Source of the DNA: Nitrospirillum viridazoti CBAmc
GTDB lineage: Bacteria; Pseudomonadota; Alphaproteobacteria; Azospirillales; Azospirillaceae
Direction of reading: 5' to 3'
Assembly (NCBI RefSeq): GCF_000730165.1
Contig: NZ_CP022110.1
Location: 937,501-1,001,500 of the forward strand
DNA: 64,000 nucleotides
A program made the position numbers and the translations under genes. The notes below the pieces were generated by a model. That model searched no databases and had not been told where the DNA came from. It saw only the letters and a list, made by a program, of their open reading frames with translations. Positions within the stretch are counted from its first letter, which is position 1. Every line of letters starts with the position of its first letter. Below are positions 1 to 64,000 of the stretch, one piece after another.

Positions 1-185
1 GACAGGCGGGGCCCCACCGGCAGATGAAAGCGCCGCGCCAACTGGGCGATCTGGCCGCTGGTCTTGTGGCCCCCGAGGCCGGCGCTGTCGCTGACGGACA
101 TGTCCGCGGCATCGTCGGCGGGAAAGGCACGGGGCAAGCTCAAGGGGGCCGCTGGATAGTCGGCCTGAAGGGCGGGATACGACAT
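1..185 (-). CDS. Partial CDS, unknown product (N-terminal 61 residues)
   Basis: A minus-strand frame opens with ATG at 185 and runs off the left edge without a stop. A purine-rich GGAAGGA lies about 11 nt upstream of the ATG and would serve as ribosome binding site. The visible residues begin MSYPALQADYPAAPLS and later contain GGHKTSGQIAQLARRF. There is no signal peptide or membrane segment, and I do not recognise a family. It follows the two kinase genes in the same direction after a gap of about 120 nt, so it may belong to the same transcription unit. Only a short stretch is visible, so the call rests on the start context and the open frame. Confidence 0.4.
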   Translation of the reverse strand, partial: MSYPALQADYPAAPLSLPRAFPADDAADMSVSDSAGLGGHKTSGQIAQLARRFHLPVGPRL

Positions 186-308
186 GTCCGGGACTTCCTT
201 CCAGATGGCGCCGAGGTTTCTTTGCTGGGCACTCTGTTCGGCGGGTGAACACACCCGAAGGAAAACCCGGTCGCCGGATCAAACCGGACAGGGGGGCATA
301 TAAATTTT

Positions 309-3179
309 TTAATGCGCCTGGTTTTTCTCCTCGGCAGCGGCCACCGCATCGCGGGCCTGGCGGATGAGCGGGCTGTCCGGTGCGTCGGTGCGCTGGGCCT
401 CGGCCAGCGCCGTGGCCGCGTCGTGCACGGCGCCGGCCCGGTCGCCCGCGGCCAGGCGCACCGCGCTGCGCGTCAGCAGCAGGCGGGTGTGGATGCGGAC
501 ATCGTGTGCCGCGCGCAGGCCGTCATAGGCGGCCTTGGCGTGTTCGATGTCGGCCTCCGCCTCCGTGACCTTCCCTTGGCCCAGCATCAGTCGCGCCCGT
601 CCGGTCCAGGCCAGGGTCGGCGTGATGGATGTGAGGCGCAATCGCGCCTCATCACGAATGGCGCCGTCGAACACCTGCGCCGCGTCCGCCGTGTTTCCCT
701 GGGACAGCAGGTACCATCCCCACTGGCCGCGCAGGTCCTGCGTGTCCTGCCCATCGGGTTCCTTGGCCATGTTCTCCGTCAGCAGCTGGGACAGCAGCAC
801 GCGCGCATCGTCCCGGCCCAGCTGGGCGCTGGCCAGTGCCAGCGCCAATCTCAACCGCCGCATGTCGCGCGGATCGTCGGGCTGGCTTTCAAAGATGGGC
901 CGTAGCCGTTCCAGGATGGGTAGCGCGTCGGCCGCGCGGCCTTCCGCCGTCAGGCTGTTGGCGTACAGCAGCTGGACCTGGGCGGCGGTGGTGCGGATGT
1001 GGGGTGAACCCGGCGTGGGGTTGTCGCGGATCTGCGCCAGCAGGGTGTCGTACAGCGCCAATGCCTCAGCGCGCCGGCCCAGCTTGTGCAATAATTTCGC
1101 GCGTTGGGCCAAGGCAAACCAGTAAGAGGGACCGACGCCGTCAGCCGCCAAGGCCAGGGGTGCGGCGCGCTCATAATTCCGCACCGCCTCCGCGGTGCGT
1201 CCCAGGCGCTCGAAAACGACGGCCTGGTTGACCAGGATGGGGGCGAGTCCGACGCCGTCCGCCCCGTCGGTCGCCAACCGATGATCAAGGGCTTTCTGAT
1301 ACAGCGCTGCCGCCACGGCATAATCACCCGTCTGCACGCGCAGGATCGCCGCGTTCTGCAGGGCCCGGATATAGTCCGGGTCATCCGGGGCATGACGTTC
1401 ATAGAGCGCGATCGCCTGGTCCAGCGCCTGCCGCCGGGCCGACTGGCTGTCGGGCCCGCTTTTCAGCAGGGCCGCCTGCGCCATCCACCACTGGGCGCGA
1501 TACGCCGTCTCGTCACGGCCGGAGGCGCGCAGCACGGCGTCCAGGGTCGCCATCACCTGGCGCGCCTTGCCCATGTCGTAAGCGGTGATGGCGCCCCAGG
1601 CCTCGTCAAACAGGGAGTCGATAACGATCGGATGATCATCGCCGTAAAGCTTGCGAGCCAGGTCGGTTCGCTGGGTGGCGATCCGGGTGGCGCTTTCGGC
1701 GTCGTCCAGTGACTGATATAGCTGACGGGTGATGCCATACAGCTCCAGGGCCAGGCCGGGGTCTTGCGCGAATTCCTGCTCCACCCGGCGCGCCCCCAGA
1801 TCCACCAGCTTTTCCGCCGGCACGTCGCGTCGGCTCCGGTCGGTGGGGAAACCCGCGTCGGTGGCGCCGAACAGGCTGACGACGAAGGCCTTGATGGTCT
1901 CCGCCCGGGCCACGGCCTTTTGAGCGCGCGAATACTGCCAGGTGACCCCGCCCAAGCCGCCCAGCACGGCCAGGGTCAGCAGTCCGGCGGCCATCAGGGG
2001 CAGGCGATGGCGCTTCATGAAGCGGCCCAGGACGTAGCGCCGGGACCCCGACCGGGCGGAGACCGGCAGGCCGTCGCGCATGCGCTCCACATCGCGCGCC
2101 AGGGCGTCGACGGTCCCGTAGCGCTGGGCCGGCTCCTTGCGCAAGGCCTTGGCGACGATGGCGTCCAGGTCGCCCACCAGCTTCCTCACCGGCACCGGCG
2201 GCGGACCGTCGGTCCGCGCCGCGAATTGCGACAAGGGGGGCGGCACCTCCTGCAGGGCCGCGCGGACGGCCAGCGCCAGCGGCATGCCCTCCAGCGTCCA
2301 CGGCCGCGCGCCGGCCAGCAACTCATAAAGCAGCATGCCCAGGGCGTAGGCGTCGGTGGCCGTGCTGACCGGGCCGCCCAGAAGCTGCTCCGGTGCGGCA
2401 TAGCCGGGCGTGAGCGGCGCCAGCAGGGTCTCGGGGTCGCCTTCCTCGCCGCTGACGATGCGCTTGGCGATGCCGAAGTCCAGCAGCTTCACCTGTCCCT
2501 GGGGCGTCACCAGGACGTTGCCGGGCTTCAGGTCGCGATGGACGATCAGGTTGCGGTGGGCGCAGGCCACCGCGTCGCAGACGGCCAGGAACAGGGTGAG
2601 GCGGCCATCCAAGCCCACATTGTGGTCACGGCACCAGGCGGTGATGGGCTGCCCCTCCACCAGTTCCATCACCATGTAAGCCTGGCCGTCATACATCCCG
2701 CCATCCAGGATGCGGGTGATGGCCGGATGCTCCAGGGTGGCGAGGATCTGTCGCTCCGCCTGGAAGCGGTCGACATGGTCGATGGCCTCCCGCCGGATGA
2801 GCTTCAGGGCCACCTGTTGCTCGAAATGGCCATCGGCCCGTTCCGCCCGGTAGACCTCCCCCATGCCGCCCCGGCCGATGACGCCGATGACGCGGTAGGC
2901 GCCGACCCGCTGGCCCGGCGCCAGGCTGGCGAAGGGGGCGGCCGGGGCATTCCCGGGTGAGTCGAGGGGCCCCGGGTCCTGAAGCGCGGGCCGGTCCAGC
3001 CAGGTTTCCTCGCGGGCCATCTGATCCAGCAGCCGCCGCAACTTGGCCAGCAGCCCGGCGTCGCCCCCGGCCAGATGCAGCAGGGCCATCGGTTGCTCGG
3101 TGGCGGGGAGGTCCAGCAGATGGTCCAGCGCCGCCTCTATGCGCCCCCAGTCCTGGGTCGCGTTCGTCGACATGTCCAT
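309..3179 (-). CDS. Membrane Ser/Thr protein kinase with C-terminal TPR region (copy 2 of tandem pair)
   Basis: This is a 956-residue Hanks-type kinase. An N-terminal helical segment (about 10-65) precedes a complete kinase domain (about 95-370). Visible motifs are the glycine loop GRGGMGEVY (102-110), the ATP lysine in VALK (K126), the catalytic loop HRDLKPGN (D216), DFG (D234) and APE near 263. A single hydrophobic segment at about 393-415 would cross the inner membrane. The rest is a long run of helical TPR-like repeats, probably extracytoplasmic and able to bind a ligand or partner. All catalytic residues are present, so it should be active. It starts 16 nt after the stop of its paralogue at 3196-6012 and has a GAGGGGGAG ribosome binding site. 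The kinase halves of the two copies are far more alike than the TPR halves. Confidence 0.93.
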   Translation of the reverse strand: MDMSTNATQDWGRIEAALDHLLDLPATEQPMALLHLAGGDAGLLAKLRRLLDQMAREETWLDRPALQDPGPLDSPGNAPAAPFASLAPGQRVGAYRVIGVIGRGGMGEVYRAERADGHFEQQVALKLIRREAIDHVDRFQAERQILATLEHPAITRILDGGMYDGQAYMVMELVEGQPITAWCRDHNVGLDGRLTLFLAVCDAVACAHRNLIVHRDLKPGNVLVTPQGQVKLLDFGIAKRIVSGEEGDPETLLAPLTPGYAAPEQLLGGPVSTATDAYALGMLLYELLAGARPWTLEGMPLALAVRAALQEVPPPLSQFAARTDGPPPVPVRKLVGDLDAIVAKALRKEPAQRYGTVDALARDVERMRDGLPVSARSGSRRYVLGRFMKRHRLPLMAAGLLTLAVLGGLGGVTWQYSRAQKAVARAETIKAFVVSLFGATDAGFPTDRSRRDVPAEKLVDLGARRVEQEFAQDPGLALELYGITRQLYQSLDDAESATRIATQRTDLARKLYGDDHPIVIDSLFDEAWGAITAYDMGKARQVMATLDAVLRASGRDETAYRAQWWMAQAALLKSGPDSQSARRQALDQAIALYERHAPDDPDYIRALQNAAILRVQTGDYAVAAALYQKALDHRLATDGADGVGLAPILVNQAVVFERLGRTAEAVRNYERAAPLALAADGVGPSYWFALAQRAKLLHKLGRRAEALALYDTLLAQIRDNPTPGSPHIRTTAAQVQLLYANSLTAEGRAADALPILERLRPIFESQPDDPRDMRRLRLALALASAQLGRDDARVLLSQLLTENMAKEPDGQDTQDLRGQWGWYLLSQGNTADAAQVFDGAIRDEARLRLTSITPTLAWTGRARLMLGQGKVTEAEADIEHAKAAYDGLRAAHDVRIHTRLLLTRSAVRLAAGDRAGAVHDAATALAEAQRTDAPDSPLIRQARDAVAAAEEKNQAH

Positions 3180-3195
3180 AGGTATCCGCTCCCCC

Positions 3196-6012
3196 TCACG
3201 CCCCGGCCGCGGCCGCGGCGTCGCGCGCCTGGCGGATGACGGGGCTGCCCGGCGCGTCGGTGCGCTGGGCGTCGGCCAGCGCCAGGGCCGCGTCTTGCCC
3301 CGCCCCCGCCTTGTCGCCTGCGGCCAGGCGCACGGCGCTGCGGGTCAGCAGCAGGCGGGTATGGATGGGGATGTCGTGCGCCGCCTGCACTTGGCCGTAG
3401 GCGGTGAAGGCCTGCTCCGCCGCCTGCGCCGCTGCTGGTATGTCGCCCCGGCTCAGGGCCAGGCGGGCACGGCCGGCCCAGGCCAGGGCCATGGTGGGCG
3501 AGGTCGGCTGCACCCGCCCCTGCATTGCCAGGATGGTGTCGAAGGCGTGGGTGGCGTCCTCCTTGTCCCCATCATTCAGCAGGAACCAGCCCAGCCGCCC
3601 TTCCGCTTCCACCCAGTCGAAACTGCCAGGCTGGGCTTTGGCATAGTCGGCGGCGGCCTGAGTCAGCAGCGTCCGGGCCTCGCTGCTGCGCCCCGCCATG
3701 CCATAGGCCGTGCCCAGTTGGGCGCGCAGCAGGCGCAGCGTGCTTTCGTCCGTTAGGCGCTTCTCAAAAATGGTGCGCAGGCGTTCCAGGATGGGAATGG
3801 CCTCGCTGGGCCGCCCCTCATTGGTCAGGGCATCGGCATAGGCTTGCCATACCATTTCCGTTATCTGGTCGGCGCTGGCCTCTTGCGGCACTGTCCTGGC
3901 CAGTTCCTCGAACAGGACCATGCTCTCCGCCCGTCGCCCTTGCTTGTGCAACAGGGTGGCCAGGCGGGCTTGGGCGGTCCAATAAAGTCCGCCTTGGCCG
4001 ACGACCTCCAGCGCTACAGCGGCGGCCCGCTCATAGCTCTGCCGGGCCTCTTCCAGCCGGCCCGCCGGCTCCAGGGCGTTGGCACGATTAATCAGGATGT
4101 AGACCTGTGTCACGTCATCGCCGCTCTGGCTGAAGCGGGCCAGGGCCTTGTCATAGAGGGCTACGGCGCCGGCATACTCCCCCATCCGCTTGTGCAGGAT
4201 GGCGGCGTTTTGCAGGGCGGAGGGATAAAAAGGGTGGTCGGGGGCGTAGCGTTCATACAGCGCGACCGCCTGGTCGACATCCGCGCGGCGAATGGCGATG
4301 GTGCCAGGATCGCCATGCAGCGCTTCCGCCTTGCACAACAGCCAATAGGCGCGCACCGCCGTCTTGTCCTGGCCGGAGGTGCGCAGCAGCGCGTCCGTCT
4401 TGTCCAGCAAGCCGTTCGCCTGGGGCAGGTCGCCGGCCATGATGGCGTTCCAGGCCTGCCGCAGCATCATCTCGATGACCAGCGGATGGCTCTCGCCATA
4501 AACCGTTCGCGCCAGGGCGGCCCGCTTCTCCACCATCTGCGCCGTGCGCTCCGGATCGCTGAGCGCGGTGTAAAGGTCGCTGGTGATGCCATATAGCTCC
4601 AGCGCCAGTTCGGGGTCCTGCGCGAATTCCCGCTCGATGCGGCCGACGCCCAGATCCAGCAGCTTTTCCGCCGTGACGTCGCGGCGCTGTCTGTCCTTGG
4701 GGAAGCCAGGGTCACGGCCGGCATAGAGGCTGACGACGAAGGCCTTGATGGTCTCCGCCCGGGTAGCCTGCCGCTGGGCGCGCAAATATTGCCAAGTGAC
4801 GCCGCCCAGGCCCCCCAGGATGGCCAGGGTGAGCAGGCCGGCCGCCGCGATGGGCAAGCGGTGGCGCTTGGCGAAGCGGCCCATGACATACAGCCGGGAA
4901 CCGGCGCGCGCGGAGACCGGCCACCCCTGGCGCATGCGCTGGACATCGCGGATCAGGTCATCGACGGTCTGGTACCGCTGGCTGGGCTCCTTGCGCAGGG
5001 CCTTGGCGACGATGGCGTCCAGGTCGCCCGTCAACTCCTTCACGGGGACCGGCGGGGCGCCATCGGATCGCGCGGCGAACTGGGACAGGGGTGGCGGCAC
5101 CTCCTGCAGGGCGGCGCGGACGGCCAGCGCCAGGGGCATGCCTTCCAGCGTCCAGGGCCGCGCGCCCGCCAGCAATTCGTAAAGCAGCATGCCCAGCGCA
5201 TAGGCGTCGGTGGCCGTGCTCACCGGGCCGCCCAGAAGCTGCTCCGGCGCTGCATAGCCGGGCGTGAGGGGCGCCAGCAGGGTCTCGGGGGCGCCCCCGT
5301 CGCCGGTGACGATGCGCTTGGCGATGCCGAAATCCAGCAGTTTCACCTGCCCCTCGGGCGTCACCAGGACGTTGCCGGGCTTCAGATCCCGGTGGACGAT
5401 CAGGTTGCGGTGGGCATAGGCCACCGCGTCGCAGACAGCCAGGAACAGCGTCAGGCGGCCGTCCAGCCCCATCCCGCGATCGCGGCACCAGGCCGTGATG
5501 GACTGCCCCTCCGCCAGTTCCATGACCATGTAAGGCTGGCTGTCATGCAGTCCGCCGTCCAGGATGCGGGTGATGGCCGGGTGGTCCAGGCGCGCGAGGA
5601 TCTGCCGTTCCGCCTGGAAACGGTCGATGTGCTCAACCGCCTCGCGTCGGATAAGCTTCAGGGCTACCTGCTGCTCGAAATGGCCGTCGGCGCGTTCCGC
5701 GCGATAGACCTCGCCCATGCCACCCCGGCCGATGGGCGCGATCACCCGATAGGCGCCGATACGCTGACCCGGCGACAGCCCGTGGAAGGGGGGCGGCGCG
5801 ATGCCGTCGACCGGGCCAAGGCCGGCCGGCCGGTCCAGCCACGTTTCATTCCGCTCCACCTGCGCCAGCAGGGTGCGCAATTCAGCCAGGACGATGGCGT
5901 CGTCCCCGGCCAGGCGCAACAGGGCGGCCGAGCGGCTGCTCGTGGGCAAATCCAGCAACTGGTCCAGCGCCGCCTCGATGTGGGGCCAATTGGTCTTGGC
6001 GGTCATCGACAT
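3196..6012 (-). CDS. Membrane Ser/Thr protein kinase with C-terminal TPR region (copy 1 of tandem pair)
   Basis: This 938-residue paralogue of the downstream kinase has the same architecture: an N-terminal helical region (5-62), a kinase domain (about 85-365), one membrane span (about 386-409) and a TPR-like sensor region to the end. The glycine loop is GRGGMGEVY, the ATP lysine is K119, the catalytic loop is HRDLKPGN (D209) and DFG begins at D227. A stretch of about 40 residues around LLYELLAGARPW is nearly identical in the two copies, while the TPR parts have diverged. This suggests duplication followed by sensor change. It is the first gene of the pair, and the promoter should lie in the AT-richer 6013-6163 interval. 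No sigma factor or phosphatase gene is next to it. Confidence 0.93.
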   Translation of the reverse strand: MSMTAKTNWPHIEAALDQLLDLPTSSRSAALLRLAGDDAIVLAELRTLLAQVERNETWLDRPAGLGPVDGIAPPPFHGLSPGQRIGAYRVIAPIGRGGMGEVYRAERADGHFEQQVALKLIRREAVEHIDRFQAERQILARLDHPAITRILDGGLHDSQPYMVMELAEGQSITAWCRDRGMGLDGRLTLFLAVCDAVAYAHRNLIVHRDLKPGNVLVTPEGQVKLLDFGIAKRIVTGDGGAPETLLAPLTPGYAAPEQLLGGPVSTATDAYALGMLLYELLAGARPWTLEGMPLALAVRAALQEVPPPLSQFAARSDGAPPVPVKELTGDLDAIVAKALRKEPSQRYQTVDDLIRDVQRMRQGWPVSARAGSRLYVMGRFAKRHRLPIAAAGLLTLAILGGLGGVTWQYLRAQRQATRAETIKAFVVSLYAGRDPGFPKDRQRRDVTAEKLLDLGVGRIEREFAQDPELALELYGITSDLYTALSDPERTAQMVEKRAALARTVYGESHPLVIEMMLRQAWNAIMAGDLPQANGLLDKTDALLRTSGQDKTAVRAYWLLCKAEALHGDPGTIAIRRADVDQAVALYERYAPDHPFYPSALQNAAILHKRMGEYAGAVALYDKALARFSQSGDDVTQVYILINRANALEPAGRLEEARQSYERAAAVALEVVGQGGLYWTAQARLATLLHKQGRRAESMVLFEELARTVPQEASADQITEMVWQAYADALTNEGRPSEAIPILERLRTIFEKRLTDESTLRLLRAQLGTAYGMAGRSSEARTLLTQAAADYAKAQPGSFDWVEAEGRLGWFLLNDGDKEDATHAFDTILAMQGRVQPTSPTMALAWAGRARLALSRGDIPAAAQAAEQAFTAYGQVQAAHDIPIHTRLLLTRSAVRLAAGDKAGAGQDAALALADAQRTDAPGSPVIRQARDAAAAAGA

Positions 6013-6163
6013 GGATATCCCTTCCCGGTGAACAGCGGCAATTGTCCACCATATCCCGGTGGGAATATTGAAATCCTATATTGTTCCGGGAATGAGCGTT
6101 GCGCCCGGCGAAGCGATTTTTCCCGTCGTTCCGCTAGCGTTCATGTCATGACCAAGTGGCGGC

Positions 6164-8209
6164 TCAGCTGGGAAAGAGATAGCCGCAGCCGGTATCGGCC
6201 GGGTCGTGGGCCATGATGCGATCGTAGAGCGCGCCCTGGTCGGCCAGTAGGCTGTCCGCCTCCTCCGCCAGCACCCAGCCGGCGGCCACCTCGCGGGCGA
6301 TGGCGGCCTTCGCCTTGTCCAGGAAATCCTGGCGGGTGGGATAGCGGGCGGCCAGCGACGGCCGGGGATCATGGGCCGCCGCCCGTTCCGCCTCCGTGCG
6401 GGCGAAGGGTACGAAGGACCCGTCGAAGCGGCCTTGGTAGGCGTCGAAGCCGGTCTCCGGCACCCGCAGGTTCCAGCCGGTGTGGGTGCCCAGCGGCACT
6501 TCCAGCTCCACCTGCCGGATGCCGCCCCGGTCGTTGCCGTCGGCGTCAGGCGCCGGCACGCGGGTGGGGTAGGGCTGGCCCCGCGCCGGGGGCACGGTGT
6601 CGGCGATGCCCTGCGCATAGCGCGGACCGAAATCCAGGCGCGGCGGCATCAGGGGGCTGAGCGGCGGGGTGAGGCCGGGCACCTTGGCGAAGGCGGCCTT
6701 GTAGGCGTCGGCGCTGATCAGGGTGCCGTCCGCCAGCTTGGGCACGGCGCTGTCCGGCGGCGCCGCTTTGCCCTGCACCCAGTTATCCAGCGCCACCACC
6801 AGCGCGCGCTCCACCGGATAATGGTTGGTGGTGTTGACGCAGGCGGTGTAGGGCCAGCGCTCATGGCTGCGGCCGACATAGTGCTGCGATCCCGCCAGCA
6901 TGTAGATGCGGGCGGAGGGGTCGATGGCGGCGTCCGCCCTGCCGTCCGGCGTGATGTGCAGCAGGGAGGCGGAACGGTTCCAGTACTCCGCCGAGGTGTT
7001 GGCGAAGATCATCTTGGGCAGCGGACCGGCCGCCCGCGCGCCGTCCAGCAGGGAGCCGGTCTGTTTCGTCACCGGGTCGGTGGAGGGCGTGGTGGTGAAG
7101 GGGAAGGCGTCGGAGAAATAGATCTGCTCCACCAGCGGGCTGAAGTGGCGGGTGGCCATGCCGAAGCGCTGGTTGAAGGCGCCCTTGCCGGCGCCGGGTA
7201 CCTGGGCATAGGCGCCGTCGAAGGCCGGGCGGCCCTCCTCATCCCGGTTCCAGCCATTGTAAAGCATGGTGTCGATGACGCGCCCGGACTGTGAAATGCC
7301 GAAGATCAGGGCGCGGTCCAGCGGCTGCTGCCCGGCGAAGGGCTGGGTCTTGAAGAAGGACAGCAGGTCGCGGATGCCGGCCAAGCCCACGCCTACCACG
7401 TAAGGATCGCGGGAGGGGACGACCACCTCATAGATTTTGCCGGTCTGGAAGCCGCCCTCCATGCGCACCTCCACCGGCAGGCCGCCGTCGGGGTTTTCCA
7501 CGAAGGTCCAGGCGCCGCGTGCGATGGGATGGCGCGGCGCGTCCGGGGCGTCCCGCTCGGTCAGCACGGCGTCGGGGGCGCCTTCGGTCGCGAAGGGGTA
7601 GGGGACGCCCTTCATGCCGACGTAAGCTGCGGTCTCGGCCGGCTTATCGACGATGAACTCATAGGCCGCCTTGCCCAGGATGGGCTTGCCGTCCTTTTCC
7701 CGGGCCACGGGCGGTTTCAGGATAAAGGGCTTGTCACCGGGGCCGCCTGGCTGCACGTCCCAGGTCCAGGCGGACCACAGCAGGGTATAGCCGCGCTTGA
7801 AGAAAAAGCCGTTGCCGGTATCGGCCAGGGTGGTGGGGTCGTTGTGCGCCGGAACGTGACCATTAACCTGGCCCAGGGCCGCGATGCCGCCCCGGTTGTT
7901 GACGTCATAGAACAGGGCGCCGTTACGGCCGGCCGCGTTGGTGGGACGCAGCATCAGGAAGTCGGTGGCGAAGACGACATGGCCGTGGCCGTCCTTGGGC
8001 GCCAGGCCCAGATCGGTGATGCGCGCGTTGGCGGGTAGGGCGGGGTCCAGCGCGATCCAGGCCGTACCCCGGATCTTCTCGTAGGGACCCACGGTGCCGA
8101 AGGCGACGCCGTCGGCCAGCACCGTGCGCTCCGTGATCTCCACCCGCTCCACCGCCGCCAGGGCGGGCGTGGCCGTCAGCAGCCCCATCAGGACGATCAA
8201 ATGCCGCAT
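6164..8209 (-). CDS. Secreted alpha/beta hydrolase (Abhydrolase_10-like family)
   Basis: The product is 681 residues with a Sec signal peptide, MRHLIVLMGLLTATPALA, cut near residue 19. The nucleophile elbow is GISQSG with Ser306, typical of alpha/beta hydrolases. The length and the pattern around YDVNNRGG and the SGR after the elbow match the family often annotated as alpha/beta hydrolase domain-containing protein. Its substrates are mostly unknown and are presumed to be esters or amides outside the cytoplasm. I chose the ATG at 8209 because it begins the signal peptide; the open frame continues upstream but that part has no gene-like features. It lies just downstream of the AGE-family gene in the same direction, suggesting a shared unit acting on an acylated glycan or glycoside. 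That link is inference. Confidence 0.85.
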   Translation of the reverse strand: MRHLIVLMGLLTATPALAAVERVEITERTVLADGVAFGTVGPYEKIRGTAWIALDPALPANARITDLGLAPKDGHGHVVFATDFLMLRPTNAAGRNGALFYDVNNRGGIAALGQVNGHVPAHNDPTTLADTGNGFFFKRGYTLLWSAWTWDVQPGGPGDKPFILKPPVAREKDGKPILGKAAYEFIVDKPAETAAYVGMKGVPYPFATEGAPDAVLTERDAPDAPRHPIARGAWTFVENPDGGLPVEVRMEGGFQTGKIYEVVVPSRDPYVVGVGLAGIRDLLSFFKTQPFAGQQPLDRALIFGISQSGRVIDTMLYNGWNRDEEGRPAFDGAYAQVPGAGKGAFNQRFGMATRHFSPLVEQIYFSDAFPFTTTPSTDPVTKQTGSLLDGARAAGPLPKMIFANTSAEYWNRSASLLHITPDGRADAAIDPSARIYMLAGSQHYVGRSHERWPYTACVNTTNHYPVERALVVALDNWVQGKAAPPDSAVPKLADGTLISADAYKAAFAKVPGLTPPLSPLMPPRLDFGPRYAQGIADTVPPARGQPYPTRVPAPDADGNDRGGIRQVELEVPLGTHTGWNLRVPETGFDAYQGRFDGSFVPFARTEAERAAAHDPRPSLAARYPTRQDFLDKAKAAIAREVAAGWVLAEEADSLLADQGALYDRIMAHDPADTGCGYLFPS

Positions 8210-8265
8210 TGTCACTGCCCCTGTTATTGTTTGTGGGGCGAGGCTAATGCGGCGCCGGGCCGGGA

Positions 8266-9450
8266 TCAACCGGGATGGCCCGCCGTGCCCAGGGCCTGGT
8301 CCAGTTCCTGGATGGCGCAGACGATGTGGTAGAAGCTGCTGGCGGGTGCGGCCTCTTCGACGAAGGTGCCGTCCGGGTTCAGGCGGTCGCGCCACAGGCC
8401 CTTCACCGGCGTGTCGAAGTATTTCATCAGGCCGCGCCCGCCGTTGGCGGCCATGGTCCAGTAGGTGTCGCTGCGGTCGGCGTCGTCGCGGGTGGCCAGG
8501 GCGGCCAGCACGGCGCACTTGATGCGTTCCGTCTGCGGCCACAGGCGGGCGACGGGGTCGTGGGGGGTCAGGTCGTCCAGCAGGGCGTTCATGGCCACCC
8601 CGCGCGCCGGGTCCACGCCCGGCCCCTCGCCCACAGCGATCATGCGCCAGGCGGCGTCGGCGGCCGCCTTGTTGCCGGTCAGCGCCGCCCAGCGCAGCAT
8701 CAGCCACGACCATTCGAACTGGTGTCCCGGCTCGACGATGCGGCCGGACGTGCCGGCCTGGGGCCGCCAGTCGCCGTCGAAGAACTCCTTCAGCCCGCCC
8801 ATGTCGTCGTCGATGAAGCGGGTGAGCGCCAGGCCCACGATCTCTTCCGCCAGGTCGCGCCAGCCGCCGTCGCCGCCCTGCTCCATCCAGGCCAGCGATG
8901 CCTCCAGCATGTGCATGTGCGGGTTGGACAGCAGGGGCAGGGTGCGGGGATGGCTCTCCTCGAAGCCGCCCTGGGCGTGGTGCAGGGTGTCCAGCAGGCG
9001 CTGGCGCAGGGCCACGGCCATCTCCTCCGCCCTGCGGTTCTCCGGCGTGGCGCTCTGCGCGGCGGCGAGCGCGAACAGGGCGAAGGCCTGGTCGTACAGC
9101 ACCACGGTATCGTCCAGGGCGGTGCCGTCCGGCGCCACCTTGGTGCGGAACAGGCCGTCGGGTCGGCGGTAATGGTTCAGGAAGAAGGTCAGGCCATGCT
9201 CCGCCGCCTCGCGCACCGGGCCGTTCCATCCGGACTTGGCGGCGACGGAATAGGAATAGACCTGGCGGGCCTGCACCCGGGCGCGGCGGGCATCGTTGGT
9301 CGGCTTGCCGTCCAGGCCCAGCTTCTCATGGAAGCCGCCATTCACCCGGTCCGCCCCCACCTCCCACCACAGGGGGTAGGCTTGCTCCACCAGCCAGGCC
9401 TTAAGCTGGCCGCGCACCGCGGCGGCATCGAGGAGAGCGGCTGATGGCAT
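8266..9450 (-). CDS. AGE-family sugar epimerase/isomerase
   Basis: The 394-residue protein fits the alpha/alpha-barrel N-acylglucosamine 2-epimerase superfamily. Seen motifs are RVQARQVYSYS (about 58-68), the active-site strand EPGHQFEWSW with the conserved His, and a second His in SFYHIVCA near the C-terminus. These are the residues used for aldose-ketose isomerisation (mannose isomerase, sulfoquinovose isomerase) or 2-epimerisation of sugars. The exact sugar cannot be told from sequence alone. There is no signal peptide, so it acts in the cytoplasm. It is transcribed after the ROK regulator gene in the same direction, across an AT-rich 162-nt gap likely to hold its promoter. The regulator plus isomerase arrangement supports a sugar-catabolic role. 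Confidence 0.87.
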   Translation of the reverse strand: MPSAALLDAAAVRGQLKAWLVEQAYPLWWEVGADRVNGGFHEKLGLDGKPTNDARRARVQARQVYSYSVAAKSGWNGPVREAAEHGLTFFLNHYRRPDGLFRTKVAPDGTALDDTVVLYDQAFALFALAAAQSATPENRRAEEMAVALRQRLLDTLHHAQGGFEESHPRTLPLLSNPHMHMLEASLAWMEQGGDGGWRDLAEEIVGLALTRFIDDDMGGLKEFFDGDWRPQAGTSGRIVEPGHQFEWSWLMLRWAALTGNKAAADAAWRMIAVGEGPGVDPARGVAMNALLDDLTPHDPVARLWPQTERIKCAVLAALATRDDADRSDTYWTMAANGGRGLMKYFDTPVKGLWRDRLNPDGTFVEEAAPASSFYHIVCAIQELDQALGTAGHPG

Positions 9451-9529
9451 GCGAACACCCTTTGGTATGCGGCCTTTTATTTCTTCTGCCGTTGTCTCGC
9501 ACGCGGCAATCGATATGGCCGGCCAGTGA

Positions 9530-9595
9530 GAGGGACCATAAAGTCGGCAATTAGAAATTAAAATTGAAATATTAATCTTTTGAAGGTTCAGACTG
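9530..9595 (-). promoter_or_regulatory. AT-rich upstream region of the AGE-family gene
   Basis: Between the ROK gene stop and the AGE gene start lies an unusually AT-rich tract around 9545-9585 that stands out from its GC-rich surroundings. It is the obvious place for the promoter and for binding of the neighbouring ROK regulator. No clear hexamer pair or perfect palindrome could be fixed by eye. Confidence 0.3.
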
Positions 9596-9612
9596 CCCCC
9601 CGCAAGCGCCCA

Positions 9613-10839
9613 TCAGGCGGCAGCCGTTTTCATCAGGGCGGTGCGCGACGGCAGCAGGCGGTCGTTGAAGGGCAGAATGGCGGCCCCCACCGCCGGCGCG
9701 TCCATGGCGGTGGCGGCCCGGTAGACCGGGGCGATGACGGGGATGGTACCGGCATGGGCCTGCAGCCGGTCGGTGATCAGCTGGGCCAGGCGATCCAGCT
9801 GGGTGGTGGGCAGGCGCCCGCCCAGGAAGACGGCTTCCGGGTTCACCAGGCAGCTGACGGCGATGATGGGCACGGTCAGCAGTTCCGCCGCCAGGTCCAG
9901 CCACTGGGCGACCAGGGACTGGCCGGCGGCGTCCAGGCCGGCCAACTCGTCCGGCTGGCACAGCGGATAGCCGTTGGCCTTGAGGAAGCTGAACAGGGCC
10001 GACAGCGACACCGCCTCCTGCAAGGAGGTCGCCGGCGTGCGGGGGGAGGAGACGGGCAGGAAGCCGATCTCACCGCTGCGGCCCTGGGCGCCGCGGAAAT
10101 ACTGCCCATCGATGACCATACCGCCACCCAGGCCCCGGCTGATCAGGATGTAGAAGAAGCTGGGATCGTGCAGGCCGTGCCCGAACTGCAGCTCACCCAG
10201 GGCCGCCGCCGCCGCATCGTTCTCCAGGAACACCGGCAGGGGCAGGATGGCGGAGAACAGCCGGGCGACGTTGACGGTGTTCCAGGCTTCATAGCTGGCG
10301 GGGCGGTTGGGCAGGTTCACCCGCCCCAGGTCGTCGGGCATGGCGACCCCGATGCCGACGATGCGGTCCTGCGGGAAGGTGCCCGCGGCCTGAAAGGCCT
10401 CCACCTGTTCCTTGAAAAAGGCGGCCACGGTGTCGGGCAGGGGAAAGTCCACGTCCAGGGTGGCGCGATGGCGCACCTGGCCCAGCAGGTCCAGCACGAG
10501 CACGGTGACATGGTCGCGGTCGATATTGACACCGATGGAGTAGCAGCCGTCGGGGTTGATGGCCAGGCGCATGGCCGGCTGGCCGCGCGCGCCGTGCAGG
10601 CGCCCCACTTCCATGATCAGGCCGTCGTTCAGCAGGCGCTTGGTGATGTTGGCGATGGCCGGCGCCGTCAGGCCGGTGATGGTGGCCAGCTCCGCCCGGG
10701 TGATGGGGCCGCTGACACGGATGGCCTGCAGCATGACCCGCTGGTTGTGGTCCCCCGCCCGTTCCAGGTTCGTGCCCGACAGGCTGGCGCCCAGCGATGG
10801 GTGCAGGTCGGCGGTGCGGGGGGGCACGAGCGCGGACAT
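9613..10839 (-). CDS. ROK-family transcriptional regulator
   Basis: The product is 408 residues. Residues about 30-85 form a winged helix-turn-helix (ITRAELATITGLTAPAIANI), followed by a ROK sugar-binding/ASKHA fold with GVGVAMP-like and RGLGGGMVIDG segments. This is the layout of the NagC/Mlc/XylR repressors, which respond to a sugar or sugar phosphate. Two features are atypical. The zinc motif CxCGxxGC, normally soon after the GEIG segment, is absent (the sequence reads SGEIGFLPVSSPRTP). The phosphate-binding DxGxT motif is also degenerate. So it is probably a regulator with no kinase activity and with altered ligand or zinc handling. It likely controls the following AGE and hydrolase genes. 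Confidence 0.88.
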   Translation of the reverse strand: MSALVPPRTADLHPSLGASLSGTNLERAGDHNQRVMLQAIRVSGPITRAELATITGLTAPAIANITKRLLNDGLIMEVGRLHGARGQPAMRLAINPDGCYSIGVNIDRDHVTVLVLDLLGQVRHRATLDVDFPLPDTVAAFFKEQVEAFQAAGTFPQDRIVGIGVAMPDDLGRVNLPNRPASYEAWNTVNVARLFSAILPLPVFLENDAAAAALGELQFGHGLHDPSFFYILISRGLGGGMVIDGQYFRGAQGRSGEIGFLPVSSPRTPATSLQEAVSLSALFSFLKANGYPLCQPDELAGLDAAGQSLVAQWLDLAAELLTVPIIAVSCLVNPEAVFLGGRLPTTQLDRLAQLITDRLQAHAGTIPVIAPVYRAATAMDAPAVGAAILPFNDRLLPSRTALMKTAAA

Positions 10840-11215
10840 CCGGGCAATTCCTTATTTAAATTTACAAGTTTATGGGCCGGGATGGTGGGGCATCGCCCGT
10901 CCGGACACAATGCGCATTTTTAAGATGCCCACATCGGGGCCGCTCGCCGCGACTCCGCCCTGGAATCCGGGGTGGGGAAGGCCGCCACCGTCACCCATCC
11001 CACCCGCACAAGCCCGCTTTCCGACCCCTCCGGGCGGCTTTCACGCGGTTAGGATCGCGGCCTGCGGAATGGCAAGCTGGCTGCGCGTCATAACCCTGAT
11101 GGCGATGAACGCTATGATTGCGGATCCGCCTTGACGCCGCCACAAAGCCGCCGCAACGATCGACCGGCGCGGCACTTCCGCCGCCCGCACCCTCCCTCAT
11201 ATCCCGGGGTCTCGC
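10840..11215. other. Divergent intergenic region between the ROK regulator and the alpha-2-macroglobulin gene
   Basis: This 376-nt gap has no convincing gene. Next to the ROK start there is an AT-rich patch (10848-10875, containing TTATTTAAATTTACAAG) that could be a ROK operator and promoter. Nearer the macroglobulin gene there is a 10-bp palindrome GCGGATCCGC at 11120-11129, followed by TTGACG at 11131, a possible -35 with only a weak -10. The rest is GC-rich and featureless to the eye. Confidence 0.4.
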
Positions 11216-14200
11216 ATGAGACGCTGCGTCGCGTTCGTCGCCCGCCTGGTCACCGCCGTCCTGGCCTTGGCCGTCCCCTTCGTGTGCCCGACGGCGCTGG
11301 CCGCCGGGCCCCTGGCACCCTCGGGCAATTTGGCGCAAAGCGACACCGACGCCACCGGCGCTTGCGTCTGGTTCAACGGCGCGCTGGCCGAAAACCACGG
11401 CGACCTGTCGGGCTTCGTGGCGGTGGAGCCGGCGGGGGACGTGGCCGTCACCGCCAATGACCGCCAGCTGTGCGTCAGCGGGCTGGAGCCGGGCAAGGCC
11501 TACACCGTCACCGTCCGCGCCGGCCTGCCCGCCGCCGACGGCAACACCCTGCCCAGGAACCTCACCTTCCACCTGACGATGCATGACCTGCCGGGCAGCG
11601 TGCGCATCGCCGGCACGGGCTATGTCCTGCCGCGCGTGGGCAACGCCGGCGTGGCCGTGGAGACTGTCAACATCGCCCGGGTGACGCTGGGCCTCTATCG
11701 CGCGCCGGAAACGGCGCTGGCCAACCTGTCCCTGAACCAGGACCCGACGGGCTGGAGCGTGGAAAGCCTGGTGAATGACAAGGTGCGGCCCGTCTGGACC
11801 GGCACCATGGAGACCAAGGGCGCGCAGAATAAGCGGACCATCACCAACTTCCCCCTGGACCAGGTGCTGAAGGACCGCCAGCCCGGCGCCTATCTGCTGG
11901 TGGTCGAGGATGAGAAGCTGGCGAAGGATCGCGACAATACGACCTATGACCAGCGTGAGGCCCGCACCGCCGCCCGTTGGCTGGTCGAGACGGACATGGC
12001 GCTGACGGCGTTGACCGGGGGTGACGGCCTGACGGTCGTCGCCCGCTCCCTGGCCAAGGCCACACCGCTTGCCGGCGCCCGGGTGGTGCTGCTGGCGCAC
12101 GATTCCGGCACCTTGGGCGAGGCCAAGACCGACGGCGACGGCATCGCCCGTTTCCCCATCGGGCTGCTGCGGGGCAAGGGCGGGGCGCGCCCGGCGCTGG
12201 TGGAGGCCTTCGCCGGCGGCCCCTCGCTGATCCCCTTCGCCAGCACGCCGGCCGACTTCGCAGCCCTGTCGCTGGAGCGGGCCGCTTTCGACTTCAGCGC
12301 CCGGGGGGCCGACGGCCGCCCGGACCCAGGCCCGTTGGACGCCTATGTCTATACCGAGCGTGGCGTTTATCGGCCGGGCGAGACCGTGCACGCCGCCTTC
12401 GTGCTGCGCGACGCCCAGATCCGCACCGCCGCTGTGGACATGGTGGCCGCCGTGGTCCGCCGCAGTGACGGAGTGGAGGCCGCCCACCTGACGGCCAAGT
12501 TGAGCAGCGGCGCGGGCACGGTCGACATTCCCATCAGCGCCGCCGCCCCGCGCGGCGAATGGACCATCAACCTGTACGTCGCCGGCGGCGACGCGGTGGT
12601 GGGCAGCGGGACCTTCGACGTGCAAGATTTCGTGCCGGAGCGGCTGAAGGTCGCCATCGGCAAGCCCGCGACGCCGGCGCTGGCGGCGGGCCAGCCGGCC
12701 ACGATGCCGGTGGAGGCGCGCTTCCTCTATGGCGCCGCCGCCGGCGATCTGCCGGTAGGGGGCGAGGTGCGGCTGGAACGCGACCCCAAGCCTTTCGCCA
12801 AATGGTCCGACTTCGCCTTCGGCCGCGACGATGACAAGTTCGAGCCGCAGACAGCCCCGGCGGTCGACACCCACACCGACGGCGCCGGCAAGGCGGCGGT
12901 GGAATTCCCGGTGCCGGAGGCCGGGACCGCCACGGCCCCCCTGCACGCCGTCATCACCGCCGCGGTGGTGGAGCCGGGCGGGCGGGTGACGCGCGACCAG
13001 ATGGCCCTGCCGGTCACCTATCGCGCCGGCTTCGTGGGCATCCGCCCCCTGTTCGCCAACCACCGGGTGCGGGAAGGGGGCAGCGCCGATTTCGACATCC
13101 TCGCGGTGGATGCCACCGGCGTGCCGCAGGCGGCCAAGGGCGTGCGCTATGTCCTGGCGCAGGCCGACCGCCACTACACCTGGTATCGCAGCGGCTTCCA
13201 GTGGTCGTACAAGACCAGTGTCCAGTACCGCCCGGTGGCCAACGGCACGCTGGACTTGGACGGTGCCAAGCCGGCGCGCATCAGCCAGCGCCTGGAGTGG
13301 GGCGAATATCGCCTGCTGGTGGAGAATCCGGCCACCGGTGCCGTCACCACCCAATCCTTCTACAGCGGCTGGTACATGGCGGGGGCCAGCACCGACGCGC
13401 CGGACGTGGTGCCCTCCGCCCTGGACAAGGCGGCCTACGCGGCGGGTGAGACGGCGCACCTGCGTATCGAGCCGCCCTTCGCCGGCCAGATGCAGGTGGC
13501 CGTCGCCGGACAGGAGGTCCGCATCCTGGCCACGCGCGCCACGGGCGCGGAGCCGGTGACGGTGGACATTCCCGTGAAGGCGGAATGGGGGGCCGGCGCC
13601 TACGCCCTCATCTCCTTCATCCGGCCGGCGGACAAGGATGTGGGCCATCAGCCGGTGCGGGCCGTGGGCCTGGCTTGGATTCCGGTGGATTCCGGGGCCA
13701 AGGCGCTGGCGGTCAGCATCGACACGCCCAAGACCCTGCGCCCCCGGCAGAAGGTCGACGTGCAGGTGACGGCGGCGGGGGCCAAGGCCGGTGCCCACGT
13801 AACCGTGGCGGCGGTGGATGAAGGCATCCTGCAACTGACCCGTTTCCGCAGCCCCGACCCGCTGGCCCATTTCTTCGCCAAGCGCAAGCTGGGGGCGGAG
13901 ATGCGCGATGATTACGGCCGCCTTCTGGAAAGCCAGGCGGGGCAGACCGGCGTGCTGCGCCAGGGTGGTGACGGCGGTTCTCCCGGCGGAGTGGGCCTGC
14001 CGGTGGTGCCCACCCGCACCGTGGCCCTGTTCTCGGGCCTGGTGGCGCTGGATGACAAAGGCCACGCCAAGGTCACGCTGGATATCCCCGACTTCAACGG
14101 CAGCCTGCGCCTGATGGCGGTGGCCCTGGACAAGGACCGCATGGGCATGGCCGAGGGCGCCATGACGGTGCGCGACCCCGTGGTGGCGGAGGTCATCCTG

Positions 14201-16081
14201 CCGCGCTTCCTGGCGCCCAACGACACCGCCGCCGGCACGCTGCTGCTGCACAACCTGGAAGGGGCGGCGGGCGACTACCGCGTCACCCTGACGGCGGACG
14301 GCGCCCTGAAGCTGGCGGGGGATGCGAAGCGCACCGTCACGCTGGCCTCCGGCCAGCGGGTGGTGCAGCCGGTGGCCCTGGCGGGCGGCCCGGCCGGCAT
14401 CGGCGGCCTGACCCTGTCGGTTGAGGGGCCGGGCGGGTTGAGGCTGGAACGGTCCTGGCCCATCACCATCCGCCCGGCGGAGGCGCCCATCGTCATGGCC
14501 GAGCAGCGCCAGCAGGCCCCGGGCGAGGCCTATACCCTGCCGCCCAACCTGCTGGACCTGTTCCTGCCCGGCACGGGCAGCGTCGCCCTGTCCTATTCCA
14601 ACCTGCCCGGCATCGACGTGCCGGGCCTGATGAAGGATCTGGACCTCTACCCCTATGGCTGCACCGAGCAGACCACCAGTCGCGCCCTGCCGCTGGTGGC
14701 CTTCCGCGACCTGGCGCGTCAGCTGGGTCTGGACGGCAACGTCAAGGATCCGGACAACCGGGTGAACACGGCCATCGACCGGCTGCTGCAGCGGCAGGAC
14801 AGCACCGGAGAGTTCGGGCTGTGGTCCGCGGGCGACGGCCTGGGCGGACCCTGGCTGCAGATGTATGTGTTCGACTTCCTGACCCGCGCGCGGGCGGCCG
14901 GCTATTTCGTGCCGGACGTGGCCATGCAGTCCCTGGCCGACTGGGTGACGCAAGCGACCGACCGGGGCGTGGACGCGCGTGGGGCGGACGGGGAGGCGGT
15001 GGTCTACGGCCAGTACCTGCTGGCCCGGGGCGGCCACGCCACCCCGGCCAACCTGCGCTACATCCACGATGTGACGGCGGAGCAGCTGTCCAACGGCCCG
15101 CTGGCCTACGCCCAGCTGGGCGCCGCCCTGCTGGCGGCCGGTGACAAGGCGCGGGCGGAGGTGGCGTTCGAGCGGGCGCGCAAGCGCCTGGGCCAGGGCT
15201 CTCACGACTATTACAGCAGTCCGCTGCGCGACGCCGCCGCCACCCTGGCGGTGGCGGCCGAGGCGGGCAACGCCCCCCTGCAGGAGGCGGCGCTGCACCT
15301 GGCGCTGACGGGCCTGAAGGAGCCCTGGTATTACAACACCAATCAAAAAAGCTGGCTGCTGCTGGCCTCGCAGGCCATCCTGGCCAAGGGGCAGCCCATC
15401 TCCCTGACCACCACCGGCTATGCCAAGGCCGCCACCGGCCGTGCGCTCAGCTACAGCCCCACCCCGGCACAGCTGGCCGCCGGCTTCGGCGTCGTCAACA
15501 GCGGCACGGCCGCCGTGTGGCGCACGGTGCAGATGCGCGGCGTGCCCAAGGAAAGCCCGGGCCCGGTGTCGGAGGGCATCAGCCTGACCAAGGAGGTCTA
15601 CACCATGGACGGCAAGCCCGCCGGCACGGACCACGTTGCCCGCAACACGCGGCTGGTGGTGGTGCTGACGGGTGTGCAGCAGCAGCATGTGAAGCGCACC
15701 CTGGTGACGGTCGATCCCCTGCCGGCGGGATGGGAGATCGAGAGCGTTCTGCGCCCGGCCAAGAAGGGCGCGAAGGCGCTGGACTGGCTGAAGAACCTCA
15801 GCCGCGCCGCCGTGGCGGAAGCGCGCGACGACCGCTTCGTCGGCGTGTTGGACGCGGGCCAGCCCTCCTGGATCTACCGGGACGAGGATGAGGACGAGGA
15901 TGGCGGGGGCGAGGCGGACGAGGATACCGGGCCCAGCCAGAACTTCCGCTTCGCCTATGTGGTGCGGGCGGTGACCCCGGGGCAGTTCGCCCTGCCGCCG
16001 GCCTCCACCCAGGACATGTACGACCCGGCGGCCATCGCCCGCACCGCGGCCGGCCGGACGGTGGTGGACGCCGTGCCGTGA
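11216..16081 (+). CDS. Bacterial alpha-2-macroglobulin with intact thioester motif (YfhM/MagD-like)
   Basis: The 1621-residue protein begins with a signal peptide (MRRCVAFVARLVTAVLALAV, cut near ALAA). Many beta-sandwich MG domains follow, including the YTERGVYRPGETVH stretch typical of MG3/MG4. The thioester motif is intact as C1149-TEQ in YPYGCTEQTTSR, so it can trap attacking proteases covalently. The alpha/alpha thioester domain follows (about 1130-1400), and near residue 1558 there is a run of acidic residues. No lipobox Cys is seen, so it is probably soluble in the periplasm rather than a lipoprotein. The stop overlaps the start of the PBP1C gene in the sequence GTGA. This pairing fits the accepted idea that the macroglobulin guards the cell when the wall is breached and PBP1C repairs it. 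Confidence 0.95.
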   Translation: MRRCVAFVARLVTAVLALAVPFVCPTALAAGPLAPSGNLAQSDTDATGACVWFNGALAENHGDLSGFVAVEPAGDVAVTANDRQLCVSGLEPGKAYTVTVRAGLPAADGNTLPRNLTFHLTMHDLPGSVRIAGTGYVLPRVGNAGVAVETVNIARVTLGLYRAPETALANLSLNQDPTGWSVESLVNDKVRPVWTGTMETKGAQNKRTITNFPLDQVLKDRQPGAYLLVVEDEKLAKDRDNTTYDQREARTAARWLVETDMALTALTGGDGLTVVARSLAKATPLAGARVVLLAHDSGTLGEAKTDGDGIARFPIGLLRGKGGARPALVEAFAGGPSLIPFASTPADFAALSLERAAFDFSARGADGRPDPGPLDAYVYTERGVYRPGETVHAAFVLRDAQIRTAAVDMVAAVVRRSDGVEAAHLTAKLSSGAGTVDIPISAAAPRGEWTINLYVAGGDAVVGSGTFDVQDFVPERLKVAIGKPATPALAAGQPATMPVEARFLYGAAAGDLPVGGEVRLERDPKPFAKWSDFAFGRDDDKFEPQTAPAVDTHTDGAGKAAVEFPVPEAGTATAPLHAVITAAVVEPGGRVTRDQMALPVTYRAGFVGIRPLFANHRVREGGSADFDILAVDATGVPQAAKGVRYVLAQADRHYTWYRSGFQWSYKTSVQYRPVANGTLDLDGAKPARISQRLEWGEYRLLVENPATGAVTTQSFYSGWYMAGASTDAPDVVPSALDKAAYAAGETAHLRIEPPFAGQMQVAVAGQEVRILATRATGAEPVTVDIPVKAEWGAGAYALISFIRPADKDVGHQPVRAVGLAWIPVDSGAKALAVSIDTPKTLRPRQKVDVQVTAAGAKAGAHVTVAAVDEGILQLTRFRSPDPLAHFFAKRKLGAEMRDDYGRLLESQAGQTGVLRQGGDGGSPGGVGLPVVPTRTVALFSGLVALDDKGHAKVTLDIPDFNGSLRLMAVALDKDRMGMAEGAMTVRDPVVAEVILPRFLAPNDTAAGTLLLHNLEGAAGDYRVTLTADGALKLAGDAKRTVTLASGQRVVQPVALAGGPAGIGGLTLSVEGPGGLRLERSWPITIRPAEAPIVMAEQRQQAPGEAYTLPPNLLDLFLPGTGSVALSYSNLPGIDVPGLMKDLDLYPYGCTEQTTSRALPLVAFRDLARQLGLDGNVKDPDNRVNTAIDRLLQRQDSTGEFGLWSAGDGLGGPWLQMYVFDFLTRARAAGYFVPDVAMQSLADWVTQATDRGVDARGADGEAVVYGQYLLARGGHATPANLRYIHDVTAEQLSNGPLAYAQLGAALLAAGDKARAEVAFERARKRLGQGSHDYYSSPLRDAAATLAVAAEAGNAPLQEAALHLALTGLKEPWYYNTNQKSWLLLASQAILAKGQPISLTTTGYAKAATGRALSYSPTPAQLAAGFGVVNSGTAAVWRTVQMRGVPKESPGPVSEGISLTKEVYTMDGKPAGTDHVARNTRLVVVLTGVQQQHVKRTLVTVDPLPAGWEIESVLRPAKKGAKALDWLKNLSRAAVAEARDDRFVGVLDAGQPSWIYRDEDEDEDGGGEADEDTGPSQNFRFAYVVRAVTPGQFALPPASTQDMYDPAAIARTAAGRTVVDAVP

Positions 16082-18198
16082 CGCCGGAATGGCGTGCCCG
16101 ATTGACCCGCTGGGGGCTGGCCCGCCAGGGCTTCGTCCCCTGGGGGACACGCCTGGGCGCCGGGGTGCTGGCGCTCGCCCTGCTGGTCGTGGCGCTGGAC
16201 CGGCTGTTCCCGCCGGACCTGCGGCGCTGGCAGGAGCGGTCCACCCTGGTGACGGACGAGGGCGGGGAGGTGCTGCGCGCCTTCATCACTGCGGACGGCG
16301 CCTGGCGGCTGCCCATGAGTGCCACCGAGGCCAACCCCACCTATTTGGCGATGCTGCTGGCCTATGAGGACCATCGCTTCTATCACCATCCCGGTGTCGA
16401 TCCGCTGGCCCTGGCGCGGGCGGCGGGCCAGGCCCTGCGCCACGGCCGCATCGTCTCCGGCGGGTCCACCCTCACCATGCAGGTGGCGCGCCTGCTGGAA
16501 CCGCGTCCTCGAACCGTGGCGTCCAAGCTGTTGGAGATGGCCCGGGCCCTGCAGTTGGAGGCGCGCTATTCCAAGAGCGACATCCTGGGCATGTACCTGA
16601 CCTTGGCGCCCTTCGGCGGCAATCTGGAAGGCGCGCGGGCGGCATCATTGGCCTATTTCGGCCGGCCGCCGGCGGCGCTGACCCCCGGGCAGGCGGCTTT
16701 GCTGGTGACCCTGCCGCAATCGCCCACCAAGCGCCGGCCGGATCTGGCGCCGGCGGCGGCCCGTGCCGGGCGCGATGCCCTGCTGCGCCGCATGGCGGCC
16801 AAGGGTGTGCTGAGCCGGCAGGCGGCGCGCGAAGGCATGTCGGAGCCGCTGCCGACGGACCGCCGCCCGCTGCCCTTCCTCGCTCCCCACTTGGCCGACC
16901 GCCTGCGCCGCGCCGCGCCACCGGGTAGCGTCATCGCCAGCACGCTGGATGCCGGCCTGCAGCGGCGGGTGGAGGCCACGGTGCGCGGGACCCAGGATAC
17001 GCTGGAGCCGGCGGCGGAGGTGGCGGTCCTGGTGATGGAGATCGGCAGCCGCAAGGTGCGCGCCTATGTCGGCGGCAGCTTCTCCGGCCCCTTCGGCCAG
17101 GTGGACATGGCGGCGGCGCCGCGCTCCCCGGGGTCGGCGCTGAAGCCCTTCCTTTACGGCCTGGGGTTCGAGGCGCTGCCCCTGCATCCCGAGACGCGCA
17201 TCAACGACGTGCCCACCGTGTTCGGCGACTACGCGCCGCGCAATTTCGACGGCGGTTTCCATGGCCTGGTCACGGTGCGCGAAGCCCTGCAGCAGTCGCT
17301 GAACGTGCCGGCGGTGAAGGTGCTGGATCGGCTGGGGCCCGCCCGCTTCTTGGGCCGCCTGCGGGAGGTGGGCGCGCAGGTGGTGTTGCCCCGGCCGGAC
17401 GCGGCCCCCGGCCTGCCCCTGGCGCTGGGTGGCCTGGGGCTCAGCCTGGCCGATCTGACCAATCTCTACGCCGACCTGGGGGATGGCGGCCAGGCCCGGC
17501 CGCTGCTGCTGACGCCGTCGGAGGCGCCGGGGCCCAAACGGCCGGCCAAGCGGCTTATGGGCGCGGTGGCCGCCTGGTACGTGGCGGAGATCCTGTCGGG
17601 CACGCCCCGGCCGGATGGGCGGGCGGCGGTGGGCGGGCGCTGGGTCGCCTACAAGACGGGCACGTCCTACGGGTTCCGCGATGCTTGGGCAGTCGGCTTC
17701 ACCTCGACCCATGTGGTGGGGGTGTGGGTGGGGCGGCCGGACGGCACGCCCCGGCCCGGCGCCGCCGGCCGCGACATGGCGGCCCCCCTGCTGTTCCGCC
17801 TGGTGGACCTGCTGCCCGACTGGGGCACGCCGCCCGAGCCGCCACCCGGGGTGCTGGAGGCCGGGCCCGGCCACGCCCTGCCGCCGGCCCTGGCCCTGTT
17901 CGATCGGGGGACGCCCGGTGGCAGCCTGGCCGCGGCCGCCGCCCCGCTGCGCATCGCCTTCCCGCCGGATGGGGCGGAGGTCGAGCGCACGCCCGGCCGC
18001 GACGGCGCGCCCGTGCCGGTGCCGCTGGAGGCTCTGGGCGGCCGGCCACCGCTGCACTGGCTGGGCAATGGCCTGCCGCTTCCGGACAGCGCGAGCGGGG
18101 AGGGGGCGGATTGGATTCCCGATGGCATCGGTTTCGCCGACATCGCCGTCATCGACGCCGCCGGCCAACGGGCCAAGGCGACGGTCCGGGTTCGCTGA
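16078..18198 (+). CDS. pbpC: Penicillin-binding protein 1C, bifunctional glycosyltransferase/transpeptidase
   Basis: The product is 706 residues, starting with GTG inside the stop codon of the upstream gene, so translation is coupled. One N-terminal membrane anchor (about 20-40) is followed by a GT51 transglycosylase domain with catalytic Glu97 in YEDHRFYHHPG and the GGSTLTMQ motif. The transpeptidase domain has SxxK at S353-ALK in SPGSALKP, an SLN motif in QQSLNVPAVK, and KTG at 526-528 (KTGTSYGF). A C-terminal BiPBP_C-type beta domain closes the protein. All catalytic residues are present. It acts in the periplasm to polymerise and cross-link peptidoglycan, probably for repair. Confidence 0.96.
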   Translation: MTPEWRARLTRWGLARQGFVPWGTRLGAGVLALALLVVALDRLFPPDLRRWQERSTLVTDEGGEVLRAFITADGAWRLPMSATEANPTYLAMLLAYEDHRFYHHPGVDPLALARAAGQALRHGRIVSGGSTLTMQVARLLEPRPRTVASKLLEMARALQLEARYSKSDILGMYLTLAPFGGNLEGARAASLAYFGRPPAALTPGQAALLVTLPQSPTKRRPDLAPAAARAGRDALLRRMAAKGVLSRQAAREGMSEPLPTDRRPLPFLAPHLADRLRRAAPPGSVIASTLDAGLQRRVEATVRGTQDTLEPAAEVAVLVMEIGSRKVRAYVGGSFSGPFGQVDMAAAPRSPGSALKPFLYGLGFEALPLHPETRINDVPTVFGDYAPRNFDGGFHGLVTVREALQQSLNVPAVKVLDRLGPARFLGRLREVGAQVVLPRPDAAPGLPLALGGLGLSLADLTNLYADLGDGGQARPLLLTPSEAPGPKRPAKRLMGAVAAWYVAEILSGTPRPDGRAAVGGRWVAYKTGTSYGFRDAWAVGFTSTHVVGVWVGRPDGTPRPGAAGRDMAAPLLFRLVDLLPDWGTPPEPPPGVLEAGPGHALPPALALFDRGTPGGSLAAAAAPLRIAFPPDGAEVERTPGRDGAPVPVPLEALGGRPPLHWLGNGLPLPDSASGEGADWIPDGIGFADIAVIDAAGQRAKATVRVR

Positions 18199-18270
18199 GC
18201 GGCGCGGATGTGCGAGGCTGGTCCCCTTGGTGATGAAGGCCCGTTGATGACGCAGGAGGACCACCGACCC

Positions 18271-19908
18271 ATGACGCGCCCTTCCATCCGCTGGCGCCGC
18301 CCCTGGCGCGCCATCGGCCTGTTGGCGATGATCTGCCTGCCGGCCCCGGCCCTTGCCCAGGGTGTGTCCCCCACCGCCGCCGCGCTGACCCCGGCGCAGA
18401 TGGACGCCGCCTGGCGCCAGGGCTCCGCCAAGGCGGCGCATGAGCGCGAGGTTCTGCTGCGGAAGGTGGCGGCGGGCGACGCCGCCGGGCCCTTCCGCCC
18501 GGACTGGGAATCCCTGCGGACCTGGCGGGTACCGGAATGGTATGCGGATGCCAAGTTCGGCATCTTTATCCACTGGGGCGTCTATTCCGTGCCCGCCTTC
18601 GGCAGCGAATGGTATTCGCGCCGCATGTACATCCAGGGCAGCAAGGAATACCAGCATCACCTGGCCGTTTACGGCACCCCGGACAAGTTCGGCTACAAGG
18701 ATTTCATTCCCCTTTTCAAGGCGGAGAAGTACGACCCCCGCGCCTGGGCTGCCCTGTTCCGGGCATCCGGCGCCCGCTACGTGGTGCCGGTGGCGGAACA
18801 TCATGACGGCTTCGCCATGTACGCCACGCGCTTGTCCGACTGGTCGGCCCTGCGCATGGGCCCCAAGCGCGACCTCATCGGCGATCTGGTGCGGGCGGTG
18901 CGGGCGCAGGGCCTGCACCTGGGCCTGTCGTCCCACCGGGCGGAGCACGACTGGTTCTTCGGTGAGGGACGCAAGATCCCTTCCGACGTGAACGACCCGC
19001 GCTATGCCGACCTCTATGGCCCGGCGGAGGCGCGGCTGACGGCGGAGGACACGGGCGACACCCAGCTGACGGGTGACTTCACCTATGTCTCGCAGGCGTG
19101 GCTGGACGACTGGACGGCGCGCACGGCGGAGCTGGTGGAGGACTACCACCCCGACCTCATCTATTTCGACTGGTGGATCAGCCACCCGGCCTTCCGCGCC
19201 ACCCTGCCCAAGTTCCTGGCTTATTATTACAATACCCAAGGGCGGCGCGGCGCCTCGGCGGTGGTGAATTACAAGGAGGGGGCGCTGGCGGCGGGCAGCG
19301 GCGTCGCCGACGTGGAACGGGGTCTGATGCCGGACATCCAGCCCCGCGTCTGGCAGACCTGCACCTCGCTGGGCGACTACAGCTGGGGCTATATCGAGGG
19401 CGAGCAATACAAGTCGCCGGAGCGGATCATCCACCTGCTGGCCGACATCGTGTCCAAGAACGGCAACCTGCTGCTGAACATCGGTCCCCGCGCCGATGGC
19501 ACCATTCCGCAGGAGGCGCAGGACAGGCTGTTGGCCATAGGGGCCTGGCTGAAGACCAATGGCGAGGCGATCTACGGTACGCGGCCCTGGCGCCAGTTCG
19601 GTGAGGGGCCCGCCCGGATGGCCAGCGGCTCATTCAAGGAAGGGCAGACCGACAGGCCTTTCGGACCCGAGGACTTCCGCTTCACCACCAAGGGCGACAT
19701 CCTCTACGCCATCGAGCTGGGCTGGCCCGAAGGCGGGGAGGCCACCATCCACGCCCTGCCGGCGGGGGTGGCGGTGAAGGTCGTCACCCTGCTGGACGGC
19801 GGGGCCGGGCAGGCTCTGTCCTTCCATCAGGATGAGGATGGCTTGCACCTGGCGGTGCCGAAGCGGGCACCGGGTGACTACGCCTTCGTCTATCGCATCG
19901 AGCGCTAA
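18271..19908 (+). CDS. Secreted alpha-L-fucosidase, GH29 family
   Basis: I start the gene at the ATG at 18271 because an AGGAGGA ribosome binding site sits 10 nt upstream and the signal peptide begins there (hydrophobic core AIGLLAMICLPAPALA). The mature protein is a GH29 retaining fucosidase. It has KFGIFIHWGVYSVPAF near the start of the barrel, YVVPVAEHHDGFAMY, and the nucleophile Asp300 in DLIYFDWW. The stretch NGNLLLNIGPRADGTIP is also characteristic. A C-terminal beta domain completes it. It removes alpha-linked fucose from glycans in the periplasm or outside the cell. It lies just after pbpC but that spacing does not force a shared role. Earlier in-frame starts at 18208 and 18247 are less likely. 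Confidence 0.93.
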   Translation: MTRPSIRWRRPWRAIGLLAMICLPAPALAQGVSPTAAALTPAQMDAAWRQGSAKAAHEREVLLRKVAAGDAAGPFRPDWESLRTWRVPEWYADAKFGIFIHWGVYSVPAFGSEWYSRRMYIQGSKEYQHHLAVYGTPDKFGYKDFIPLFKAEKYDPRAWAALFRASGARYVVPVAEHHDGFAMYATRLSDWSALRMGPKRDLIGDLVRAVRAQGLHLGLSSHRAEHDWFFGEGRKIPSDVNDPRYADLYGPAEARLTAEDTGDTQLTGDFTYVSQAWLDDWTARTAELVEDYHPDLIYFDWWISHPAFRATLPKFLAYYYNTQGRRGASAVVNYKEGALAAGSGVADVERGLMPDIQPRVWQTCTSLGDYSWGYIEGEQYKSPERIIHLLADIVSKNGNLLLNIGPRADGTIPQEAQDRLLAIGAWLKTNGEAIYGTRPWRQFGEGPARMASGSFKEGQTDRPFGPEDFRFTTKGDILYAIELGWPEGGEATIHALPAGVAVKVVTLLDGGAGQALSFHQDEDGLHLAVPKRAPGDYAFVYRIER

Positions 19909-20013
19909 GTCGGGGCCTGGCCAAAGGGTGGCTCGTCGCAATTTTGTCATTATTATGCAATGTGGGCTAGGGCGAAGGGGCGGTGGCCACACCATTCGGA
20001 GGCGACCTATAAA

Positions 20014-21057
20014 ATGCCTGGAATAATCCAGGCGCGGCGCGGCCGCTTTACGAACAATATGCAAACAATAAAATTTGCTGATGATTGGCAGTGGCGTGGG
20101 CAGGCGGCTGGGATAGGACAAGGGGCGGATGCAAACCCGCCTCGCGTTACCATCTGCGCCATCGTCAAGAACGAAGGCGCCTTTCTGTTGGAATGGGTGG
20201 CGTACTATCGCCTGATGGGCATCGAGCGTTTCGTCATCTACAACAATGGCAGCACCGACGATACGCGTGCCGTGCTGGACCGCATCGCCGGCAGGGCGGG
20301 CATCACCGTCATTGACTGGCCGTCCGCGCCCAGCAGCGGTGCGCTGGCCTTCTTTGAGGCACGGGACCTGGTCCTGTCGCTTCCCGATCTGCGGGATTTC
20401 AACTGGTGGGGCGACATGATGGTGGGGCCGCAGTTGCGGGCCTACAATCATTTCGTGACCTACTACGCGGCGGAGACGGACTGGGCCCTGTTCATCGATG
20501 CCGATGAATTCGTCGTCAGCCGGGCGGGGCTACCCTTGCCGACGCTGGCGGCCTCATACGGCCGGGATCCAGCCGTGGGGGCGGTGGCGCTCAACTGGCG
20601 GTATTTCGGATCCAGCGGCCATCAGGAACCCGACGGGCGCCTGGTGATCGAGCGCTTCACCCGCTGCGCTCCGGCGACCTACCACGGCCATGTCCATATG
20701 AAGAGCCTGGTGCGAACCGCGGCGCTGGATCGCATGATCATCCATTCCGGCCGCCTGCGGGATGGTTTCCATTATGTCGACGATGGAGGGCAGCCGATCA
20801 CATTGCGCGACGACGGGTTCACCCCCGCCATTTCCCATGACCGGCTCTACATCCACCACTATTCCGTCAAGTCGCGGGCCGAGTTCGAGCGCAAGCGGGC
20901 GCGGGGACGCGCGCCGGTGGCCGATGGCCATCCGCACAAGCGGGAACAGTTGGATGACGAGTATTTTCGCCGCCAGGATCTGAACGACGAAGAGGACCGG
21001 ACGCTGTTGCACCACGCGCCGGCCGTGAGGGTGGAAATGGCGCGCCTCCTGGCCTGA
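20014..21057 (+). CDS. Glycosyltransferase family 2-like protein (Glyco_tranf_2_4 / GT92-like)
   Basis: The 347-residue product begins at the ATG at 20014, which has GGAGG 11 nt upstream; an in-frame ATG at 19960 lacks this. The N-terminal Rossmann-like half shows VTICAIVKNEGAFLLEWVAY and the YNNGSTDDT motif. The DxD metal/nucleotide site is DADE in ALFIDADEFVV. This pattern is typical of PF13704 proteins, which are often part of surface glycan or capsule synthesis. There is no membrane segment. It stands alone between the fucosidase and a convergent aldo/keto reductase, so the acceptor is unknown. The region upstream is AT-richer, consistent with its own promoter. Confidence 0.85.
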   Translation: MPGIIQARRGRFTNNMQTIKFADDWQWRGQAAGIGQGADANPPRVTICAIVKNEGAFLLEWVAYYRLMGIERFVIYNNGSTDDTRAVLDRIAGRAGITVIDWPSAPSSGALAFFEARDLVLSLPDLRDFNWWGDMMVGPQLRAYNHFVTYYAAETDWALFIDADEFVVSRAGLPLPTLAASYGRDPAVGAVALNWRYFGSSGHQEPDGRLVIERFTRCAPATYHGHVHMKSLVRTAALDRMIIHSGRLRDGFHYVDDGGQPITLRDDGFTPAISHDRLYIHHYSVKSRAEFERKRARGRAPVADGHPHKREQLDDEYFRRQDLNDEEDRTLLHHAPAVRVEMARLLA

Positions 21058-21149
21058 CCCCGCGGGTCCGACATGGCGCCCCTTTCAGACAAAATATCCC
21101 TGAGGCATGCAAGAACACCCCCCGCCACCTGGGGTAGCTTTCCCTTGCG

Positions 21150-21185
21150 GCGACGGGATGTCCCCCACTCCCCATCACCCGTCGC
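21150..21185 (+). terminator. Candidate terminator after the glycosyltransferase gene
   Basis: An 8-bp perfect inverted repeat GCGACGGG / CCCGTCGC with a 20-nt loop is followed by TTTCC. The long loop makes it a weaker candidate than the hairpin at 21238. Confidence 0.35.
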
Positions 21186-21237
21186 TTTCCTCCCCATGGG
21201 CGGTACCTGCGGCCCCCCGCCCGCACCGCCATACTGG

Positions 21238-21267
21238 ATGCCCGCGCCCCGTCCGAGGCGCGGGCAT
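21238..21267. terminator. Strong terminator between convergent genes
   Basis: An 11-bp perfect stem (ATGCCCGCGCC / GGCGCGGGCAT) with an 8-nt loop is followed by TTCTTTGTT on the plus strand. It lies between the glycosyltransferase and the convergent aldo/keto reductase gene and probably stops transcription from the plus side. Confidence 0.85.
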
Positions 21268-21279
21268 TTCTTTGTTCGC

Positions 21280-22323
21280 TCACTCCGGCGTGCTGGCGTC
21301 GGAGGAGCGCTGCCAGATGTTCAGGCCGGTGTCGACGGCGTGGGCGTCGATTTCTGCCAGTTCCGCGTCCGTGAACGCCAGGTTGTTCAGGGCGTCCAGG
21401 CTGTCGTCCAATTGGGCCACGGTCCGGGCACCGATGAGGGCGGAGGTGACACGGGCGTCGCGCAACACCCAGGCGATCGCCATCTGGGCCAGCGTCTGGC
21501 CCCGCCGCTCGGCGATGGCGTTCAGGGCACGCACATGGTCCAGCGCCTCGGGCGTCAGCAGATCTTCCTTGAACGACCCGCCCTTGGCGGCGCGGGCGTC
21601 GGCCGGCACGCCGTTCAGGTACTTTTTGGACAGGAGACCCTGCGCCAGCGGGGAGAAGGCGATGCAGCCGATGCCGCTGCCCTCCAGCGTCTCCAACAGG
21701 CCGCCCTCGATCCAGCGGTTCAGCATGGAATAGCTGGGCTGATGGATCAGGCAGGGCGCGCCCATCTCCTTCAGCAGGGCGGCGGCCTTGGCCGTCATAT
21801 CGGCTGAATAGGAGGAGATGCCGACGTACAGCGCCTTGCCCTGGCGCACCACCTGGGCCAGCGCGCCCATGGTCTCTTCCAGCGGCGTGGTCGGATCCAC
21901 GCGGTGGGAATAGAAGATGTCGACATAGTCCAGGCCCATACGGCGCAGGCTCTGGTCCAGGCTGGCGATCAGATACTTGCGCGATCCGCCGATGCCGTAG
22001 GGGCCGGGCCACATGTCGTAGCCGGCCTTGGTGGAGATGATCATCTCATCCCGGTAGGGCTTGAAGTCCCCGGCCATGACGCGGCCGAAATTCTCCTCGG
22101 CGGAGCCATAGGGCGGGCCGTAGTTGTTGGCCAGGTCGAAGTGGGTGACGCCGCGGTCGAAGGCGCGGCGCAGGATGGCGCGGCCAGTCTCGAAAACGTC
22201 GGCGCCGCCGAAATTATGCCACAGGCCCAGCGAGATGGCGGGCAGGTCCAGGCCGCTGCGTCCGCAGCGGCGGTAGGGCATGGTCTCGTAACGGTCGTCG
22301 GCGGCGCGGTAAAGGGACTGCAT
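21280..22323 (-). CDS. Aldo/keto reductase, YghZ / L-glyceraldehyde-3-phosphate reductase type
   Basis: The 347-residue product starts at the ATG at 22323, with CAGGAG 9 nt upstream. The length and opening (YRRCGRSGLDLPAISLGLW) match the YghZ branch of the aldo/keto reductases. The catalytic tetrad region is visible: Asp in FDLANNYG, Tyr in the same stretch, Lys in ISTKAGYDMW and His in IFYSHRVD. The NADPH-binding C-terminus includes IGARTVAQLDDSL. The family reduces toxic aldehydes such as methylglyoxal and L-glyceraldehyde 3-phosphate in the cytoplasm. It stands alone. Confidence 0.93.
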   Translation of the reverse strand: MQSLYRAADDRYETMPYRRCGRSGLDLPAISLGLWHNFGGADVFETGRAILRRAFDRGVTHFDLANNYGPPYGSAEENFGRVMAGDFKPYRDEMIISTKAGYDMWPGPYGIGGSRKYLIASLDQSLRRMGLDYVDIFYSHRVDPTTPLEETMGALAQVVRQGKALYVGISSYSADMTAKAAALLKEMGAPCLIHQPSYSMLNRWIEGGLLETLEGSGIGCIAFSPLAQGLLSKKYLNGVPADARAAKGGSFKEDLLTPEALDHVRALNAIAERRGQTLAQMAIAWVLRDARVTSALIGARTVAQLDDSLDALNNLAFTDAELAEIDAHAVDTGLNIWQRSSDASTPE

Positions 22324-22475
22324 TCCTATGGGCTCCTGCAAAGGGGCGGTAACCGGTGGCACCATACGGGTATCGCCGGCGCCCTCCAAGGCGGGAGTTG
22401 GTTAAGGCCACTTGGCCGCAAGCGAAGACGGAAAACCTGGGCCGCGACCGCGGCCACGCGGCGATTGAAGGTGGA

Positions 22476-24164
22476 CTAAGCCGCCTTCACCCCGCTTATG
22501 AAACTGGCGATTTCACGGTTCAGGGTTTCCGCCCGGCGAGATAGCTGGCCGGAGGCGTCGACGATCTGGCCGGCGGCGTCACCAGTGGTGATGGCGGCGT
22601 GGTTGACGTCGGTGATGGTGGTGGAGACGTCGCCCACGCCACGCGCCGCTTCGTTGACATTGCGGGCGATTTCGCTGGTGGCGGCGGTCTGTTCCTCCAC
22701 GGCGGAGGCGATGACCACGGCGATTTCCGACAATTGGGCGATGGTGCCGTTGATGTGGTCAATAGCGCCCACGGTGCGACCGGTCAGGGCCTGAATCTCG
22801 CCAATCTGGCTGGCGATCTCATCCGTGGCCCGGGATGTTTGCGTCGCCAGCGACTTCACCTCGTTGGCGACGATGACGAAGCCCCGGCCGGCGTCGCCGG
22901 CGCGGGCTGCCTCGATGGTGGCGTTCAGCGCCAGCAGGTTGGTCTGGGCCGCGATGCCTGCGATCAGCTGCGCGATGCCCCCGATGCGCTGGGTGGCGCC
23001 GGCCAGTTGGGCCACGGTGGTGCGCGTATCCTCCGCGTCCACCTGCGCCTTGTCGGCGATGTCGCGGGAATGGCTGACCTGCTGCGCGATCTCCTTCACC
23101 GACAGGGCCAGCTCCTCCGTCGCGGCGGCCACCGTCTGCACGTTCAGGGCCGCCTGGTGCGAGGCGTTGGCCACGGCGCCGGAGCGCTGGTTGGTCTGGT
23201 TGGCCAAGCCGGCCATGGAGGTGGCCGTCGCCTCCATCTCCGTCGCGGCGCTGGCCAGCATGTGCACCAGGTCGGCCGACCGCGCCTCGAAATGGGCGAC
23301 CAGGCCCTCCAGCGCTTCGGCCCGGCGGGCTTTGGCCTGCTGCTCGGCGGCCTGGGCGGCGCGCAGGCGGTCGGCTTCCCGCGCGTTGTTGCGGAACACC
23401 AGCGCGGCGCGACCGATGTCGCCGATCTCATCCCCCCGGTCGGCACAGGGCACATCGGCCTCCAGCTTGCCGTCGGCCAGCGCGCGCAGGCTGCCCACCA
23501 CCAGCGTGATGGGACGCAGCAGGCCGTGGCGGGCCACCAGCAAGCCCACCACCAGGCCGGCGGTGATGCCCACTGCCGCGAACAGCATCATCAGGCGGGT
23601 GGCCATGCGGGCCGCGCGCTGGGCCCGCTCGTTCACGGCGACGGAGCGCTGCTCCAGCGTGTCCACCAACGCTTTCATCTTGTCCTGCAAGGCGGCGACA
23701 TGGGCGCGCGAGTCGTGGATGGCGTCCACCAGGCCGGCGCGGGAGTCACCGCCACGGTCGCGGGCTTGGCGCACCTTGTCGAACAGCGCCGCCATCACTG
23801 GGGTGTAGTCGGCATAGGCCGCGCGCACTGCGTCCAACTGTGGCCGCTCATCCGGGGTCACCAGCTTTTCCAGGGCGTCCAGCCGGCCCAACAGGGTGGT
23901 CGTGGCCACGTCCTTGGCCTTGGCCGCGTCGTCCCATTCCTCAGGCAGGGCCAGCACCCGATATTCCAGCCGGTTGACGGTCGACAGCTCCCGGCTCATG
24001 CGGGCGCCCAGGGTGGCGGCGTTGCCGGCGGCCTGAATCTCGGTGGCGTTGTCCGCCATGGTGCGCAGCCCGATCAGCCCGGCGGCGGCGATGCCGCCGG
24101 CAGCCAGGGCCATGGCTGCGACGATAATGACGATCTTCCACAGGATTCGGATGTTGGAAAACAT
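22476..24164 (-). CDS. Methyl-accepting chemotaxis protein
   Basis: I use the ATG at 24164, which has GGAGG 7 nt upstream; a TTG 21 nt earlier is the only alternative. The 562-residue protein has an N-terminal membrane span (about 5-28), a periplasmic four-helix-type sensor (about 30-185), a second span (about 190-213), a HAMP domain and a long coiled-coil signalling domain. The conserved hairpin tip reads [20 protein letters not shown]. No CheR-binding pentapeptide is visible at the C-terminus. It is divergent from the giant LamG protein gene and has a second chemoreceptor on the far side of that gene. The ligand is unknown. Confidence 0.93.
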
Positions 24165-24477
24165 CAAGGGCCTCCGGGCGGTCAAGATGATGCAAAGTAT
24201 TGGAAGGTGGCCTTAAGCTTTGATTAATTAACGTATTAATGTTTCCCGTTTGCGGTGGCGCGCCACTGTTTCTTCCTGATTACCCCGACAGGCGAATCTT
24301 TTTCTTGGAAAGCTATGCAGGGTACCGGGACCGGAGACGACTCCCAACTTCCCTTTGATGAGTCGGCCTACTGTGGTCCGAAATCGATAATTGCCACCGG
24401 TGTCAATTATGACTTAGCCTTCCTTTAGACCAGAAGAAGCCGGCGCCCTGACGCGACCGGGACCCAGGGGAGGGATC
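24165..24477. other. 313-nt divergent regulatory region (chemoreceptor / LamG protein)
   Basis: No gene is seen here. The region is AT-richer than average next to the chemoreceptor start. It holds a nested inverted repeat at 24328-24379: outer arms GGACC / GGTCC and inner arms CGACTC / GAGTCG. A long palindrome at 24387-24410 is listed separately. A GGGAGGGATC ribosome binding site precedes the LamG gene. Confidence 0.55.
24387..24410. promoter_or_regulatory. 24-bp palindrome, candidate LacI-family operator
   Basis: Two 12-nt half sites meet at a central C-G step. The outer arms ATAATTG / CAATTAT match perfectly, the inner arms CACC / GGTG match perfectly, and only one pair is mismatched. 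A central CCGG with TTG..CAA flanks is the usual shape of LacI/PurR-type operators. It lies 68 nt upstream of the LamG protein start, so a sugar-responsive repressor encoded elsewhere may control that gene. No LacI gene is in the window. Confidence 0.6.
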
Positions 24478-27400
24478 ATGTCCGGGATGACCAAGGCCGG
24501 CCGGGCGCTGGCCGCGTGCCTGCTGTCGGCCACCATCTTGCCGCCGTCGGCGGGGGCGGCCGCCGAGGCCGGTGGCCTGCTGTTCCGCGTGTCGGCGGAT
24601 AGGGATTTCGTCGCTGACGTGGCTGGCGGGCAGGCGGTGCCCAACTTCCAGGACAAGGTGCGGATCGTGCCGACGGGCGTGTCCGGCGGCGCCATCGAAT
24701 GGCAGGACGACGGGGTGCTGGCCTGGGACGCGCCAGGCAATATCTATGCGCAGCGGGGTACGCTCTCCTTCTTCTGGCGGTCACGCTATCCCGTGGGCGT
24801 GGCGCCTTTCGTCCTCTTTCGCGTGGGCTTTTCCGACCACACCAGCTGGGATATGGCGTGGCTGCGCATCGACTGGAACGGCCACGGCTTCGACGCCTTC
24901 GTCACCGACGCCAACCTGGTGCGCACCCGCGTCTCCTTCAAACTGGACGCGCCGCCGGCGCCTGACGCCTGGACCCACATCGCCTTCGCCTGGGATGAGA
25001 CGGCGGGCGTGCGCCTGTATCTGAATGGCAAGGAGGTGGCGCGCCAGGCCGCCAAGGGCGATTACGACGTGGGGTTGGACCAGTTCGGCCTGGCCGGCCG
25101 TACCATCTCCCCCCATCAGGTGCAGAGCCGCTACAGCTTCATGCGCGGCGGCGACTTCGACGAGATTCGCGTCTACGACCACATGCTGGCGCCGGCCGAC
25201 ATGGCGGCGTTGGCGCGCAACGAGATGCCGGGCGCGGCACCCGGCACTGGGCCCGACGCGGCCACGCGCCGAGCCTGGCTGCGCCGCTACGGCTGGGAGG
25301 ACAAGGCACCACCCGCGCTGGCGGCGCCGGTGACAGCCATCCGCAAGGTCGAGTTCGCTGACGCCAAGGACAAGAAGGAATGGATGTGGAAGGCCACCGA
25401 CGGCATCAGTGAGACGACCTGGCCGGGTGTCTACAACCGGTCCCGCCTGCCCGGCCGCAATGACTATTTCACCCTGCCGGACTGGAACACCTATGTGGAG
25501 GGTGGGCAGGCGCTGGACCTGGCGCTCCCCGATGAGCCTTTCAACCGCGTGGAGATAAGGGGGGCCGCGTACGGCGGCCTGGACTACGCCGGCGCGGACG
25601 GCGCGTTCAAGCCGCTGGCCAAGCGCCGCCAGGGGCCGGTGCGTACGGTGGACCAGTTCGACACCCGGCGGGGCGGGCGCCTGCGCTTCACCAACGTTGC
25701 CCAGGAAACCCCCATCCAGGAGATCTGGGCCTACAACGTGACCGAGGGGGTGGAACCGCAGGGCACGGTGAAGCTGAGCTACACCATTCGCAGCGACGCC
25801 GCCCCCGATTACGACAATCTGGCGGCCTTGCGCGGCTACATCGCTGGGCGCTATCCAACCAATGAACGCAGCACGGTCGTAGCCCTGCCCAACGAGGCGC
25901 CGATGCGCAAGCGAACCGCCGACACGGCGCCAACCCTGCCCATCGTGCATGTCCTCATCCCTTCGGGCTTTGGTGATCCGCCGGTGGCGCAGCCGCTGAT
26001 GCGCGCTTGGGCCTATGGCTGGGAGAATATGCACGACGGCCTGGACGGCATCGCCATCGACCTGCCGGCGCTGAGCGTCACCCCGGGCAAGGACGGGCTG
26101 ATCCCGCTGAACATCCAGATCAAGGACCCTATCTGGCCGGACCGCGACTTGATCGATGTGTCGGTCTCGGTCAAGCCGGGACAGGCGCGCACCCTGTGGC
26201 TGGACACGCGCGATCGCATCCTGACCAACGACAGCCTTTACCTGACCGTCGCCTCTGCCGCCCCCGACTTCACCGCCCGCAGCCTGGACGGCGCCCGCAT
26301 TCGCCTAGTGTTCAAGGATCGGGAGCAGGCGAAGGTGGAGCATATCGCCGACCGCCTGAACCAGGTGAAGGACAACTGGGGCTTCCTGGTGGAGGAGCAC
26401 ACCACCTCCAAGCGCCAGCGCCTGTACCGCCGCCTCTTCGGTGATGTCAGCGACCTGCTGCGCGTGGATCCGGACAACCTGCTGGGCCGCTATTACTGGG
26501 CGGACATGAGCTATGGCGCGCAGGGCTGGCCCGCCTTCACCCAGCCGCAGGCACCGGCCGGTGTGCCCCTATGGGCCTTCCGCCAGGTGGAGGACATGAA
26601 GTTGATCCGCCGTTTCGTCGACTGGTGGATCGATGAGCGCCAGGTGCCCTACGGCGATTTCGGCGGCGGCATCTCCGACGACACCGACCTGACGGAGCAG
26701 TGGCCCGGCCTGGCCCTGATGGGGGTGGAGCCGGACAAGATCAACGCCTCCCTGCGCGCCCTGATCGACGCGCAGTACCGCAATGGCATGATCACCAATG
26801 GCCTGGGCACCATCGCCACCGACGAGCTGCATTCCTATGAGGAAGGCATCAACAGCAACAGCGAGGCGCTATACCTGAACTGGGGCGAGCCGCGCACGGT
26901 GGAGCGGCTGATGGTCACCACCAAGGCGCTGGCGGAGCGCATCATCCTGCCCAACCCCAATGGTCACATGCACTTCGCCACCAACTGGTTCAGCGGCACC
27001 CTGGCTTACCGTGAGGGGCCGTGGGAGTGGCAGAAGCCTCATTCCTTCATGATCACCCACCCCGCCATCCTCATGGGCGTCTACAACGCCAACCCCAAGG
27101 CCCGCGCCCTGGTCCAGGGCCTGGCCGACGGTTACCTGGCCCATGGCAAGCCGGGCGGGAAGGACGGTACCCTGTCCTTTCCCGCCGAGATCAACTGGCG
27201 CACGGACGCGGAACGGGATGGGGACCTCGCCAAGGCGGTGGGGGAGGTGGGGGCGATGCAGGCCTTCTGGGCCAGCTACCGCTGGACCGGCGACGCCAAG
27301 TACCTGGGGCCCATCCTGTCGCGCGTGGCACAGGCGGGTCCCCGCGCCATTGATGAGCTGAACGAGAACGCCATCGACGTGCTGGGCCGCCGTGACGACT

Positions 27401-28305
27401 GGGGGCGGGCCATGACCGCCCAGGCCGACAGGGCCGGTCCCGTGGCACTCAGGGGCGACAGCGGGTTCGCGCCCTACATTGCCTGGCAGATGACGGGTGA
27501 CAAGCGCTGGCTGGAGGAGTTGCACGCCGCCGCCATCCAGTCCAAGTCGCAGACGATGTACATGAACACCGAAGGGCACTGGTGGTCCGACCGGGTGGAC
27601 CTGCCCAACGACGTCCTGCAGCGGGAGCGCCTGGGCGGCGTGGCGCTGCGTCGCAACTATCTCTACCCCGGCCACACCGTCAGCTGGCGCTTCGCCGAAC
27701 CGGACGGGGCGGAGCAGGTGGCCATCCTATTGCCCGGCGCCACGCGCGACCATTTCAAGGTGGTGGCCTACAACCTGTCCGACCGGCCGCAGGCGGCGCG
27801 CATGACCACCTGGAACGTCACCGCCGGCCATTGGGGCATGGCCAGCGGTACCGCGACGGAGGGCGGCGATTCCATCGCCGGCGCCGCTGCGGCCAAATCC
27901 GTGGACCTGGAACGCAGCGCCGGCGTGGACGTGGTGTTCCAACCGCACCAGACCACGGTGCTGGAGTTCACGCTGGACCAGGCGACCACGCCGGTGGAAA
28001 GCCGGGCGGACCTGGGCATCGGCCGTGACGACGTGCGGGTGGAAAAGGGCGTGCTTCATGCCATCGTGCACAGCCTGGGCGGGATGGACGCACCGGCCGG
28101 CACCCTGTCGCTGGTGGACGCCTCCGGCGCGGTGGTGGCTACGGCCCCCGTGCCGGCGCTGGCAGCACCGGTGGACCTGATACCCCGCACGGCGGAGGTG
28201 ACGCTGCCCTTGCCCAAGGGCTTCAAGGCGCAGGGTGCCACCGTTCGGGTGGGGCTGGACCAGCCGGAACTGACACTGGCCAACAACGTGGTGCCGCTGC
28301 CCTGA
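24478..28305 (+). CDS. Giant secreted protein with LamG-like domain and alpha/alpha-toroid-like region, function unknown
   Basis: The 1275-residue product has a signal peptide (AACLLSATILPPSAGAAA). Residues about 35-250 look like a LamG/concanavalin-type sandwich: AWTHIAFAWDETAGVRLYLNG and FDEIRVYDHMLAPADMAAL are typical of the jelly-roll glycan-binding fold. A beta-rich middle follows (about 290-600). A helical region at about 610-1060 is rich in Trp/Tyr/Asp/Glu and includes DFGGGISDDTDLTEQWPGL and DELHSYEEGINSNSEALYL. It resembles the toroid folds of polysaccharide lyases and some glycosidases. The C-terminus (about 1165-1270) looks like a CARDB/Ig-like domain. I cannot assign a catalytic family. 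The fold order, secretion, flanking chemoreceptors and LacI-type palindrome suggest a glycan-active enzyme. Confidence 0.8.
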   Translation: MSGMTKAGRALAACLLSATILPPSAGAAAEAGGLLFRVSADRDFVADVAGGQAVPNFQDKVRIVPTGVSGGAIEWQDDGVLAWDAPGNIYAQRGTLSFFWRSRYPVGVAPFVLFRVGFSDHTSWDMAWLRIDWNGHGFDAFVTDANLVRTRVSFKLDAPPAPDAWTHIAFAWDETAGVRLYLNGKEVARQAAKGDYDVGLDQFGLAGRTISPHQVQSRYSFMRGGDFDEIRVYDHMLAPADMAALARNEMPGAAPGTGPDAATRRAWLRRYGWEDKAPPALAAPVTAIRKVEFADAKDKKEWMWKATDGISETTWPGVYNRSRLPGRNDYFTLPDWNTYVEGGQALDLALPDEPFNRVEIRGAAYGGLDYAGADGAFKPLAKRRQGPVRTVDQFDTRRGGRLRFTNVAQETPIQEIWAYNVTEGVEPQGTVKLSYTIRSDAAPDYDNLAALRGYIAGRYPTNERSTVVALPNEAPMRKRTADTAPTLPIVHVLIPSGFGDPPVAQPLMRAWAYGWENMHDGLDGIAIDLPALSVTPGKDGLIPLNIQIKDPIWPDRDLIDVSVSVKPGQARTLWLDTRDRILTNDSLYLTVASAAPDFTARSLDGARIRLVFKDREQAKVEHIADRLNQVKDNWGFLVEEHTTSKRQRLYRRLFGDVSDLLRVDPDNLLGRYYWADMSYGAQGWPAFTQPQAPAGVPLWAFRQVEDMKLIRRFVDWWIDERQVPYGDFGGGISDDTDLTEQWPGLALMGVEPDKINASLRALIDAQYRNGMITNGLGTIATDELHSYEEGINSNSEALYLNWGEPRTVERLMVTTKALAERIILPNPNGHMHFATNWFSGTLAYREGPWEWQKPHSFMITHPAILMGVYNANPKARALVQGLADGYLAHGKPGGKDGTLSFPAEINWRTDAERDGDLAKAVGEVGAMQAFWASYRWTGDAKYLGPILSRVAQAGPRAIDELNENAIDVLGRRDDWGRAMTAQADRAGPVALRGDSGFAPYIAWQMTGDKRWLEELHAAAIQSKSQTMYMNTEGHWWSDRVDLPNDVLQRERLGGVALRRNYLYPGHTVSWRFAEPDGAEQVAILLPGATRDHFKVVAYNLSDRPQAARMTTWNVTAGHWGMASGTATEGGDSIAGAAAAKSVDLERSAGVDVVFQPHQTTVLEFTLDQATTPVESRADLGIGRDDVRVEKGVLHAIVHSLGGMDAPAGTLSLVDASGAVVATAPVPALAAPVDLIPRTAEVTLPLPKGFKAQGATVRVGLDQPELTLANNVVPLP

Positions 28306-28312
28306 CCTCCCT

Positions 28313-28361
28313 AAATGAAAAGCGCCGGCGCGAGACAACCTCGCGTCGGCGCTTTTCATTT
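28313..28361. terminator. Strong bidirectional terminator
   Basis: Two 22-nt arms pair with a single G/A mismatch around a 5-nt loop (acaac). The stem begins AAATGAAAAGCGCC and ends GGCGCTTTTCATTT, giving A and T tracts at its base on both strands. It sits between the convergent LamG and chemoreceptor genes. Confidence 0.93.
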
Positions 28362-28376
28362 CAACGGTAGAAGATC

Positions 28377-30059
28377 TCAGGCCGCTTTGATGGCGGCCAG
28401 GAAGCGGCTGACGTGGGTCCGCAGTACGCCGGACTGTTCCGACAGGTCGTGGGCGGCGCCCAGCACCTGGGTGGCGGCGGCACCGGCTTGGCCGGCGGCC
28501 TCCGTCACGGCGCCGAGCGCATCCGCCACGCCTTGGGTGCCGGTGGCGGCCTGGCCCACGTTGCGGCTGATCTCCGTGGTCGAGGCGCCCTGCTGTTCCA
28601 TGGCGGCGGCGATGGAGGTGGAGATGCTGTTCACCTCCTCGATCACCGCGCCGATGGCCTGGATGGCGGTGGAGGTGCGGGATGACACCTGCTGCACCGC
28701 CGTGATCTGGGCGGCGATGTCCTCCGTCGCCTTGGCCGTCTGGTTCGCCAGGCCCTTCACCTCCGCCGCCACGACGGCGAAGCCCTTGCCGGCCTCCCCG
28801 GCGCGCGCGGCCTCGATGGTGGCGTTCAGCGCCAGCAGGTTGGTCTGTTCGGCGATGGTCTGGATCAGGGTCACCACTTCGCCGATGCGCTGGGTGGCGT
28901 CGGTCAGCCCGGCGACGGTGGCCATGGTTTCGCGCGCATCCATGCTGGCGCGGCTGGCGATGGCTTGGGCGTGTACCACTTGGCGGTTGATCTCCGCGAT
29001 GCTGGCCGCCATCTCCTCCGCTGCGGCGGCCACGGTCTGGACGTTGGCGGTGGTCTGGTCCGCGGCGGCGGCGGCGCTGGCCGACTGGCGGTTGGTCTCC
29101 TCCGCCACGCCGGACATGCTCTGCGCGGCGATGTCCAACTCGGCCGCCGCCCCGCTGAACTGGTGCAGGATGTGGGAGGATTGGTGGTCGAAATCGCTGA
29201 CCAGGCTGTCGATGGCGGCCACGCGGCGGGCCTTGGCGGCGTCAGCCTCCCGCTGGACGGCGGCCAGGCGCTCGGCCTCCACCAGGCCGTCGCGGAACAC
29301 CTGGACGGCGCGCGCCATGGCGCCGATCTCATCCTGGCGGTCGGCGCCGGGGATGGCGGTGTCCAGCTGGCGTTGGCTCAGACGCGTCATGACCGCCGTC
29401 AGCTGACGGGTGGGCCGGCCGGTGGTCAGCACCATGACGGCGCCGGCGGCAAAGGCCACAGCCAGTGCCACGGCCAGCGCCAGCAGCGTGCCCAGACGCG
29501 AGATGCCGGTGGTGTGGCTCAGCAGCGCATAAGCCTGCTGGCCGGCGCGGTAGTTCAGGTCCGCCGTTTCCGTCAGCACCTTGACCAGGGCGCGGGTCTG
29601 GTCCCGGTTCTCACCGGCGTACAGCTTCAATGCTGTTTCCCGGTCGCCCTTGTGCAGGGCGTCGATGACCTGAGTGGAGGAGGCGAGGAACCGCGGCCAC
29701 AGCGTGTCGAACTGGTCCATCTGCGACCGCTCGATGGTGATCAGCGGGTCGTAGGCCCGGCGGCCCTTGGCCACGCGGTCCAGTTCCTGGGTCACCGTCT
29801 TTTCCTGTTCCGCCCGCGCCGCGTCATCGGTGGACAGCAGCATGCCTTGCTGGAAGCGGCGGGCCTCCAGCACGCCCTGCAGCAATTCATTGCTGGCGAC
29901 GATGGAGGGCAGGGCGTCGGTTCCTAGGTCGGCGGCGGCCGCCTCGATGCGGGAAAGGCGCTCCAATGCGAAAAGCCCGAGGCCCAAGGTCACCAGCAGA
30001 ACCGAGGCGAAGGCTGAGAATATACGGGTGCGCAAGGAAAGATCGACAAGACGCGGCAT
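28377..30059 (-). CDS. Methyl-accepting chemotaxis protein
   Basis: The 560-residue receptor has one membrane span at about 10-30, a periplasmic helical-bundle sensor (about 32-185), a second span (about 188-212), a HAMP region and a signalling coiled coil. The hairpin tip reads [20 protein letters not shown]. It shares overall design with the receptor at 22476-24164, but the sensor regions differ clearly, so the ligands should differ. It converges on the LamG gene across a strong terminator. No CheR-binding tail is visible. Confidence 0.93.
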
Positions 30060-30275
30060 GGCGGCTCCTGAAGCGGGTTGCGCTGGGGCCCCTATCCCTT
30101 TCCCACAAGAGATACCCCATTGTAGGAAGAGGACATGGGGTGCACCTGTCCGATTGCCACCCCCGTTAACCTCGTATCCTGTCGCACGCTGGCGGGATGC
30201 GGCGTTCTGCCGCTATCTTGCTATCAATTGCATAGAATTTTATTTAATTAGGATTGGTCAGAGCTGGCGCTTTAC

Positions 30276-30740
30276 TTAGACGGGCTCCGCCAGTTCCGCT
30301 GTTTCCACCTGGCGCAGCACGGCGCGCAGGGTCAGGGCGTTGTCGCTGCCGAAGGCGTGTTCGAACCGCGCTTGCGCCGCCGACCACAGCGGCTGGGCCT
30401 GGGCGATCAGATCCTGCCCCTCCGCCGTCAGCACCAGCACCCGGCGGCGCTTATCCGCCGGCGTGATGGTCAGACGCACCAGGTTGCGCTTTTCCAAGGG
30501 GCGCAGCAGGTGCCCCAGGGTGGAGCGGTCCATGGCCAGCAGGGCCGCCAGGTCCTGGATGCCGTTGGGTCCATGGCGGTTGAGGCGGGACAAGATGGAA
30601 TACTGGTTGATGCCCAGCCCTGTAGGCGCCAAGGCCGCGTCGTAGAACTTGGTCAGGCGGCGGGAGGCCTGACGCAAGGCGGCGCAGTTGCACTGCGTGG
30701 GTTCGGACAGGTCGGCGGCAAGAGGGGCGGTGTCAGGCAT
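30276..30740 (-). CDS. MarR-family transcriptional regulator
   Basis: I start at the ATG at 30740 (MPDTAPLAADLSE), giving 154 residues, the usual MarR size; a longer frame upstream has no family-like sequence. The winged helix core is NQYSILSRLNRHGPNGIQDLA, and the recognition helix and wing are MDRSTLGHLLRPLEKRNL and TPADKRRRVLVLT. A CNCAAL motif near residue 17 could sense oxidants through cysteine; this is inference. It is divergent from the tautomerase/SDR/monooxygenase genes and most likely represses them and itself. Confidence 0.88.
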   Translation of the reverse strand: MPDTAPLAADLSEPTQCNCAALRQASRRLTKFYDAALAPTGLGINQYSILSRLNRHGPNGIQDLAALLAMDRSTLGHLLRPLEKRNLVRLTITPADKRRRVLVLTAEGQDLIAQAQPLWSAAQARFEHAFGSDNALTLRAVLRQVETAELAEPV

Positions 30741-30887
30741 GAATGGTCCTGGTGGAAACGGGCGCCAGCATATCAGGCGCGCCTGTGGTGGCGCTGTCAA
30801 CGACCATATGGGCAATTACCCGTAAATGCGGCATGCTCGTGTTCAGGTATCCCGTTCGGGGCCGCCCACAACCGGAGGAAACCCCCA
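30741..30887. promoter_or_regulatory. Divergent promoter region with 12-bp palindrome (CAGGCGCGCCTG at 30774-30785)
   Basis: The 147-nt gap between the MarR gene and the tautomerase gene contains the perfect palindrome CAGGCGCGCCTG 34 nt upstream of the marR-type start. Nearer the tautomerase gene it holds GGGCAATTACCC (30811-30822), a second partly symmetric site. Either could be the MarR operator. A strong GGAGGAA ribosome binding site precedes the tautomerase. Confidence 0.4.
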
Positions 30888-31268
30888 ATGCCGCTCGCCC
30901 GTATCGACCTGATCAAAGGCAAGTCCGCCGAATACCGCCACACCATCGGCGAGGTGATCTATGAGGCCATGCTCAGCACCCTGAACGTGCCCAAGGACGA
31001 CCGTTTCCAGATCATCACCGAACATGGTGACAGCGACTTCGTGGCCGATCCGACCTATCTGGGCATCCACCGCACCCGCGACACGGTGATCATCCAAATC
31101 ACCCTGAACCAGGGCCGCACGCTGGAGGTGAAGAAGGCCTTCTACAAGGCGGTGGCCGATGGCCTGCACGCCCGGTTGGGGCTGCGGCGCGAGGACGTGT
31201 TCATCAACCTGGTCGAGGTGCCCAAGGAGAACTGGTCCTTCGGCAACGGCGAAGCGCAATACGCGTGA
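30888..31268 (+). CDS. Tautomerase family protein
   Basis: This small protein (126 residues) starts MPLARIDLIKGKSAEY. Pro2 becomes the N-terminal catalytic base once Met is removed, the hallmark of the tautomerase/4-OT superfamily. The length and the segment PKDDRFQIITEHGDSDFV fit the Tautomerase_2 branch, related to malonate semialdehyde decarboxylase and cis-CaaD-like enzymes. An excellent CGGAGGAA site lies 8 nt upstream. It is the first gene after the divergent MarR regulator and is followed by an SDR and an FMN monooxygenase, suggesting turnover of an aromatic or organosulfur compound or an electrophile defence. Confidence 0.88.
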   Translation: MPLARIDLIKGKSAEYRHTIGEVIYEAMLSTLNVPKDDRFQIITEHGDSDFVADPTYLGIHRTRDTVIIQITLNQGRTLEVKKAFYKAVADGLHARLGLRREDVFINLVEVPKENWSFGNGEAQYA

Positions 31269-31344
31269 TCCAAGGAAAATGGGGCGCCGGCCGCCCCGAT
31301 GGCGCCCCTGGCCGGCGACCGCCGGCGCCTGAGGAGAAACGGAA

Positions 31345-32040
31345 ATGACCCAGAAATCAGCGCTGATCGTTGGCGCGGGCAAGGGCATCAGCGCCTCTTT
31401 GGCCCGCCTGCTGACCCATGAGGGTTACCGTGTGGCCCTGGCCGCGCGCAACACGGACAAGCTGGCCGACCTGGTGGCGGAAACGGGGGCCCAGGCCTAT
31501 GCCGTCGACGCCGCCGAGCCCGAGGCGGTGGCCCGCCTTTTCGAACAGGTCGACACCGACCTGGGCGTGCCGGAATTGGTGGTGTTCAACGCCAGCGCCC
31601 GCGCACGGGGGCCGGTGCAGGACCTGGACCCCGCCCAGGTGCTGGAGTCCTTGCGCATCTCCGCCTACGCCGGTTTCCTGGTGGCCCAGGCGGCGGCGGT
31701 GCGCATGCGCCTGCTGGGCCGGGGCAGCATCCTGCTGACCGGCGCCACCGCCAGCGTGAAGGGCCTGGCGGGCTCAACCCCCTTCGCTATGGGCAAGTTC
31801 GCTTTACGCGGCATGGCGCAAAGCCTGGCGCGCGAGCTGGCGCCGCAGAACATCCACATCGCGCACTTCGTCATCGACGGCGGTGTCGCCAGCAGCTGGT
31901 CCAAACCCGGCGAAGACGGGCCGGAGGACAAGTGGCTGGATCCCGACGCCATCGCCCGGGAATACCTGCATATCCACAATCAGCACCGCAGCGCCTGGAC
32001 CTGGGAGGTGGAACTGCGCCCGTGGGTGGAGAAGTTCTGA
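31345..32040 (+). CDS. SDR-family oxidoreductase with Tyr-to-Phe change in the active site
   Basis: The 231-residue protein has the Rossmann nucleotide loop as [13 protein letters not shown] (8-20) and the NAD(P)-type SDR core. In place of the catalytic YxxxK it has FAMGK (Phe147, Lys151); the DNA codon is TTC. The nearby ILLTGATAS segment holds the Ser/Thr. A family branch with this FxxxK pattern exists, so it may be a true non-classical enzyme or a binding protein rather than a decayed gene; the frame is intact. The GGAG ribosome binding site and a 76-nt gap after the tautomerase suggest an operon. Confidence 0.87.
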
Positions 32041-32053
32041 CGATCAACCATTC

Positions 32054-32103
32054 CCGGCGCCACTCAACGGTCTCATTGAGAAGACTCGTTTGTGTGGCGC
32101 CGG
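32054..32103. repeat. Inverted repeat between SDR and monooxygenase genes
   Basis: Perfect 10-nt arms CCGGCGCCAC / GTGGCGCCGG are separated by 30 nt, which contains a smaller CTCAA / TTGAG hairpin. There is no T tract, so it may be an mRNA-stabilising or processing hairpin, or an operator, rather than a simple terminator. Confidence 0.6.
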
Positions 32104-32146
32104 TCCCGCCCGGATGCTGACCGCCTCGATTTCAGCGGAGGCGATC

Positions 32147-33484
32147 ATGAGTGCGGGCAAGCAGTTGAAACTGGGCTTCATCCTTCACGGCGTTGGCCGC
32201 ACCTGGGGTGATTGGCGCCACCCGGACGCCCAGCCCGACGCCAGCACCAACTTCGCCTTCTACAAGCGCCAGGCGCAGGTGGCGGAGAAGGGGCGCTTCG
32301 ACTTCCTGTTCGTGGCCGACAGCGTCTACATCACCGAGAAATCCAGTCCCCACTATTTGAACCGGTTCGAGCCGCTGACCATCCTGTCGGCCCTGGCCGG
32401 CGCCACCAGCCATATCGGCCTGGTCGGCACCCTGACCGTCAGCTACAGCGAGCCCTATAACGTGGCGCGCCAATTCGCCTCGCTGGACCATATCAGCGGC
32501 GGCCGGGCGGGTTGGAACGTGGTCACCAGCTGGCTGGAGGGCAGCGCCGCCAACTACAGCAAGCCCCAGCACCTGGCCCATGACCAGCGCTATCGCCTGG
32601 CGGCCGAATACCTGGATGTGGTCCAGGGCCTGTGGGACAGCTGGGAGGATGACGCCCTGGTCCATGACAAGGAAAGCGGCGTCTTCTTCGACCCCAAGAA
32701 GCTCAACACCCTGGACCATAAGGGGGAGTTCTTCCAGGTGAAGGGCCCCCTAAACATCGCCCGTAGCCCGCAGGGCCAGCCGGTGATCTTCCAGGCCGGC
32801 GCGTCGGAGGATGGCAAGAACTTCGCCGCCAAGCACGCCGACGCCATCTTCGTCGGCCAGGACGATCTGGCGGAGGCGCAGGCCTACTATGCCGACGTGA
32901 AGGCGCGGGCCGCCGGCTTCGGTCGTGATCCGGAGAAGGTGTTCATCCTGCCGGGCGTGGCGCCGGTGGTGGGCGCCACGGAAGCGGAGGCCGAGGCGAA
33001 GTACCAGGAATTGGCCAACCTGGTATCCATCGAGAACGCCCTGTCCATGCTGGGCCGGCCGTTCAACGACCATGACTTCAGCCAGTACGACCTGGACGCG
33101 CCTTTCCCCGAGGTCGGGGCGGATGCGTACAACAGCACCCAAAGTGCGGTGCTGAAGATCGTGGCGGCCGCCAAGGCGGACAACCTGACCCTGCGCCAGG
33201 TGGCCCAGCGCTTCGCCACCCCGCGCGGCAATTTCGTCGGCACGCCGGAACAGATTGCCGACAAGTTCCAGCACTGGCTGGAGGCCAAGGCCGCCGACGG
33301 CTTCGTCTTCTTCGAGGCGCTGCCCAAGCAGTTGGACGTGTTCGTGGAGACGGTGGTGCCCATCCTCCAGGACCGCGGCCTGCTGCGCCGGGAGTATGAG
33401 GGCGAGACCTTCCGCGACAATCTGGGGCTGGAGGTGCCGGTCAACCGCTTCACCGCGCGCAAGGCGGAAAAGGGCGCGGCGTAG
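32147..33484 (+). CDS. FMN-dependent monooxygenase, NtaA/SnaA/DszA family
   Basis: The 445-residue protein starts at the ATG at 32147 with GGAG 8 nt upstream ([17 protein letters not shown]). The TIM-barrel luciferase-like fold is shown by [20 protein letters not shown] near the start and [13 protein letters not shown] and [11 protein letters not shown] later. These are hallmarks of the NtaA/SnaA/DszA two-component flavin monooxygenases, which use reduced FMN supplied by a separate reductase. Substrates include sulfones, nitrilotriacetate and long alkanes; which applies here is unknown. No flavin reductase gene lies next to it. It is the last gene of the MarR-linked cluster. Confidence 0.92.
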
Positions 33485-33651
33485 GCTGCGAGCAAAAGGG
33501 GGCGCCGGGCAGAAGGGGCAGTGGGCACGGCACCGCCTGCCCATCCCCTTCACACGATTCATGGCCTCACGAAAAGTTGTATCTACCCGGAGACATTGCG
33601 CCGCCGCTCTTGGGATGGACATGCTGCGCCATCCATAGAGGGGAGTGGATT

Positions 33652-34323
33652 ATGGGAAAAGCATATGCTGTCGGGGCCGTTGCCGCCGCCGTGCTGGTGG
33701 CCGGTCCCGCCTTCGGACAGGCGACCGCCCGGCCTTGCGGCGTGGAGGCGGCGGCCGGCCCCGCTTGCCTGATGGCCCACCAGAACATCGCCGTCTTGCC
33801 GGAGGGCGACATTTATTGGCACCTGGACACCTTCCCCTCCAAGGCGGCGGCGGAAGCGGCGGCCAGCAAGACGGGCAGCGTCGTCGCCGCCTTCGGCAAG
33901 GTCTGGCTGTTCACCATTGAAGGGAGGGGATGGCGGCCCCCGCAGGGCGGTACGCATGTGGCAGACATCGGGCCCCTGCCGGTGACCTCCGCCGCCTCCT
34001 ATTCGGCGGAATATCTGCGTTCGGTCTTCACGCCCGGCATGACGGCACCCCTGCACGTGCATTCAGGGCCGGAGGCCTTCTATGCGCTGACCGGGGATAC
34101 GTGCCTGGAGACGCCGGCCGGCGCGCGGCAGGAGCGGAGACCGGGCAACAGCCTAGTCATCGAGGGCGGCCCGCCGATGCTGCTCATGGCCATCGGCACG
34201 GCGCCGCGCCATGGCTTCGCCCTCATCCTGCACGATGCCGCCCGGCCGCCGACCACCCTGATCCAGGATTGGCAGCCGCAAGGGCTGTGCGCGCAGCAGT
34301 TCGCGCGCGATCAGGCGCAATAA
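33652..34323 (+). CDS. Secreted cupin-domain protein
   Basis: The 223-residue protein starts at the ATG at 33652, preceded by AGGGGAG. A signal peptide (GAVAAAVLVAGPAFG, cut near AFGQ) is followed by a beta-rich region and a cupin-2 barrel. The cupin motif shows PLHVHSGPEAFYALTG, with His and Glu metal-ligand candidates, and a second strand RHGFALILHD. Export plus a metal-binding cupin suggests a periplasmic binding or isomerase-like role; no substrate is evident. It ends at a strong terminator shared with the convergent SDR gene. Confidence 0.8.
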   Translation: MGKAYAVGAVAAAVLVAGPAFGQATARPCGVEAAAGPACLMAHQNIAVLPEGDIYWHLDTFPSKAAAEAAASKTGSVVAAFGKVWLFTIEGRGWRPPQGGTHVADIGPLPVTSAASYSAEYLRSVFTPGMTAPLHVHSGPEAFYALTGDTCLETPAGARQERRPGNSLVIEGGPPMLLMAIGTAPRHGFALILHDAARPPTTLIQDWQPQGLCAQQFARDQAQ

Positions 34324-34324
34324 G

Positions 34325-34358
34325 GACGGGACGGCCCTTCTCGAAGGGCCGCCCCGTC
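34325..34358. terminator. Bidirectional terminator between cupin and SDR genes
   Basis: A 15-nt stem with one mismatch (GACGGG-A-CGGCCCTT / AAGGGCCG-C-CCCGTC) closes a CTCG tetraloop. It fills the 38-nt gap between the two convergent stop codons. Confidence 0.8.
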
Positions 34359-34361
34359 TCC

Positions 34362-35198
34362 TCACGCGCCGGCTGGAAAGTCGGTGGACAGCGCCACCTC
34401 CCGCCACTGCGCCAGTTCGCCGGCCACGAAGGCGTTCTTCTTCTCGATGGCGGCCACCGTGTCGCTGCCCAGTGGCAGGCGCACGGGCGGCTGCGGCGTG
34501 TTCACCAGGGCGATGAAGGCCTGGGCCAGGCGGGCCGGGTCGCCCGGCTGGGCATGGTTGGCGCCAGCGGCGAAGTCGCGCATGCCGCCCACCGTGGCGT
34601 GATAATCCTCGATCTGCGCCTTGGTGCGCGACAGCGACTGGTCATCCAGGAAGTCGGTGCGGAAGAAGCCGGGCTCCACCACGGTTGCATGAATGCCCAG
34701 GGGGGCGACCTCCAGCGCCAGCGCCTCGGTCAGGCCTTCCACCGCGAACTTGGTGGCGCAATAGGGGCCCCAGCCGATGAAGGACTGATAGCCGCCGATG
34801 GACGACAGGTTGATGATGTGACCGGCGCGCTGGCGGCGCATATGCGGCAGCACGGCGCGGGTCACGGCCAGCAGGCCGAAGACGTTGGTGGCGAACAGGC
34901 GTTCCACCTCCGCCCCGCTGGCTTCCTCCACGCCGCCCAGCAGCCCGTAGCCGGCGTTGTTCACCAGGATGTCGATGCGGCCGAAGGTCTTGACGGCCTG
35001 TTCCACCGCCGCCTGGGCCTGCACCTCGTCGGTCACGTCCAGCTTGGCGGCCAACAGGCGGGGAAGGGATCCGAAGCGGGCGGTGACGGTGGACGGGTCG
35101 CGGGCGGTGGCGACCACGGCGTCGCCGGCGGCCAGGGCCTGCTCGGTGATCAGGGCGCCGAAACCCCGGGACGCCCCGGTGATGAACCAGACACGCAT
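34362..35198 (-). CDS. SDR-family oxidoreductase (classical)
   Basis: The 278-residue protein starts at the ATG at 35198 with AAGGAGAG upstream (MRVWFITGASRGFG). Classical SDR features are all present: the TGASRGFG nucleotide loop, NNAGYG at about 88-93, the catalytic Ser in INLSSIGG and YCATK (Tyr and Lys). The substrate specificity is open. It is divergent from a LysR-family regulator over 136 nt, so that regulator probably controls it. Confidence 0.93.
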   Translation of the reverse strand: MRVWFITGASRGFGALITEQALAAGDAVVATARDPSTVTARFGSLPRLLAAKLDVTDEVQAQAAVEQAVKTFGRIDILVNNAGYGLLGGVEEASGAEVERLFATNVFGLLAVTRAVLPHMRRQRAGHIINLSSIGGYQSFIGWGPYCATKFAVEGLTEALALEVAPLGIHATVVEPGFFRTDFLDDQSLSRTKAQIEDYHATVGGMRDFAAGANHAQPGDPARLAQAFIALVNTPQPPVRLPLGSDTVAAIEKKNAFVAGELAQWREVALSTDFPAGA

Positions 35199-35302
35199 GA
35201 TGCTCTCCTTTGCTTGGGGGCCGGGGCCCATTGCCGCCGGCTGACGAAGGGAAAGCTAGCGCCGCGCATCTGATGAATTAATCCAAGGAATTTGCGTTAG
35301 CC

Positions 35303-35321
35303 TGATGAGACAACTTCATCA
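35303..35321. promoter_or_regulatory. LysR-type operator candidate in the SDR/LysR divergent region
   Basis: A perfect inverted repeat TGATGA / TCATCA with a 7-nt spacer contains a T-N11-A core, the usual LysR-box geometry. It ends 13 nt before the LysR start codon, consistent with autorepression and control of the divergent SDR gene. Confidence 0.6.
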
Positions 35322-35334
35322 ATAATACCGACCT

Positions 35335-36252
35335 ATGAAACGCATCGATCCGGCGGAGCTGTCCGTCTTCCTGGCCATCGCCACCCATCGCAGCTTTCGC
35401 AAGGCGGCGGTGGAACTCGGCGTGACGCCATCCGCCCTCAGCCACGCCTTGCGCGCCATCGAGGAACGGCTGGATCTGCGCCTGGTCAACCGCACCACGC
35501 GCAGCGTCGCCCTGACCGAGGCGGGAGAGCGGCTGTACGGCCGCATCCGCCCGGCCTTCCTGGACATCCATGACGCCATCGAGGATTTGAACAGCTTGCG
35601 TGGCCAGCCCGTGGGCACCTTGCGCCTGAATGCCTCGCAGGCGGCGGCGCGGCTGGTGCTGCTGCCCCTCGTGCTGCGCTTCCTGGCGGCCTTCCCCGAC
35701 GTGCGGGTGGAGATGGTAGTGGATGACGCACTGGTCGATGTGGTGGCCGGCGGCTTCGACGCCGGCGTGCGCTTCGGCGAGAGCATCGCCGGCGACATGA
35801 TCGCGGTACCTTTAGGCCCCCGCCAGCGCTTCGCCGTGGTGGGATCGCCCACCTATTTCGAACGCCATCCGGTGCCGGCCACCCCGCACGATCTGCGCGG
35901 CCTACCTTGCATCCGCTACCGCTTCCTCAGCGGCGTGCTCTATCGCTGGGAATTCGAGCGGGCGGGCGTGGCGCTGGATGTGGAGGTCGACGGCCCCCTG
36001 ACCCTCAGCGACCAGGATCTGATGGTGGACGCGGCCTTGGCCGGCACGGGCCTGGCCTATGTGTTCGACGTCCGGGTAACCGAGCTGGTCGCGTCGGGCC
36101 GCCTGGTGCGGGTGCTGGAAGACTGGTGCCCCTATTACCCCGGCCTGTTCCTCTACTACCCCAGCCGCCGGCACCTGCCCGCCGCCCTGCGCGCCTTCAT
36201 CGATTTCGCGCGGGCGCCGGGGCAGGGCCGTCCGCAGGCGAGACGGCCCTGA
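35335..36252 (+). CDS. LysR-family transcriptional regulator
   Basis: The 305-residue regulator has an N-terminal winged helix (residues about 5-64: ELSVFLAIATHRSFRKAAVE, then TPSALSHALRAIEERLDLRL) and a periplasmic-binding-like effector domain (about 90-295). The form resembles the CrgA/DsdC-like group that often controls a divergently transcribed SDR. It lies divergent from the SDR at 34362 with a LysR-box palindrome just before its start. Its stop is 11 nt from the convergent leuA stop. Confidence 0.92.
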   Translation: MKRIDPAELSVFLAIATHRSFRKAAVELGVTPSALSHALRAIEERLDLRLVNRTTRSVALTEAGERLYGRIRPAFLDIHDAIEDLNSLRGQPVGTLRLNASQAAARLVLLPLVLRFLAAFPDVRVEMVVDDALVDVVAGGFDAGVRFGESIAGDMIAVPLGPRQRFAVVGSPTYFERHPVPATPHDLRGLPCIRYRFLSGVLYRWEFERAGVALDVEVDGPLTLSDQDLMVDAALAGTGLAYVFDVRVTELVASGRLVRVLEDWCPYYPGLFLYYPSRRHLPAALRAFIDFARAPGQGRPQARRP

Positions 36253-36263
36253 ACCCTGGTTGC

Positions 36264-37931
36264 TCAGCCCGCCCCGTTGGCGGCGCTGAGCACGGCGCGG
36301 ACGGAGGCGGTGGCGACGTCGGTGTCGATGCCCACGCCGAAGACCTTGCGGCCGTCGCCGGTGCGGCACTCGACATAGGCCGCGGCGCGGGCGTCACCGC
36401 CGTGGCCGATGGCGTGTTCCTGGTAATCGACGATGTCCAGGTCCACGCCGCAATCGACCTTCAGGGCGGCCAGCACGCTGGACAGCAGGCCGTTGCCCCG
36501 GCCGCTGATGCTGCGTTCCTCGCGGCCGACGCTGACCCGGCCGGCGAACATGCGCTCCTTGCTGCCGGCGGTGCCCGTCTCCTGATAGTCGATCAGCTCG
36601 AAACGCTGCAGGCCGGTCAGGCAGTAGGTGTCCTGGAAGATGGACCAGATGTCGGCGGCGGTCAGCTCGCGGCTGGTCTCATCGGCATAGCCCTGGACCA
36701 CGCGGCTGAAATCGATCTGCAGGGGGCGGGGCAGCTTCAGGCCCTTGTCCTGTTCCATGACCCAGGCGATCCCGCCCTTGCCCGACTGGCTGTTGACGCG
36801 GATCACCGCTTCATAGCCGCAGCCCAGGTCGGTGGGATCGATGGGCAGGTAGGGTACGTCCCAGACTTGGTCGTTGCGGCCGGCCTGCGCCGCGAAGCCC
36901 TTCTTGATGGCGTCCTGGTGCGATCCGGAGAAGGCGGTGAACACCAGCTCACCGGCATAGGGGTGGCGGGGGTGCACCGGGATCTGGTTGCAGTACTGGA
37001 CCGTCTGGACGACCGACTGGATGTCGGAGAAGTCCAGGCCCGGGTCCACGCCCTGGGTGTATAGGTTCAGGCCCAGGGTCACCAGGTCGACATTGCCCGT
37101 GCGCTCGCCATTGCCGAACAGGCAGCCTTCGACACGGTCGGCGCCGGCCTGCACCGCCAGTTCCGCCGCGGCCACGCCGGTGCCCCGGTCGTTATGGGGG
37201 TGGACGCTGATGATGACGCTGTCGCGGCGGCTGATCTGGCGGCAGAAGCGTTCGATCTGGTCGGCATAGATGTGGGGGCCGGCGGCCTCCACCGTGGCCG
37301 GCAGGTTCAGGATGACGGGCTTGTCCGGCGTGGGTTGCAGCACGTCCAGCACCGCCTCGCATACTTCCAGGGCGAAGTCGGGCTCCGCCGTGCTGAAAGT
37401 CTCGGGCGAGTATTCGAAGATCCAGTCGGTCTCAGGATACTTCTCCGCCTGCTCGCGCATGATGGTCACGCCCTTGACGGCGATGTCCTTGATGCCGGCC
37501 CGGTCCATGCCGAAGACGATGCGGCGCCAGGCGGGGGAGATGGCGTTGTACATGTGGACGATGGCGCGGGGGGCGCCCCGCAGGCTCTCGAACGTGCGCT
37601 CGATCAGGTCGCGCCGCGCCTGGGTCAGCACCTGGACGGTGACATCGTCGGGGACCTTGCCGCCTTCCACCAGGCTGCGGACGAAATCGAATTCCGTCTG
37701 CGAGGCGGAGGGGAAGCCGACCTCGATCTCCTTGAAGCCGATCTTCACCAGCATGTCGAAGAAGCGCTGTTTCTTCTCCGCGTCCATGGGATCGATCAGG
37801 GCCTGGTTGCCGTCGCGCAGGTCGGTGGACAACCAGCGCGGCGCCTGGGTGATGGCGCGGGACGGCCAGGTGCGGTCGGGCAGGTCGGCGTGGGCGAAGG
37901 GGCGGTACTTGGTGGACGGATCGCGCAACAT
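36264..37931 (-). CDS. leuA: 2-isopropylmalate synthase (long LeuA type)
   Basis: The 555-residue enzyme condenses acetyl-CoA with 2-ketoisovalerate, the first committed step of leucine synthesis. The HMGL-like TIM barrel opens with [16 protein letters not shown] (Asp40, metal-site region) and includes the metal-binding [10 protein letters not shown] and [12 protein letters not shown]. The C-terminal LeuA regulatory domain (about 425-550, with [14 protein letters not shown] and [20 protein letters not shown]) binds leucine for feedback inhibition. The length matches the long LeuA form. It is preceded by an untranslated leader of about 245 nt that includes a Leu-rich leader peptide, so attenuation is expected. 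The ribosome binding site is weak. Confidence 0.96.
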
Positions 37932-37955
37932 GATCAGGGCGTCTCTGCTCTATGT

Positions 37956-37979
37956 GTATTCAGTCGGGGAGGTGAATAC
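37956..37979 (-). promoter_or_regulatory. Hairpin in the leuA 5' leader, near the start codon
   Basis: A perfect 7-bp stem GTATTCA / TGAATAC with a 10-nt loop ends 25 nt before the leuA ATG. It may form part of the attenuation or translation-control fold. Confidence 0.5.
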
Positions 37980-38007
37980 GGCCAGGGGTACAGCCGCCGG
38001 ATGGCCG

Positions 38008-38124
38008 TCAGGCCCGGCGACCGCCGGTAAGGAGCAGGCGCGCGGCGAAGGTCAGCGGCTGGGCGCTGGCGGCGGCGATGCTGGCCTTGGCAGAGAAGCC
38101 CCTGGGGGCGGCGTGACACGACAT
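38008..38124 (-). CDS. Candidate second leader ORF of leuA (38 codons, ends Leu-Leu-Leu-Thr-Gly-Gly-Arg-Arg-Ala)
   Basis: A small minus-strand ORF starts at ATG 38124 and ends at TGA 38008-38010. It begins MSCHAAPRGFSAK and ends in RLLLTGGRRA. Third codon positions are nearly all G or C, as in genes of this genome. The three Leu codons (CTG CTC CTT) are directly followed by the hairpin CCGGC-GGTC-GCCGG, and further GGCC / GGCC pairings downstream could compete with it. This is the layout expected of a control peptide. It could also be a chance ORF in GC-rich leader RNA. No strong ribosome binding site is present (GAG 8 nt upstream). Confidence 0.35.
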   Translation of the reverse strand: MSCHAAPRGFSAKASIAAASAQPLTFAARLLLTGGRRA

Positions 38125-38151
38125 TTGGAAACTCAGCGAACCTTGCGCAAA

Positions 38152-38196
38152 CTTATGACGAAATCCCCGGTCCTCTCAGGAGGCCGGGTTCATAAG
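38152..38196 (-). promoter_or_regulatory. Attenuator-type hairpin overlapping the Leu codons of the leader peptide
   Basis: In the leader RNA, CCCGGCCTC pairs with GAGG-A-CCGGG around a CTGA loop that includes the leader stop codon. An outer helix CTTATGA / TCATAAG encloses it. The left outer arm includes one of the Leu codons (CTT) and the following Met codon. A ribosome stalled on the Leu codons would therefore break this fold. The 3' side reads GGGGATTTCGTC, a poor T tract, so whether this is the terminator or a pause/pre-emptor helix is unclear. Confidence 0.6.
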
Positions 38197-38226
38197 AAGC
38201 AGCAGGGTGGTCGCGAAGTCGGTCAT
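38176..38226 (-). CDS. leuL: leuA leader peptide (16 residues, four consecutive Leu)
   Basis: The peptide reads MTDFATTLLLLMNPAS. It contains the run CTG CTG CTT CTT and stops at the loop of a strong hairpin. It lies 245 nt upstream of leuA in the same direction, directly below a near-consensus promoter. This is the classical layout of a transcription-attenuation leader: when charged tRNA-Leu is scarce, the ribosome stalls on the Leu run and changes the downstream RNA fold. The ATG is only 10 nt past the -10 hexamer, so the mRNA is leaderless or nearly so. Confidence 0.85.
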   Translation of the reverse strand: MTDFATTLLLLMNPAS

Positions 38227-38236
38227 GATGGGCAGG

Positions 38237-38265
38237 ATAAAAGCGGCATCCGGCGGGCGTGTCAA
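38237..38265 (-). promoter_or_regulatory. Promoter of the leuA leader
   Basis: On the minus strand a perfect -35 TTGACA (38265-38260) is separated by exactly 17 nt from TTTTAT (38242-38237). The start of transcription should fall within a few nucleotides of the leader-peptide ATG. Confidence 0.8.
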
Positions 38266-38301
38266 GCGAACATGCTCACGAAATTTCAATGGCGGCCATG
38301 C

Positions 38302-38327
38302 CCCGGCATCAAAGGGTCGATGCCGGG
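38302..38327. repeat. Hairpin upstream of the leuA promoter
   Basis: A perfect 9-bp stem CCCGGCATC / GATGCCGGG has an 8-nt loop. Next to it is GCGAC / GTCGC. It may terminate transcripts coming from the TonB receptor gene, since no other structure besides the repeat at 38364 lies there. Confidence 0.5.
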
Positions 38328-38363
38328 CTACTGGCGACAATCTTTGGTCGCTCAGCCTAATGT

Positions 38364-38484
38364 CGGTGGCACGAGATAAAGACTCGTGCCACCGTAGCCC
38401 GCGACCGCGGGTGCCGGAGTGAGCACCGTAGGAGCGGAACGAGGACAGCCAAAGGCCCGGACGGGCCTGTCGGCGCCTGAGGAA
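38364..38484 (+). repeat. Structured dispersed repeat, copy A
   Basis: This copy starts with a 12-bp perfect hairpin (arms CGGTGGCACGAG / CTCGTGCCACCG, 7-nt loop) at 38364-38394. TAG and a second hairpin GCCCGC-GACC-GCGGGT follow (38397-38412). GCCGG (38413-38417) can pair with TCGGC (38470-38474) to close a domain containing the conserved GGAGTGAGC and AACGAGGACAGCCAA segments and a third hairpin AGGCCC-GGAC-GGGCCT. The copy ends TGAGGAA, one nucleotide before the TonB receptor stop codon, and reads opposite to both neighbours. Two further copies are at 47452-47568 and 62222-62346. Confidence 0.8.
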
Positions 38485-38485
38485 C

Positions 38486-40651
38486 TCACAAATCAAGCGT
38501 GGCTGAGAAGCGCACGGTGGCCGGCATGCCCGAGTAGAGCGTGGGGCCGCCGGTGGCCCAGTACCGCTCATTGGTCACGTTGTCGGCGTTGACGCGCAGG
38601 GTCAGGCCATTGCCCTGCACCTGGGTCTTGTAGCTGGCCCCCAGGCTCAGCGTCGTGTAGGCGGGCAGGGTGGCGCGGTTCTGCGCATCCGCCGCGCGAT
38701 CGCCGGTGTAGTAGACGCCGGCGTTCAGGCCCACGCCGTCCAGGAAGTCCGGATGGTATTCCGCGAAGACGGAACCGGACCAGCGCGGCGTGTTCTCCAC
38801 CCGCCTGCCATCCTGGTAGATGCTGCCGGTGTTCTCCTGAAGGGCGTTCAGGTACTGGCCGCTGACCATGATCGACAGGTCGGGCAGCACCTCCCCCTGG
38901 ACGGAGGCTTCGACGCCCTGGTGGATGGCCTGGCCGTTCAGGACGTAGGTGTTGTGGATGTCGGTGTAGGCCAGGCCCCGGTCGATATGGAACCAGGCCA
39001 GCGACATCATGGCGCCGGCCACTTCCATGCGGCCGCCCACCTCCACCTGCTTGCTGACGATGGGGTTTAGGATGCTGCCGGCGTTGGTGGTGCCGTCCGG
39101 CGCGGTGCCGGCGCTCTCCAGCCCCTCGATATAGGTCGCGTACAGGCTGGACTTGGGCGTCAGCTTATAGACCAGGCCGGCCGTGGGGGTGACGGTCTGG
39201 ACGGCATAATTGCTGGCGGCCGAGCTGGTGTCATAGTCGACATAACGGGCGCCGGCGATCAGCAGCCAGCTTTCGCCCAGGTGCGCCATGTCCATGACAT
39301 AGCCGCCGGTGTCGATGTTCACGCTGCCGGCCAGCAGGCGGGTGGTGGTGAACTTCAGCGTGTCGTAGGCGACATCCACGGGATCGTACAGGTTCTGCTT
39401 GATCGCGGTGTAGGACTGCTGGTGCTGGTCCTCCTGCGTCTGGCGGTTGCGGCTGAAGCCGATCAGCAGCTCATGGCTGATGGGGCCGGTGTCAAGCTTG
39501 CCGGACACTTCCAGCCGCAGGTTCTGGTTGCGATATTCCTGGTCGGGCGTGTAGGTGCCGGTCACCGTGCCGGAGCCGGTGGCCAGGTTGACGCCGCCCA
39601 GGTTGGCGATGGTGCGCTGCCGGCGGGTGGAGGCGACGCCGAACTCCGCGCGGGCCGACCAGTCGTCGGTGATGGCGTAATCGGCGCGGCCCACCACGTT
39701 GGTGGCCCAGGTGTTGTAGGGTGCGTTCAGCGGGGCGAAGCGCAGGCTGGGGTCCGGGATGGACGGCAGGATGATGGTGCCGCCGTTGCCGCCTTTGGCG
39801 CCCACGGCGGTGGGCAGGGTGATGCCACCGGGCTCATCCATCTCACGGCGGTAGTATTCGGCGTCCAGCTTGAAGGTCAGGCGCTCGCTGGCGCGCCAGT
39901 CGAAGGCGCCGCTCATCAGCCAGCGGCGACCGTCCACGTCGTTGACCGGCGTGCCGATACGTGAGGCGTAGCCGTTGACGCGCGCGCCGTATTCGTTGTG
40001 GTCGCCGAACTCCCGCCCGATGTCGAAGCCGCTGCCGAAACTGCCGTTGTTGTCGCCGTTCAGGGTGAAGGAGGTGACGGGGTCGGACCCCGCCCGCTTG
40101 GTCACCACGTTGACGATGCCCGACGGCGTGCTGATGCCGTAGTAAAGGGCCGACACGCCCTTCAGCAACTCAACCCGCTGCTTGTTCTCGATGGGGATGG
40201 GGCCCAGGTTGATGATGGGCAAGGACCCGTTAAGGCGATAATTGGTGCGCGCGTTCATCAGCACGCCGCGCGAGACGAAGTTGTTGCTGGTCAGGGGGCT
40301 GGTGGATTGCTGCGTCACGCCGGGCGTGTTGCGCAGCGCGTCGTCCAGCCCCTGCGCCCCCTGCGCGTCCAGCAGGGCGCGCGGCAGGATGGCGACGGTC
40401 AAGGGCGTGTCCAGCAGCGACTGGTTCCGGAAGGCGCCGACCTGCACTACCTCCGCCTTGAAGGAGGGGGCCTGCGTGCCGCTCACGATAATGTCGTCCA
40501 GGGCCTTTTCCTGGCCGGCGTCCGTGGTGGAGGCCGTCGTGTCCACGGCGGCGTCCATCGCTTCCGTGGCCATCGCTTCCGTGGCCTGGGCCCGCAAGGG
40601 GGCCTGCATCGCCGCCAACAGGGCAAGCATCGACACGGCGCACTTTTTCAT
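38486..40651 (-). CDS. TonB-dependent siderophore receptor
   Basis: The 721-residue outer-membrane protein has a signal peptide (MLALLAAMQAPLRAQA). A TonB-box-like stretch (DDIIVSG) is followed by a plug domain (about 60-170, with LLDTPLTVAILPRALLDAQG and VELLKGVSALYYG) and a 22-strand barrel to the C-terminus, ending RFSATLDL. The FVSRGVLMN and NVVTKRAGSDP segments fit the ferric-siderophore receptor branch (FhuA/FpvA type). It should import a ferric chelate using TonB energy. A Fur-box-like site lies about 40 nt upstream of the start. No transport or siderophore genes adjoin it, so it probably uses siderophores made by others. Confidence 0.93.
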   Translation of the reverse strand: MKKCAVSMLALLAAMQAPLRAQATEAMATEAMDAAVDTTASTTDAGQEKALDDIIVSGTQAPSFKAEVVQVGAFRNQSLLDTPLTVAILPRALLDAQGAQGLDDALRNTPGVTQQSTSPLTSNNFVSRGVLMNARTNYRLNGSLPIINLGPIPIENKQRVELLKGVSALYYGISTPSGIVNVVTKRAGSDPVTSFTLNGDNNGSFGSGFDIGREFGDHNEYGARVNGYASRIGTPVNDVDGRRWLMSGAFDWRASERLTFKLDAEYYRREMDEPGGITLPTAVGAKGGNGGTIILPSIPDPSLRFAPLNAPYNTWATNVVGRADYAITDDWSARAEFGVASTRRQRTIANLGGVNLATGSGTVTGTYTPDQEYRNQNLRLEVSGKLDTGPISHELLIGFSRNRQTQEDQHQQSYTAIKQNLYDPVDVAYDTLKFTTTRLLAGSVNIDTGGYVMDMAHLGESWLLIAGARYVDYDTSSAASNYAVQTVTPTAGLVYKLTPKSSLYATYIEGLESAGTAPDGTTNAGSILNPIVSKQVEVGGRMEVAGAMMSLAWFHIDRGLAYTDIHNTYVLNGQAIHQGVEASVQGEVLPDLSIMVSGQYLNALQENTGSIYQDGRRVENTPRWSGSVFAEYHPDFLDGVGLNAGVYYTGDRAADAQNRATLPAYTTLSLGASYKTQVQGNGLTLRVNADNVTNERYWATGGPTLYSGMPATVRFSATLDL

Positions 40652-40689
40652 CGTGTTTCCATTATTCAGTCAGGATCGGTTGGCATCCT

Positions 40690-40708
40690 GATACTGATAA
40701 TGAGAAAC
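40690..40708 (-). promoter_or_regulatory. Fur-box-like site upstream of the TonB receptor
   Basis: The sequence GATACTGATAATGAGAAAC agrees with the 19-bp Fur consensus at 14 positions by eye and lies 39 nt before the receptor start, in the expected promoter position. This supports iron repression. Confidence 0.6.
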
Positions 40709-40806
40709 GATCGCAACATCGATTTTAACAAGATCGTTAGGCGCTTTTGACAGGGGCGGGCCTGGACCGACGCCCGGATCGATCAGGTCAGGAACAGGTC
40801 AGCGCC

Positions 40807-41469
40807 TCAAAGTTCGTGCAGATTGGGAACGGGCTGATCCCTCTCCAACGCCGCAACAGCTTCCCGAGCGGCCAGTTCCGCCCGCCTGCGTATGTCCTGC
40901 TCCGACGGAGCTGGCAGGCCAAGTAGCACACGATAGTCATCGAGACCGACCAACCGCTCGAAGAAATCATGGCCGATCTGGCGCCGTCGCTCCGCCGGCA
41001 TCCCGGATGTACCGGCCCGAGTTGACAGAAAAGAGTCCAGCCTTTCGACGTGCGCGTTGATCAGGCCATCGTACGCCAACGCACCAAGGTGCGGAAATCG
41101 CCGTATCTCGGTCATGACGACCCGGAGCAGGTTGGTCGTCTTCGCGCCGCGAATGCGCTCCTGGAACATCACGCCGACAAAGAGAAGAATGTCCGCGAGC
41201 GGCTTCTTCAAAACCTCCTCGATCTTGACCGACTCTTCCATATCGACCGGATGGCACGCGCTTTCCATTACCGCTGCAAAGAGATCGTCTTTGGTTCGAG
41301 CATGGCGGTACAGCGTCATGATTGAAACGCCGGCCTCACGGGCGATGCTCTCCATTCCGCTGCCGGCATAGCCGTCCCGCACGAACGCCTGCTCGGCGGC
41401 CGCCACGATCGCGGCGCGCTTACGCGCCATCACTTTCGCTCTCGGATGATCGGGGGACCAATCCCTCAT
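40807..41469 (-). CDS. TetR-family transcriptional regulator
   Basis: The 220-residue protein has the TetR helix-turn-helix at about 18-62 (RAAIVAAAEQAFVRDGYAGS, then ISIMTLYRHARTKDDLFAAV-like residues) and a C-terminal ligand/dimer domain with a TetR_C segment. It is divergent from a metallo-beta-lactamase-fold gene, and two overlapping palindromes lie between them. The gene is visibly less GC-rich than its neighbours. An internal Met at codon 14 (41430) is an alternative start. Confidence 0.9.
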   Translation of the reverse strand: MRDWSPDHPRAKVMARKRAAIVAAAEQAFVRDGYAGSGMESIAREAGVSIMTLYRHARTKDDLFAAVMESACHPVDMEESVKIEEVLKKPLADILLFVGVMFQERIRGAKTTNLLRVVMTEIRRFPHLGALAYDGLINAHVERLDSFLSTRAGTSGMPAERRRQIGHDFFERLVGLDDYRVLLGLPAPSEQDIRRRAELAAREAVAALERDQPVPNLHEL

Positions 41470-41483
41470 GCGTGTTGACTCCT

Positions 41484-41517
41484 AACGATAGTCGTCATTA
41501 TCGTTATGGCGATAATG
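41484..41517. promoter_or_regulatory. Overlapping TetR-type operators
   Basis: Two inverted repeats share bases. AACGATA (41484-41490) pairs with TATCGTT (41499-41505), and CATTATCG (41496-41503) pairs with CGATAATG (41510-41517). They fill the 77-nt gap between the TetR gene and the metallo-hydrolase gene and would let the repressor cover both promoters. Confidence 0.75.
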
Positions 41518-41546
41518 TACGTTATTGTTACACGAAAGGCAGATCA

Positions 41547-42530
41547 ATGGCCCAGGCTATCGAAGGCGGGAACCCGCTCTTGGCGCGGATGCGTCGCCGC
41601 CCGATCAACAGCACGCTGATCGGGCTCGCGATACCGCTCTTGGGGGCGCTGCTCTGGTTCGCCTGGACTTTCGCACCGGTCCGGCTCGATGTGCCGCAAG
41701 TCGATGTCGGGGCGCTGCCGCCAGCCACACCTCCGGCCGCCATGTCGATCAGCGCGATGCCGACAGGAACATACGAAACCCCCGCGGCGTTGGCATTTCG
41801 GGGCGGTTCGTGGAGCGAGAAGCGCGCATTCGCCGCGAGCGGCGTCCTCGTGCGGCATCCCAAGGGGAACCTGCTGATCGACACCGGGTTCGGGCGGAAT
41901 GTCGAGCAGCAACTCAAACTGCTCCCCTCGCTCCAACAGTCGCCTCATCACCTTGGCACGCCCATCATCGATCAGTTGGCCAGGGGGCCTGCCGACACGA
42001 TTACCGCGATTATTCCAACCCATGCACACTGGGACCACATCAGCGGCATGGATGATTTCCACGGCATACCCGTACTGGTGGACGATGCCGGCCAGCGCTT
42101 TATCGGCTCGCATGGTGAGGGCACCGAGGTGCTCAACAGCTTCCATGAGGTTACCTATCAGGCCTATCACTTCGATGGCGGCCCCTATCTTGGTTTCCCA
42201 AGCAGCCACGACGTCTACGGCGACGGCTCGGTTGTGATCGTGCCGGCACCCGGCCATACACCGGACTCGGTCGTCGTCTTCGTCAACCTGCCCTCGGGCA
42301 AGCGTTATGCCTTTGTCGGTGACCTCGTTTGGCAGATGGAAGGGCTGACGCGGCCGGCGGAGAAGCCTTGGATGATGCGGTTCCTGATTGGCGAAGACCG
42401 CTCCGAAATACAGACAGCCATCGCGCGCATCCGCGCCGCAACCACGCGCTATCCCGAGATCACGGCCGTTCCCGCGCATGACGGTCGTGCGTTCAGCTCG
42501 ATCGCCATCTATCCAGCGTCAACCCGCTGA
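41547..42530 (+). CDS. Metallo-beta-lactamase-fold hydrolase with N-terminal membrane anchor
   Basis: I start at the ATG at 41547 (MAQAIEGGNP); GAAAGG lies about 9 nt upstream. A membrane segment at about 23-42 (LIGLAIPLLGALLWFAWTFA) suggests an inner-membrane anchored or exported enzyme. The metal site is intact: HAHWDH (159-164), a His in PGHTPDS and Asp in VGDLVW. The family includes lactonases, glyoxalases and arylsulfatase-like enzymes. With a divergent TetR regulator, quorum-signal or xenobiotic lactone hydrolysis is plausible but unproven. The base composition matches the TetR gene and differs from the flanks. Confidence 0.88.
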   Translation: MAQAIEGGNPLLARMRRRPINSTLIGLAIPLLGALLWFAWTFAPVRLDVPQVDVGALPPATPPAAMSISAMPTGTYETPAALAFRGGSWSEKRAFAASGVLVRHPKGNLLIDTGFGRNVEQQLKLLPSLQQSPHHLGTPIIDQLARGPADTITAIIPTHAHWDHISGMDDFHGIPVLVDDAGQRFIGSHGEGTEVLNSFHEVTYQAYHFDGGPYLGFPSSHDVYGDGSVVIVPAPGHTPDSVVVFVNLPSGKRYAFVGDLVWQMEGLTRPAEKPWMMRFLIGEDRSEIQTAIARIRAATTRYPEITAVPAHDGRAFSSIAIYPASTR

Positions 42531-42531
42531 C

Positions 42532-42552
42532 GAGGCCAAATTCGTTTGGCTC
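42532..42552. terminator. Small hairpin between convergent genes
   Basis: GAGGCCAAA pairs with TTTGGCTC around a TTCG tetraloop, with one bulged G. It lies 1 nt after the metallo-hydrolase stop and may terminate both convergent genes. No T tract is present. Confidence 0.5.
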
Positions 42553-42588
42553 AAGGATGCGCCGGATGCGGGGGTGAATCGGCGTGGA

Positions 42589-43575
42589 TTATTTCGCCGC
42601 GGGTGTCCCGCCGTCCGGGGCGAGGACGCTGGTCTTGAGGCTGTCCAGCATGTGGGTGGCGATGGTGGCGCGCTGCAGGCTGCCGACCGCGTCCGGGGCG
42701 ACGGAATAGAGCCCTTCCAGGTAGGCCTTGTCCGCCGGGCTCAGTGTCCGGACCCGTTGTGCCGATGGGCAGGCGTCGGTGAACAGGCTTAGGATGCTGG
42801 GCAGGGGGTTGCACTGGCCCACGGCGCTGGCGGGCTGGGCCAGAACCAGCATGGCCAGATAGTCGGCCAGGCTGCCGAATGTCTCCCCCTCGATCTTGGT
42901 GGTGTCCACGATGACGACGATATTGTCGAAGACGCTCGTCATGTCGTGGGAAAGCCGGCTGCCGCCGTTGCCGTGGAACTGGTCTTTCAGGGGATCGTTC
43001 GGGCCCGGGACGTAATAGGGATCGTCCACCACCGTGGTGGCGCCGTCGCGCACGGCCGTCACGTACCATGCCTGGATGGCCTGGGTGACCTTGCTCACGG
43101 TTTTGGTCTGGTTGACGAAGTGATAGCCCAGCAGGAATGAGCGTTTGTCCGCGACGGCGTCCATCACGGCCTGGGGCGCGTCGGAGAAGATGATCTCGAT
43201 ATCACGCTTGCAGCCGTCCCGCGTCGGCGCGCCCACTTGGCCCGCCACGGTCTTGATGCGGGTGGTGAGGAAGGCGGCCACGTCGGCCGGCACATTGATC
43301 GCCTGCGGACAGACGGGACGTTCCCACCGGGTCAGCTGGTTCAACCGAGGGGAGGGGTGGCCGTGGTCCTGAACGAAACCTTCCGTCGCCCGCGTCAGCG
43401 TCTCGACGGTGAAGCGGTTTCCGGTAATGGTGACGGTGGGTGGGCTGTCGGTGGCGGCCGGCGTGTCGGCGGCGGTTTGCGCCGCCGCCAGCAGGGATAG
43501 GGCCGGCAGGGACAGGAAAAGAAGCAGGGCCGCCGCCATGCCTACCCGATGTGCCCGTGCCCGCCCCGCCGTCAT
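42589..43575 (-). CDS. Conserved secreted protein of unknown function
   Basis: Several close ATGs exist (43584, 43581, 43575). I use 43575, best spaced from AAGGGG, giving 328 residues with a signal peptide (MAAALLLFLSLPALSLLAAA). The body has a recognisable but unassigned pattern: RWERPVCPQAINVPADVAAF, IKTVAGQVGAPTRDGC, SDAPQAVMDAVADKRSFLLG and YHFVNQTKTVSKVTQAIQAW. I recall similar proteins of unknown role from sphingomonads and Caulobacter. Several Cys suggest disulfides in the periplasm. It is the last gene of a run with an S9 peptidase and two S10 peptidases, so a role near peptide breakdown is possible. Confidence 0.75.
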   Translation of the reverse strand: MTAGRARAHRVGMAAALLLFLSLPALSLLAAAQTAADTPAATDSPPTVTITGNRFTVETLTRATEGFVQDHGHPSPRLNQLTRWERPVCPQAINVPADVAAFLTTRIKTVAGQVGAPTRDGCKRDIEIIFSDAPQAVMDAVADKRSFLLGYHFVNQTKTVSKVTQAIQAWYVTAVRDGATTVVDDPYYVPGPNDPLKDQFHGNGGSRLSHDMTSVFDNIVVIVDTTKIEGETFGSLADYLAMLVLAQPASAVGQCNPLPSILSLFTDACPSAQRVRTLSPADKAYLEGLYSVAPDAVGSLQRATIATHMLDSLKTSVLAPDGGTPAAK

Positions 43576-43604
43576 ACCCATCATTCCCCTTGTTCCGTTA
43601 CACG

Positions 43605-45638
43605 CTATTTGGCCGCCAGCGCCGCCTGCAGCCCCGGCGTGAACTGCGCCCCGTCGGGCACGGTGATGCTGGAGCCCTTGAAGGCGGCGCCGAAGGGCTC
43701 CGCCCGGCCGCCCAGGCAGGCGCCCAGGAACTGTTCGGCGGCGGCGTTGAAGGCGATGCTGTTCTCCGGCCGGGCGAAGCCGTGGCCCTCGTCGGGGAAC
43801 AGGATGTAGGTGACGGGGATGTTCTTCTCCTTCATCGCCTTCACGATCTGGTCCGACTCCGCCTGGTTGACGCGGGGGTCGTTGGCGCCCTGGCCGATCA
43901 GCAGCGGCTTTTTGATATCCGCCGCCTTGAACAGGGGGGAAGCGTCGTGCAGCAGCTGGCGGCCGTCCTCCGTCGTCGGGTCGCCCATGCGCTTGTAGAA
44001 CTGCTGCTTGCCCGCCTCCCAATAGGGCGGGATGGTCTTCAGCAGGGTGGCCAGGTTGCTGGGGCCGACGATGTCCACGCCGCAGGCGAAGGCGTCGGGG
44101 GTGAAGGTCAGGCCGGCCAGGGTGGCATAGCCGCCGTAGGACCCGCCCATGATGGCCACCTTGTCCTTGGTGGTGATGCCCTGCTTGACGGCCCAGTCGA
44201 CGGCGTCGATCAGGTCGTCATGCATCTTGCGGCCCCATTGCAGGTTGCCGGCGGTGATGAAGTTCTTCCCGAAGCCGGTGGAGCCGCGATAGTTGACCGA
44301 CAGCACGGCATAGCCCCGGTTGGCCAGCCACTGGTGATAGCCGTTGTAGCCGTAACCGTCGCGCGCCCAGGGGCCGCCATGGACGAACAGCACCATGGGC
44401 AGGGGCTGGTCGGGATGCCCATCGCCCTTGCCGTCGGCGCCCGCCGGCAGGGTGAGGTAGGACACCAGCGTCAGACCGTCGCGCGCCTTGATCTCCACCG
44501 GGTGCATGGCGGCCAGGTCGGCGCCCTCCAGCTCCGGCCGGTTCACGAACAGCTTGGTCAGGGTATGGGCCTTGCGGTCGAAGCGGTATGTCGCCGCCGG
44601 CGCCGTGACCGGATCTACCACCACGGTCCAGGCGCCGTCGTCGTCGGTGCGGCTGGTGACGTGTATATCGCCCTTCAGCTGGGTCTTCAGGAAGTCCAAC
44701 TCCGCGCCGATCTTGGGATCCAGCGCCGTCCATTCCGTGCGCAGGTAATCGACGCCATAGGCCTGGACCACCCCCGTCTTGGGATCGGCCAGGATGTCGC
44801 CCACATCGGCCTTGTCGCTCTGGCCCACCACCCGTGTGGCGCCGGTGGCGGCGTCCTGGGCGATCAGGGCGGCGGTGTCGCGGCCGCGGCTGTCGATCCA
44901 GTACAGCGTCTTGCCGTCCTCGGTATAGCCCAGGGGGTTGGTGGTCAGGCTGTCATCCAGCCCGACCGCACCCAGCGGCTGGGCTTCAACCTTATTGTCA
45001 GCCACGCGGAAGAAGTCGGTTCCGCCGTCGGGCCGCGACTTGGCCGCCAGGCGCAGCTTCAGGGACTCGTCCGCGACGAAGCCGGCATAGCCCTCGTTCT
45101 TGAACACCAGGGTCAGTTTGCCCTTGGCCAAGTCCAGGCTGTAGACGTCGAACCATTTGGGATCGCGGTTGTTCAGGCCAACCAGGATGCGGTCCTTGAT
45201 GTGATGGCTGGTGCCGATGATGTCGACGCGCGTCTTTTCCTGCGGCGTCAGGGTGCGCTGCTCGCCCGTGGCGACGTTGACGCCGTACAACACGAAATTC
45301 TCGTCCCCGCCCTTGTCGTTGACGAACAGGATCATCTTACCGTCGGGGGACCAGAAATGCTGGCGGATGGGGCGGGTCTTCTCCGCTGTCAGGGCTTTGG
45401 CCTTGGTGGGGTCGCTGGCGGGGGCCACCCAGATGTTCAGCACGCCGTCGCGCGGCGCGATCCACGACAGCCACTTGCCGTCGGGGCTCAGCTTGCCTTG
45501 GGTGCGGCTGGGGTTGCCGAAGAATTTGGCGCGCTCGATCAGGGGGGCGGCCGGGCTGGTGGCCGGCGGGGGCGGGGCCGCCGCCGTGAGAGAGGTCGTG
45601 CCCAGGATCACGGTCAACGCCAGAACGGCAGCGCGCAT
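43605..45638 (-). CDS. Secreted S9-family (prolyl oligopeptidase-type) peptidase
   Basis: The 677-residue enzyme has a signal peptide (LALTVILGTTSLTAAA). Residues about 35-400 form the beta-propeller (GKLSPDGKWLSWIAPRDG and similar WD-like blades). The C-terminal alpha/beta-hydrolase domain carries the catalytic triad: Ser500 in MGGSYGGYA, Asp in GANDPRVNQAES and His in DEGHGFARPEN. This family cleaves oligopeptides after proline or releases acylated or dipeptidyl ends. It lies 123 nt after the S10 peptidase gene with a long hairpin between, and 29 nt before the unknown gene at 42589. Confidence 0.94.
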   Translation of the reverse strand: MRAAVLALTVILGTTSLTAAAPPPPATSPAAPLIERAKFFGNPSRTQGKLSPDGKWLSWIAPRDGVLNIWVAPASDPTKAKALTAEKTRPIRQHFWSPDGKMILFVNDKGGDENFVLYGVNVATGEQRTLTPQEKTRVDIIGTSHHIKDRILVGLNNRDPKWFDVYSLDLAKGKLTLVFKNEGYAGFVADESLKLRLAAKSRPDGGTDFFRVADNKVEAQPLGAVGLDDSLTTNPLGYTEDGKTLYWIDSRGRDTAALIAQDAATGATRVVGQSDKADVGDILADPKTGVVQAYGVDYLRTEWTALDPKIGAELDFLKTQLKGDIHVTSRTDDDGAWTVVVDPVTAPAATYRFDRKAHTLTKLFVNRPELEGADLAAMHPVEIKARDGLTLVSYLTLPAGADGKGDGHPDQPLPMVLFVHGGPWARDGYGYNGYHQWLANRGYAVLSVNYRGSTGFGKNFITAGNLQWGRKMHDDLIDAVDWAVKQGITTKDKVAIMGGSYGGYATLAGLTFTPDAFACGVDIVGPSNLATLLKTIPPYWEAGKQQFYKRMGDPTTEDGRQLLHDASPLFKAADIKKPLLIGQGANDPRVNQAESDQIVKAMKEKNIPVTYILFPDEGHGFARPENSIAFNAAAEQFLGACLGGRAEPFGAAFKGSSITVPDGAQFTPGLQAALAAK

Positions 45639-45658
45639 CGCTTACCCCATCGTTGTTG

Positions 45659-45688
45659 GCCGCCGGCATCCCGGGGGACGCCGGCGGC
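45659..45688. repeat. GC-rich hairpin between S10 and S9 peptidase genes
   Basis: A perfect 9-bp stem GCCGCCGGC / GCCGGCGGC encloses TCCC / GGGA, giving a nearly continuous hairpin. There is no T tract on the minus strand. It may limit read-through from the S10 gene or protect mRNA ends. Confidence 0.5.
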
Positions 45689-45761
45689 GGAATGGACCGA
45701 AGATGGGGCCAAGCCCATCACCGGGCAAGTGCCTGTTGGACCAGGGTAAAGCGGTCCGCTC

Positions 45762-47345
45762 TTATGCGCCGCCCGAGGTAGCCTTATCGTAGAAGGCGTC
45801 CAGGTCGACGACCAGCTGCTTCAGGGCGTCCGGGTTCAGGTAGATCATGTGCCCGGACGGATAGTACTTGAACGTCACGTTCTTCCGCTGCGCCGGTTCC
45901 AGTGCCATGTGGTTGATGTCGTACTCCGTGTTGAAGAACGGCGTCGCCATGTCGTAATAGCCGTTCAGCGACAGCAGTTGCAGGTGCGGGTTCTGGCGCA
46001 TGGCCAGGCTGAGGTCCAAGGCCACGTCCGGCACCTCCAGCTTGCCGACGTTCGGCACCTTGTGGTGCCAATCCCACTGCTCGTTGGCGTCGTCGGACCC
46101 GGCGCGATACTCCAGGTCCGTCTTATAGCCCAGGTCGCCGGCCAGGTAGGCGCGCAGGCTGGAGATGAAGGCGCTGTTGATGGCGCTGTCGGACGGGTCG
46201 TACTCCGGTCCCTCGCCGGCGGCATCCGTGTCCACGCCCAGGAAGCGGCTGTCGAAGCGGCCCACCGTCTGCCGCTTGTCGCGCAGCAGCTCCTTCTGAA
46301 AGCGGAACAGGTCGATGCGCAGCTTGGCCCGCTTCAGGTACTCCGCGGACAGGCCGGTGAAGGTGGCCAGCTGCTTGGCCACCGCATCCTCTTCCTCCGC
46401 CGATATGGTCTGGCCCTTGGCCAGCGCGGCGGCATAGGGGCCGCGCGCGAAGACACGCGCCTGCTGCACGAAGGCGGCCAGGTCGGCCGGCTTGTTGGGG
46501 ATGCGGTTGTGGTACCAGGCGGTGGCGGCGTAGCTGGGCAGGAAGGCGATGTAGCCCTCGTCATAGCCCGGCTGCAGGATGCCGTAATTCAGGATGGACG
46601 ACAGCAGGATGACGCCGTTCAGGTCCATGCCGTCCTGCTGCAGCCGGTTGGACAGGGCCGCCGACCGCGTGGTGCCGTAGGACTCCCCGAACAGGAATTT
46701 GGGGGAGTTCCAGCGGTTGTTGAGGCTGACATAGCGGCTGATGGCGCGGGCGAAGCCGTCCACGTCCTGGTCCACGCCCCAGAAGTCCTTGCCCTTGGCC
46801 TCGCCCAGGGGGCGGGAATAGCCGGTACCGATGGCGTCGATGAACACCAGATCGGTCTTGTCCAGCAGGCTGTCGTCGTTGGCGGCGAAGTTGTAGGGCG
46901 CCGGGGCGTTGCTGTCCGGGCTGGCCGTGCGCACGCGGATGGGCCCGAAGGAGCCCATGTGCAGCCACAGGCTGGCCGAGCCGGGGCCGCCGTTATAGAG
47001 GAAGGTCACCGGCCGCTTGGCCGCCGGCGCGCCCTCGGCCGTGTAGGCGACGTAGAAGACGCTGGCCGTGGGCTTGCCGTCATTGTCGCGGATGGTCAGG
47101 GTGCCGGCCGTCGCCTGATAGCGGATGCTCTTGCCCTTGATGGTGACGGTGTGCGACGTGGTCTTGGCCGTCTCGGTCACGGGTGCGCGGGCGGTGGCCG
47201 CCTCGATCTGTTCCGCCACCTTGCCCTTGGGCGTGTCGTCGTCGCCGCCCTTGTCCTTCTTGTCGTCCGGCCCATTTGCAGCCCACCCGGCCACGGCGAC
47301 GGAAGTTAGCAGCACCGCCGTCAACGCCACGATCGTCTTACGCAT
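45762..47345 (-). CDS. Secreted S10-family serine carboxypeptidase (copy 1)
   Basis: I use the ATG at 47345 (MRKTIVALTAVLL), giving 527 residues, exactly the length of the neighbouring paralogue; GGGAG lies 8 nt upstream. A signal peptide is followed by a Lys/Asp-rich linker and an alpha/beta hydrolase domain. The serine is Ser222 in FGESYGTTRS, with TFLYNGGPGSASLW forming the oxyanion region. The Asp and His of the triad fall in the C-terminal half (MATPFFNTEYDINHM and YYPSGHMIYL). It should remove C-terminal residues from peptides outside the cytoplasm. Confidence 0.93.
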   Translation of the reverse strand: MRKTIVALTAVLLTSVAVAGWAANGPDDKKDKGGDDDTPKGKVAEQIEAATARAPVTETAKTTSHTVTIKGKSIRYQATAGTLTIRDNDGKPTASVFYVAYTAEGAPAAKRPVTFLYNGGPGSASLWLHMGSFGPIRVRTASPDSNAPAPYNFAANDDSLLDKTDLVFIDAIGTGYSRPLGEAKGKDFWGVDQDVDGFARAISRYVSLNNRWNSPKFLFGESYGTTRSAALSNRLQQDGMDLNGVILLSSILNYGILQPGYDEGYIAFLPSYAATAWYHNRIPNKPADLAAFVQQARVFARGPYAAALAKGQTISAEEEDAVAKQLATFTGLSAEYLKRAKLRIDLFRFQKELLRDKRQTVGRFDSRFLGVDTDAAGEGPEYDPSDSAINSAFISSLRAYLAGDLGYKTDLEYRAGSDDANEQWDWHHKVPNVGKLEVPDVALDLSLAMRQNPHLQLLSLNGYYDMATPFFNTEYDINHMALEPAQRKNVTFKYYPSGHMIYLNPDALKQLVVDLDAFYDKATSGGA

Positions 47346-47360
47346 CCCCAGCTCCCTGTT

Positions 47361-47403
47361 GCGGGTTGTCATCAAATTGTTTGATGTTTGATGACAAGCC
47401 CGC
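47361..47403 (-). promoter_or_regulatory. Long hairpin/palindrome in front of S10 copy 1
   Basis: TTGTCATCAAA and TTTGATGACAA form a perfect 11-bp inverted repeat, extended by GCGGG / CCCGC with one bulged base. A shorter palindrome ATCAAA-TTG-TTTGAT overlaps it. It lies 16 nt upstream of the start codon, between a likely promoter and the ribosome binding site. It could be an operator or a translation-blocking hairpin. Confidence 0.6.
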
Positions 47404-47451
47404 TGTCCAGCCCATTGCGCTGGGGAGCGACATCGTGACCTTATTTTAGTG

Positions 47452-47568
47452 TTCCCTCATGCGCCGGGCGCCAGCATCCGCTGGCTTGGCTTCCTCGCTG
47501 CGCCCTGCGGTGCTCGCTCCGGCGCCCGCAGTCGCGGGCTACCAGCGGCATGGCTCCCATGCCGCTGG
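47452..47568 (-). repeat. Structured dispersed repeat, copy B
   Basis: Read on the minus strand, this copy opens with a 12-bp perfect hairpin (CCAGCGGCATGG / CCATGCCGCTGG) at 47542-47568. TAG and GCCCGC-GACT-GCGGGC follow (47524-47539). A GCCGG / CCGGC closing helix surrounds GGAGCGAGC, a GCAGCGAGGAAGCCAAG segment and the hairpin GCCAGC-GGAT-GCTGGC (47470-47485). It ends TGAGGGAA. It lies between the two S10 peptidase paralogues, in their direction. Confidence 0.8.
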
Positions 47569-47594
47569 CTGGTCCCGGCGCCTCTTGGGAAGCC

Positions 47595-49178
47595 TTACGG
47601 CGCGGCCGGCGCCGCCTTGTCGTAGAAGGCGTCCAGGTCGGCCACCATCTGCTTCAAGGCGTCGGGATTCAGGTAGACCATGTGGCCGGAGGGGTAGTAC
47701 TTGAAGGTCACGTTTCGGCGCTGGGCCGGTTCCAGCTGCATGTGGCCGATGTCGTATTCGGTGCCGAAGAACGGGGTGGCCATGTCGTACCAGCCATTCA
47801 GCGACAGCAGCTGCAGGTGCGGGTTCTGGCGCATGGCCTGCGCCAGGTCCAGGGCCACGTCCGGCATTTCCATCCGCCGGTTCTCGATCTTGTGGTGCCA
47901 GTCCCACTGGCCGATGGCGCCGTCGGCGCTGCGGCGGTAGTCCAGGTCGGTCTTGTAGCCCAGGTCACCGCTGATGTAGGCGCGCTGGCTGGAGATGAAG
48001 GCGCTGGTGACCGCGTTGGAGGAGGCGTCGTACTCCGGTCCCTCGCCGGCGGAATCGATGTCCACGCCCAGGAAGCGGCTGTCCAGGCGGCCCACCGTCT
48101 TGGCCTCGTCACGCAGCAGTTCCTTGCGGAAGCGCTGCAGGCTGACGCGCAGCTTGGCCTGCTTCAGGAAGGGGACCGGCAGGCCGGTGTAGGCCGACAA
48201 CTGCTTGGCGACAGCGTCCTCTTCCTCCGGGGTGATGTCCTGGCCCTTGGCCAGCGCCACGGTGTAGGGGCCGCGCGCGTAGTCCCGCACCTTTTGCAGG
48301 AAGGCGGCCAGGTCGGCGGGCTTGTTGGCGATGCGGTTGTGGTACCAGGCGGTGGCGGCGTAGCTGGGCAGGTAGGAGATGAAGATGTTGTCGAAGCCCG
48401 GCTGGCGGATGCCGTAGTTCAGGATGGACGACAGCAGCACGACGCCGTTCAGGTCCATGCCGTCCTGCTGCAGCCGGTTGGCCAGGGCGGACGAGCGGGT
48501 GGTGCCGTAGGACTCGCCGAACAGGAATTTGGGCGAGTTCCAACGGTTGTTGATGGTGACGTAGCGGTTGATGGCGCGGGCGAAGGCATCCACGTCCTGG
48601 TCCACGCCCCAGAAGTCCTTGTCCTTGGCGTCGCCCAGCGGGCGGGAATAGCCGGTGCCGACGGCATCGATGAAGACCAGGTCGGTCTTGTCCAGGATGC
48701 TGTCCTCATTGGCGGAATAGACATAGGGCGCCGGCGGCGTGTTGTCCGGCGCGCTGGTGCGCACGCGCACCGGCCCCAGCCCCATGTGCATCCACAGGCT
48801 GGCCGAGCCTGGGCCGCCGTTGTAGAGGAAGGTCACGGGCCGCTTGGTCGCCGGCGCGCCCTCGGCGGTGTAGGCGACATAAAACACGCTGGCCGTGGGC
48901 TTGCCGTTGTCGTCCCGGATGGTCAGGGTGCCGGCGGTCGCCTGGTAGCGGATGCTCTTGCCACGGATGGTGACGCTGTGGGCGCTGCTCTTGGCCGTTT
49001 CGGCAATGGGGGCGCGGGCGGTGGCGGCGTCAATCTGCTCCGCGATCTTGTTCGCCTTGGACCCGTCCTCGCCGCCTTTGTCCTTCTTGTCCTCGGCCCA
49101 GCCTTGGGTCGCTGCGCCGGTCATCAGCACGGCGGCCAGCGCCGCCGTTGCCCATTTCGCTCCAGCCATCTTTTTCAT
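47595..49178 (-). CDS. Secreted S10-family serine carboxypeptidase (copy 2)
   Basis: This 527-residue paralogue of the downstream gene has the same length, signal peptide, linker and motifs. The serine is Ser223 in FGESYGTTRS; the oxyanion stretch TFLYNGGPGSASLW is identical, and the His region is YYPSGHMVYL. The two copies differ mainly in the N-terminal linker and in surface regions, which suggests a fairly old tandem duplication with possible change in substrate range. It should act in the periplasm or outer surface. It is upstream of copy 1, with a structured repeat between. Confidence 0.93.
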   Translation of the reverse strand: MKKMAGAKWATAALAAVLMTGAATQGWAEDKKDKGGEDGSKANKIAEQIDAATARAPIAETAKSSAHSVTIRGKSIRYQATAGTLTIRDDNGKPTASVFYVAYTAEGAPATKRPVTFLYNGGPGSASLWMHMGLGPVRVRTSAPDNTPPAPYVYSANEDSILDKTDLVFIDAVGTGYSRPLGDAKDKDFWGVDQDVDAFARAINRYVTINNRWNSPKFLFGESYGTTRSSALANRLQQDGMDLNGVVLLSSILNYGIRQPGFDNIFISYLPSYAATAWYHNRIANKPADLAAFLQKVRDYARGPYTVALAKGQDITPEEEDAVAKQLSAYTGLPVPFLKQAKLRVSLQRFRKELLRDEAKTVGRLDSRFLGVDIDSAGEGPEYDASSNAVTSAFISSQRAYISGDLGYKTDLDYRRSADGAIGQWDWHHKIENRRMEMPDVALDLAQAMRQNPHLQLLSLNGWYDMATPFFGTEYDIGHMQLEPAQRRNVTFKYYPSGHMVYLNPDALKQMVADLDAFYDKAAPAAP

Positions 49179-49194
49179 TCCCTGCTCCTGCCCA

Positions 49195-49209
49195 TGGATT
49201 TTGTATCCA
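49195..49209. promoter_or_regulatory. Palindrome in front of S10 copy 2
   Basis: TGGAT-TTTGT-ATCCA lies 17 nt upstream of the start codon of S10 copy 2. It resembles a small operator. The evidence is only its symmetry and position. Confidence 0.3.
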
Positions 49210-49260
49210 ATAAAAATTTGATGGTGGAAGCAGGTACGTTTGTCCAGCCCGGACCCTGCG

Positions 49261-50235
49261 TCAGGCCGGCAGGCAACCCGCGTCCGTCAGCGTGGTGGCC
49301 ACCGCCTGGTCCAGCGGCGTGTGCGGTTCCGACCCGAGGAAGGCCTTGAGCTTGGCGTTCTCCAGCCGCACCGGCCGCTGCCACAGATAGCGCATCTCGC
49401 GTAGCTCGCGGAACATGGTGACGAAGGGCGACGCCAGGGTCACCAGCCACCAGGGGAAGGTGGTGATCGTCGGCTGCCTTCCGCCCCGTGCCACCACCAC
49501 GCGCTGGATGGCGCGGGCCATGTCCACGCCCCGCTCCAGCCAGTGGCCGCCGAAGTGGAAGGTCTCGAACGCGGCCAGCTCGCTTTCCCGCGCCAGCAGG
49601 CGGGCCACCGTTTCCGCCACGTCGGGCAGGTAGGCCCAGGCGTGGCCGACCGCATGCGGCCCGGGGTAGGAAATGGAGGTCACCGCCTTGCCCGGTTTCA
49701 CCAGCCCCTGGCCGAACCAGTTGTTGCCGGCGTGGGGCCCGAAGAAGTCGCCACAGCGCAGGATCAGGACGCGGGCACCCTCGGTCGATGCCTGGCGCAG
49801 CCGCCGCTCCATGGCCACGCGGATGCCGCCCTTCACCGTGACGGGGTTCTGCGGCGACTCCTCGGTCAGGTCGGGCTGGGCGTCGGGGCCGTAGTTGTAC
49901 ACCGTGCCCGGCAGGACGATGCGGGCGCCCACGGCCTTGGCGGCGGCGATGGTGTTGTCCATCATGGGCAGCACCAGCTTGTCCCAGTCCTTGTAGCCCG
50001 GCGGGTTCACGGCATGGACGATGACATCGGCGCCGGCGGCGGCCCGGGCCACGTCGGCGGCGTTCATGGCGTCGCCCTGGATCCACTGGGCGGTGGCCAG
50101 GTCGGCGCGGCTGCCCCGTCCCCTGGCCAGAGCCTTCACCGTCCACCCATCGGCCAGCAAGCGGGCCGCCACGGCACCACCCACCCCACCCTTGGCCCCG
50201 ACCACCAGGACCGTCTTGCCGTTCGTCTTCGCCAT
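49261..50235 (-). CDS. NAD(P)-binding epimerase/NmrA-like protein
   Basis: I use the ATG at 50235 (MAKTNGKTVLVVGA) because of the excellent GGAGGAAAAG site; this gives 324 residues. The nucleotide loop is VVGAKGGVGGAVAARLL. Further extended-SDR features are VIVHAVNPPGY, YNYGPDAQPDL and RCGDFFGP. The classic YxxxK is not obvious, so it may act as a redox sensor or an atypical epimerase/reductase. It is divergent from a LysR regulator with a 97-nt gap. Its substrate is unknown. Confidence 0.85.
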   Translation of the reverse strand: MAKTNGKTVLVVGAKGGVGGAVAARLLADGWTVKALARGRGSRADLATAQWIQGDAMNAADVARAAAGADVIVHAVNPPGYKDWDKLVLPMMDNTIAAAKAVGARIVLPGTVYNYGPDAQPDLTEESPQNPVTVKGGIRVAMERRLRQASTEGARVLILRCGDFFGPHAGNNWFGQGLVKPGKAVTSISYPGPHAVGHAWAYLPDVAETVARLLARESELAAFETFHFGGHWLERGVDMARAIQRVVVARGGRQPTITTFPWWLVTLASPFVTMFRELREMRYLWQRPVRLENAKLKAFLGSEPHTPLDQAVATTLTDAGCLPA

Positions 50236-50296
50236 CTTTTCCTCCGTCGGCGTCATTGCGATGCCGGGAAGGTGACGGGTCGAGGTGTTAAACGGA

Positions 50297-50306
50297 ATTG
50301 CGTAAT
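50297..50306. promoter_or_regulatory. LysR-type operator half in the divergent region
   Basis: ATTGCGTAAT is a symmetric site of the ATT-N4-AAT kind favoured by LysR proteins. CGTCATT / AATGACG arms also occur across the same gap. It lies 26 nt before the LysR start. Confidence 0.4.
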
Positions 50307-50332
50307 GACGTTGAATAGATATACATAAATTT

Positions 50333-51232
50333 ATGACTAAGCAGGAACCCGGCTGGGAACTCTACCGCTCCTTCCTGGCGGTGCTGCGCGAGGGCAGCCT
50401 GTCGGCGGCGGGGCGCGCGCTGGGGCTGACCCAGCCCAGCGTGGGCCGCCATGTGGAGGAGCTGGAGCGCGCGCTGGGCGCCACCCTGTTCACCCGCTCC
50501 CCCCAGGGACTGACGCCGACCGAAACGGCACTGGAGCTTCGCGCCCATGCCGAGGTGATGGCCGCCGCCGCGGCCGCCCTGCTGCGCGCAGCGTCGGGCC
50601 CGGCCGATGAGGTGGCGGGCAGCGTGCGCGTCACGGCCAGCGTGGTGGTGGGGGTGGAGGTGCTGCCCCCCATTCTGGCCGCCTTTCGCCGCGACCATCC
50701 CAAGGTGGCGATTGAGCTGTCCCTGTCCAACGAGACGGAGGACCTGCTGCGGCGCGACGCCGACATTGCCGTCCGCATGGTGCGCCCCACGCAGGGGGCG
50801 CTGGTGGCCCGGCACCTGGGCGTCATCGCGCTGGGGCTTCACGCGCACCGCCGTTATCTGGAAACGCACGGCACCCCGGCCAGCTGGGACGATCTGGCCA
50901 ACCACAGCCTGATCGGTTTCGATACCGAAACGGCTGTCATCCGCAGCCTGCGCGCCCGGGGGCGGTATTTCGGCCGTGAGCATTTCGCCTTCCGCGCCGA
51001 CAGCGACGTGGCCCAGCTGGCCGCCATCCGCGCCGGTTTCGGCATCGGCATTTGCCAGGTGGGGCTGGGGCGCCGCGATCCTGACCTGGTGCACCTGCTG
51101 CCCGGCACCCTGGGCTTCGACCTCGATACCTGGTTGGTCATGCATCCGGACCTGAAGTCCAGCCGGCGCGTGCGTCTGCTGTACGATCATCTGGCGCTGG
51201 GTTTGGCGGATTATATCCGCAACGGCCAGTAA
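50333..51232 (+). CDS. LysR-family transcriptional regulator
   Basis: The 299-residue protein has the N-terminal winged helix (ELYRSFLAVLREGSLSAAGR, LTQPSVGRHVEELERALGAT) and an effector domain (about 95-290). It is divergent from the NmrA-like gene, which it probably controls. Next on the same strand is an FAH-family hydrolase gene. Confidence 0.92.
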   Translation: MTKQEPGWELYRSFLAVLREGSLSAAGRALGLTQPSVGRHVEELERALGATLFTRSPQGLTPTETALELRAHAEVMAAAAAALLRAASGPADEVAGSVRVTASVVVGVEVLPPILAAFRRDHPKVAIELSLSNETEDLLRRDADIAVRMVRPTQGALVARHLGVIALGLHAHRRYLETHGTPASWDDLANHSLIGFDTETAVIRSLRARGRYFGREHFAFRADSDVAQLAAIRAGFGIGICQVGLGRRDPDLVHLLPGTLGFDLDTWLVMHPDLKSSRRVRLLYDHLALGLADYIRNGQ

Positions 51233-51337
51233 CGCGGGGGGCGCCATGAAAGGATCGGCATTGCCAGCGGTGTCAGATTGGAAGAAAACTGCGACCGCTA
51301 ACAGAGCGCCTTTCTAATCAGGGACAGGACTTTCCCC

Positions 51338-52189
51338 ATGAAGCTGCTGCGTTACGGCCCGGTGGGCCAGGAGAAACCCGGCCTGCTGGATGCCGCCGGC
51401 CAGATCCGCGACCTCTCGGGCCATGTGGCCGACATCGGCCCCGCCCAGCTGTCGGCCGAGGGCTTGGCCGCCCTGGCGGCGCTGGACATCGCCAGCCTGC
51501 CCGTCGTGTCCGGCAGCCCGCGCCTGGGCGTGCCCTACACCGGGACGCCCAAGTTCCTGGCCGTGGGCCTGAACTACGCCGACCATGCCGCCGAATCCAA
51601 CCTGCCCCTGCCCAAGGAGCCGGTGCTGTTCACCAAGGCCATCAGCTGCCTGAACGGCCCCAATGACGACGTCATGCTGCCCCAGGACAGCGTGAAGAGC
51701 GATTGGGAGGTGGAACTGGGCATCGTCATCGGCAAGACCGCCCGCTATGTCGACGAGGCCGACGCGCTCAGCCACGTCGCCGGCTATGTCCTGGTCAACG
51801 ACGTGTCGGAGCGTGAGTACCAGATCGAGCGGGGCGGCACCTGGGACAAGGGCAAGGGCTGCGACACCTTCGGCCCCGTCGGCCCCTGGCTGGTGACGGC
51901 CGATGAGATCGCCGATCCGCAGAACATCGACCTGTGGCTGGACGTGAACGGCGCCCGCCGCCAGACCGGCAACACCGGCACCATGATCTTCGGCGTGGCG
52001 ACGCTGGTCAGCTACATCAGCCGCTTCGTCACCCTGCAGCCGGGCGACCTGATCACCACCGGCACCCCGCCGGGCGTGGGCATGGGCGTGAAGCCGGAGC
52101 CGGTGTTCCTGAAGGCTGGCGACGTCATGCGCCTGGGTTCCGACCTGCTGGGCACGCAGCAACAGACGGTCATCGCCTGGCGGCGCTGA
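51338..52189 (+). CDS. Fumarylacetoacetate hydrolase (FAH)-family protein
   Basis: The 283-residue protein carries an N-terminal short domain and the FAH catalytic domain. Seen are FLAVGLNYADHAAESNL, the Glu pair region DWEVELGIVIGK, NDVSEREYQIERGG and the loop TGTPPGVGMG near the end. Acidic residues in these segments hold a divalent metal. The family cleaves or decarboxylates beta-diketo acids (fumarylpyruvate, acylpyruvate, HHDD, 2-keto-3-deoxy sugar acids). The close match to ureidoglycolate lyase/2,4-diketo-3-deoxy-L-fuconate hydrolase-type proteins would fit fucose breakdown, but that is inference. It ends at a strong terminator. Confidence 0.9.
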   Translation: MKLLRYGPVGQEKPGLLDAAGQIRDLSGHVADIGPAQLSAEGLAALAALDIASLPVVSGSPRLGVPYTGTPKFLAVGLNYADHAAESNLPLPKEPVLFTKAISCLNGPNDDVMLPQDSVKSDWEVELGIVIGKTARYVDEADALSHVAGYVLVNDVSEREYQIERGGTWDKGKGCDTFGPVGPWLVTADEIADPQNIDLWLDVNGARRQTGNTGTMIFGVATLVSYISRFVTLQPGDLITTGTPPGVGMGVKPEPVFLKAGDVMRLGSDLLGTQQQTVIAWRR

Positions 52190-52212
52190 GCGCGTCCGGC
52201 ACAATTGGTGTA

Positions 52213-52246
52213 AAAGCGGGGGACGGGGAAACCTGTCCCCCGCTTT
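52213..52246 (+). terminator. Strong terminator after the FAH gene
   Basis: A 12-bp perfect stem AAAGCGGGGGAC / GTCCCCCGCTTT with a 10-nt loop is flanked by A and T tracts. Confidence 0.88.
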
Positions 52247-52260
52247 GCTGTGAGGGGCCC

Positions 52261-53088
52261 ATGCGCATCCTGGTCACAGGTTCCTCCGGCCCGCTGGGCG
52301 CCGCCGTCGTGCGCCAGGGGCAGGCGCACGGTTGGGCGGTGACGGGGCTGGACATCCGGGCGGGCGCCACCACACACATCCAGGCCGACGTGGCGGATGC
52401 CGACGTGCTGGCACGGGCGGTGGAGGGCCAGGACGCCGTCATCCACGTCGCGGCGCTGCACGCGCCCCAGGTGGGGCGGCTGCCGGACGCCGACTTCCAC
52501 CGGGTGAACGTCCAGGCGACGGCGACGCTGCTGCGCCTGGCGGCCGAGGCCGGGGTGGGGCGCGTCGTCTACACCTCCACCACCTCCCTCTACGGTCATA
52601 GCTTGGTGCCGCCGCCGGGCGGCCTGGTCTGGGTGGATGAGCAGGCGCCCGTTCGGCCGCGCGACATCTATGACGAGACCAAGCGGGCGGCTGAGGATCT
52701 GTGCGCGCAGGCCAGTCCCCGCTTCGCCCGGGGCCTGGCGATCCTGCGCATCGCCCGCTGTTTCCGCGAGGCCGCGCCGGTGCGTGCCGCCCATCGCCTG
52801 CACCGGGGGCTCAGCATGGCCGACGCGGCGGCGGCCCATGTGCACGCGGCGGCGGGCACCGTCCCCGGCACCTTCCTCATCTCCGCCCTGACGCCTTTCC
52901 GGCGGGAGGATGCCGGGGCGCTGGCGACGGATGCGGCGGGCCTGATCCGCGCCCGCCTGCCCCGGGTGGCGGCCCTGTTCGACCGCCGGGGCTGGCCGCT
53001 GCCGGCGCGGCTGGACCGGGTGTACGACGCCGGCCGCGCCGCCACCGTGCTGGGCTTCCGCCCGCGCTTCGATTTCTCGCGGCTGTGA
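52261..53088 (+). CDS. NAD-dependent epimerase/dehydratase (extended SDR)
   Basis: I use the ATG at 52261 (MRILVTGSSGPLGAAVV), the true Rossmann start; GAGGGG precedes it. The 275-residue protein has the GxxGxxG loop, an acidic DIRAG at the end of strand 2, and YDETK with catalytic Tyr and Lys. Family members act on nucleotide sugars or small hydroxy compounds. It follows the FAH gene across a terminator and overlaps nothing; its stop is 4 nt from the convergent M13 peptidase. Confidence 0.87.
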   Translation: MRILVTGSSGPLGAAVVRQGQAHGWAVTGLDIRAGATTHIQADVADADVLARAVEGQDAVIHVAALHAPQVGRLPDADFHRVNVQATATLLRLAAEAGVGRVVYTSTTSLYGHSLVPPPGGLVWVDEQAPVRPRDIYDETKRAAEDLCAQASPRFARGLAILRIARCFREAAPVRAAHRLHRGLSMADAAAAHVHAAAGTVPGTFLISALTPFRREDAGALATDAAGLIRARLPRVAALFDRRGWPLPARLDRVYDAGRAATVLGFRPRFDFSRL

Positions 53089-53092
53089 GCGC

Positions 53093-55156
53093 CTACCAGA
53101 TCCGCACCCTGTCTTCCGGCCGCAGATACAAGGGGGCGCCCGGCCCCACGCCAAAGGCCTGGTACCAGCCGTCGAGGTTGCGCACGGCCTGGTTCACGCG
53201 GCAGGCGTCCGGGGTGTGGGGATCGTTGGCGACGTCGTTGCGCAAGGCTTCCGGCCGGCGCTTGCTCCGGCGCAGCTGCGCGAACCCCAGGAAGAAGCGC
53301 TGGTCACCCGTCAGGCCGTTGACCACGGGTGCCTCCCCCTCCGCCAGGGCGGCGTGGTAGGCCTCAAAGGCCAGCTGCAGGCCGCCCACGTCCGCCAGGT
53401 TTTCCCCCAGGGTCAGGCGGCCATTGACTGTCAGTCCGGGCGCCACCTGGCAGGCACCGTAAAGGCTGACCAGGCGGTCGGCCAGCGCCGTGAAGCGGGC
53501 GGTATCCGCCTTGGTCCACCAATCCCGGGCATGACCGGCCGCGTCGAACAGGCGGCCCTGGTCGTCGAAGGCATGGGTCAGCTCATGCCCGATGATGGCC
53601 CCGATGCCACCGTAAATGACCGCGAGGTCGGCCTTGGCGTCAAAGGCGGGCGGCTGCAGCAGGGCGGCGGTGAACACCACCGTCATGGCCGCGCCGTCGT
53701 TGTAGGCGTTCACCGTCTGCGGTGTGATGGCCCATGCCTGCGGGTCCACCGGCTGTGCCAACCGGCGCCGGTCCTGCTCCCAGGTGAAGGCCGTGGCCCG
53801 CACCACATCGCCGTACAGGTCGTCCCTGCGCATGACCAGACCGTCGTACCGGTCGCCCGTGGCCGGCGCGCCGATCAGGACGCGGTAGGCGTCCACCTTG
53901 CGCGTCGCCTCGGCCTTGGCTTGCCCCGACATCCAGGCGGAGGCGGCGATGCGCTCCTTCACCGTGGCCTTGATCCGGTTGACCAGCGCGGCCAGCGTCG
54001 CCTGCGCCGCGTGATCGAACCAGCGCGCGGTGTAAAGCCGCCCCACCGCGTCGCCCAGGGCGCCCCGGCTGTGGGCCATGTCCTTCCAGCCGCCGCCCGA
54101 CACCTGGGCCAAGGCCTGGCGCCAGCGGGGCGGCGGTGCCTTCTTGCCCTCCACCGTACGGCCATGCAGGTCGAACCAGGCGTCGGCATACTCCTTGGCC
54201 AGGAACGGCGCCGCGTTGTCCACCAGATGGAAGGCGGCCCAGGCGCGCAGCACCGGCAGGGGCGTGACGGCGAACAGGTGTGCCAGGACCGGCACGGCGG
54301 TCCGCTCGACCACCACGATGCGATCCACGCCGGCCAGGCCGGCAGCCGCGAGATACGCCGTCCAGGGGAAGCCGGGCGCCATGCGTGCCAGCTGCGCCGG
54401 CGCCATGGGGTTGTAGATGGCACGTTCGTCCCGCTGTTGCGCCGGGGTCCAGCTGGCGGCGGCGATCTTCGTTTCCAGCGCCAGGACGTCCTCGGCCCGC
54501 GAATCCGCCTGCGGCCACTCCGCCAGGGTCAGCAGCCGCGCGATGTAGGCGCGATAGGCCTCGCGCCGGGGCGCGTTGCCAGCCTCCATGTAAAAGGCCC
54601 GGTCCAGGCCACCCAGCCCGCCCTGGCCCAGGTACAGGGCATGGCGCGTGGCGTCGCGGCTGTCCCGATCCACCGACAGCTGGAACCACGAACCGTGCAA
54701 GCTGGCGTTGGCCTGGCCCATCACCTCCGCCAGCGCCGGGCGGGTGGCGGCCAGGCGCAGCCGCATCAGGTCTGGGCGCAGGGGGCGCCCGCCCAGCGAT
54801 TGCACCCGCGCCTCATCCATGAAGGCGGCATAGTAGGCGCCCACCTGCGCCGTCTCGCCGTCCGCCGACGCCCCCGCCTGGGCGGCGCCCTCCAGCAGCT
54901 CGTGCACCCGGGCTTCGGCGGTTTCGGTCAGCTGGGTGGCGGTGGAATAGCCGGGGCGGTCCGGCGGTATGGCCACCTCATCCAGCCAGCCGCCATTGGC
55001 GTGGCGGAAGAAATCCTGCCCCGGGTCGACCTCGGGCGCGCCGCCCGGCCAGGGCGACGGACGGGCGACTGTCTCCGCGGGCATCGCCATGACCAGGCAG
55101 AGGACAACAACGGGAAGGCGCATCGGCTGCCACCACCAGCGGGAAGAGAGCACCAT
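53093..55156 (-). CDS. Secreted M13-family metallopeptidase (neprilysin type)
   Basis: The 687-residue protein has an N-terminal signal (LPVVVLCLVMAMPAE). The zinc motif is HELTH (524-528, IIGHELTHAFDDQGR) and the third ligand is in GENLADVGG (ExxxD). The family-typical C-terminal region RVNQAVRNLDGWYQAFGV is present, where Arg binds substrate. It is an endopeptidase for oligopeptides outside the cytoplasm. The start overlaps the end of the ankyrin gene in the sequence TAGAATG, so translation is probably coupled. An internal Met at 55123 is the alternative. Confidence 0.94.
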   Translation of the reverse strand: MVLSSRWWWQPMRLPVVVLCLVMAMPAETVARPSPWPGGAPEVDPGQDFFRHANGGWLDEVAIPPDRPGYSTATQLTETAEARVHELLEGAAQAGASADGETAQVGAYYAAFMDEARVQSLGGRPLRPDLMRLRLAATRPALAEVMGQANASLHGSWFQLSVDRDSRDATRHALYLGQGGLGGLDRAFYMEAGNAPRREAYRAYIARLLTLAEWPQADSRAEDVLALETKIAAASWTPAQQRDERAIYNPMAPAQLARMAPGFPWTAYLAAAGLAGVDRIVVVERTAVPVLAHLFAVTPLPVLRAWAAFHLVDNAAPFLAKEYADAWFDLHGRTVEGKKAPPPRWRQALAQVSGGGWKDMAHSRGALGDAVGRLYTARWFDHAAQATLAALVNRIKATVKERIAASAWMSGQAKAEATRKVDAYRVLIGAPATGDRYDGLVMRRDDLYGDVVRATAFTWEQDRRRLAQPVDPQAWAITPQTVNAYNDGAAMTVVFTAALLQPPAFDAKADLAVIYGGIGAIIGHELTHAFDDQGRLFDAAGHARDWWTKADTARFTALADRLVSLYGACQVAPGLTVNGRLTLGENLADVGGLQLAFEAYHAALAEGEAPVVNGLTGDQRFFLGFAQLRRSKRRPEALRNDVANDPHTPDACRVNQAVRNLDGWYQAFGVGPGAPLYLRPEDRVRIW

Positions 55157-55157
55157 T

Positions 55158-56891
55158 CTAGCGAGCGGTCCATTCTTCCGCCGCCATCTCGATCACATCG
55201 GCGGCGTCATCCAGGCCCTGGCGGCGGGCGGCCTCGGCCGGCGTCTGGCCCAGGGGATTACGGAAGGTGGGGTCGGCGCCGAAGGACAGCAGCAATTCCG
55301 CCAGCTCCACCGCCGTCTCCTGGTTATCCGGTAGGCAGAACAGGGCGGGCTCGCCTGGCCGGTCCTGCCGGTTGGCGCGGTCGGGCTCCTCGGTCAGCAG
55401 CGTCCGCAGCCGATCGACCTTGCCGGCGAAGCATAGCCCCCGGAAATTACGGCTGTGCCCGGCCAGGAAATCCACCATCTCCCATTGCTCGTGATAGACG
55501 GCGTGGGTGAGGGGGCTGCCGCCATAGCGCCCGTCGAAGGGATCGACCTCCGCGCCCCGGGCGACCAGTAGCCGCGCCACCGCCACCGCACCGGCATGGG
55601 CGGCGAAATGCAGGGCGCGGCAATTGTGGTCGTCGGCCACGTCGGGCGACAGGCCCAGGTCCAGCAGGACCTCCACCATGTCGGTGCGGCCGGTATCGAG
55701 GGCGACCTTCACCGGGGCGATGGCCCGCAGGAACTCCGGATGCGCCGTGGCTAGCCGGCGCAGGGTGGCGGTATCGCCGGTGGCGACGGCGGCCACGAAC
55801 ACCTCGTCCTCGGTCAAATCAGGACGCGGCGCGCCGTACCGCACCAGCAGGTCCACCATGGCGCCATGGCCACCCATGACGGCATGCTTCATGACCGGCT
55901 GGCGGGAGTAGAAGTTGATATCGTCTGCCCTGGCGCCATGCTCCAGCAGCCATTCCGCGCGGCGCAGGTGGTTGCTGGCCACCGCGTTGCCCAGCAGATA
56001 GGCGACGGCGCTGCGGGATTTTTCCCCGCCCAGGGCTTGGGGCGCGGGGCCAGTCCATTTGGCCGTCTCCCCCCGCTTGGCCGATTGCGCCCACAGGAAC
56101 TCCAGCCAGGCCGTGGAATCCTCCCGCAGCGAAGTGTTGTACAGCGCCTGCGCGGCCAGCGGGTCGGCGCCGCGATCGATCAGCAGGCGGGCGAACGCCT
56201 CGGCCTGTGGATGCGGCGCCTGCCCACCCTCACCGTCGCCGATGACCCCGACCAGGGGCGTGAACTCGGGGCTGTCCGACCAGCCGGCGTCCGGATCGGC
56301 GCCGACGTCCAGCAGCAGGGTGGCCATGGCCAGCGCGTCGGCCTCCCCGATGGCGTTCCCCTGGGGTAGGCGCGCATAGGCCAAATGGGCCAGCGGTGTC
56401 CAGCCGTCGAAGTCGCTGCGGTCATGGACCAGGCCCGGATCCTTGGCGAGAAACCCGCGCACCGCGTCCAGGTCATGCGCCACCACGGCGGTATGGATGT
56501 TGGCGCGCGCGATCTCGGGATGCCGCGCCAGCAGGCGGGCGGCGACAGCCCCCCGGTTGCCGCCGTCGCGCTCATAATCGCCCCACTTCCGCGTGGCGGG
56601 GTCGGTGCCGTAGCGGTTGACCGCCTTCTCCAGGAACAGGTGCACGCGCTGTTCCATGGTGCGGGTGCGGTCCGCCAGTTCCTGCGTCAGGGCGGCCCAG
56701 GTGGGGAAGCCATGCTCCCGCGCCAGCGCGTGCTGCACCTCGCGCAGCTTGGGCGCCGTGGCATGCCCGGGGAACACGATGAGGAAGCGGGCGATGGCAT
56801 CGGCCTCGCCGGCGCCCATGGCCTTCAGCCAGCGCTTGGCCTCGCGGCGCAGGCCGTCGACGGTGGTGCGGGTGGAAAGAGTGCGGGACAT
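55158..56891 (-). CDS. Ankyrin-repeat protein
   Basis: I use the ATG at 56891 (MSRTLSTRTTVDGLRREAKR), with GGAAGGAAGG upstream, giving 577 residues. An N-terminal helical region (about 1-90, including PTWAALTQELADR) precedes a series of ankyrin repeats (about 110-570). Visible repeat cores include DFDGWTPLAHLAYARL, ALHFAAHAGAVAVARLLVAR and GQTPAEAARRQGL. There is no signal or membrane segment. Ankyrin proteins bind other proteins, and the target here is unknown. The gene ends one nucleotide before the coupled M13 peptidase start. Confidence 0.88.
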   Translation of the reverse strand: MSRTLSTRTTVDGLRREAKRWLKAMGAGEADAIARFLIVFPGHATAPKLREVQHALAREHGFPTWAALTQELADRTRTMEQRVHLFLEKAVNRYGTDPATRKWGDYERDGGNRGAVAARLLARHPEIARANIHTAVVAHDLDAVRGFLAKDPGLVHDRSDFDGWTPLAHLAYARLPQGNAIGEADALAMATLLLDVGADPDAGWSDSPEFTPLVGVIGDGEGGQAPHPQAEAFARLLIDRGADPLAAQALYNTSLREDSTAWLEFLWAQSAKRGETAKWTGPAPQALGGEKSRSAVAYLLGNAVASNHLRRAEWLLEHGARADDINFYSRQPVMKHAVMGGHGAMVDLLVRYGAPRPDLTEDEVFVAAVATGDTATLRRLATAHPEFLRAIAPVKVALDTGRTDMVEVLLDLGLSPDVADDHNCRALHFAAHAGAVAVARLLVARGAEVDPFDGRYGGSPLTHAVYHEQWEMVDFLAGHSRNFRGLCFAGKVDRLRTLLTEEPDRANRQDRPGEPALFCLPDNQETAVELAELLLSFGADPTFRNPLGQTPAEAARRQGLDDAADVIEMAAEEWTAR

Positions 56892-57068
56892 GAACCTTCC
56901 TTCCGAAAGACGCCCGATGTCCGCTGCAAAGGGCCGGAAGAAGGGATATGGGGGGTACGGACGAAGCCGAATGGGTGGAGGCCAGGCCCCCTTGCCGCGG
57001 ACAGGTGGCGCCCCAATGCGCACTGGGGTTGAGGAAACGACGAACGGCCGGGCGCTGTCAACGGTGCG

Positions 57069-57482
57069 TTAGGCCGAGAGGACCTCAAGGCCGCGGCGCT
57101 TCGCGGCGACGATCAAGGCGGCATCACACGACGCCAATGGAATACCCCGCCGCAGGGCCAGTTCTAGATAAGCCGCGTCATACAGCGTCAAATCCTCTTC
57201 CCGCGCCAGCCGCCGCGTCGCGATCCATGCCTGGCTGTCCGTTTCTTCATCGCTCTGAATGGCCATGCGGCCCAGCCGGGTGAGCGACCGGTCGACATAC
57301 GCCTCATCACACCGGCCCCGCCTTACGGCGTTCCGCAGAACATTGGCGACCTCAAGCCGCCAAAGGGTGGGAACAAAGGCGCCTTCGGCCACCACGCGCA
57401 GCATGACCGTATGTGCCGATGCCGTCCGTTCGTCGTCAAAGAGCCAGGCGACGGCCATGGAGGCATCCAGGACGATGCTCAT
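57069..57482 (-). CDS. PIN-domain toxin of VapC type
   Basis: This 137-residue PIN ribonuclease has the acidic residues of the active site: Asp6 (IVLDASMAVAW), Glu44 (WRLEVANVL), Asp102 (YDAAYLELA) and Asp120. VapC toxins cut specific tRNAs or rRNA. The start overlaps the antitoxin stop by 4 nt (ATGA), and all four acidic residues are intact, so it should be an active toxin held in check by its partner. Confidence 0.9.
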   Translation of the reverse strand: MSIVLDASMAVAWLFDDERTASAHTVMLRVVAEGAFVPTLWRLEVANVLRNAVRRGRCDEAYVDRSLTRLGRMAIQSDEETDSQAWIATRRLAREEDLTLYDAAYLELALRRGIPLASCDAALIVAAKRRGLEVLSA

Positions 57483-57745
57483 CCCCTTCTGCCTTCTTCA
57501 AGCAGTTCCCGTATCGATGCGATCCCCAAGGAATGGTGGCGGCTTTCAGCCATGATTTCGGCGGCGGCGGCGGCGGCATCGTCCCGGGCGCGGATGTGGG
57601 CAGCTTGGCGGCGGATGATCAGGTCACCGTCTTGAACCTCGACGTCCACTTTCTCGCCATCGATCAGACCGGTGGCGCGCGCCACGTCCATGGGCACGCG
57701 GATGGCGAGGTTTTTCCCCCATTTGCCGACGACGCTGTGTGACAT
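57479..57745 (-). CDS. AbrB/MazE-type antitoxin (VapB-like)
   Basis: I use the ATG at 57745 (MSHSVVGKWGKNLAIRVP), giving 88 residues. The swapped-hairpin DNA-binding fold of AbrB/SpoVT/MazE is seen in VVGKWGKNLAIRVPMDVARA and GEKVDVEVQDGDLIIRR. The C-terminal tail (about 55-88) is likely disordered and neutralises the PIN toxin encoded next. It should also repress its own promoter. Confidence 0.88.
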   Translation of the reverse strand: MSHSVVGKWGKNLAIRVPMDVARATGLIDGEKVDVEVQDGDLIIRRQAAHIRARDDAAAAAAEIMAESRHHSLGIASIRELLEEGRRG

Positions 57746-57904
57746 GGCGTGGCTCTTTCCAGAATGGCTTGGCGGGGATAGCCTGGCATATCCCCCGCAG
57801 GGCCGCAATCAGGAGGGCCGCAATGTGGGTTGGGCATCCGCACGCCGTCGCGCGACGCCGGACGGCGCCGTGGATTTGTTGAAAGTACCGGATTAAAGGC
57901 CGTT

Positions 57905-57978
57905 TGGCTGGGGGACTTGGATTCGAACCAAGGTTGACGGAGTCAGAGTCCGTAGTCCTACCGCTAGACGATCCCCCA
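57905..57978 (-). tRNA. tRNA-Gln (CUG), copy 1
   Basis: The 74-nt gene folds into a cloverleaf: acceptor TGGGGGA / TCCCCCA, T arm CTTGG-TTCGAAC-CAAG and an anticodon loop CTCTGAC with CTG at positions 34-36. CCA is encoded. An identical copy lies 70 nt upstream. Confidence 0.97.
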
Positions 57979-58048
57979 GCAGGACGGGCCGCGATGGCGC
58001 CTGGATCGGCGCCGGTGCTCAGGCAAGCGGAGCTGTCGCGGAAGAAAT

Positions 58049-58122
58049 TGGCTGGGGGACTTGGATTCGAACCAAGGTTGACGGAGTCAGAGTCCGTAGT
58101 CCTACCGCTAGACGATCCCCCA
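58049..58122 (-). tRNA. tRNA-Gln (CUG), copy 2
   Basis: It is identical over all 74 nt to the copy at 57905-57978, with the same CTG anticodon and encoded CCA. The two are probably processed from one transcript. Confidence 0.97.
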
Positions 58123-58563
58123 GCAGAACGAACGCGGCGGCGCTGGCCACCATGTCCGTCGGACGGCGCGGCTTATAACACCCCTCTTTGGGGATGGGTA
58201 GCCCTTTCTTGGAAATTTTTTGACGGTCCGGACAAGGGGCGGGGCAGGGAGGCAAGGGGCGTGGCGTGCGGCAACCGGGAGCAGGCGACCGGGAACGGTG
58301 AGGCGGCGGGGGGATGCAAGGCCCATCCATGGTCGAATTGCGGGGCGCAGACGCGTGCGCGAGGGTGGTGGTGCGGCGACGCTCTCATAGTCTAGAGTAA
58401 TACCCGTGTGCCGCAGCGGCGCCGGGGCGCCCCCGAAGACCATCCGGTCCAGGGCGGCTGACCGGGTACCGGCCTGGCGGCGGTGATGCCCCCGAGGGGC
58501 GTACCCAATGGCCGTGCCTGATGGGCATGTCCGTTGGGTGTGAAGGAAAAGGCTGGTTCGGCG
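58123..58563. other. 441-nt region between tRNA-Gln and ppx
   Basis: No gene is seen. A TTATAA at 58173-58178 (palindromic) lies about 50 nt upstream of tRNA-Gln copy 2 and could be its -10. Before ppx there is a cluster of hairpins: GGGTAC (58464) / GTACCC (58501-58506) around GCCCC-CGA-GGGGC, then TGCC-TGAT-GGCA-type pairing near 58518. This may be a structured 5' leader. Nothing matches a riboswitch I know. Confidence 0.45.
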
Positions 58564-59598
58564 ATGAGTGAGACGGGCGTTCAGCCCCTACCGGAAACCC
58601 GCCCCCCCCGGGGTGCTGGCCCGGGTGAGCCTGTGCGGCGGCCGGTTCTGGCCGCGTTGGACCTGGGCACCAACAACTGCCGCCTGTTGATCGCCCGCCC
58701 GGGGCGCGAGGGCTTTCGCATCATCGACGCCTTCTCCCGCATCGTGCGGCTGGGAGAGGGGCTCAGCCGCACCAACGCCCTGTCGGACGAGGCCATGGCC
58801 CGCACCGTGGCGGCGCTGAAGATCTGCGGCAACAAGATGCGCCGGCGCGGCGTCACCGACGTGCGTGCCGTGGCGACGGAGGCCTGCCGCCGCGCCGCCA
58901 ACTGCGGCACCTTCATCGACCGCGTGGCGGAAGAGACCGGCATCCGCATCGAGATCATCTCGGCGGAGGAGGAGGCGCGGCTGGCGCTGGCTGGCTGCGC
59001 CGCGCTGCTGAACCGCCGCATCCCCCGCGCCCTGGTGTTCGACATCGGCGGCGGCTCCACCGAAATCATGTGGCTGTCCTTCAACCGGGGCCGCCCCACC
59101 CTGATCGATCAAGTCTCCGTGCCCCAGGGCGTCGTCAGCCTGACGGAGACCTTCGGCGGCGATCGCGTGCTGCCGGAGGCCTATCGCGGCATGGTGGACA
59201 CGGTGGGCGCCGCGCTGGCCGATTTCGACGCCCGCAACGACATCCGGCGCGAGGTGGCGGCCGGCCGAGTGCAGATGCTGGGCACGTCCGGCACCGTCAC
59301 CACCCTGGCCGGCATCCGCCTGGGCCTGACCCGCTATGACCGGTCGCAGGTGGACGGTTCCTGGCTGGGGCTGGACGAGGCGCGGGCCATCAGCAAGTCG
59401 CTGCTGTGCCTGGATTATGCCGGCCGCTCCGCCCATCCCTGCATCGGCCACGACCGCGCCGACCTGGTCATCGCCGGCTGCGCCGTGCTGGAAGCCATCT
59501 GGGAGCGCTGGCCGGTGGAGAATTTGCGCATCGCCGACCGGGGCGTGCGCGAGGGGATCCTGACGGAGTTGATGGCAGCCACGCGCGGAAGGGGCTGA
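58564..59598 (+). CDS. ppx: Exopolyphosphatase/pppGpp phosphatase, Ppx/GppA family
   Basis: I use the ATG at 58564, giving 344 residues; GTG and TTG codons up to 30 nt earlier remain possible. The actin-like ATPase fold shows LAALDLGTNNCRLLIARPG (phosphate loop 1), the RVAEETGIRIEIISAEEEA segment and the phosphate loop 2 VFDIGGGSTEIMW. It is the short (single catalytic half) form common in alphaproteobacteria. It degrades polyphosphate or pppGpp and is followed by rlmE, an arrangement common in this class. Confidence 0.92.
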   Translation: MSETGVQPLPETRPPRGAGPGEPVRRPVLAALDLGTNNCRLLIARPGREGFRIIDAFSRIVRLGEGLSRTNALSDEAMARTVAALKICGNKMRRRGVTDVRAVATEACRRAANCGTFIDRVAEETGIRIEIISAEEEARLALAGCAALLNRRIPRALVFDIGGGSTEIMWLSFNRGRPTLIDQVSVPQGVVSLTETFGGDRVLPEAYRGMVDTVGAALADFDARNDIRREVAAGRVQMLGTSGTVTTLAGIRLGLTRYDRSQVDGSWLGLDEARAISKSLLCLDYAGRSAHPCIGHDRADLVIAGCAVLEAIWERWPVENLRIADRGVREGILTELMAATRGRG

Positions 59599-59703
59599 GG
59601 TTTCACTTGCCTTTGGCGGCGCCGGCACCAATATGCGCCGCTTCGAATCGATGTCGAGAGATGACGGGGCCGTGGGCCCGGTCCGCCAAACCGGGTGTTC
59701 ACC

Positions 59704-60432
59704 ATGACCAAGTCCAAAGGCACGGGTAGCCAACTCAGCGGTCGCGGCCTGACCGTGCGCGTGAAGACGGCGGCCAAGCGCTCCGTCTCCTCCGCCCGCT
59801 GGCTGGAGCGCCAGCTGAACGATCCCTATGTGGCGGAGGCCAAGAAGCGCGGCTATCGCTCGCGCGCGGCCTTCAAGCTGCTGCAACTGGATGAGAAGTA
59901 TCATCTGCTGAAGCCCGGCACCCGCGTGGTGGATCTGGGCGCCGCGCCCGGCGGCTGGACCCAGGTGGCGGTGGAGAAGGTGCGCGGCGCCAAGGTCGTG
60001 GGCCTGGACATCCTGGGCATGGAGGACGTGCCCGGCGCCATCACCATGCAGATGGACTTCCTGCTGCCCGAAGCGCCGGACCAGCTGAAGGCGGCCCTGG
60101 GCGGCCCCGCCGACGTGGTGCTGTCCGACATGGCGGCGCCCACCACCGGCCATCCCAAAACCGACCACCTGCGCATCATGGCCCTGGCCGACGCCGCCTA
60201 TGCCTTCGCGGCCGAGGTGCTGGCCCCCGGCGGCGCCTTTGTGGCCAAGCTGTTCCAGGGCGGGGCGGAGCGCAGCCTGCTGGACCTGCTGAAGCGCGAC
60301 TTCGCCGTGGTGCGCCACGCCAAGCCGCCGGCCAGCCGGGCCGACAGCTCGGAAACCTATGTCGTCGCCACCGGCTTCCGGGGCAGCACCGCCCGGCGCG
60401 ACGATGACGTCGGCGAGGGTGAAGAAGACTAA
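59704..60432 (+). CDS. rlmE: 23S rRNA (uridine-2'-O) methyltransferase RlmE (FtsJ/RrmJ)
   Basis: The 242-residue enzyme methylates the 2'-O of the conserved uridine in the 23S rRNA A-loop (U2552 in E. coli). The catalytic tetrad is present as Lys58 (RSRAAFK), Asp142 (VVLSDMAAP), Lys182 (FVAKLFQGG) and Glu217 (SSETYV). The AdoMet site reads VVDLGAAPGGWTQVA. An N-terminal basic extension (about 1-40) is longer than in E. coli. The ATG at 59704 is preferred over a GTG at 59695. Confidence 0.95.
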   Translation: MTKSKGTGSQLSGRGLTVRVKTAAKRSVSSARWLERQLNDPYVAEAKKRGYRSRAAFKLLQLDEKYHLLKPGTRVVDLGAAPGGWTQVAVEKVRGAKVVGLDILGMEDVPGAITMQMDFLLPEAPDQLKAALGGPADVVLSDMAAPTTGHPKTDHLRIMALADAAYAFAAEVLAPGGAFVAKLFQGGAERSLLDLLKRDFAVVRHAKPPASRADSSETYVVATGFRGSTARRDDDVGEGEED

Positions 60433-60562
60433 GCCCAGCGGCACACCTTCTGCCAGTGTCGGCTGCGACTGGTACCGCTCGGCGTTTGAGGGCAGTTTCC
60501 ACCCCGCGAGGGGTGAGGCCCGCGCAAGTCTGCCATGGCGGATTTGACCCATATGTGGTGGG

Positions 60563-60590
60563 TTCACAAGCGGGCAAGCGCGTGTATAGT
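60563..60590 (+). promoter_or_regulatory. Candidate guaB promoter
   Basis: TTCACA (60563-60568) and TATAGT (60585-60590) are separated by 16 nt, a near-consensus housekeeping promoter. It leaves a leader of about 120 nt before guaB, and the gap 60433-60718 contains no other clear feature. Confidence 0.65.
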
Positions 60591-60685
60591 GCATCGAACC
60601 TTAAGCCCTGGATGACGCGGCCGGCCCCATGTGTGGGGGCGGACGGGTCGTCCCATACCCGTATCTGACGCCCGGGCCCGCCTAA

Positions 60686-62194
<1,509 letters not shown>

Positions 62195-62221
62195 TTTCGG
62201 CCGGCGTTCCCGCCCGCTGTG

Positions 62222-62346
62222 CAGCGGCATGAGAGACACATGCCGCTGTAGGCTGCGACCGCAGCCGCCGGAGGTTTCCGGGGAGCGAAGCGGACTGGGA
62301 ACCGAGGATAAGCCAAGGGCCGGATGGCCCGCCGGCGTTTGAGGAA
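62222..62346 (+). repeat. Structured dispersed repeat, copy C (its tail is the rsmB ribosome binding site)
   Basis: The 10-bp hairpin CAGCGGCATG / CATGCCGCTG with a 7-nt loop opens the copy (62222-62248). TAG and the hairpin GGCTGC-GACC-GCAGCC follow (62251-62266). GCCGG (62267-62271) and CCGGC (62332-62336) close a domain that includes GGGAGCGAAGCGGA, ACCGAGGATAAGCCAA and the hairpin GGGCC-GGAT-GGCCC (62317-62330). The tail TGAGGAA (62340-62346) lies 9 nt before the rsmB ATG. An extra small hairpin (CCGGA / TCCGG) sits inside this copy. Confidence 0.8.
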
Positions 62347-62355
62347 AACGTACTT

Positions 62356-63762
62356 ATGACCCCGACTGCTCGCCTGCAGGCGGCCATCGACCTTCTGACG
62401 GAAGTTCTGGCCACGCCGCGCCCCGCCGATGCCGTGGCCAGTGCCTTCTTTCGCGCCCGCCGCTATATCGGCGCCAAGGACCGTACCGACGTGGCGGAAA
62501 AGGTCTACGGCATCCTGCGGCGCTGGGCGCGCCTGCACTGGTGGCTGAACCGCGCGGGGTATGGCGGTGCCAATGCGGATGGAACGCCCCAGCCGGCGGT
62601 GGACGCGCGCGCTCTGCTGATCGCCGACGAGCTGCTGACCCGGGGCCGCAGCGCCTCTTCCGTGGCGGAGCATTTCAACGGCGGCAAGTTCGCGCCGGCA
62701 CCGCTGGAGGCGCATGAGCGCGCCCTGATCCAGGCGCTGGAGACCCACACGCTGGCTCATCCGCAGCAGCCCGACGCCGTGGTGGCGGAGGTGCCGGACT
62801 GGGCGGCGGATACCCTGCGCAACGCCCTGGGCGAGCGTTTCGTGCCGGAGATGCAGGCCATGCTGGGGGCGGCCCCCATGGATCTGCGGGTCAACCCGGT
62901 AAAGGGCACGCGGGAGCAGGCGCTGGCGGCCTTGGCCAAGGCCGGCGTGCAGGCGGAGCCGACCAAGATCTCCGCCCTGGGCATCCGGGTACGCAACCGC
63001 TTCCCTATCGCCACGCTGAAGGCCTTCCAGGACGGCCTGCTGGAAATCCAGGACGAGGGCTCGCAGCTGGTGGCCTTCGCCGCCAACCCGCAGCCGGGCC
63101 AACAGGTGGTGGACTTCTGCGCCGGCGCCGGCGGCAAGACGCTGGCCATCGCCGCCATGATGAACAACAAGGGCCGTGTCGTCGCCTGCGACGTGCTGGA
63201 CGGCCGGCTGAAGCGGGCGCAGGAGCGGTTCCGCCGGGCCGGCCTGCACAACATCGAGACGCGGCCCATCAAGTCCGCCCGCGATCCCTGGGTGAAGCGG
63301 CACAAGGGCCGCTTCGACCGCGTGGTGGTGGACGCGCCGTGCAGCGGCACCGGCACCTGGCGCCGCAACCCCGACGCCCGCTGGCGCCAGCTGGGCCCTG
63401 GCCTGTCGGAACTGCTGCCCCTGCAGGCGGAAATCCTGGACAGCGCCGCCCGCCTGGTGCGCCCCGGCGGCCGCCTGGTCTACGCCACCTGCTCCCTGCT
63501 GCCGGAGGAGAACCAGGACCAGGTGACCGGCTTCCTGGCCAGCCATCCGGACTTCACCCTGCTGCCCATCACCGAGGCTTGGCCCGAGGGCATGGGCACC
63601 CCGCCCAGCACCAACGGCATGCTGTCGCTGTCCCCGGCCCGCCATGACACCGACGGCTTCTTCGCCGCCGTCATGGTGCGCAAGGAGGCCGCCGCCGGGA
63701 CCGCCACCGCCGACGAGCCGGAAGGGGTGGAAGAGGCGGGCGAGGACGCCGCCGAGGCCTGA
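62356..63762 (+). CDS. rsmB: 16S rRNA (cytosine-C5)-methyltransferase RsmB-type
   Basis: The 468-residue protein has an N-terminal NusB-like helical domain (about 1-150) and a C-terminal NOL1/NOP2/Sun domain. The two cysteines of the m5C mechanism are present: Cys329 in DAPCSGTG and Cys379 in YATCSLL. The AdoMet loop is VVDFCAGAGGKTLAIA. The C-terminal tail is acidic (EGVEEAGEDAAEA). RsmB methylates C967 of 16S rRNA in E. coli. Translation starts just behind the structured repeat. An alternative name would be RsmB-like m5C methyltransferase, as the exact site cannot be read from sequence. Confidence 0.93.
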   Translation: MTPTARLQAAIDLLTEVLATPRPADAVASAFFRARRYIGAKDRTDVAEKVYGILRRWARLHWWLNRAGYGGANADGTPQPAVDARALLIADELLTRGRSASSVAEHFNGGKFAPAPLEAHERALIQALETHTLAHPQQPDAVVAEVPDWAADTLRNALGERFVPEMQAMLGAAPMDLRVNPVKGTREQALAALAKAGVQAEPTKISALGIRVRNRFPIATLKAFQDGLLEIQDEGSQLVAFAANPQPGQQVVDFCAGAGGKTLAIAAMMNNKGRVVACDVLDGRLKRAQERFRRAGLHNIETRPIKSARDPWVKRHKGRFDRVVVDAPCSGTGTWRRNPDARWRQLGPGLSELLPLQAEILDSAARLVRPGGRLVYATCSLLPEENQDQVTGFLASHPDFTLLPITEAWPEGMGTPPSTNGMLSLSPARHDTDGFFAAVMVRKEAAAGTATADEPEGVEEAGEDAAEA

Positions 63763-63774
63763 CCAGCCGCCCGG

Positions 63775-63874
63775 TACCGTCCTCCCGCCACCATCCTTGT
63801 TCCATTTGGGTTCCGTTTGGCGCGTCCCCCTCTGGCGGGGCGCGCGCTTCTGCGGCAGGATGGTGGGGACGGTA
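63775..63874 (+). terminator. Long nested inverted repeat after rsmB
   Basis: TACCGTCC (63775-63782) pairs with GGACGGTA (63867-63874), and CCACCATCCT (63788-63797) pairs with AGGATGGTGG (63857-63866), with a 5-nt bulge. Inside lies a GCGCG-T-CCCC / GGGGCGCGC hairpin and a tandem TTCCATTTGGG / TTCCGTTTGGC. It may terminate rsmB transcription or be a structured RNA; there is no long T tract. Confidence 0.5.
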
Positions 63875-63894
63875 ACGGGAACGAGGGGCGGCGC

Positions 63895-64000
63895 ATGGCT
63901 CACGGTCCGGCGGAAATCGGTTTGGTGCGGCCTGCCACGGTGGCGGACGCCGCGGCCATCGCCCGCGTCCATGTCGCCAGCTGGCGCACGACCTATCCGG
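63895..64000 (+). CDS. GNAT-family N-acetyltransferase, N-terminal fragment
   Basis: The gene begins with ATG at 63895 behind GAGGGGCGG and runs off the right edge. The visible 35 residues include GLVRPATVADAAAIARVHVA and SWRTTYP, the usual opening of a GNAT acetyltransferase (beta 1 and the first helix). The substrate is unknown. Confidence 0.75.
   Translation, partial: MAHGPAEIGLVRPATVADAAAIARVHVASWRTTYP

What the first reader, a model, noticed from the sequence alone, without database searches (positions are those of the whole stretch)
38364..38484. New-looking family of structured intergenic repeats (three copies) with covarying helices
Copies at 38364-38484 (+), 47452-47568 (-) and 62222-62346 (+) share one order of parts: long hairpin P1, TAG, hairpin P2 with a GACY tetraloop, closing helix GCCGG / YCGGC, purine-rich core GGAG..GAGC and CGAGGA..AGCCAA, hairpin P3 with a GGAY tetraloop, and a TGAGGAA-like tail. 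The P1 arms are GGTGGCACGAG in A and CAGCGGCATG in C; P2 is GCCCGC/GCGGGY in A and B but GGCTGC/GCAGCC in C; P3 is AGGCCC/GGGCCT, GCCAGC/GCTGGC and GGGCC/GGCCC. The arms change but remain paired, so RNA or DNA structure is conserved rather than sequence. I know no named element that matches. The core GAGCGA..GAGG.AGCCAA faintly recalls ERIC-type repeats, which I do not claim as homology.
Basis: partly seen in the sequence, partly recalled or inferred. Interest (0 to 1): 0.85.

Follow-up and report, generated by a model that had tools for sequence, protein, structure and literature searches.

The report
Mobile folded repeats with swapping arms
The three repeats belong to a family of small jumping DNA elements, present in well over a hundred copies in this bacterium and found widely in its class, whose hairpin arms differ between copies yet nearly always stay matched.

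Summary
The three copies are real; a fourth, eroded one lies at 22399-22473. A covariance model finds 149 copies in this Nitrospirillum genome (a floor: 150 candidates were scored) and relatives in 20 families of the class, some by one weak match. Covariation is strong; no Rfam family matches. The part described is the inner body; P1 is the left terminal hairpin, and the right one (P4) is not intact in the window copies. Copies sit mostly between genes, enriched where genes converge, depleted where they diverge. At orthologous sites (flanks about 95% identical) P3 shows 32 two-sided pair changes and 2 one-sided; in 11 of the 15 two-sided hairpins two or three pairs changed together. That suggests exchange of hairpin modules between copies, though donors were not traced. 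A G·U versus A·C test is inconclusive on RNA. No mobilising transposase was found. Nearest kind: CIR/MITE-type intergenic repeats; identity with CIR could not be tested.

The parts
38364..38394 (+). Copy A, P1: left terminal hairpin CGGTGGCACGAG / CTCGTGCCACCG; holds a GANTC site (GACTC)
   Evidence: sequence; fold
38395..38485 (+). Copy A, body: TAG, P2 (38397-38402/38407-38412, loop GACC), core, AGCC, P3 (38453-38458/38463-38468, loop GGAC), tail TGAGGAA (38478-38484); ends against the stop codon of the antisense TonB-receptor gene 38486-40651
   Evidence: R1 84.3 bits, E 1.5e-16; R2 E 2.4e-6; Pfam
47452..47541 (-). Copy B, body (P2 loop GACT, core, P3 loop GGAT, tail TGAGGGAA); downstream of a peptidase S10-like gene 47595-49178 (-)
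   Evidence: R1 108.1 bits, E 1.1e-21; sequence; Pfam
47542..47568 (-). Copy B, P1 hairpin CCAGCGGCATGG / CCATGCCGCTGG
   Evidence: sequence; fold
62222..62248 (+). Copy C, P1 hairpin CAGCGGCATG / CATGCCGCTG
   Evidence: sequence; fold
62249..62347 (+). Copy C, body, long subtype with an extra core helix GGTTTCC/GGGAACC; between the IMP dehydrogenase gene 60719-62194 and an rsmB/F-type gene 62356-63762
   Evidence: R1 63.5 bits, E 4.7e-12; fold; Pfam
22399..22473 (+). Probable fourth, eroded copy (tail CGGCGATTGAAGG) in the 86-bp gap between two predicted genes
   Evidence: R1 21.6 bits, E 0.005; R2 E 0.03; sequence and alignment; gene calls

Best explanation
A family of non-autonomous transposable elements (MITE-like) of Alphaproteobacteria. 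The complete unit is 140-165 bp: TACC terminal repeat with hairpin P1, hairpin P2 (loop GACY), a middle domain (hairpin with loop NCRT; elaborated in Nitrospirillum), AAGCCAAG, hairpin P3 (loop GGAY), TGAGGG, hairpin P4, GGTA. It inserts at TNA and duplicates those 3 bp. SHOWN: termini and TNA duplications in copies with both ends, filled and empty orthologous sites, bursts of same-score copies in two other genera, mostly intergenic placement with avoidance of divergent gaps, covarying hairpins, and two-sided replacement of arm pairs at orthologous sites. INFERRED: a DDE-type transposase supplied in trans moved the elements; resident copies exchange hairpin modules by ectopic gene conversion, which keeps arms matched while sequences turn over; copies persist at gene 3' ends because insertion there is least harmful. 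Whether the folded form also serves the host, as a 3'-end RNA structure or a DNA cruciform, is open.
For: Termini: in G010, TNA duplications agree in L206, two copies in L210, L211, L212 and L222. Among 225 distinct copies screened by motif, 17 pairings of a T.A|TACC end with a GGTA|T.A end were found; one (a second pairing in L206) is spurious; 12 of the other 16 have identical TNA, where about 4 would be expected by chance. Filled/empty sites: L075 against L032 (TGA on both sides; its right end reads CGTA) and L047 (TTA on both sides) against L141/L013. Bursts: some 45 rows with the same 52-bit score in G010 and 7 rows at 67.2 bits in G034. Distribution, own genome counted in each: 33 of 385 class genomes with R2, 27 of 385 with R1, 18 of 40 relatives. 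Covariation. Arm exchange: 27 orthologous filled pairs from about 16 sites (my grouping), flanks 94.9% identical; P3 128 pair positions unchanged, 32 changed on both sides, 2 on one; P2 134/17/5; long-for-short subtype swap at L120/L289. The alternative arms seen are mostly among the commonest P3 types of these genomes. Context: 42 convergent, 66 tandem, 5 divergent against 20/64/29 expected.
Against: No transposase bounded by these ends was found: Y1_Tnp absent from the own genome, DUF4096 from G010; none of five PF01609 loci in G010 is bounded by such ends, those seen nearby belonging to element copies. Of 16 real end pairings, 4 have unequal duplications, as has L208 (TAA/TTA). Few copies have both ends: in 54 of 100 copies facing an opposing gene, its stop codon lies 0-14 bp after the tail, leaving no room for P4; how these shorter copies arose or spread is unexplained. 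Donor copies for arm exchange were not traced, and in 4 of 15 two-sided P3 differences only one pair changed, which stepwise compensation would also give. P2 was selected for pairing there, so its one-sided count is biased low, and the 27 pairs are not independent. The motif screen behind the copy collections catches only part of the copies.
Confidence: 0.77

Rival explanations
1. The body is a structured RNA element kept for its RNA fold: a 3'-end structure that protects or separates transcripts of neighbouring, often convergent, genes. Arms covary by compensatory mutation under selection on RNA pairing.
For: Conserved tetraloops (GACY, GGAY, NCRT) and the conserved AGCCAAG and TGAGGG next to freely varying arms; strong covariation; placement at gene ends; a lean to G·U over A·C, 25 to 15 after dropping mis-registered hairpins and 31 to 18 before; tandem copies in the sense of their neighbours 60, antisense 40, summed over four groups; some single-pair two-sided changes at orthologous sites.
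Against: The G·U/A·C difference is not significant (p 0.15) and G·U is rare (6 of 963 cells in A4). In 11 of 15 two-sided P3 differences two or three pairs changed together. Full copies carry transposon ends. TTTT follows P3 in only 9 of 257 copies, and AAAA (a T-run on the other strand) precedes P2 in 18, so they are not ordinary intrinsic terminators.
Confidence: 0.3
2. Arms stay matched through a mutational process inside each hairpin: template switching during replication copies one arm onto the other, without selection and without donor copies.
For: Nearly perfect Watson-Crick arms with few G·U pairs (where copies were selected for pairing); many G-C to C-G flips; one-pair two-sided changes at two orthologous sites.
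Against: Most two-sided differences at orthologous sites involve two or three pairs and arms that are common elsewhere in the genus, together with linked changes outside the hairpin (for example L011 against L170), which a hairpin-internal copy event would not bring.
Confidence: 0.13
3. These are CIR elements (Caulobacter CcrM-associated intergenic repeats) or a branch of them, so the family is already named.
For: Same class; CIRs are described as intergenic, about 110 bp, with 5'-TA termini and a GANTC site in a hairpin loop (passages of PMC2229807 and PMC10969869). GANTC occurs in P1 of 13 of 57 copies from other Nitrospirillum genomes (5.4 per kb against 0.96 per kb in the loci) and 14 times within 45 nt after the body in 21 G010 copies.
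Against: Only 5 of 64 own, 1 of 37 Niveispirillum, 1 of 15 other and 0 of 21 G010 P1 stretches hold GANTC. CIRs are described as two arms and a linker, and their target duplication is listed as unknown. No CIR sequence could be compared.
Confidence: 0.25
4. REP/RAYT-type or HEARO/omega-RNA-type elements, moved by a Y1 transposase or tied to IscB.
For: A GTAG-like motif before a hairpin (the likeness is recalled); folded body.
Against: Terminal repeats with 3-bp duplications, which single-strand (Y1) transposition is not known to make (recalled); no Y1_Tnp in the own genome although the control search rang in 5 of 14 genomes; no Rfam match at threshold on the element. RRXRR gave nothing, but its control was silent too.
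Confidence: 0.03

Closest known systems
CIR elements of Caulobacter and Brucella (Chen and Shapiro 2003; known here only through passages of PMC2229807 and PMC10969869)
   Same: Alphaproteobacterial, intergenic, 100-200 bp, hairpin-rich, TA at the termini, GANTC in a terminal hairpin of some copies
   Different: Three body hairpins plus two terminal ones; TNA duplications shown here; GANTC in a minority of P1 hairpins; sequences could not be compared
Bacterial MITEs such as Correia/NEMIS, RUP and ERIC (passages of PMC2229807)
   Same: Short, terminal inverted repeats, target duplications, many copies, mostly intergenic
   Different: G+C-rich, whereas most described there are A+T-rich; TNA duplication; body with tetraloop hairpins whose arms are exchanged
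IS1031 group of the IS5 family
   Same: 3-bp TNA target duplication (stated for that group in a passage of PMC12016507)
   Different: The ends quoted there for one member (GAACC...) differ from TACC; no such transposase tied to the element
REP/BIME and REPIN elements (search listing with start of abstract only: PMC3116915, PMC8266576; otherwise recalled)
   Same: Palindromic, high copy number; single copies, inverted pairs and tandem arrays also seen here
   Different: Terminal repeats with target duplication; no Y1 transposase in the own genome; longer multi-hairpin body
Br-REP1/Br-REP2 of Bradyrhizobium (PMC5082802, passages and section 15 read)
   Same: Alphaproteobacterial repeats in 3'-UTRs, one with flanking palindromes
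   Different: The quoted consensus sequences look unlike this element (by eye)

Membership tests
MITE (non-autonomous DNA transposon) | Short, too short for a transposase gene | tested here: met
   140-165 bp between identical duplications in 12 copies
MITE (non-autonomous DNA transposon) | Terminal inverted repeats | tested here: met
   TACC...GGTA in copies with both ends; in G010 the two ends share TACCNNCGAGCCYTGATNNTGAC by eye
MITE (non-autonomous DNA transposon) | Target-site duplication | tested here: met
   12 of 16 real end pairings have identical TNA, 4 do not; L047, L075
MITE (non-autonomous DNA transposon) | Filled and empty orthologous sites | tested here: met
   L075 against L032; L047 against L141/L013
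MITE (non-autonomous DNA transposon) | Ends shared with an autonomous element | tested here: inconclusive
   No transposase bounded by such ends in the few families tried
IS1031-group derivative | 3-bp TNA duplication | tested here: met
   rule from PMC12016507
IS1031-group derivative | Ends and transposase of that group | tested here: inconclusive
   DUF4096: 0 matches in G010, 4 in the own genome; the three own loci examined show no such bounding ends
CIR | Intergenic | tested here: met
   18 of 244 copies overlap a predicted gene by 45 bp or more (home-made gene caller, over-long starts; not examined one by one)
CIR | GANTC in the loop of one arm | tested here: inconclusive
   P1: 13 of 57 other Nitrospirillum, 5 of 64 own, 1 of 37 Niveispirillum, 1 of 15 other, 0 of 21 G010
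CIR | Sequence likeness to CIR1-CIR4 | not testable with these tools
   Paper not held
REP/RAYT | Y1-type transposase in the genome | tested here: not met
   0 matches in the own genome, control rings in 5 of 14 genomes
HEARO/omega RNA | Match to a covariance model or an IscB gene | tested here: inconclusive
   No Rfam match at threshold on the element; RRXRR search silent in the controls as well
Intrinsic terminator | T-run after the last stem | tested here: not met
   TTTT downstream of P3 in 9 of 257 copies

The most novel reading that the evidence does not exclude
A class-wide mobile element whose function is carried by a fold, not a sequence: fixed tetraloops and linkers are read by a host factor, as RNA or as extruded DNA, at gene 3' ends, while the arms are interchangeable and are swapped between copies as matched modules. 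It would be a structured noncoding element that spreads as a transposon and evolves by hairpin exchange.
Probability: 0.15. Interest if true: 0.82.

Novelty: new variant of a known kind. Interest (0 to 1): 0.6.

Why it matters
It is a large intergenic repeat family, 149 or more copies in this genome and traces in 20 families of the class, that no Rfam model matched at its threshold. It warns that covariation in repeat families may arise by exchange of whole hairpins between copies, so covariation statistics alone need not prove a conserved RNA. With several sequenced Nitrospirillum species, the rate and mechanism of hairpin exchange, and any effect on convergent transcription, can be tested directly.

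Tried and rejected
Rfam at gathering and at lax thresholds: only weak, implausible matches on the element (CcsR1 antisense to A, 23 bits against a threshold of 65; eukaryotic miRNAs). REP/RAYT and IscB readings. Partner transposase; L227 and L361 hold an interrupted and a further copy. Stop-codon targeting looked striking by eye (mmsB of Azospirillum argentinense ends exactly where an element begins), but 6 of 19 resolved copies have a stop codon as duplication against 5.7 expected from the TNA sites in the gap, so targeting is rejected. RNA-strand test inconclusive; 25 of 245 distinct hairpins were dropped as mis-registered. The motif screen used to collect copies in scripts finds 1 of the 3 window copies (it misses A and C), and in 20 dinucleotide shuffles of the window 17 times nothing, twice one and once two hits; it under-counts and is no detector by itself, so copy numbers come from the covariance models. 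Window copies B and C against plasmids: nothing. G010 and Niveispirillum copies against plasmids: Azospirillum, Niveispirillum, Tistrella; the G010 copy against phages: nothing; part of it with the left end against plasmids: no clear hit. Phylum search: 12 of 398, own included, all of the same class, but the output does not show how many sampled genomes lie outside the class. Literature: searches showed no description of this family; the library holds only open-licence papers.

The gene caller was home-made (high third-position G+C, first start codon); background gaps were limited to 30-1200 bp. From to the working set lacked the window record by an oversight, so leave it out; copy B is still in as L001.

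Full report
OBSERVATION. Copies A and B share P2 GCCCGC/GCGGGY, C has GGCTGC/GCAGCC; P3 differs in all three. Each folds better than its dinucleotide shuffles (z -3.7, -6.4, -5.4). Model R1, built from 31 copies, scores the three far above anything else in the window; R1 contains them, but R2, built from 45 copies of other genera, finds them too. A fourth, weak match at 22399-22473 lies in an 86-bp gap and looks eroded.

SIZE OF THE FAMILY. blastn with copy B gives 46 places at E<=10 in the own genome, 41 at 2e-11 or better. R1 gives 149 at E<=0.01; only the 150 best candidates were scored, so this is a floor. The genome has 7.38 Mb in 4 contigs. Counting the own genome, R1 matches 18 of 40 relatives and 27 of 385 class genomes, R2 33 of 385. 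Hits carry 20 family labels, some by one weak match (for example G403, E 7.6e-5). Same-family genomes of 6.5-7.9 Mb without any match (G008, G016, G021) act as a negative control.

ANATOMY. In most other genera seen the body is plainer: P2 (loop GACY), a middle hairpin (loop NCRT), AAGCCAAG, P3 (loop GGAY), CCCGGCG, TGAGGG. In Nitrospirillum the middle hairpin is replaced by GGAGCGAG..GCGAGGA, or, in the long subtype of copy C and L025, by a longer helix. Columns 3 and 21 of A1 alternate between A/G and G-C and extend P2. Covariation is far above shuffled and slid controls in both alignments.

IT IS A TRANSPOSON. In genome G010 some 45 places have exactly the same score; the copies read in 20 stretches there share ends: TACC at one end, GGTA at the other, with TNA outside, apart from cut or mutated ones. 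Duplications agree in L206, twice in L210, in L211, L212 and L222, and disagree in L208. Over 225 distinct copies screened by motif, 17 end pairings were found; one is spurious, 12 of 16 have identical TNA and 4 do not. The 12 are 140-165 bp long. Comparing orthologous loci, L075 carries an element between TGA and TGA where L032 has none (its right end reads CGTA), and L047 one between TTA and TTA where own L141/L013 have none. Four other gap pairs shown are partial, eroded or unrelated and are not counted. The window copies have P1 but no intact P4 and no TACC/GGTA ends, so I read them as truncated or decayed.

WHERE IT SITS. With a home-made gene caller, 18 of 244 motif-found copies overlap a predicted gene by 45 bp or more. 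In own plus other Nitrospirillum loci, 42 resolved copies lie between convergent, 66 between tandem and 5 between divergent genes; 372 element-free gaps of 30-1200 bp predict 20, 64 and 29 (p about 4e-10; orthologues not removed). Where an opposing gene follows, its stop codon is 0-14 bp from the tail in 54 of 100 copies (G010 left out). Three annotated plasmid records were usable: in two an element abuts a stop codon, in the third it lies between two tandem genes; two more records had no annotation there. Insertion at stop codons is no more frequent than the TNA sites in the gap predict (6 of 19 against 5.7).

HOW THE ARMS CHANGE. At 27 orthologous pairs from about 16 sites (flanks 94.9% identical, range 90.5-98.3) the P3 arms show 128 unchanged pair positions, 32 changed on both sides and 2 on one side; P2 shows 134, 17 and 5, with P2 selected for pairing. 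From that listing, 10 of 27 P3 hairpins are identical, 2 differ on one side only and 15 differ two-sidedly: six by three pairs, five by two, four by one; these 15 come from 9 of the 16 sites. At 5% divergence the 324 P3 arm letters would carry about 16 changes, nearly all one-sided; 66 are seen, 64 of them in two-sided pairs. The alternative arms are mostly common types elsewhere in these genomes, neighbouring positions change along with some of them, and one site has exchanged a long for a short subtype (L120/L289). I take this as exchange of modules between copies, most simply ectopic gene conversion; donors were not traced, and the one-pair cases would also fit stepwise compensation. Evolution of REP by gene conversion was raised before (a review title in the reference list of PMC2267715).

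RNA OR DNA. Among 220 distinct hairpins kept of 245, non-Watson-Crick pairs are 25 G·U, 15 A·C and 26 others (p 0.15 for G·U against A·C); an earlier count without that filter gave 31 and 18. This neither shows nor excludes selection on RNA. T-runs are rare.

KNOWN FAMILIES. No Rfam family reaches its threshold on the element in the window or in eight loci (one gathering hit on L245 437-708 lies away from the element). CIR repeats are the nearest named kind, seen only through passages of two reviews. TNA duplication is the rule of the IS1031 group, but no partner transposase was found. Br-REP1/2 look different in sequence.

VERDICT. A real, large branch of bacterial MITE-type repeats, not described in the papers my searches reached, with an unusual mode of arm turnover; the mobiliser and any host function are open.

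Noticed in passing
L004 1632-2086: Local tandem array of four long-subtype copies with period 118-119 bp; spacer CATAAGAGGGAAGCGTAGCGAC
   Followed up: partly
G000:C1:574305/574446 and C1:2815948/2816090: Inverted pairs of copies, BIME-like
   Followed up: no
window 22399-22473: Probable eroded fourth copy in an intergenic gap
   Followed up: partly
L225 about 1495-1536: Solitary palindrome of about 42 bp made of the right terminal hairpin alone
   Followed up: no
L227 430-960: A copy apparently interrupted by foreign DNA
   Followed up: no
P1 of copies from other Nitrospirillum genomes; 3' side of G010 copies: Excess of GANTC, the CcrM methylation site, inside or near the terminal hairpins
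   Followed up: partly
window 57908-57978 and 58052-58122, minus strand: Two tRNA genes with the same score side by side
   Followed up: no
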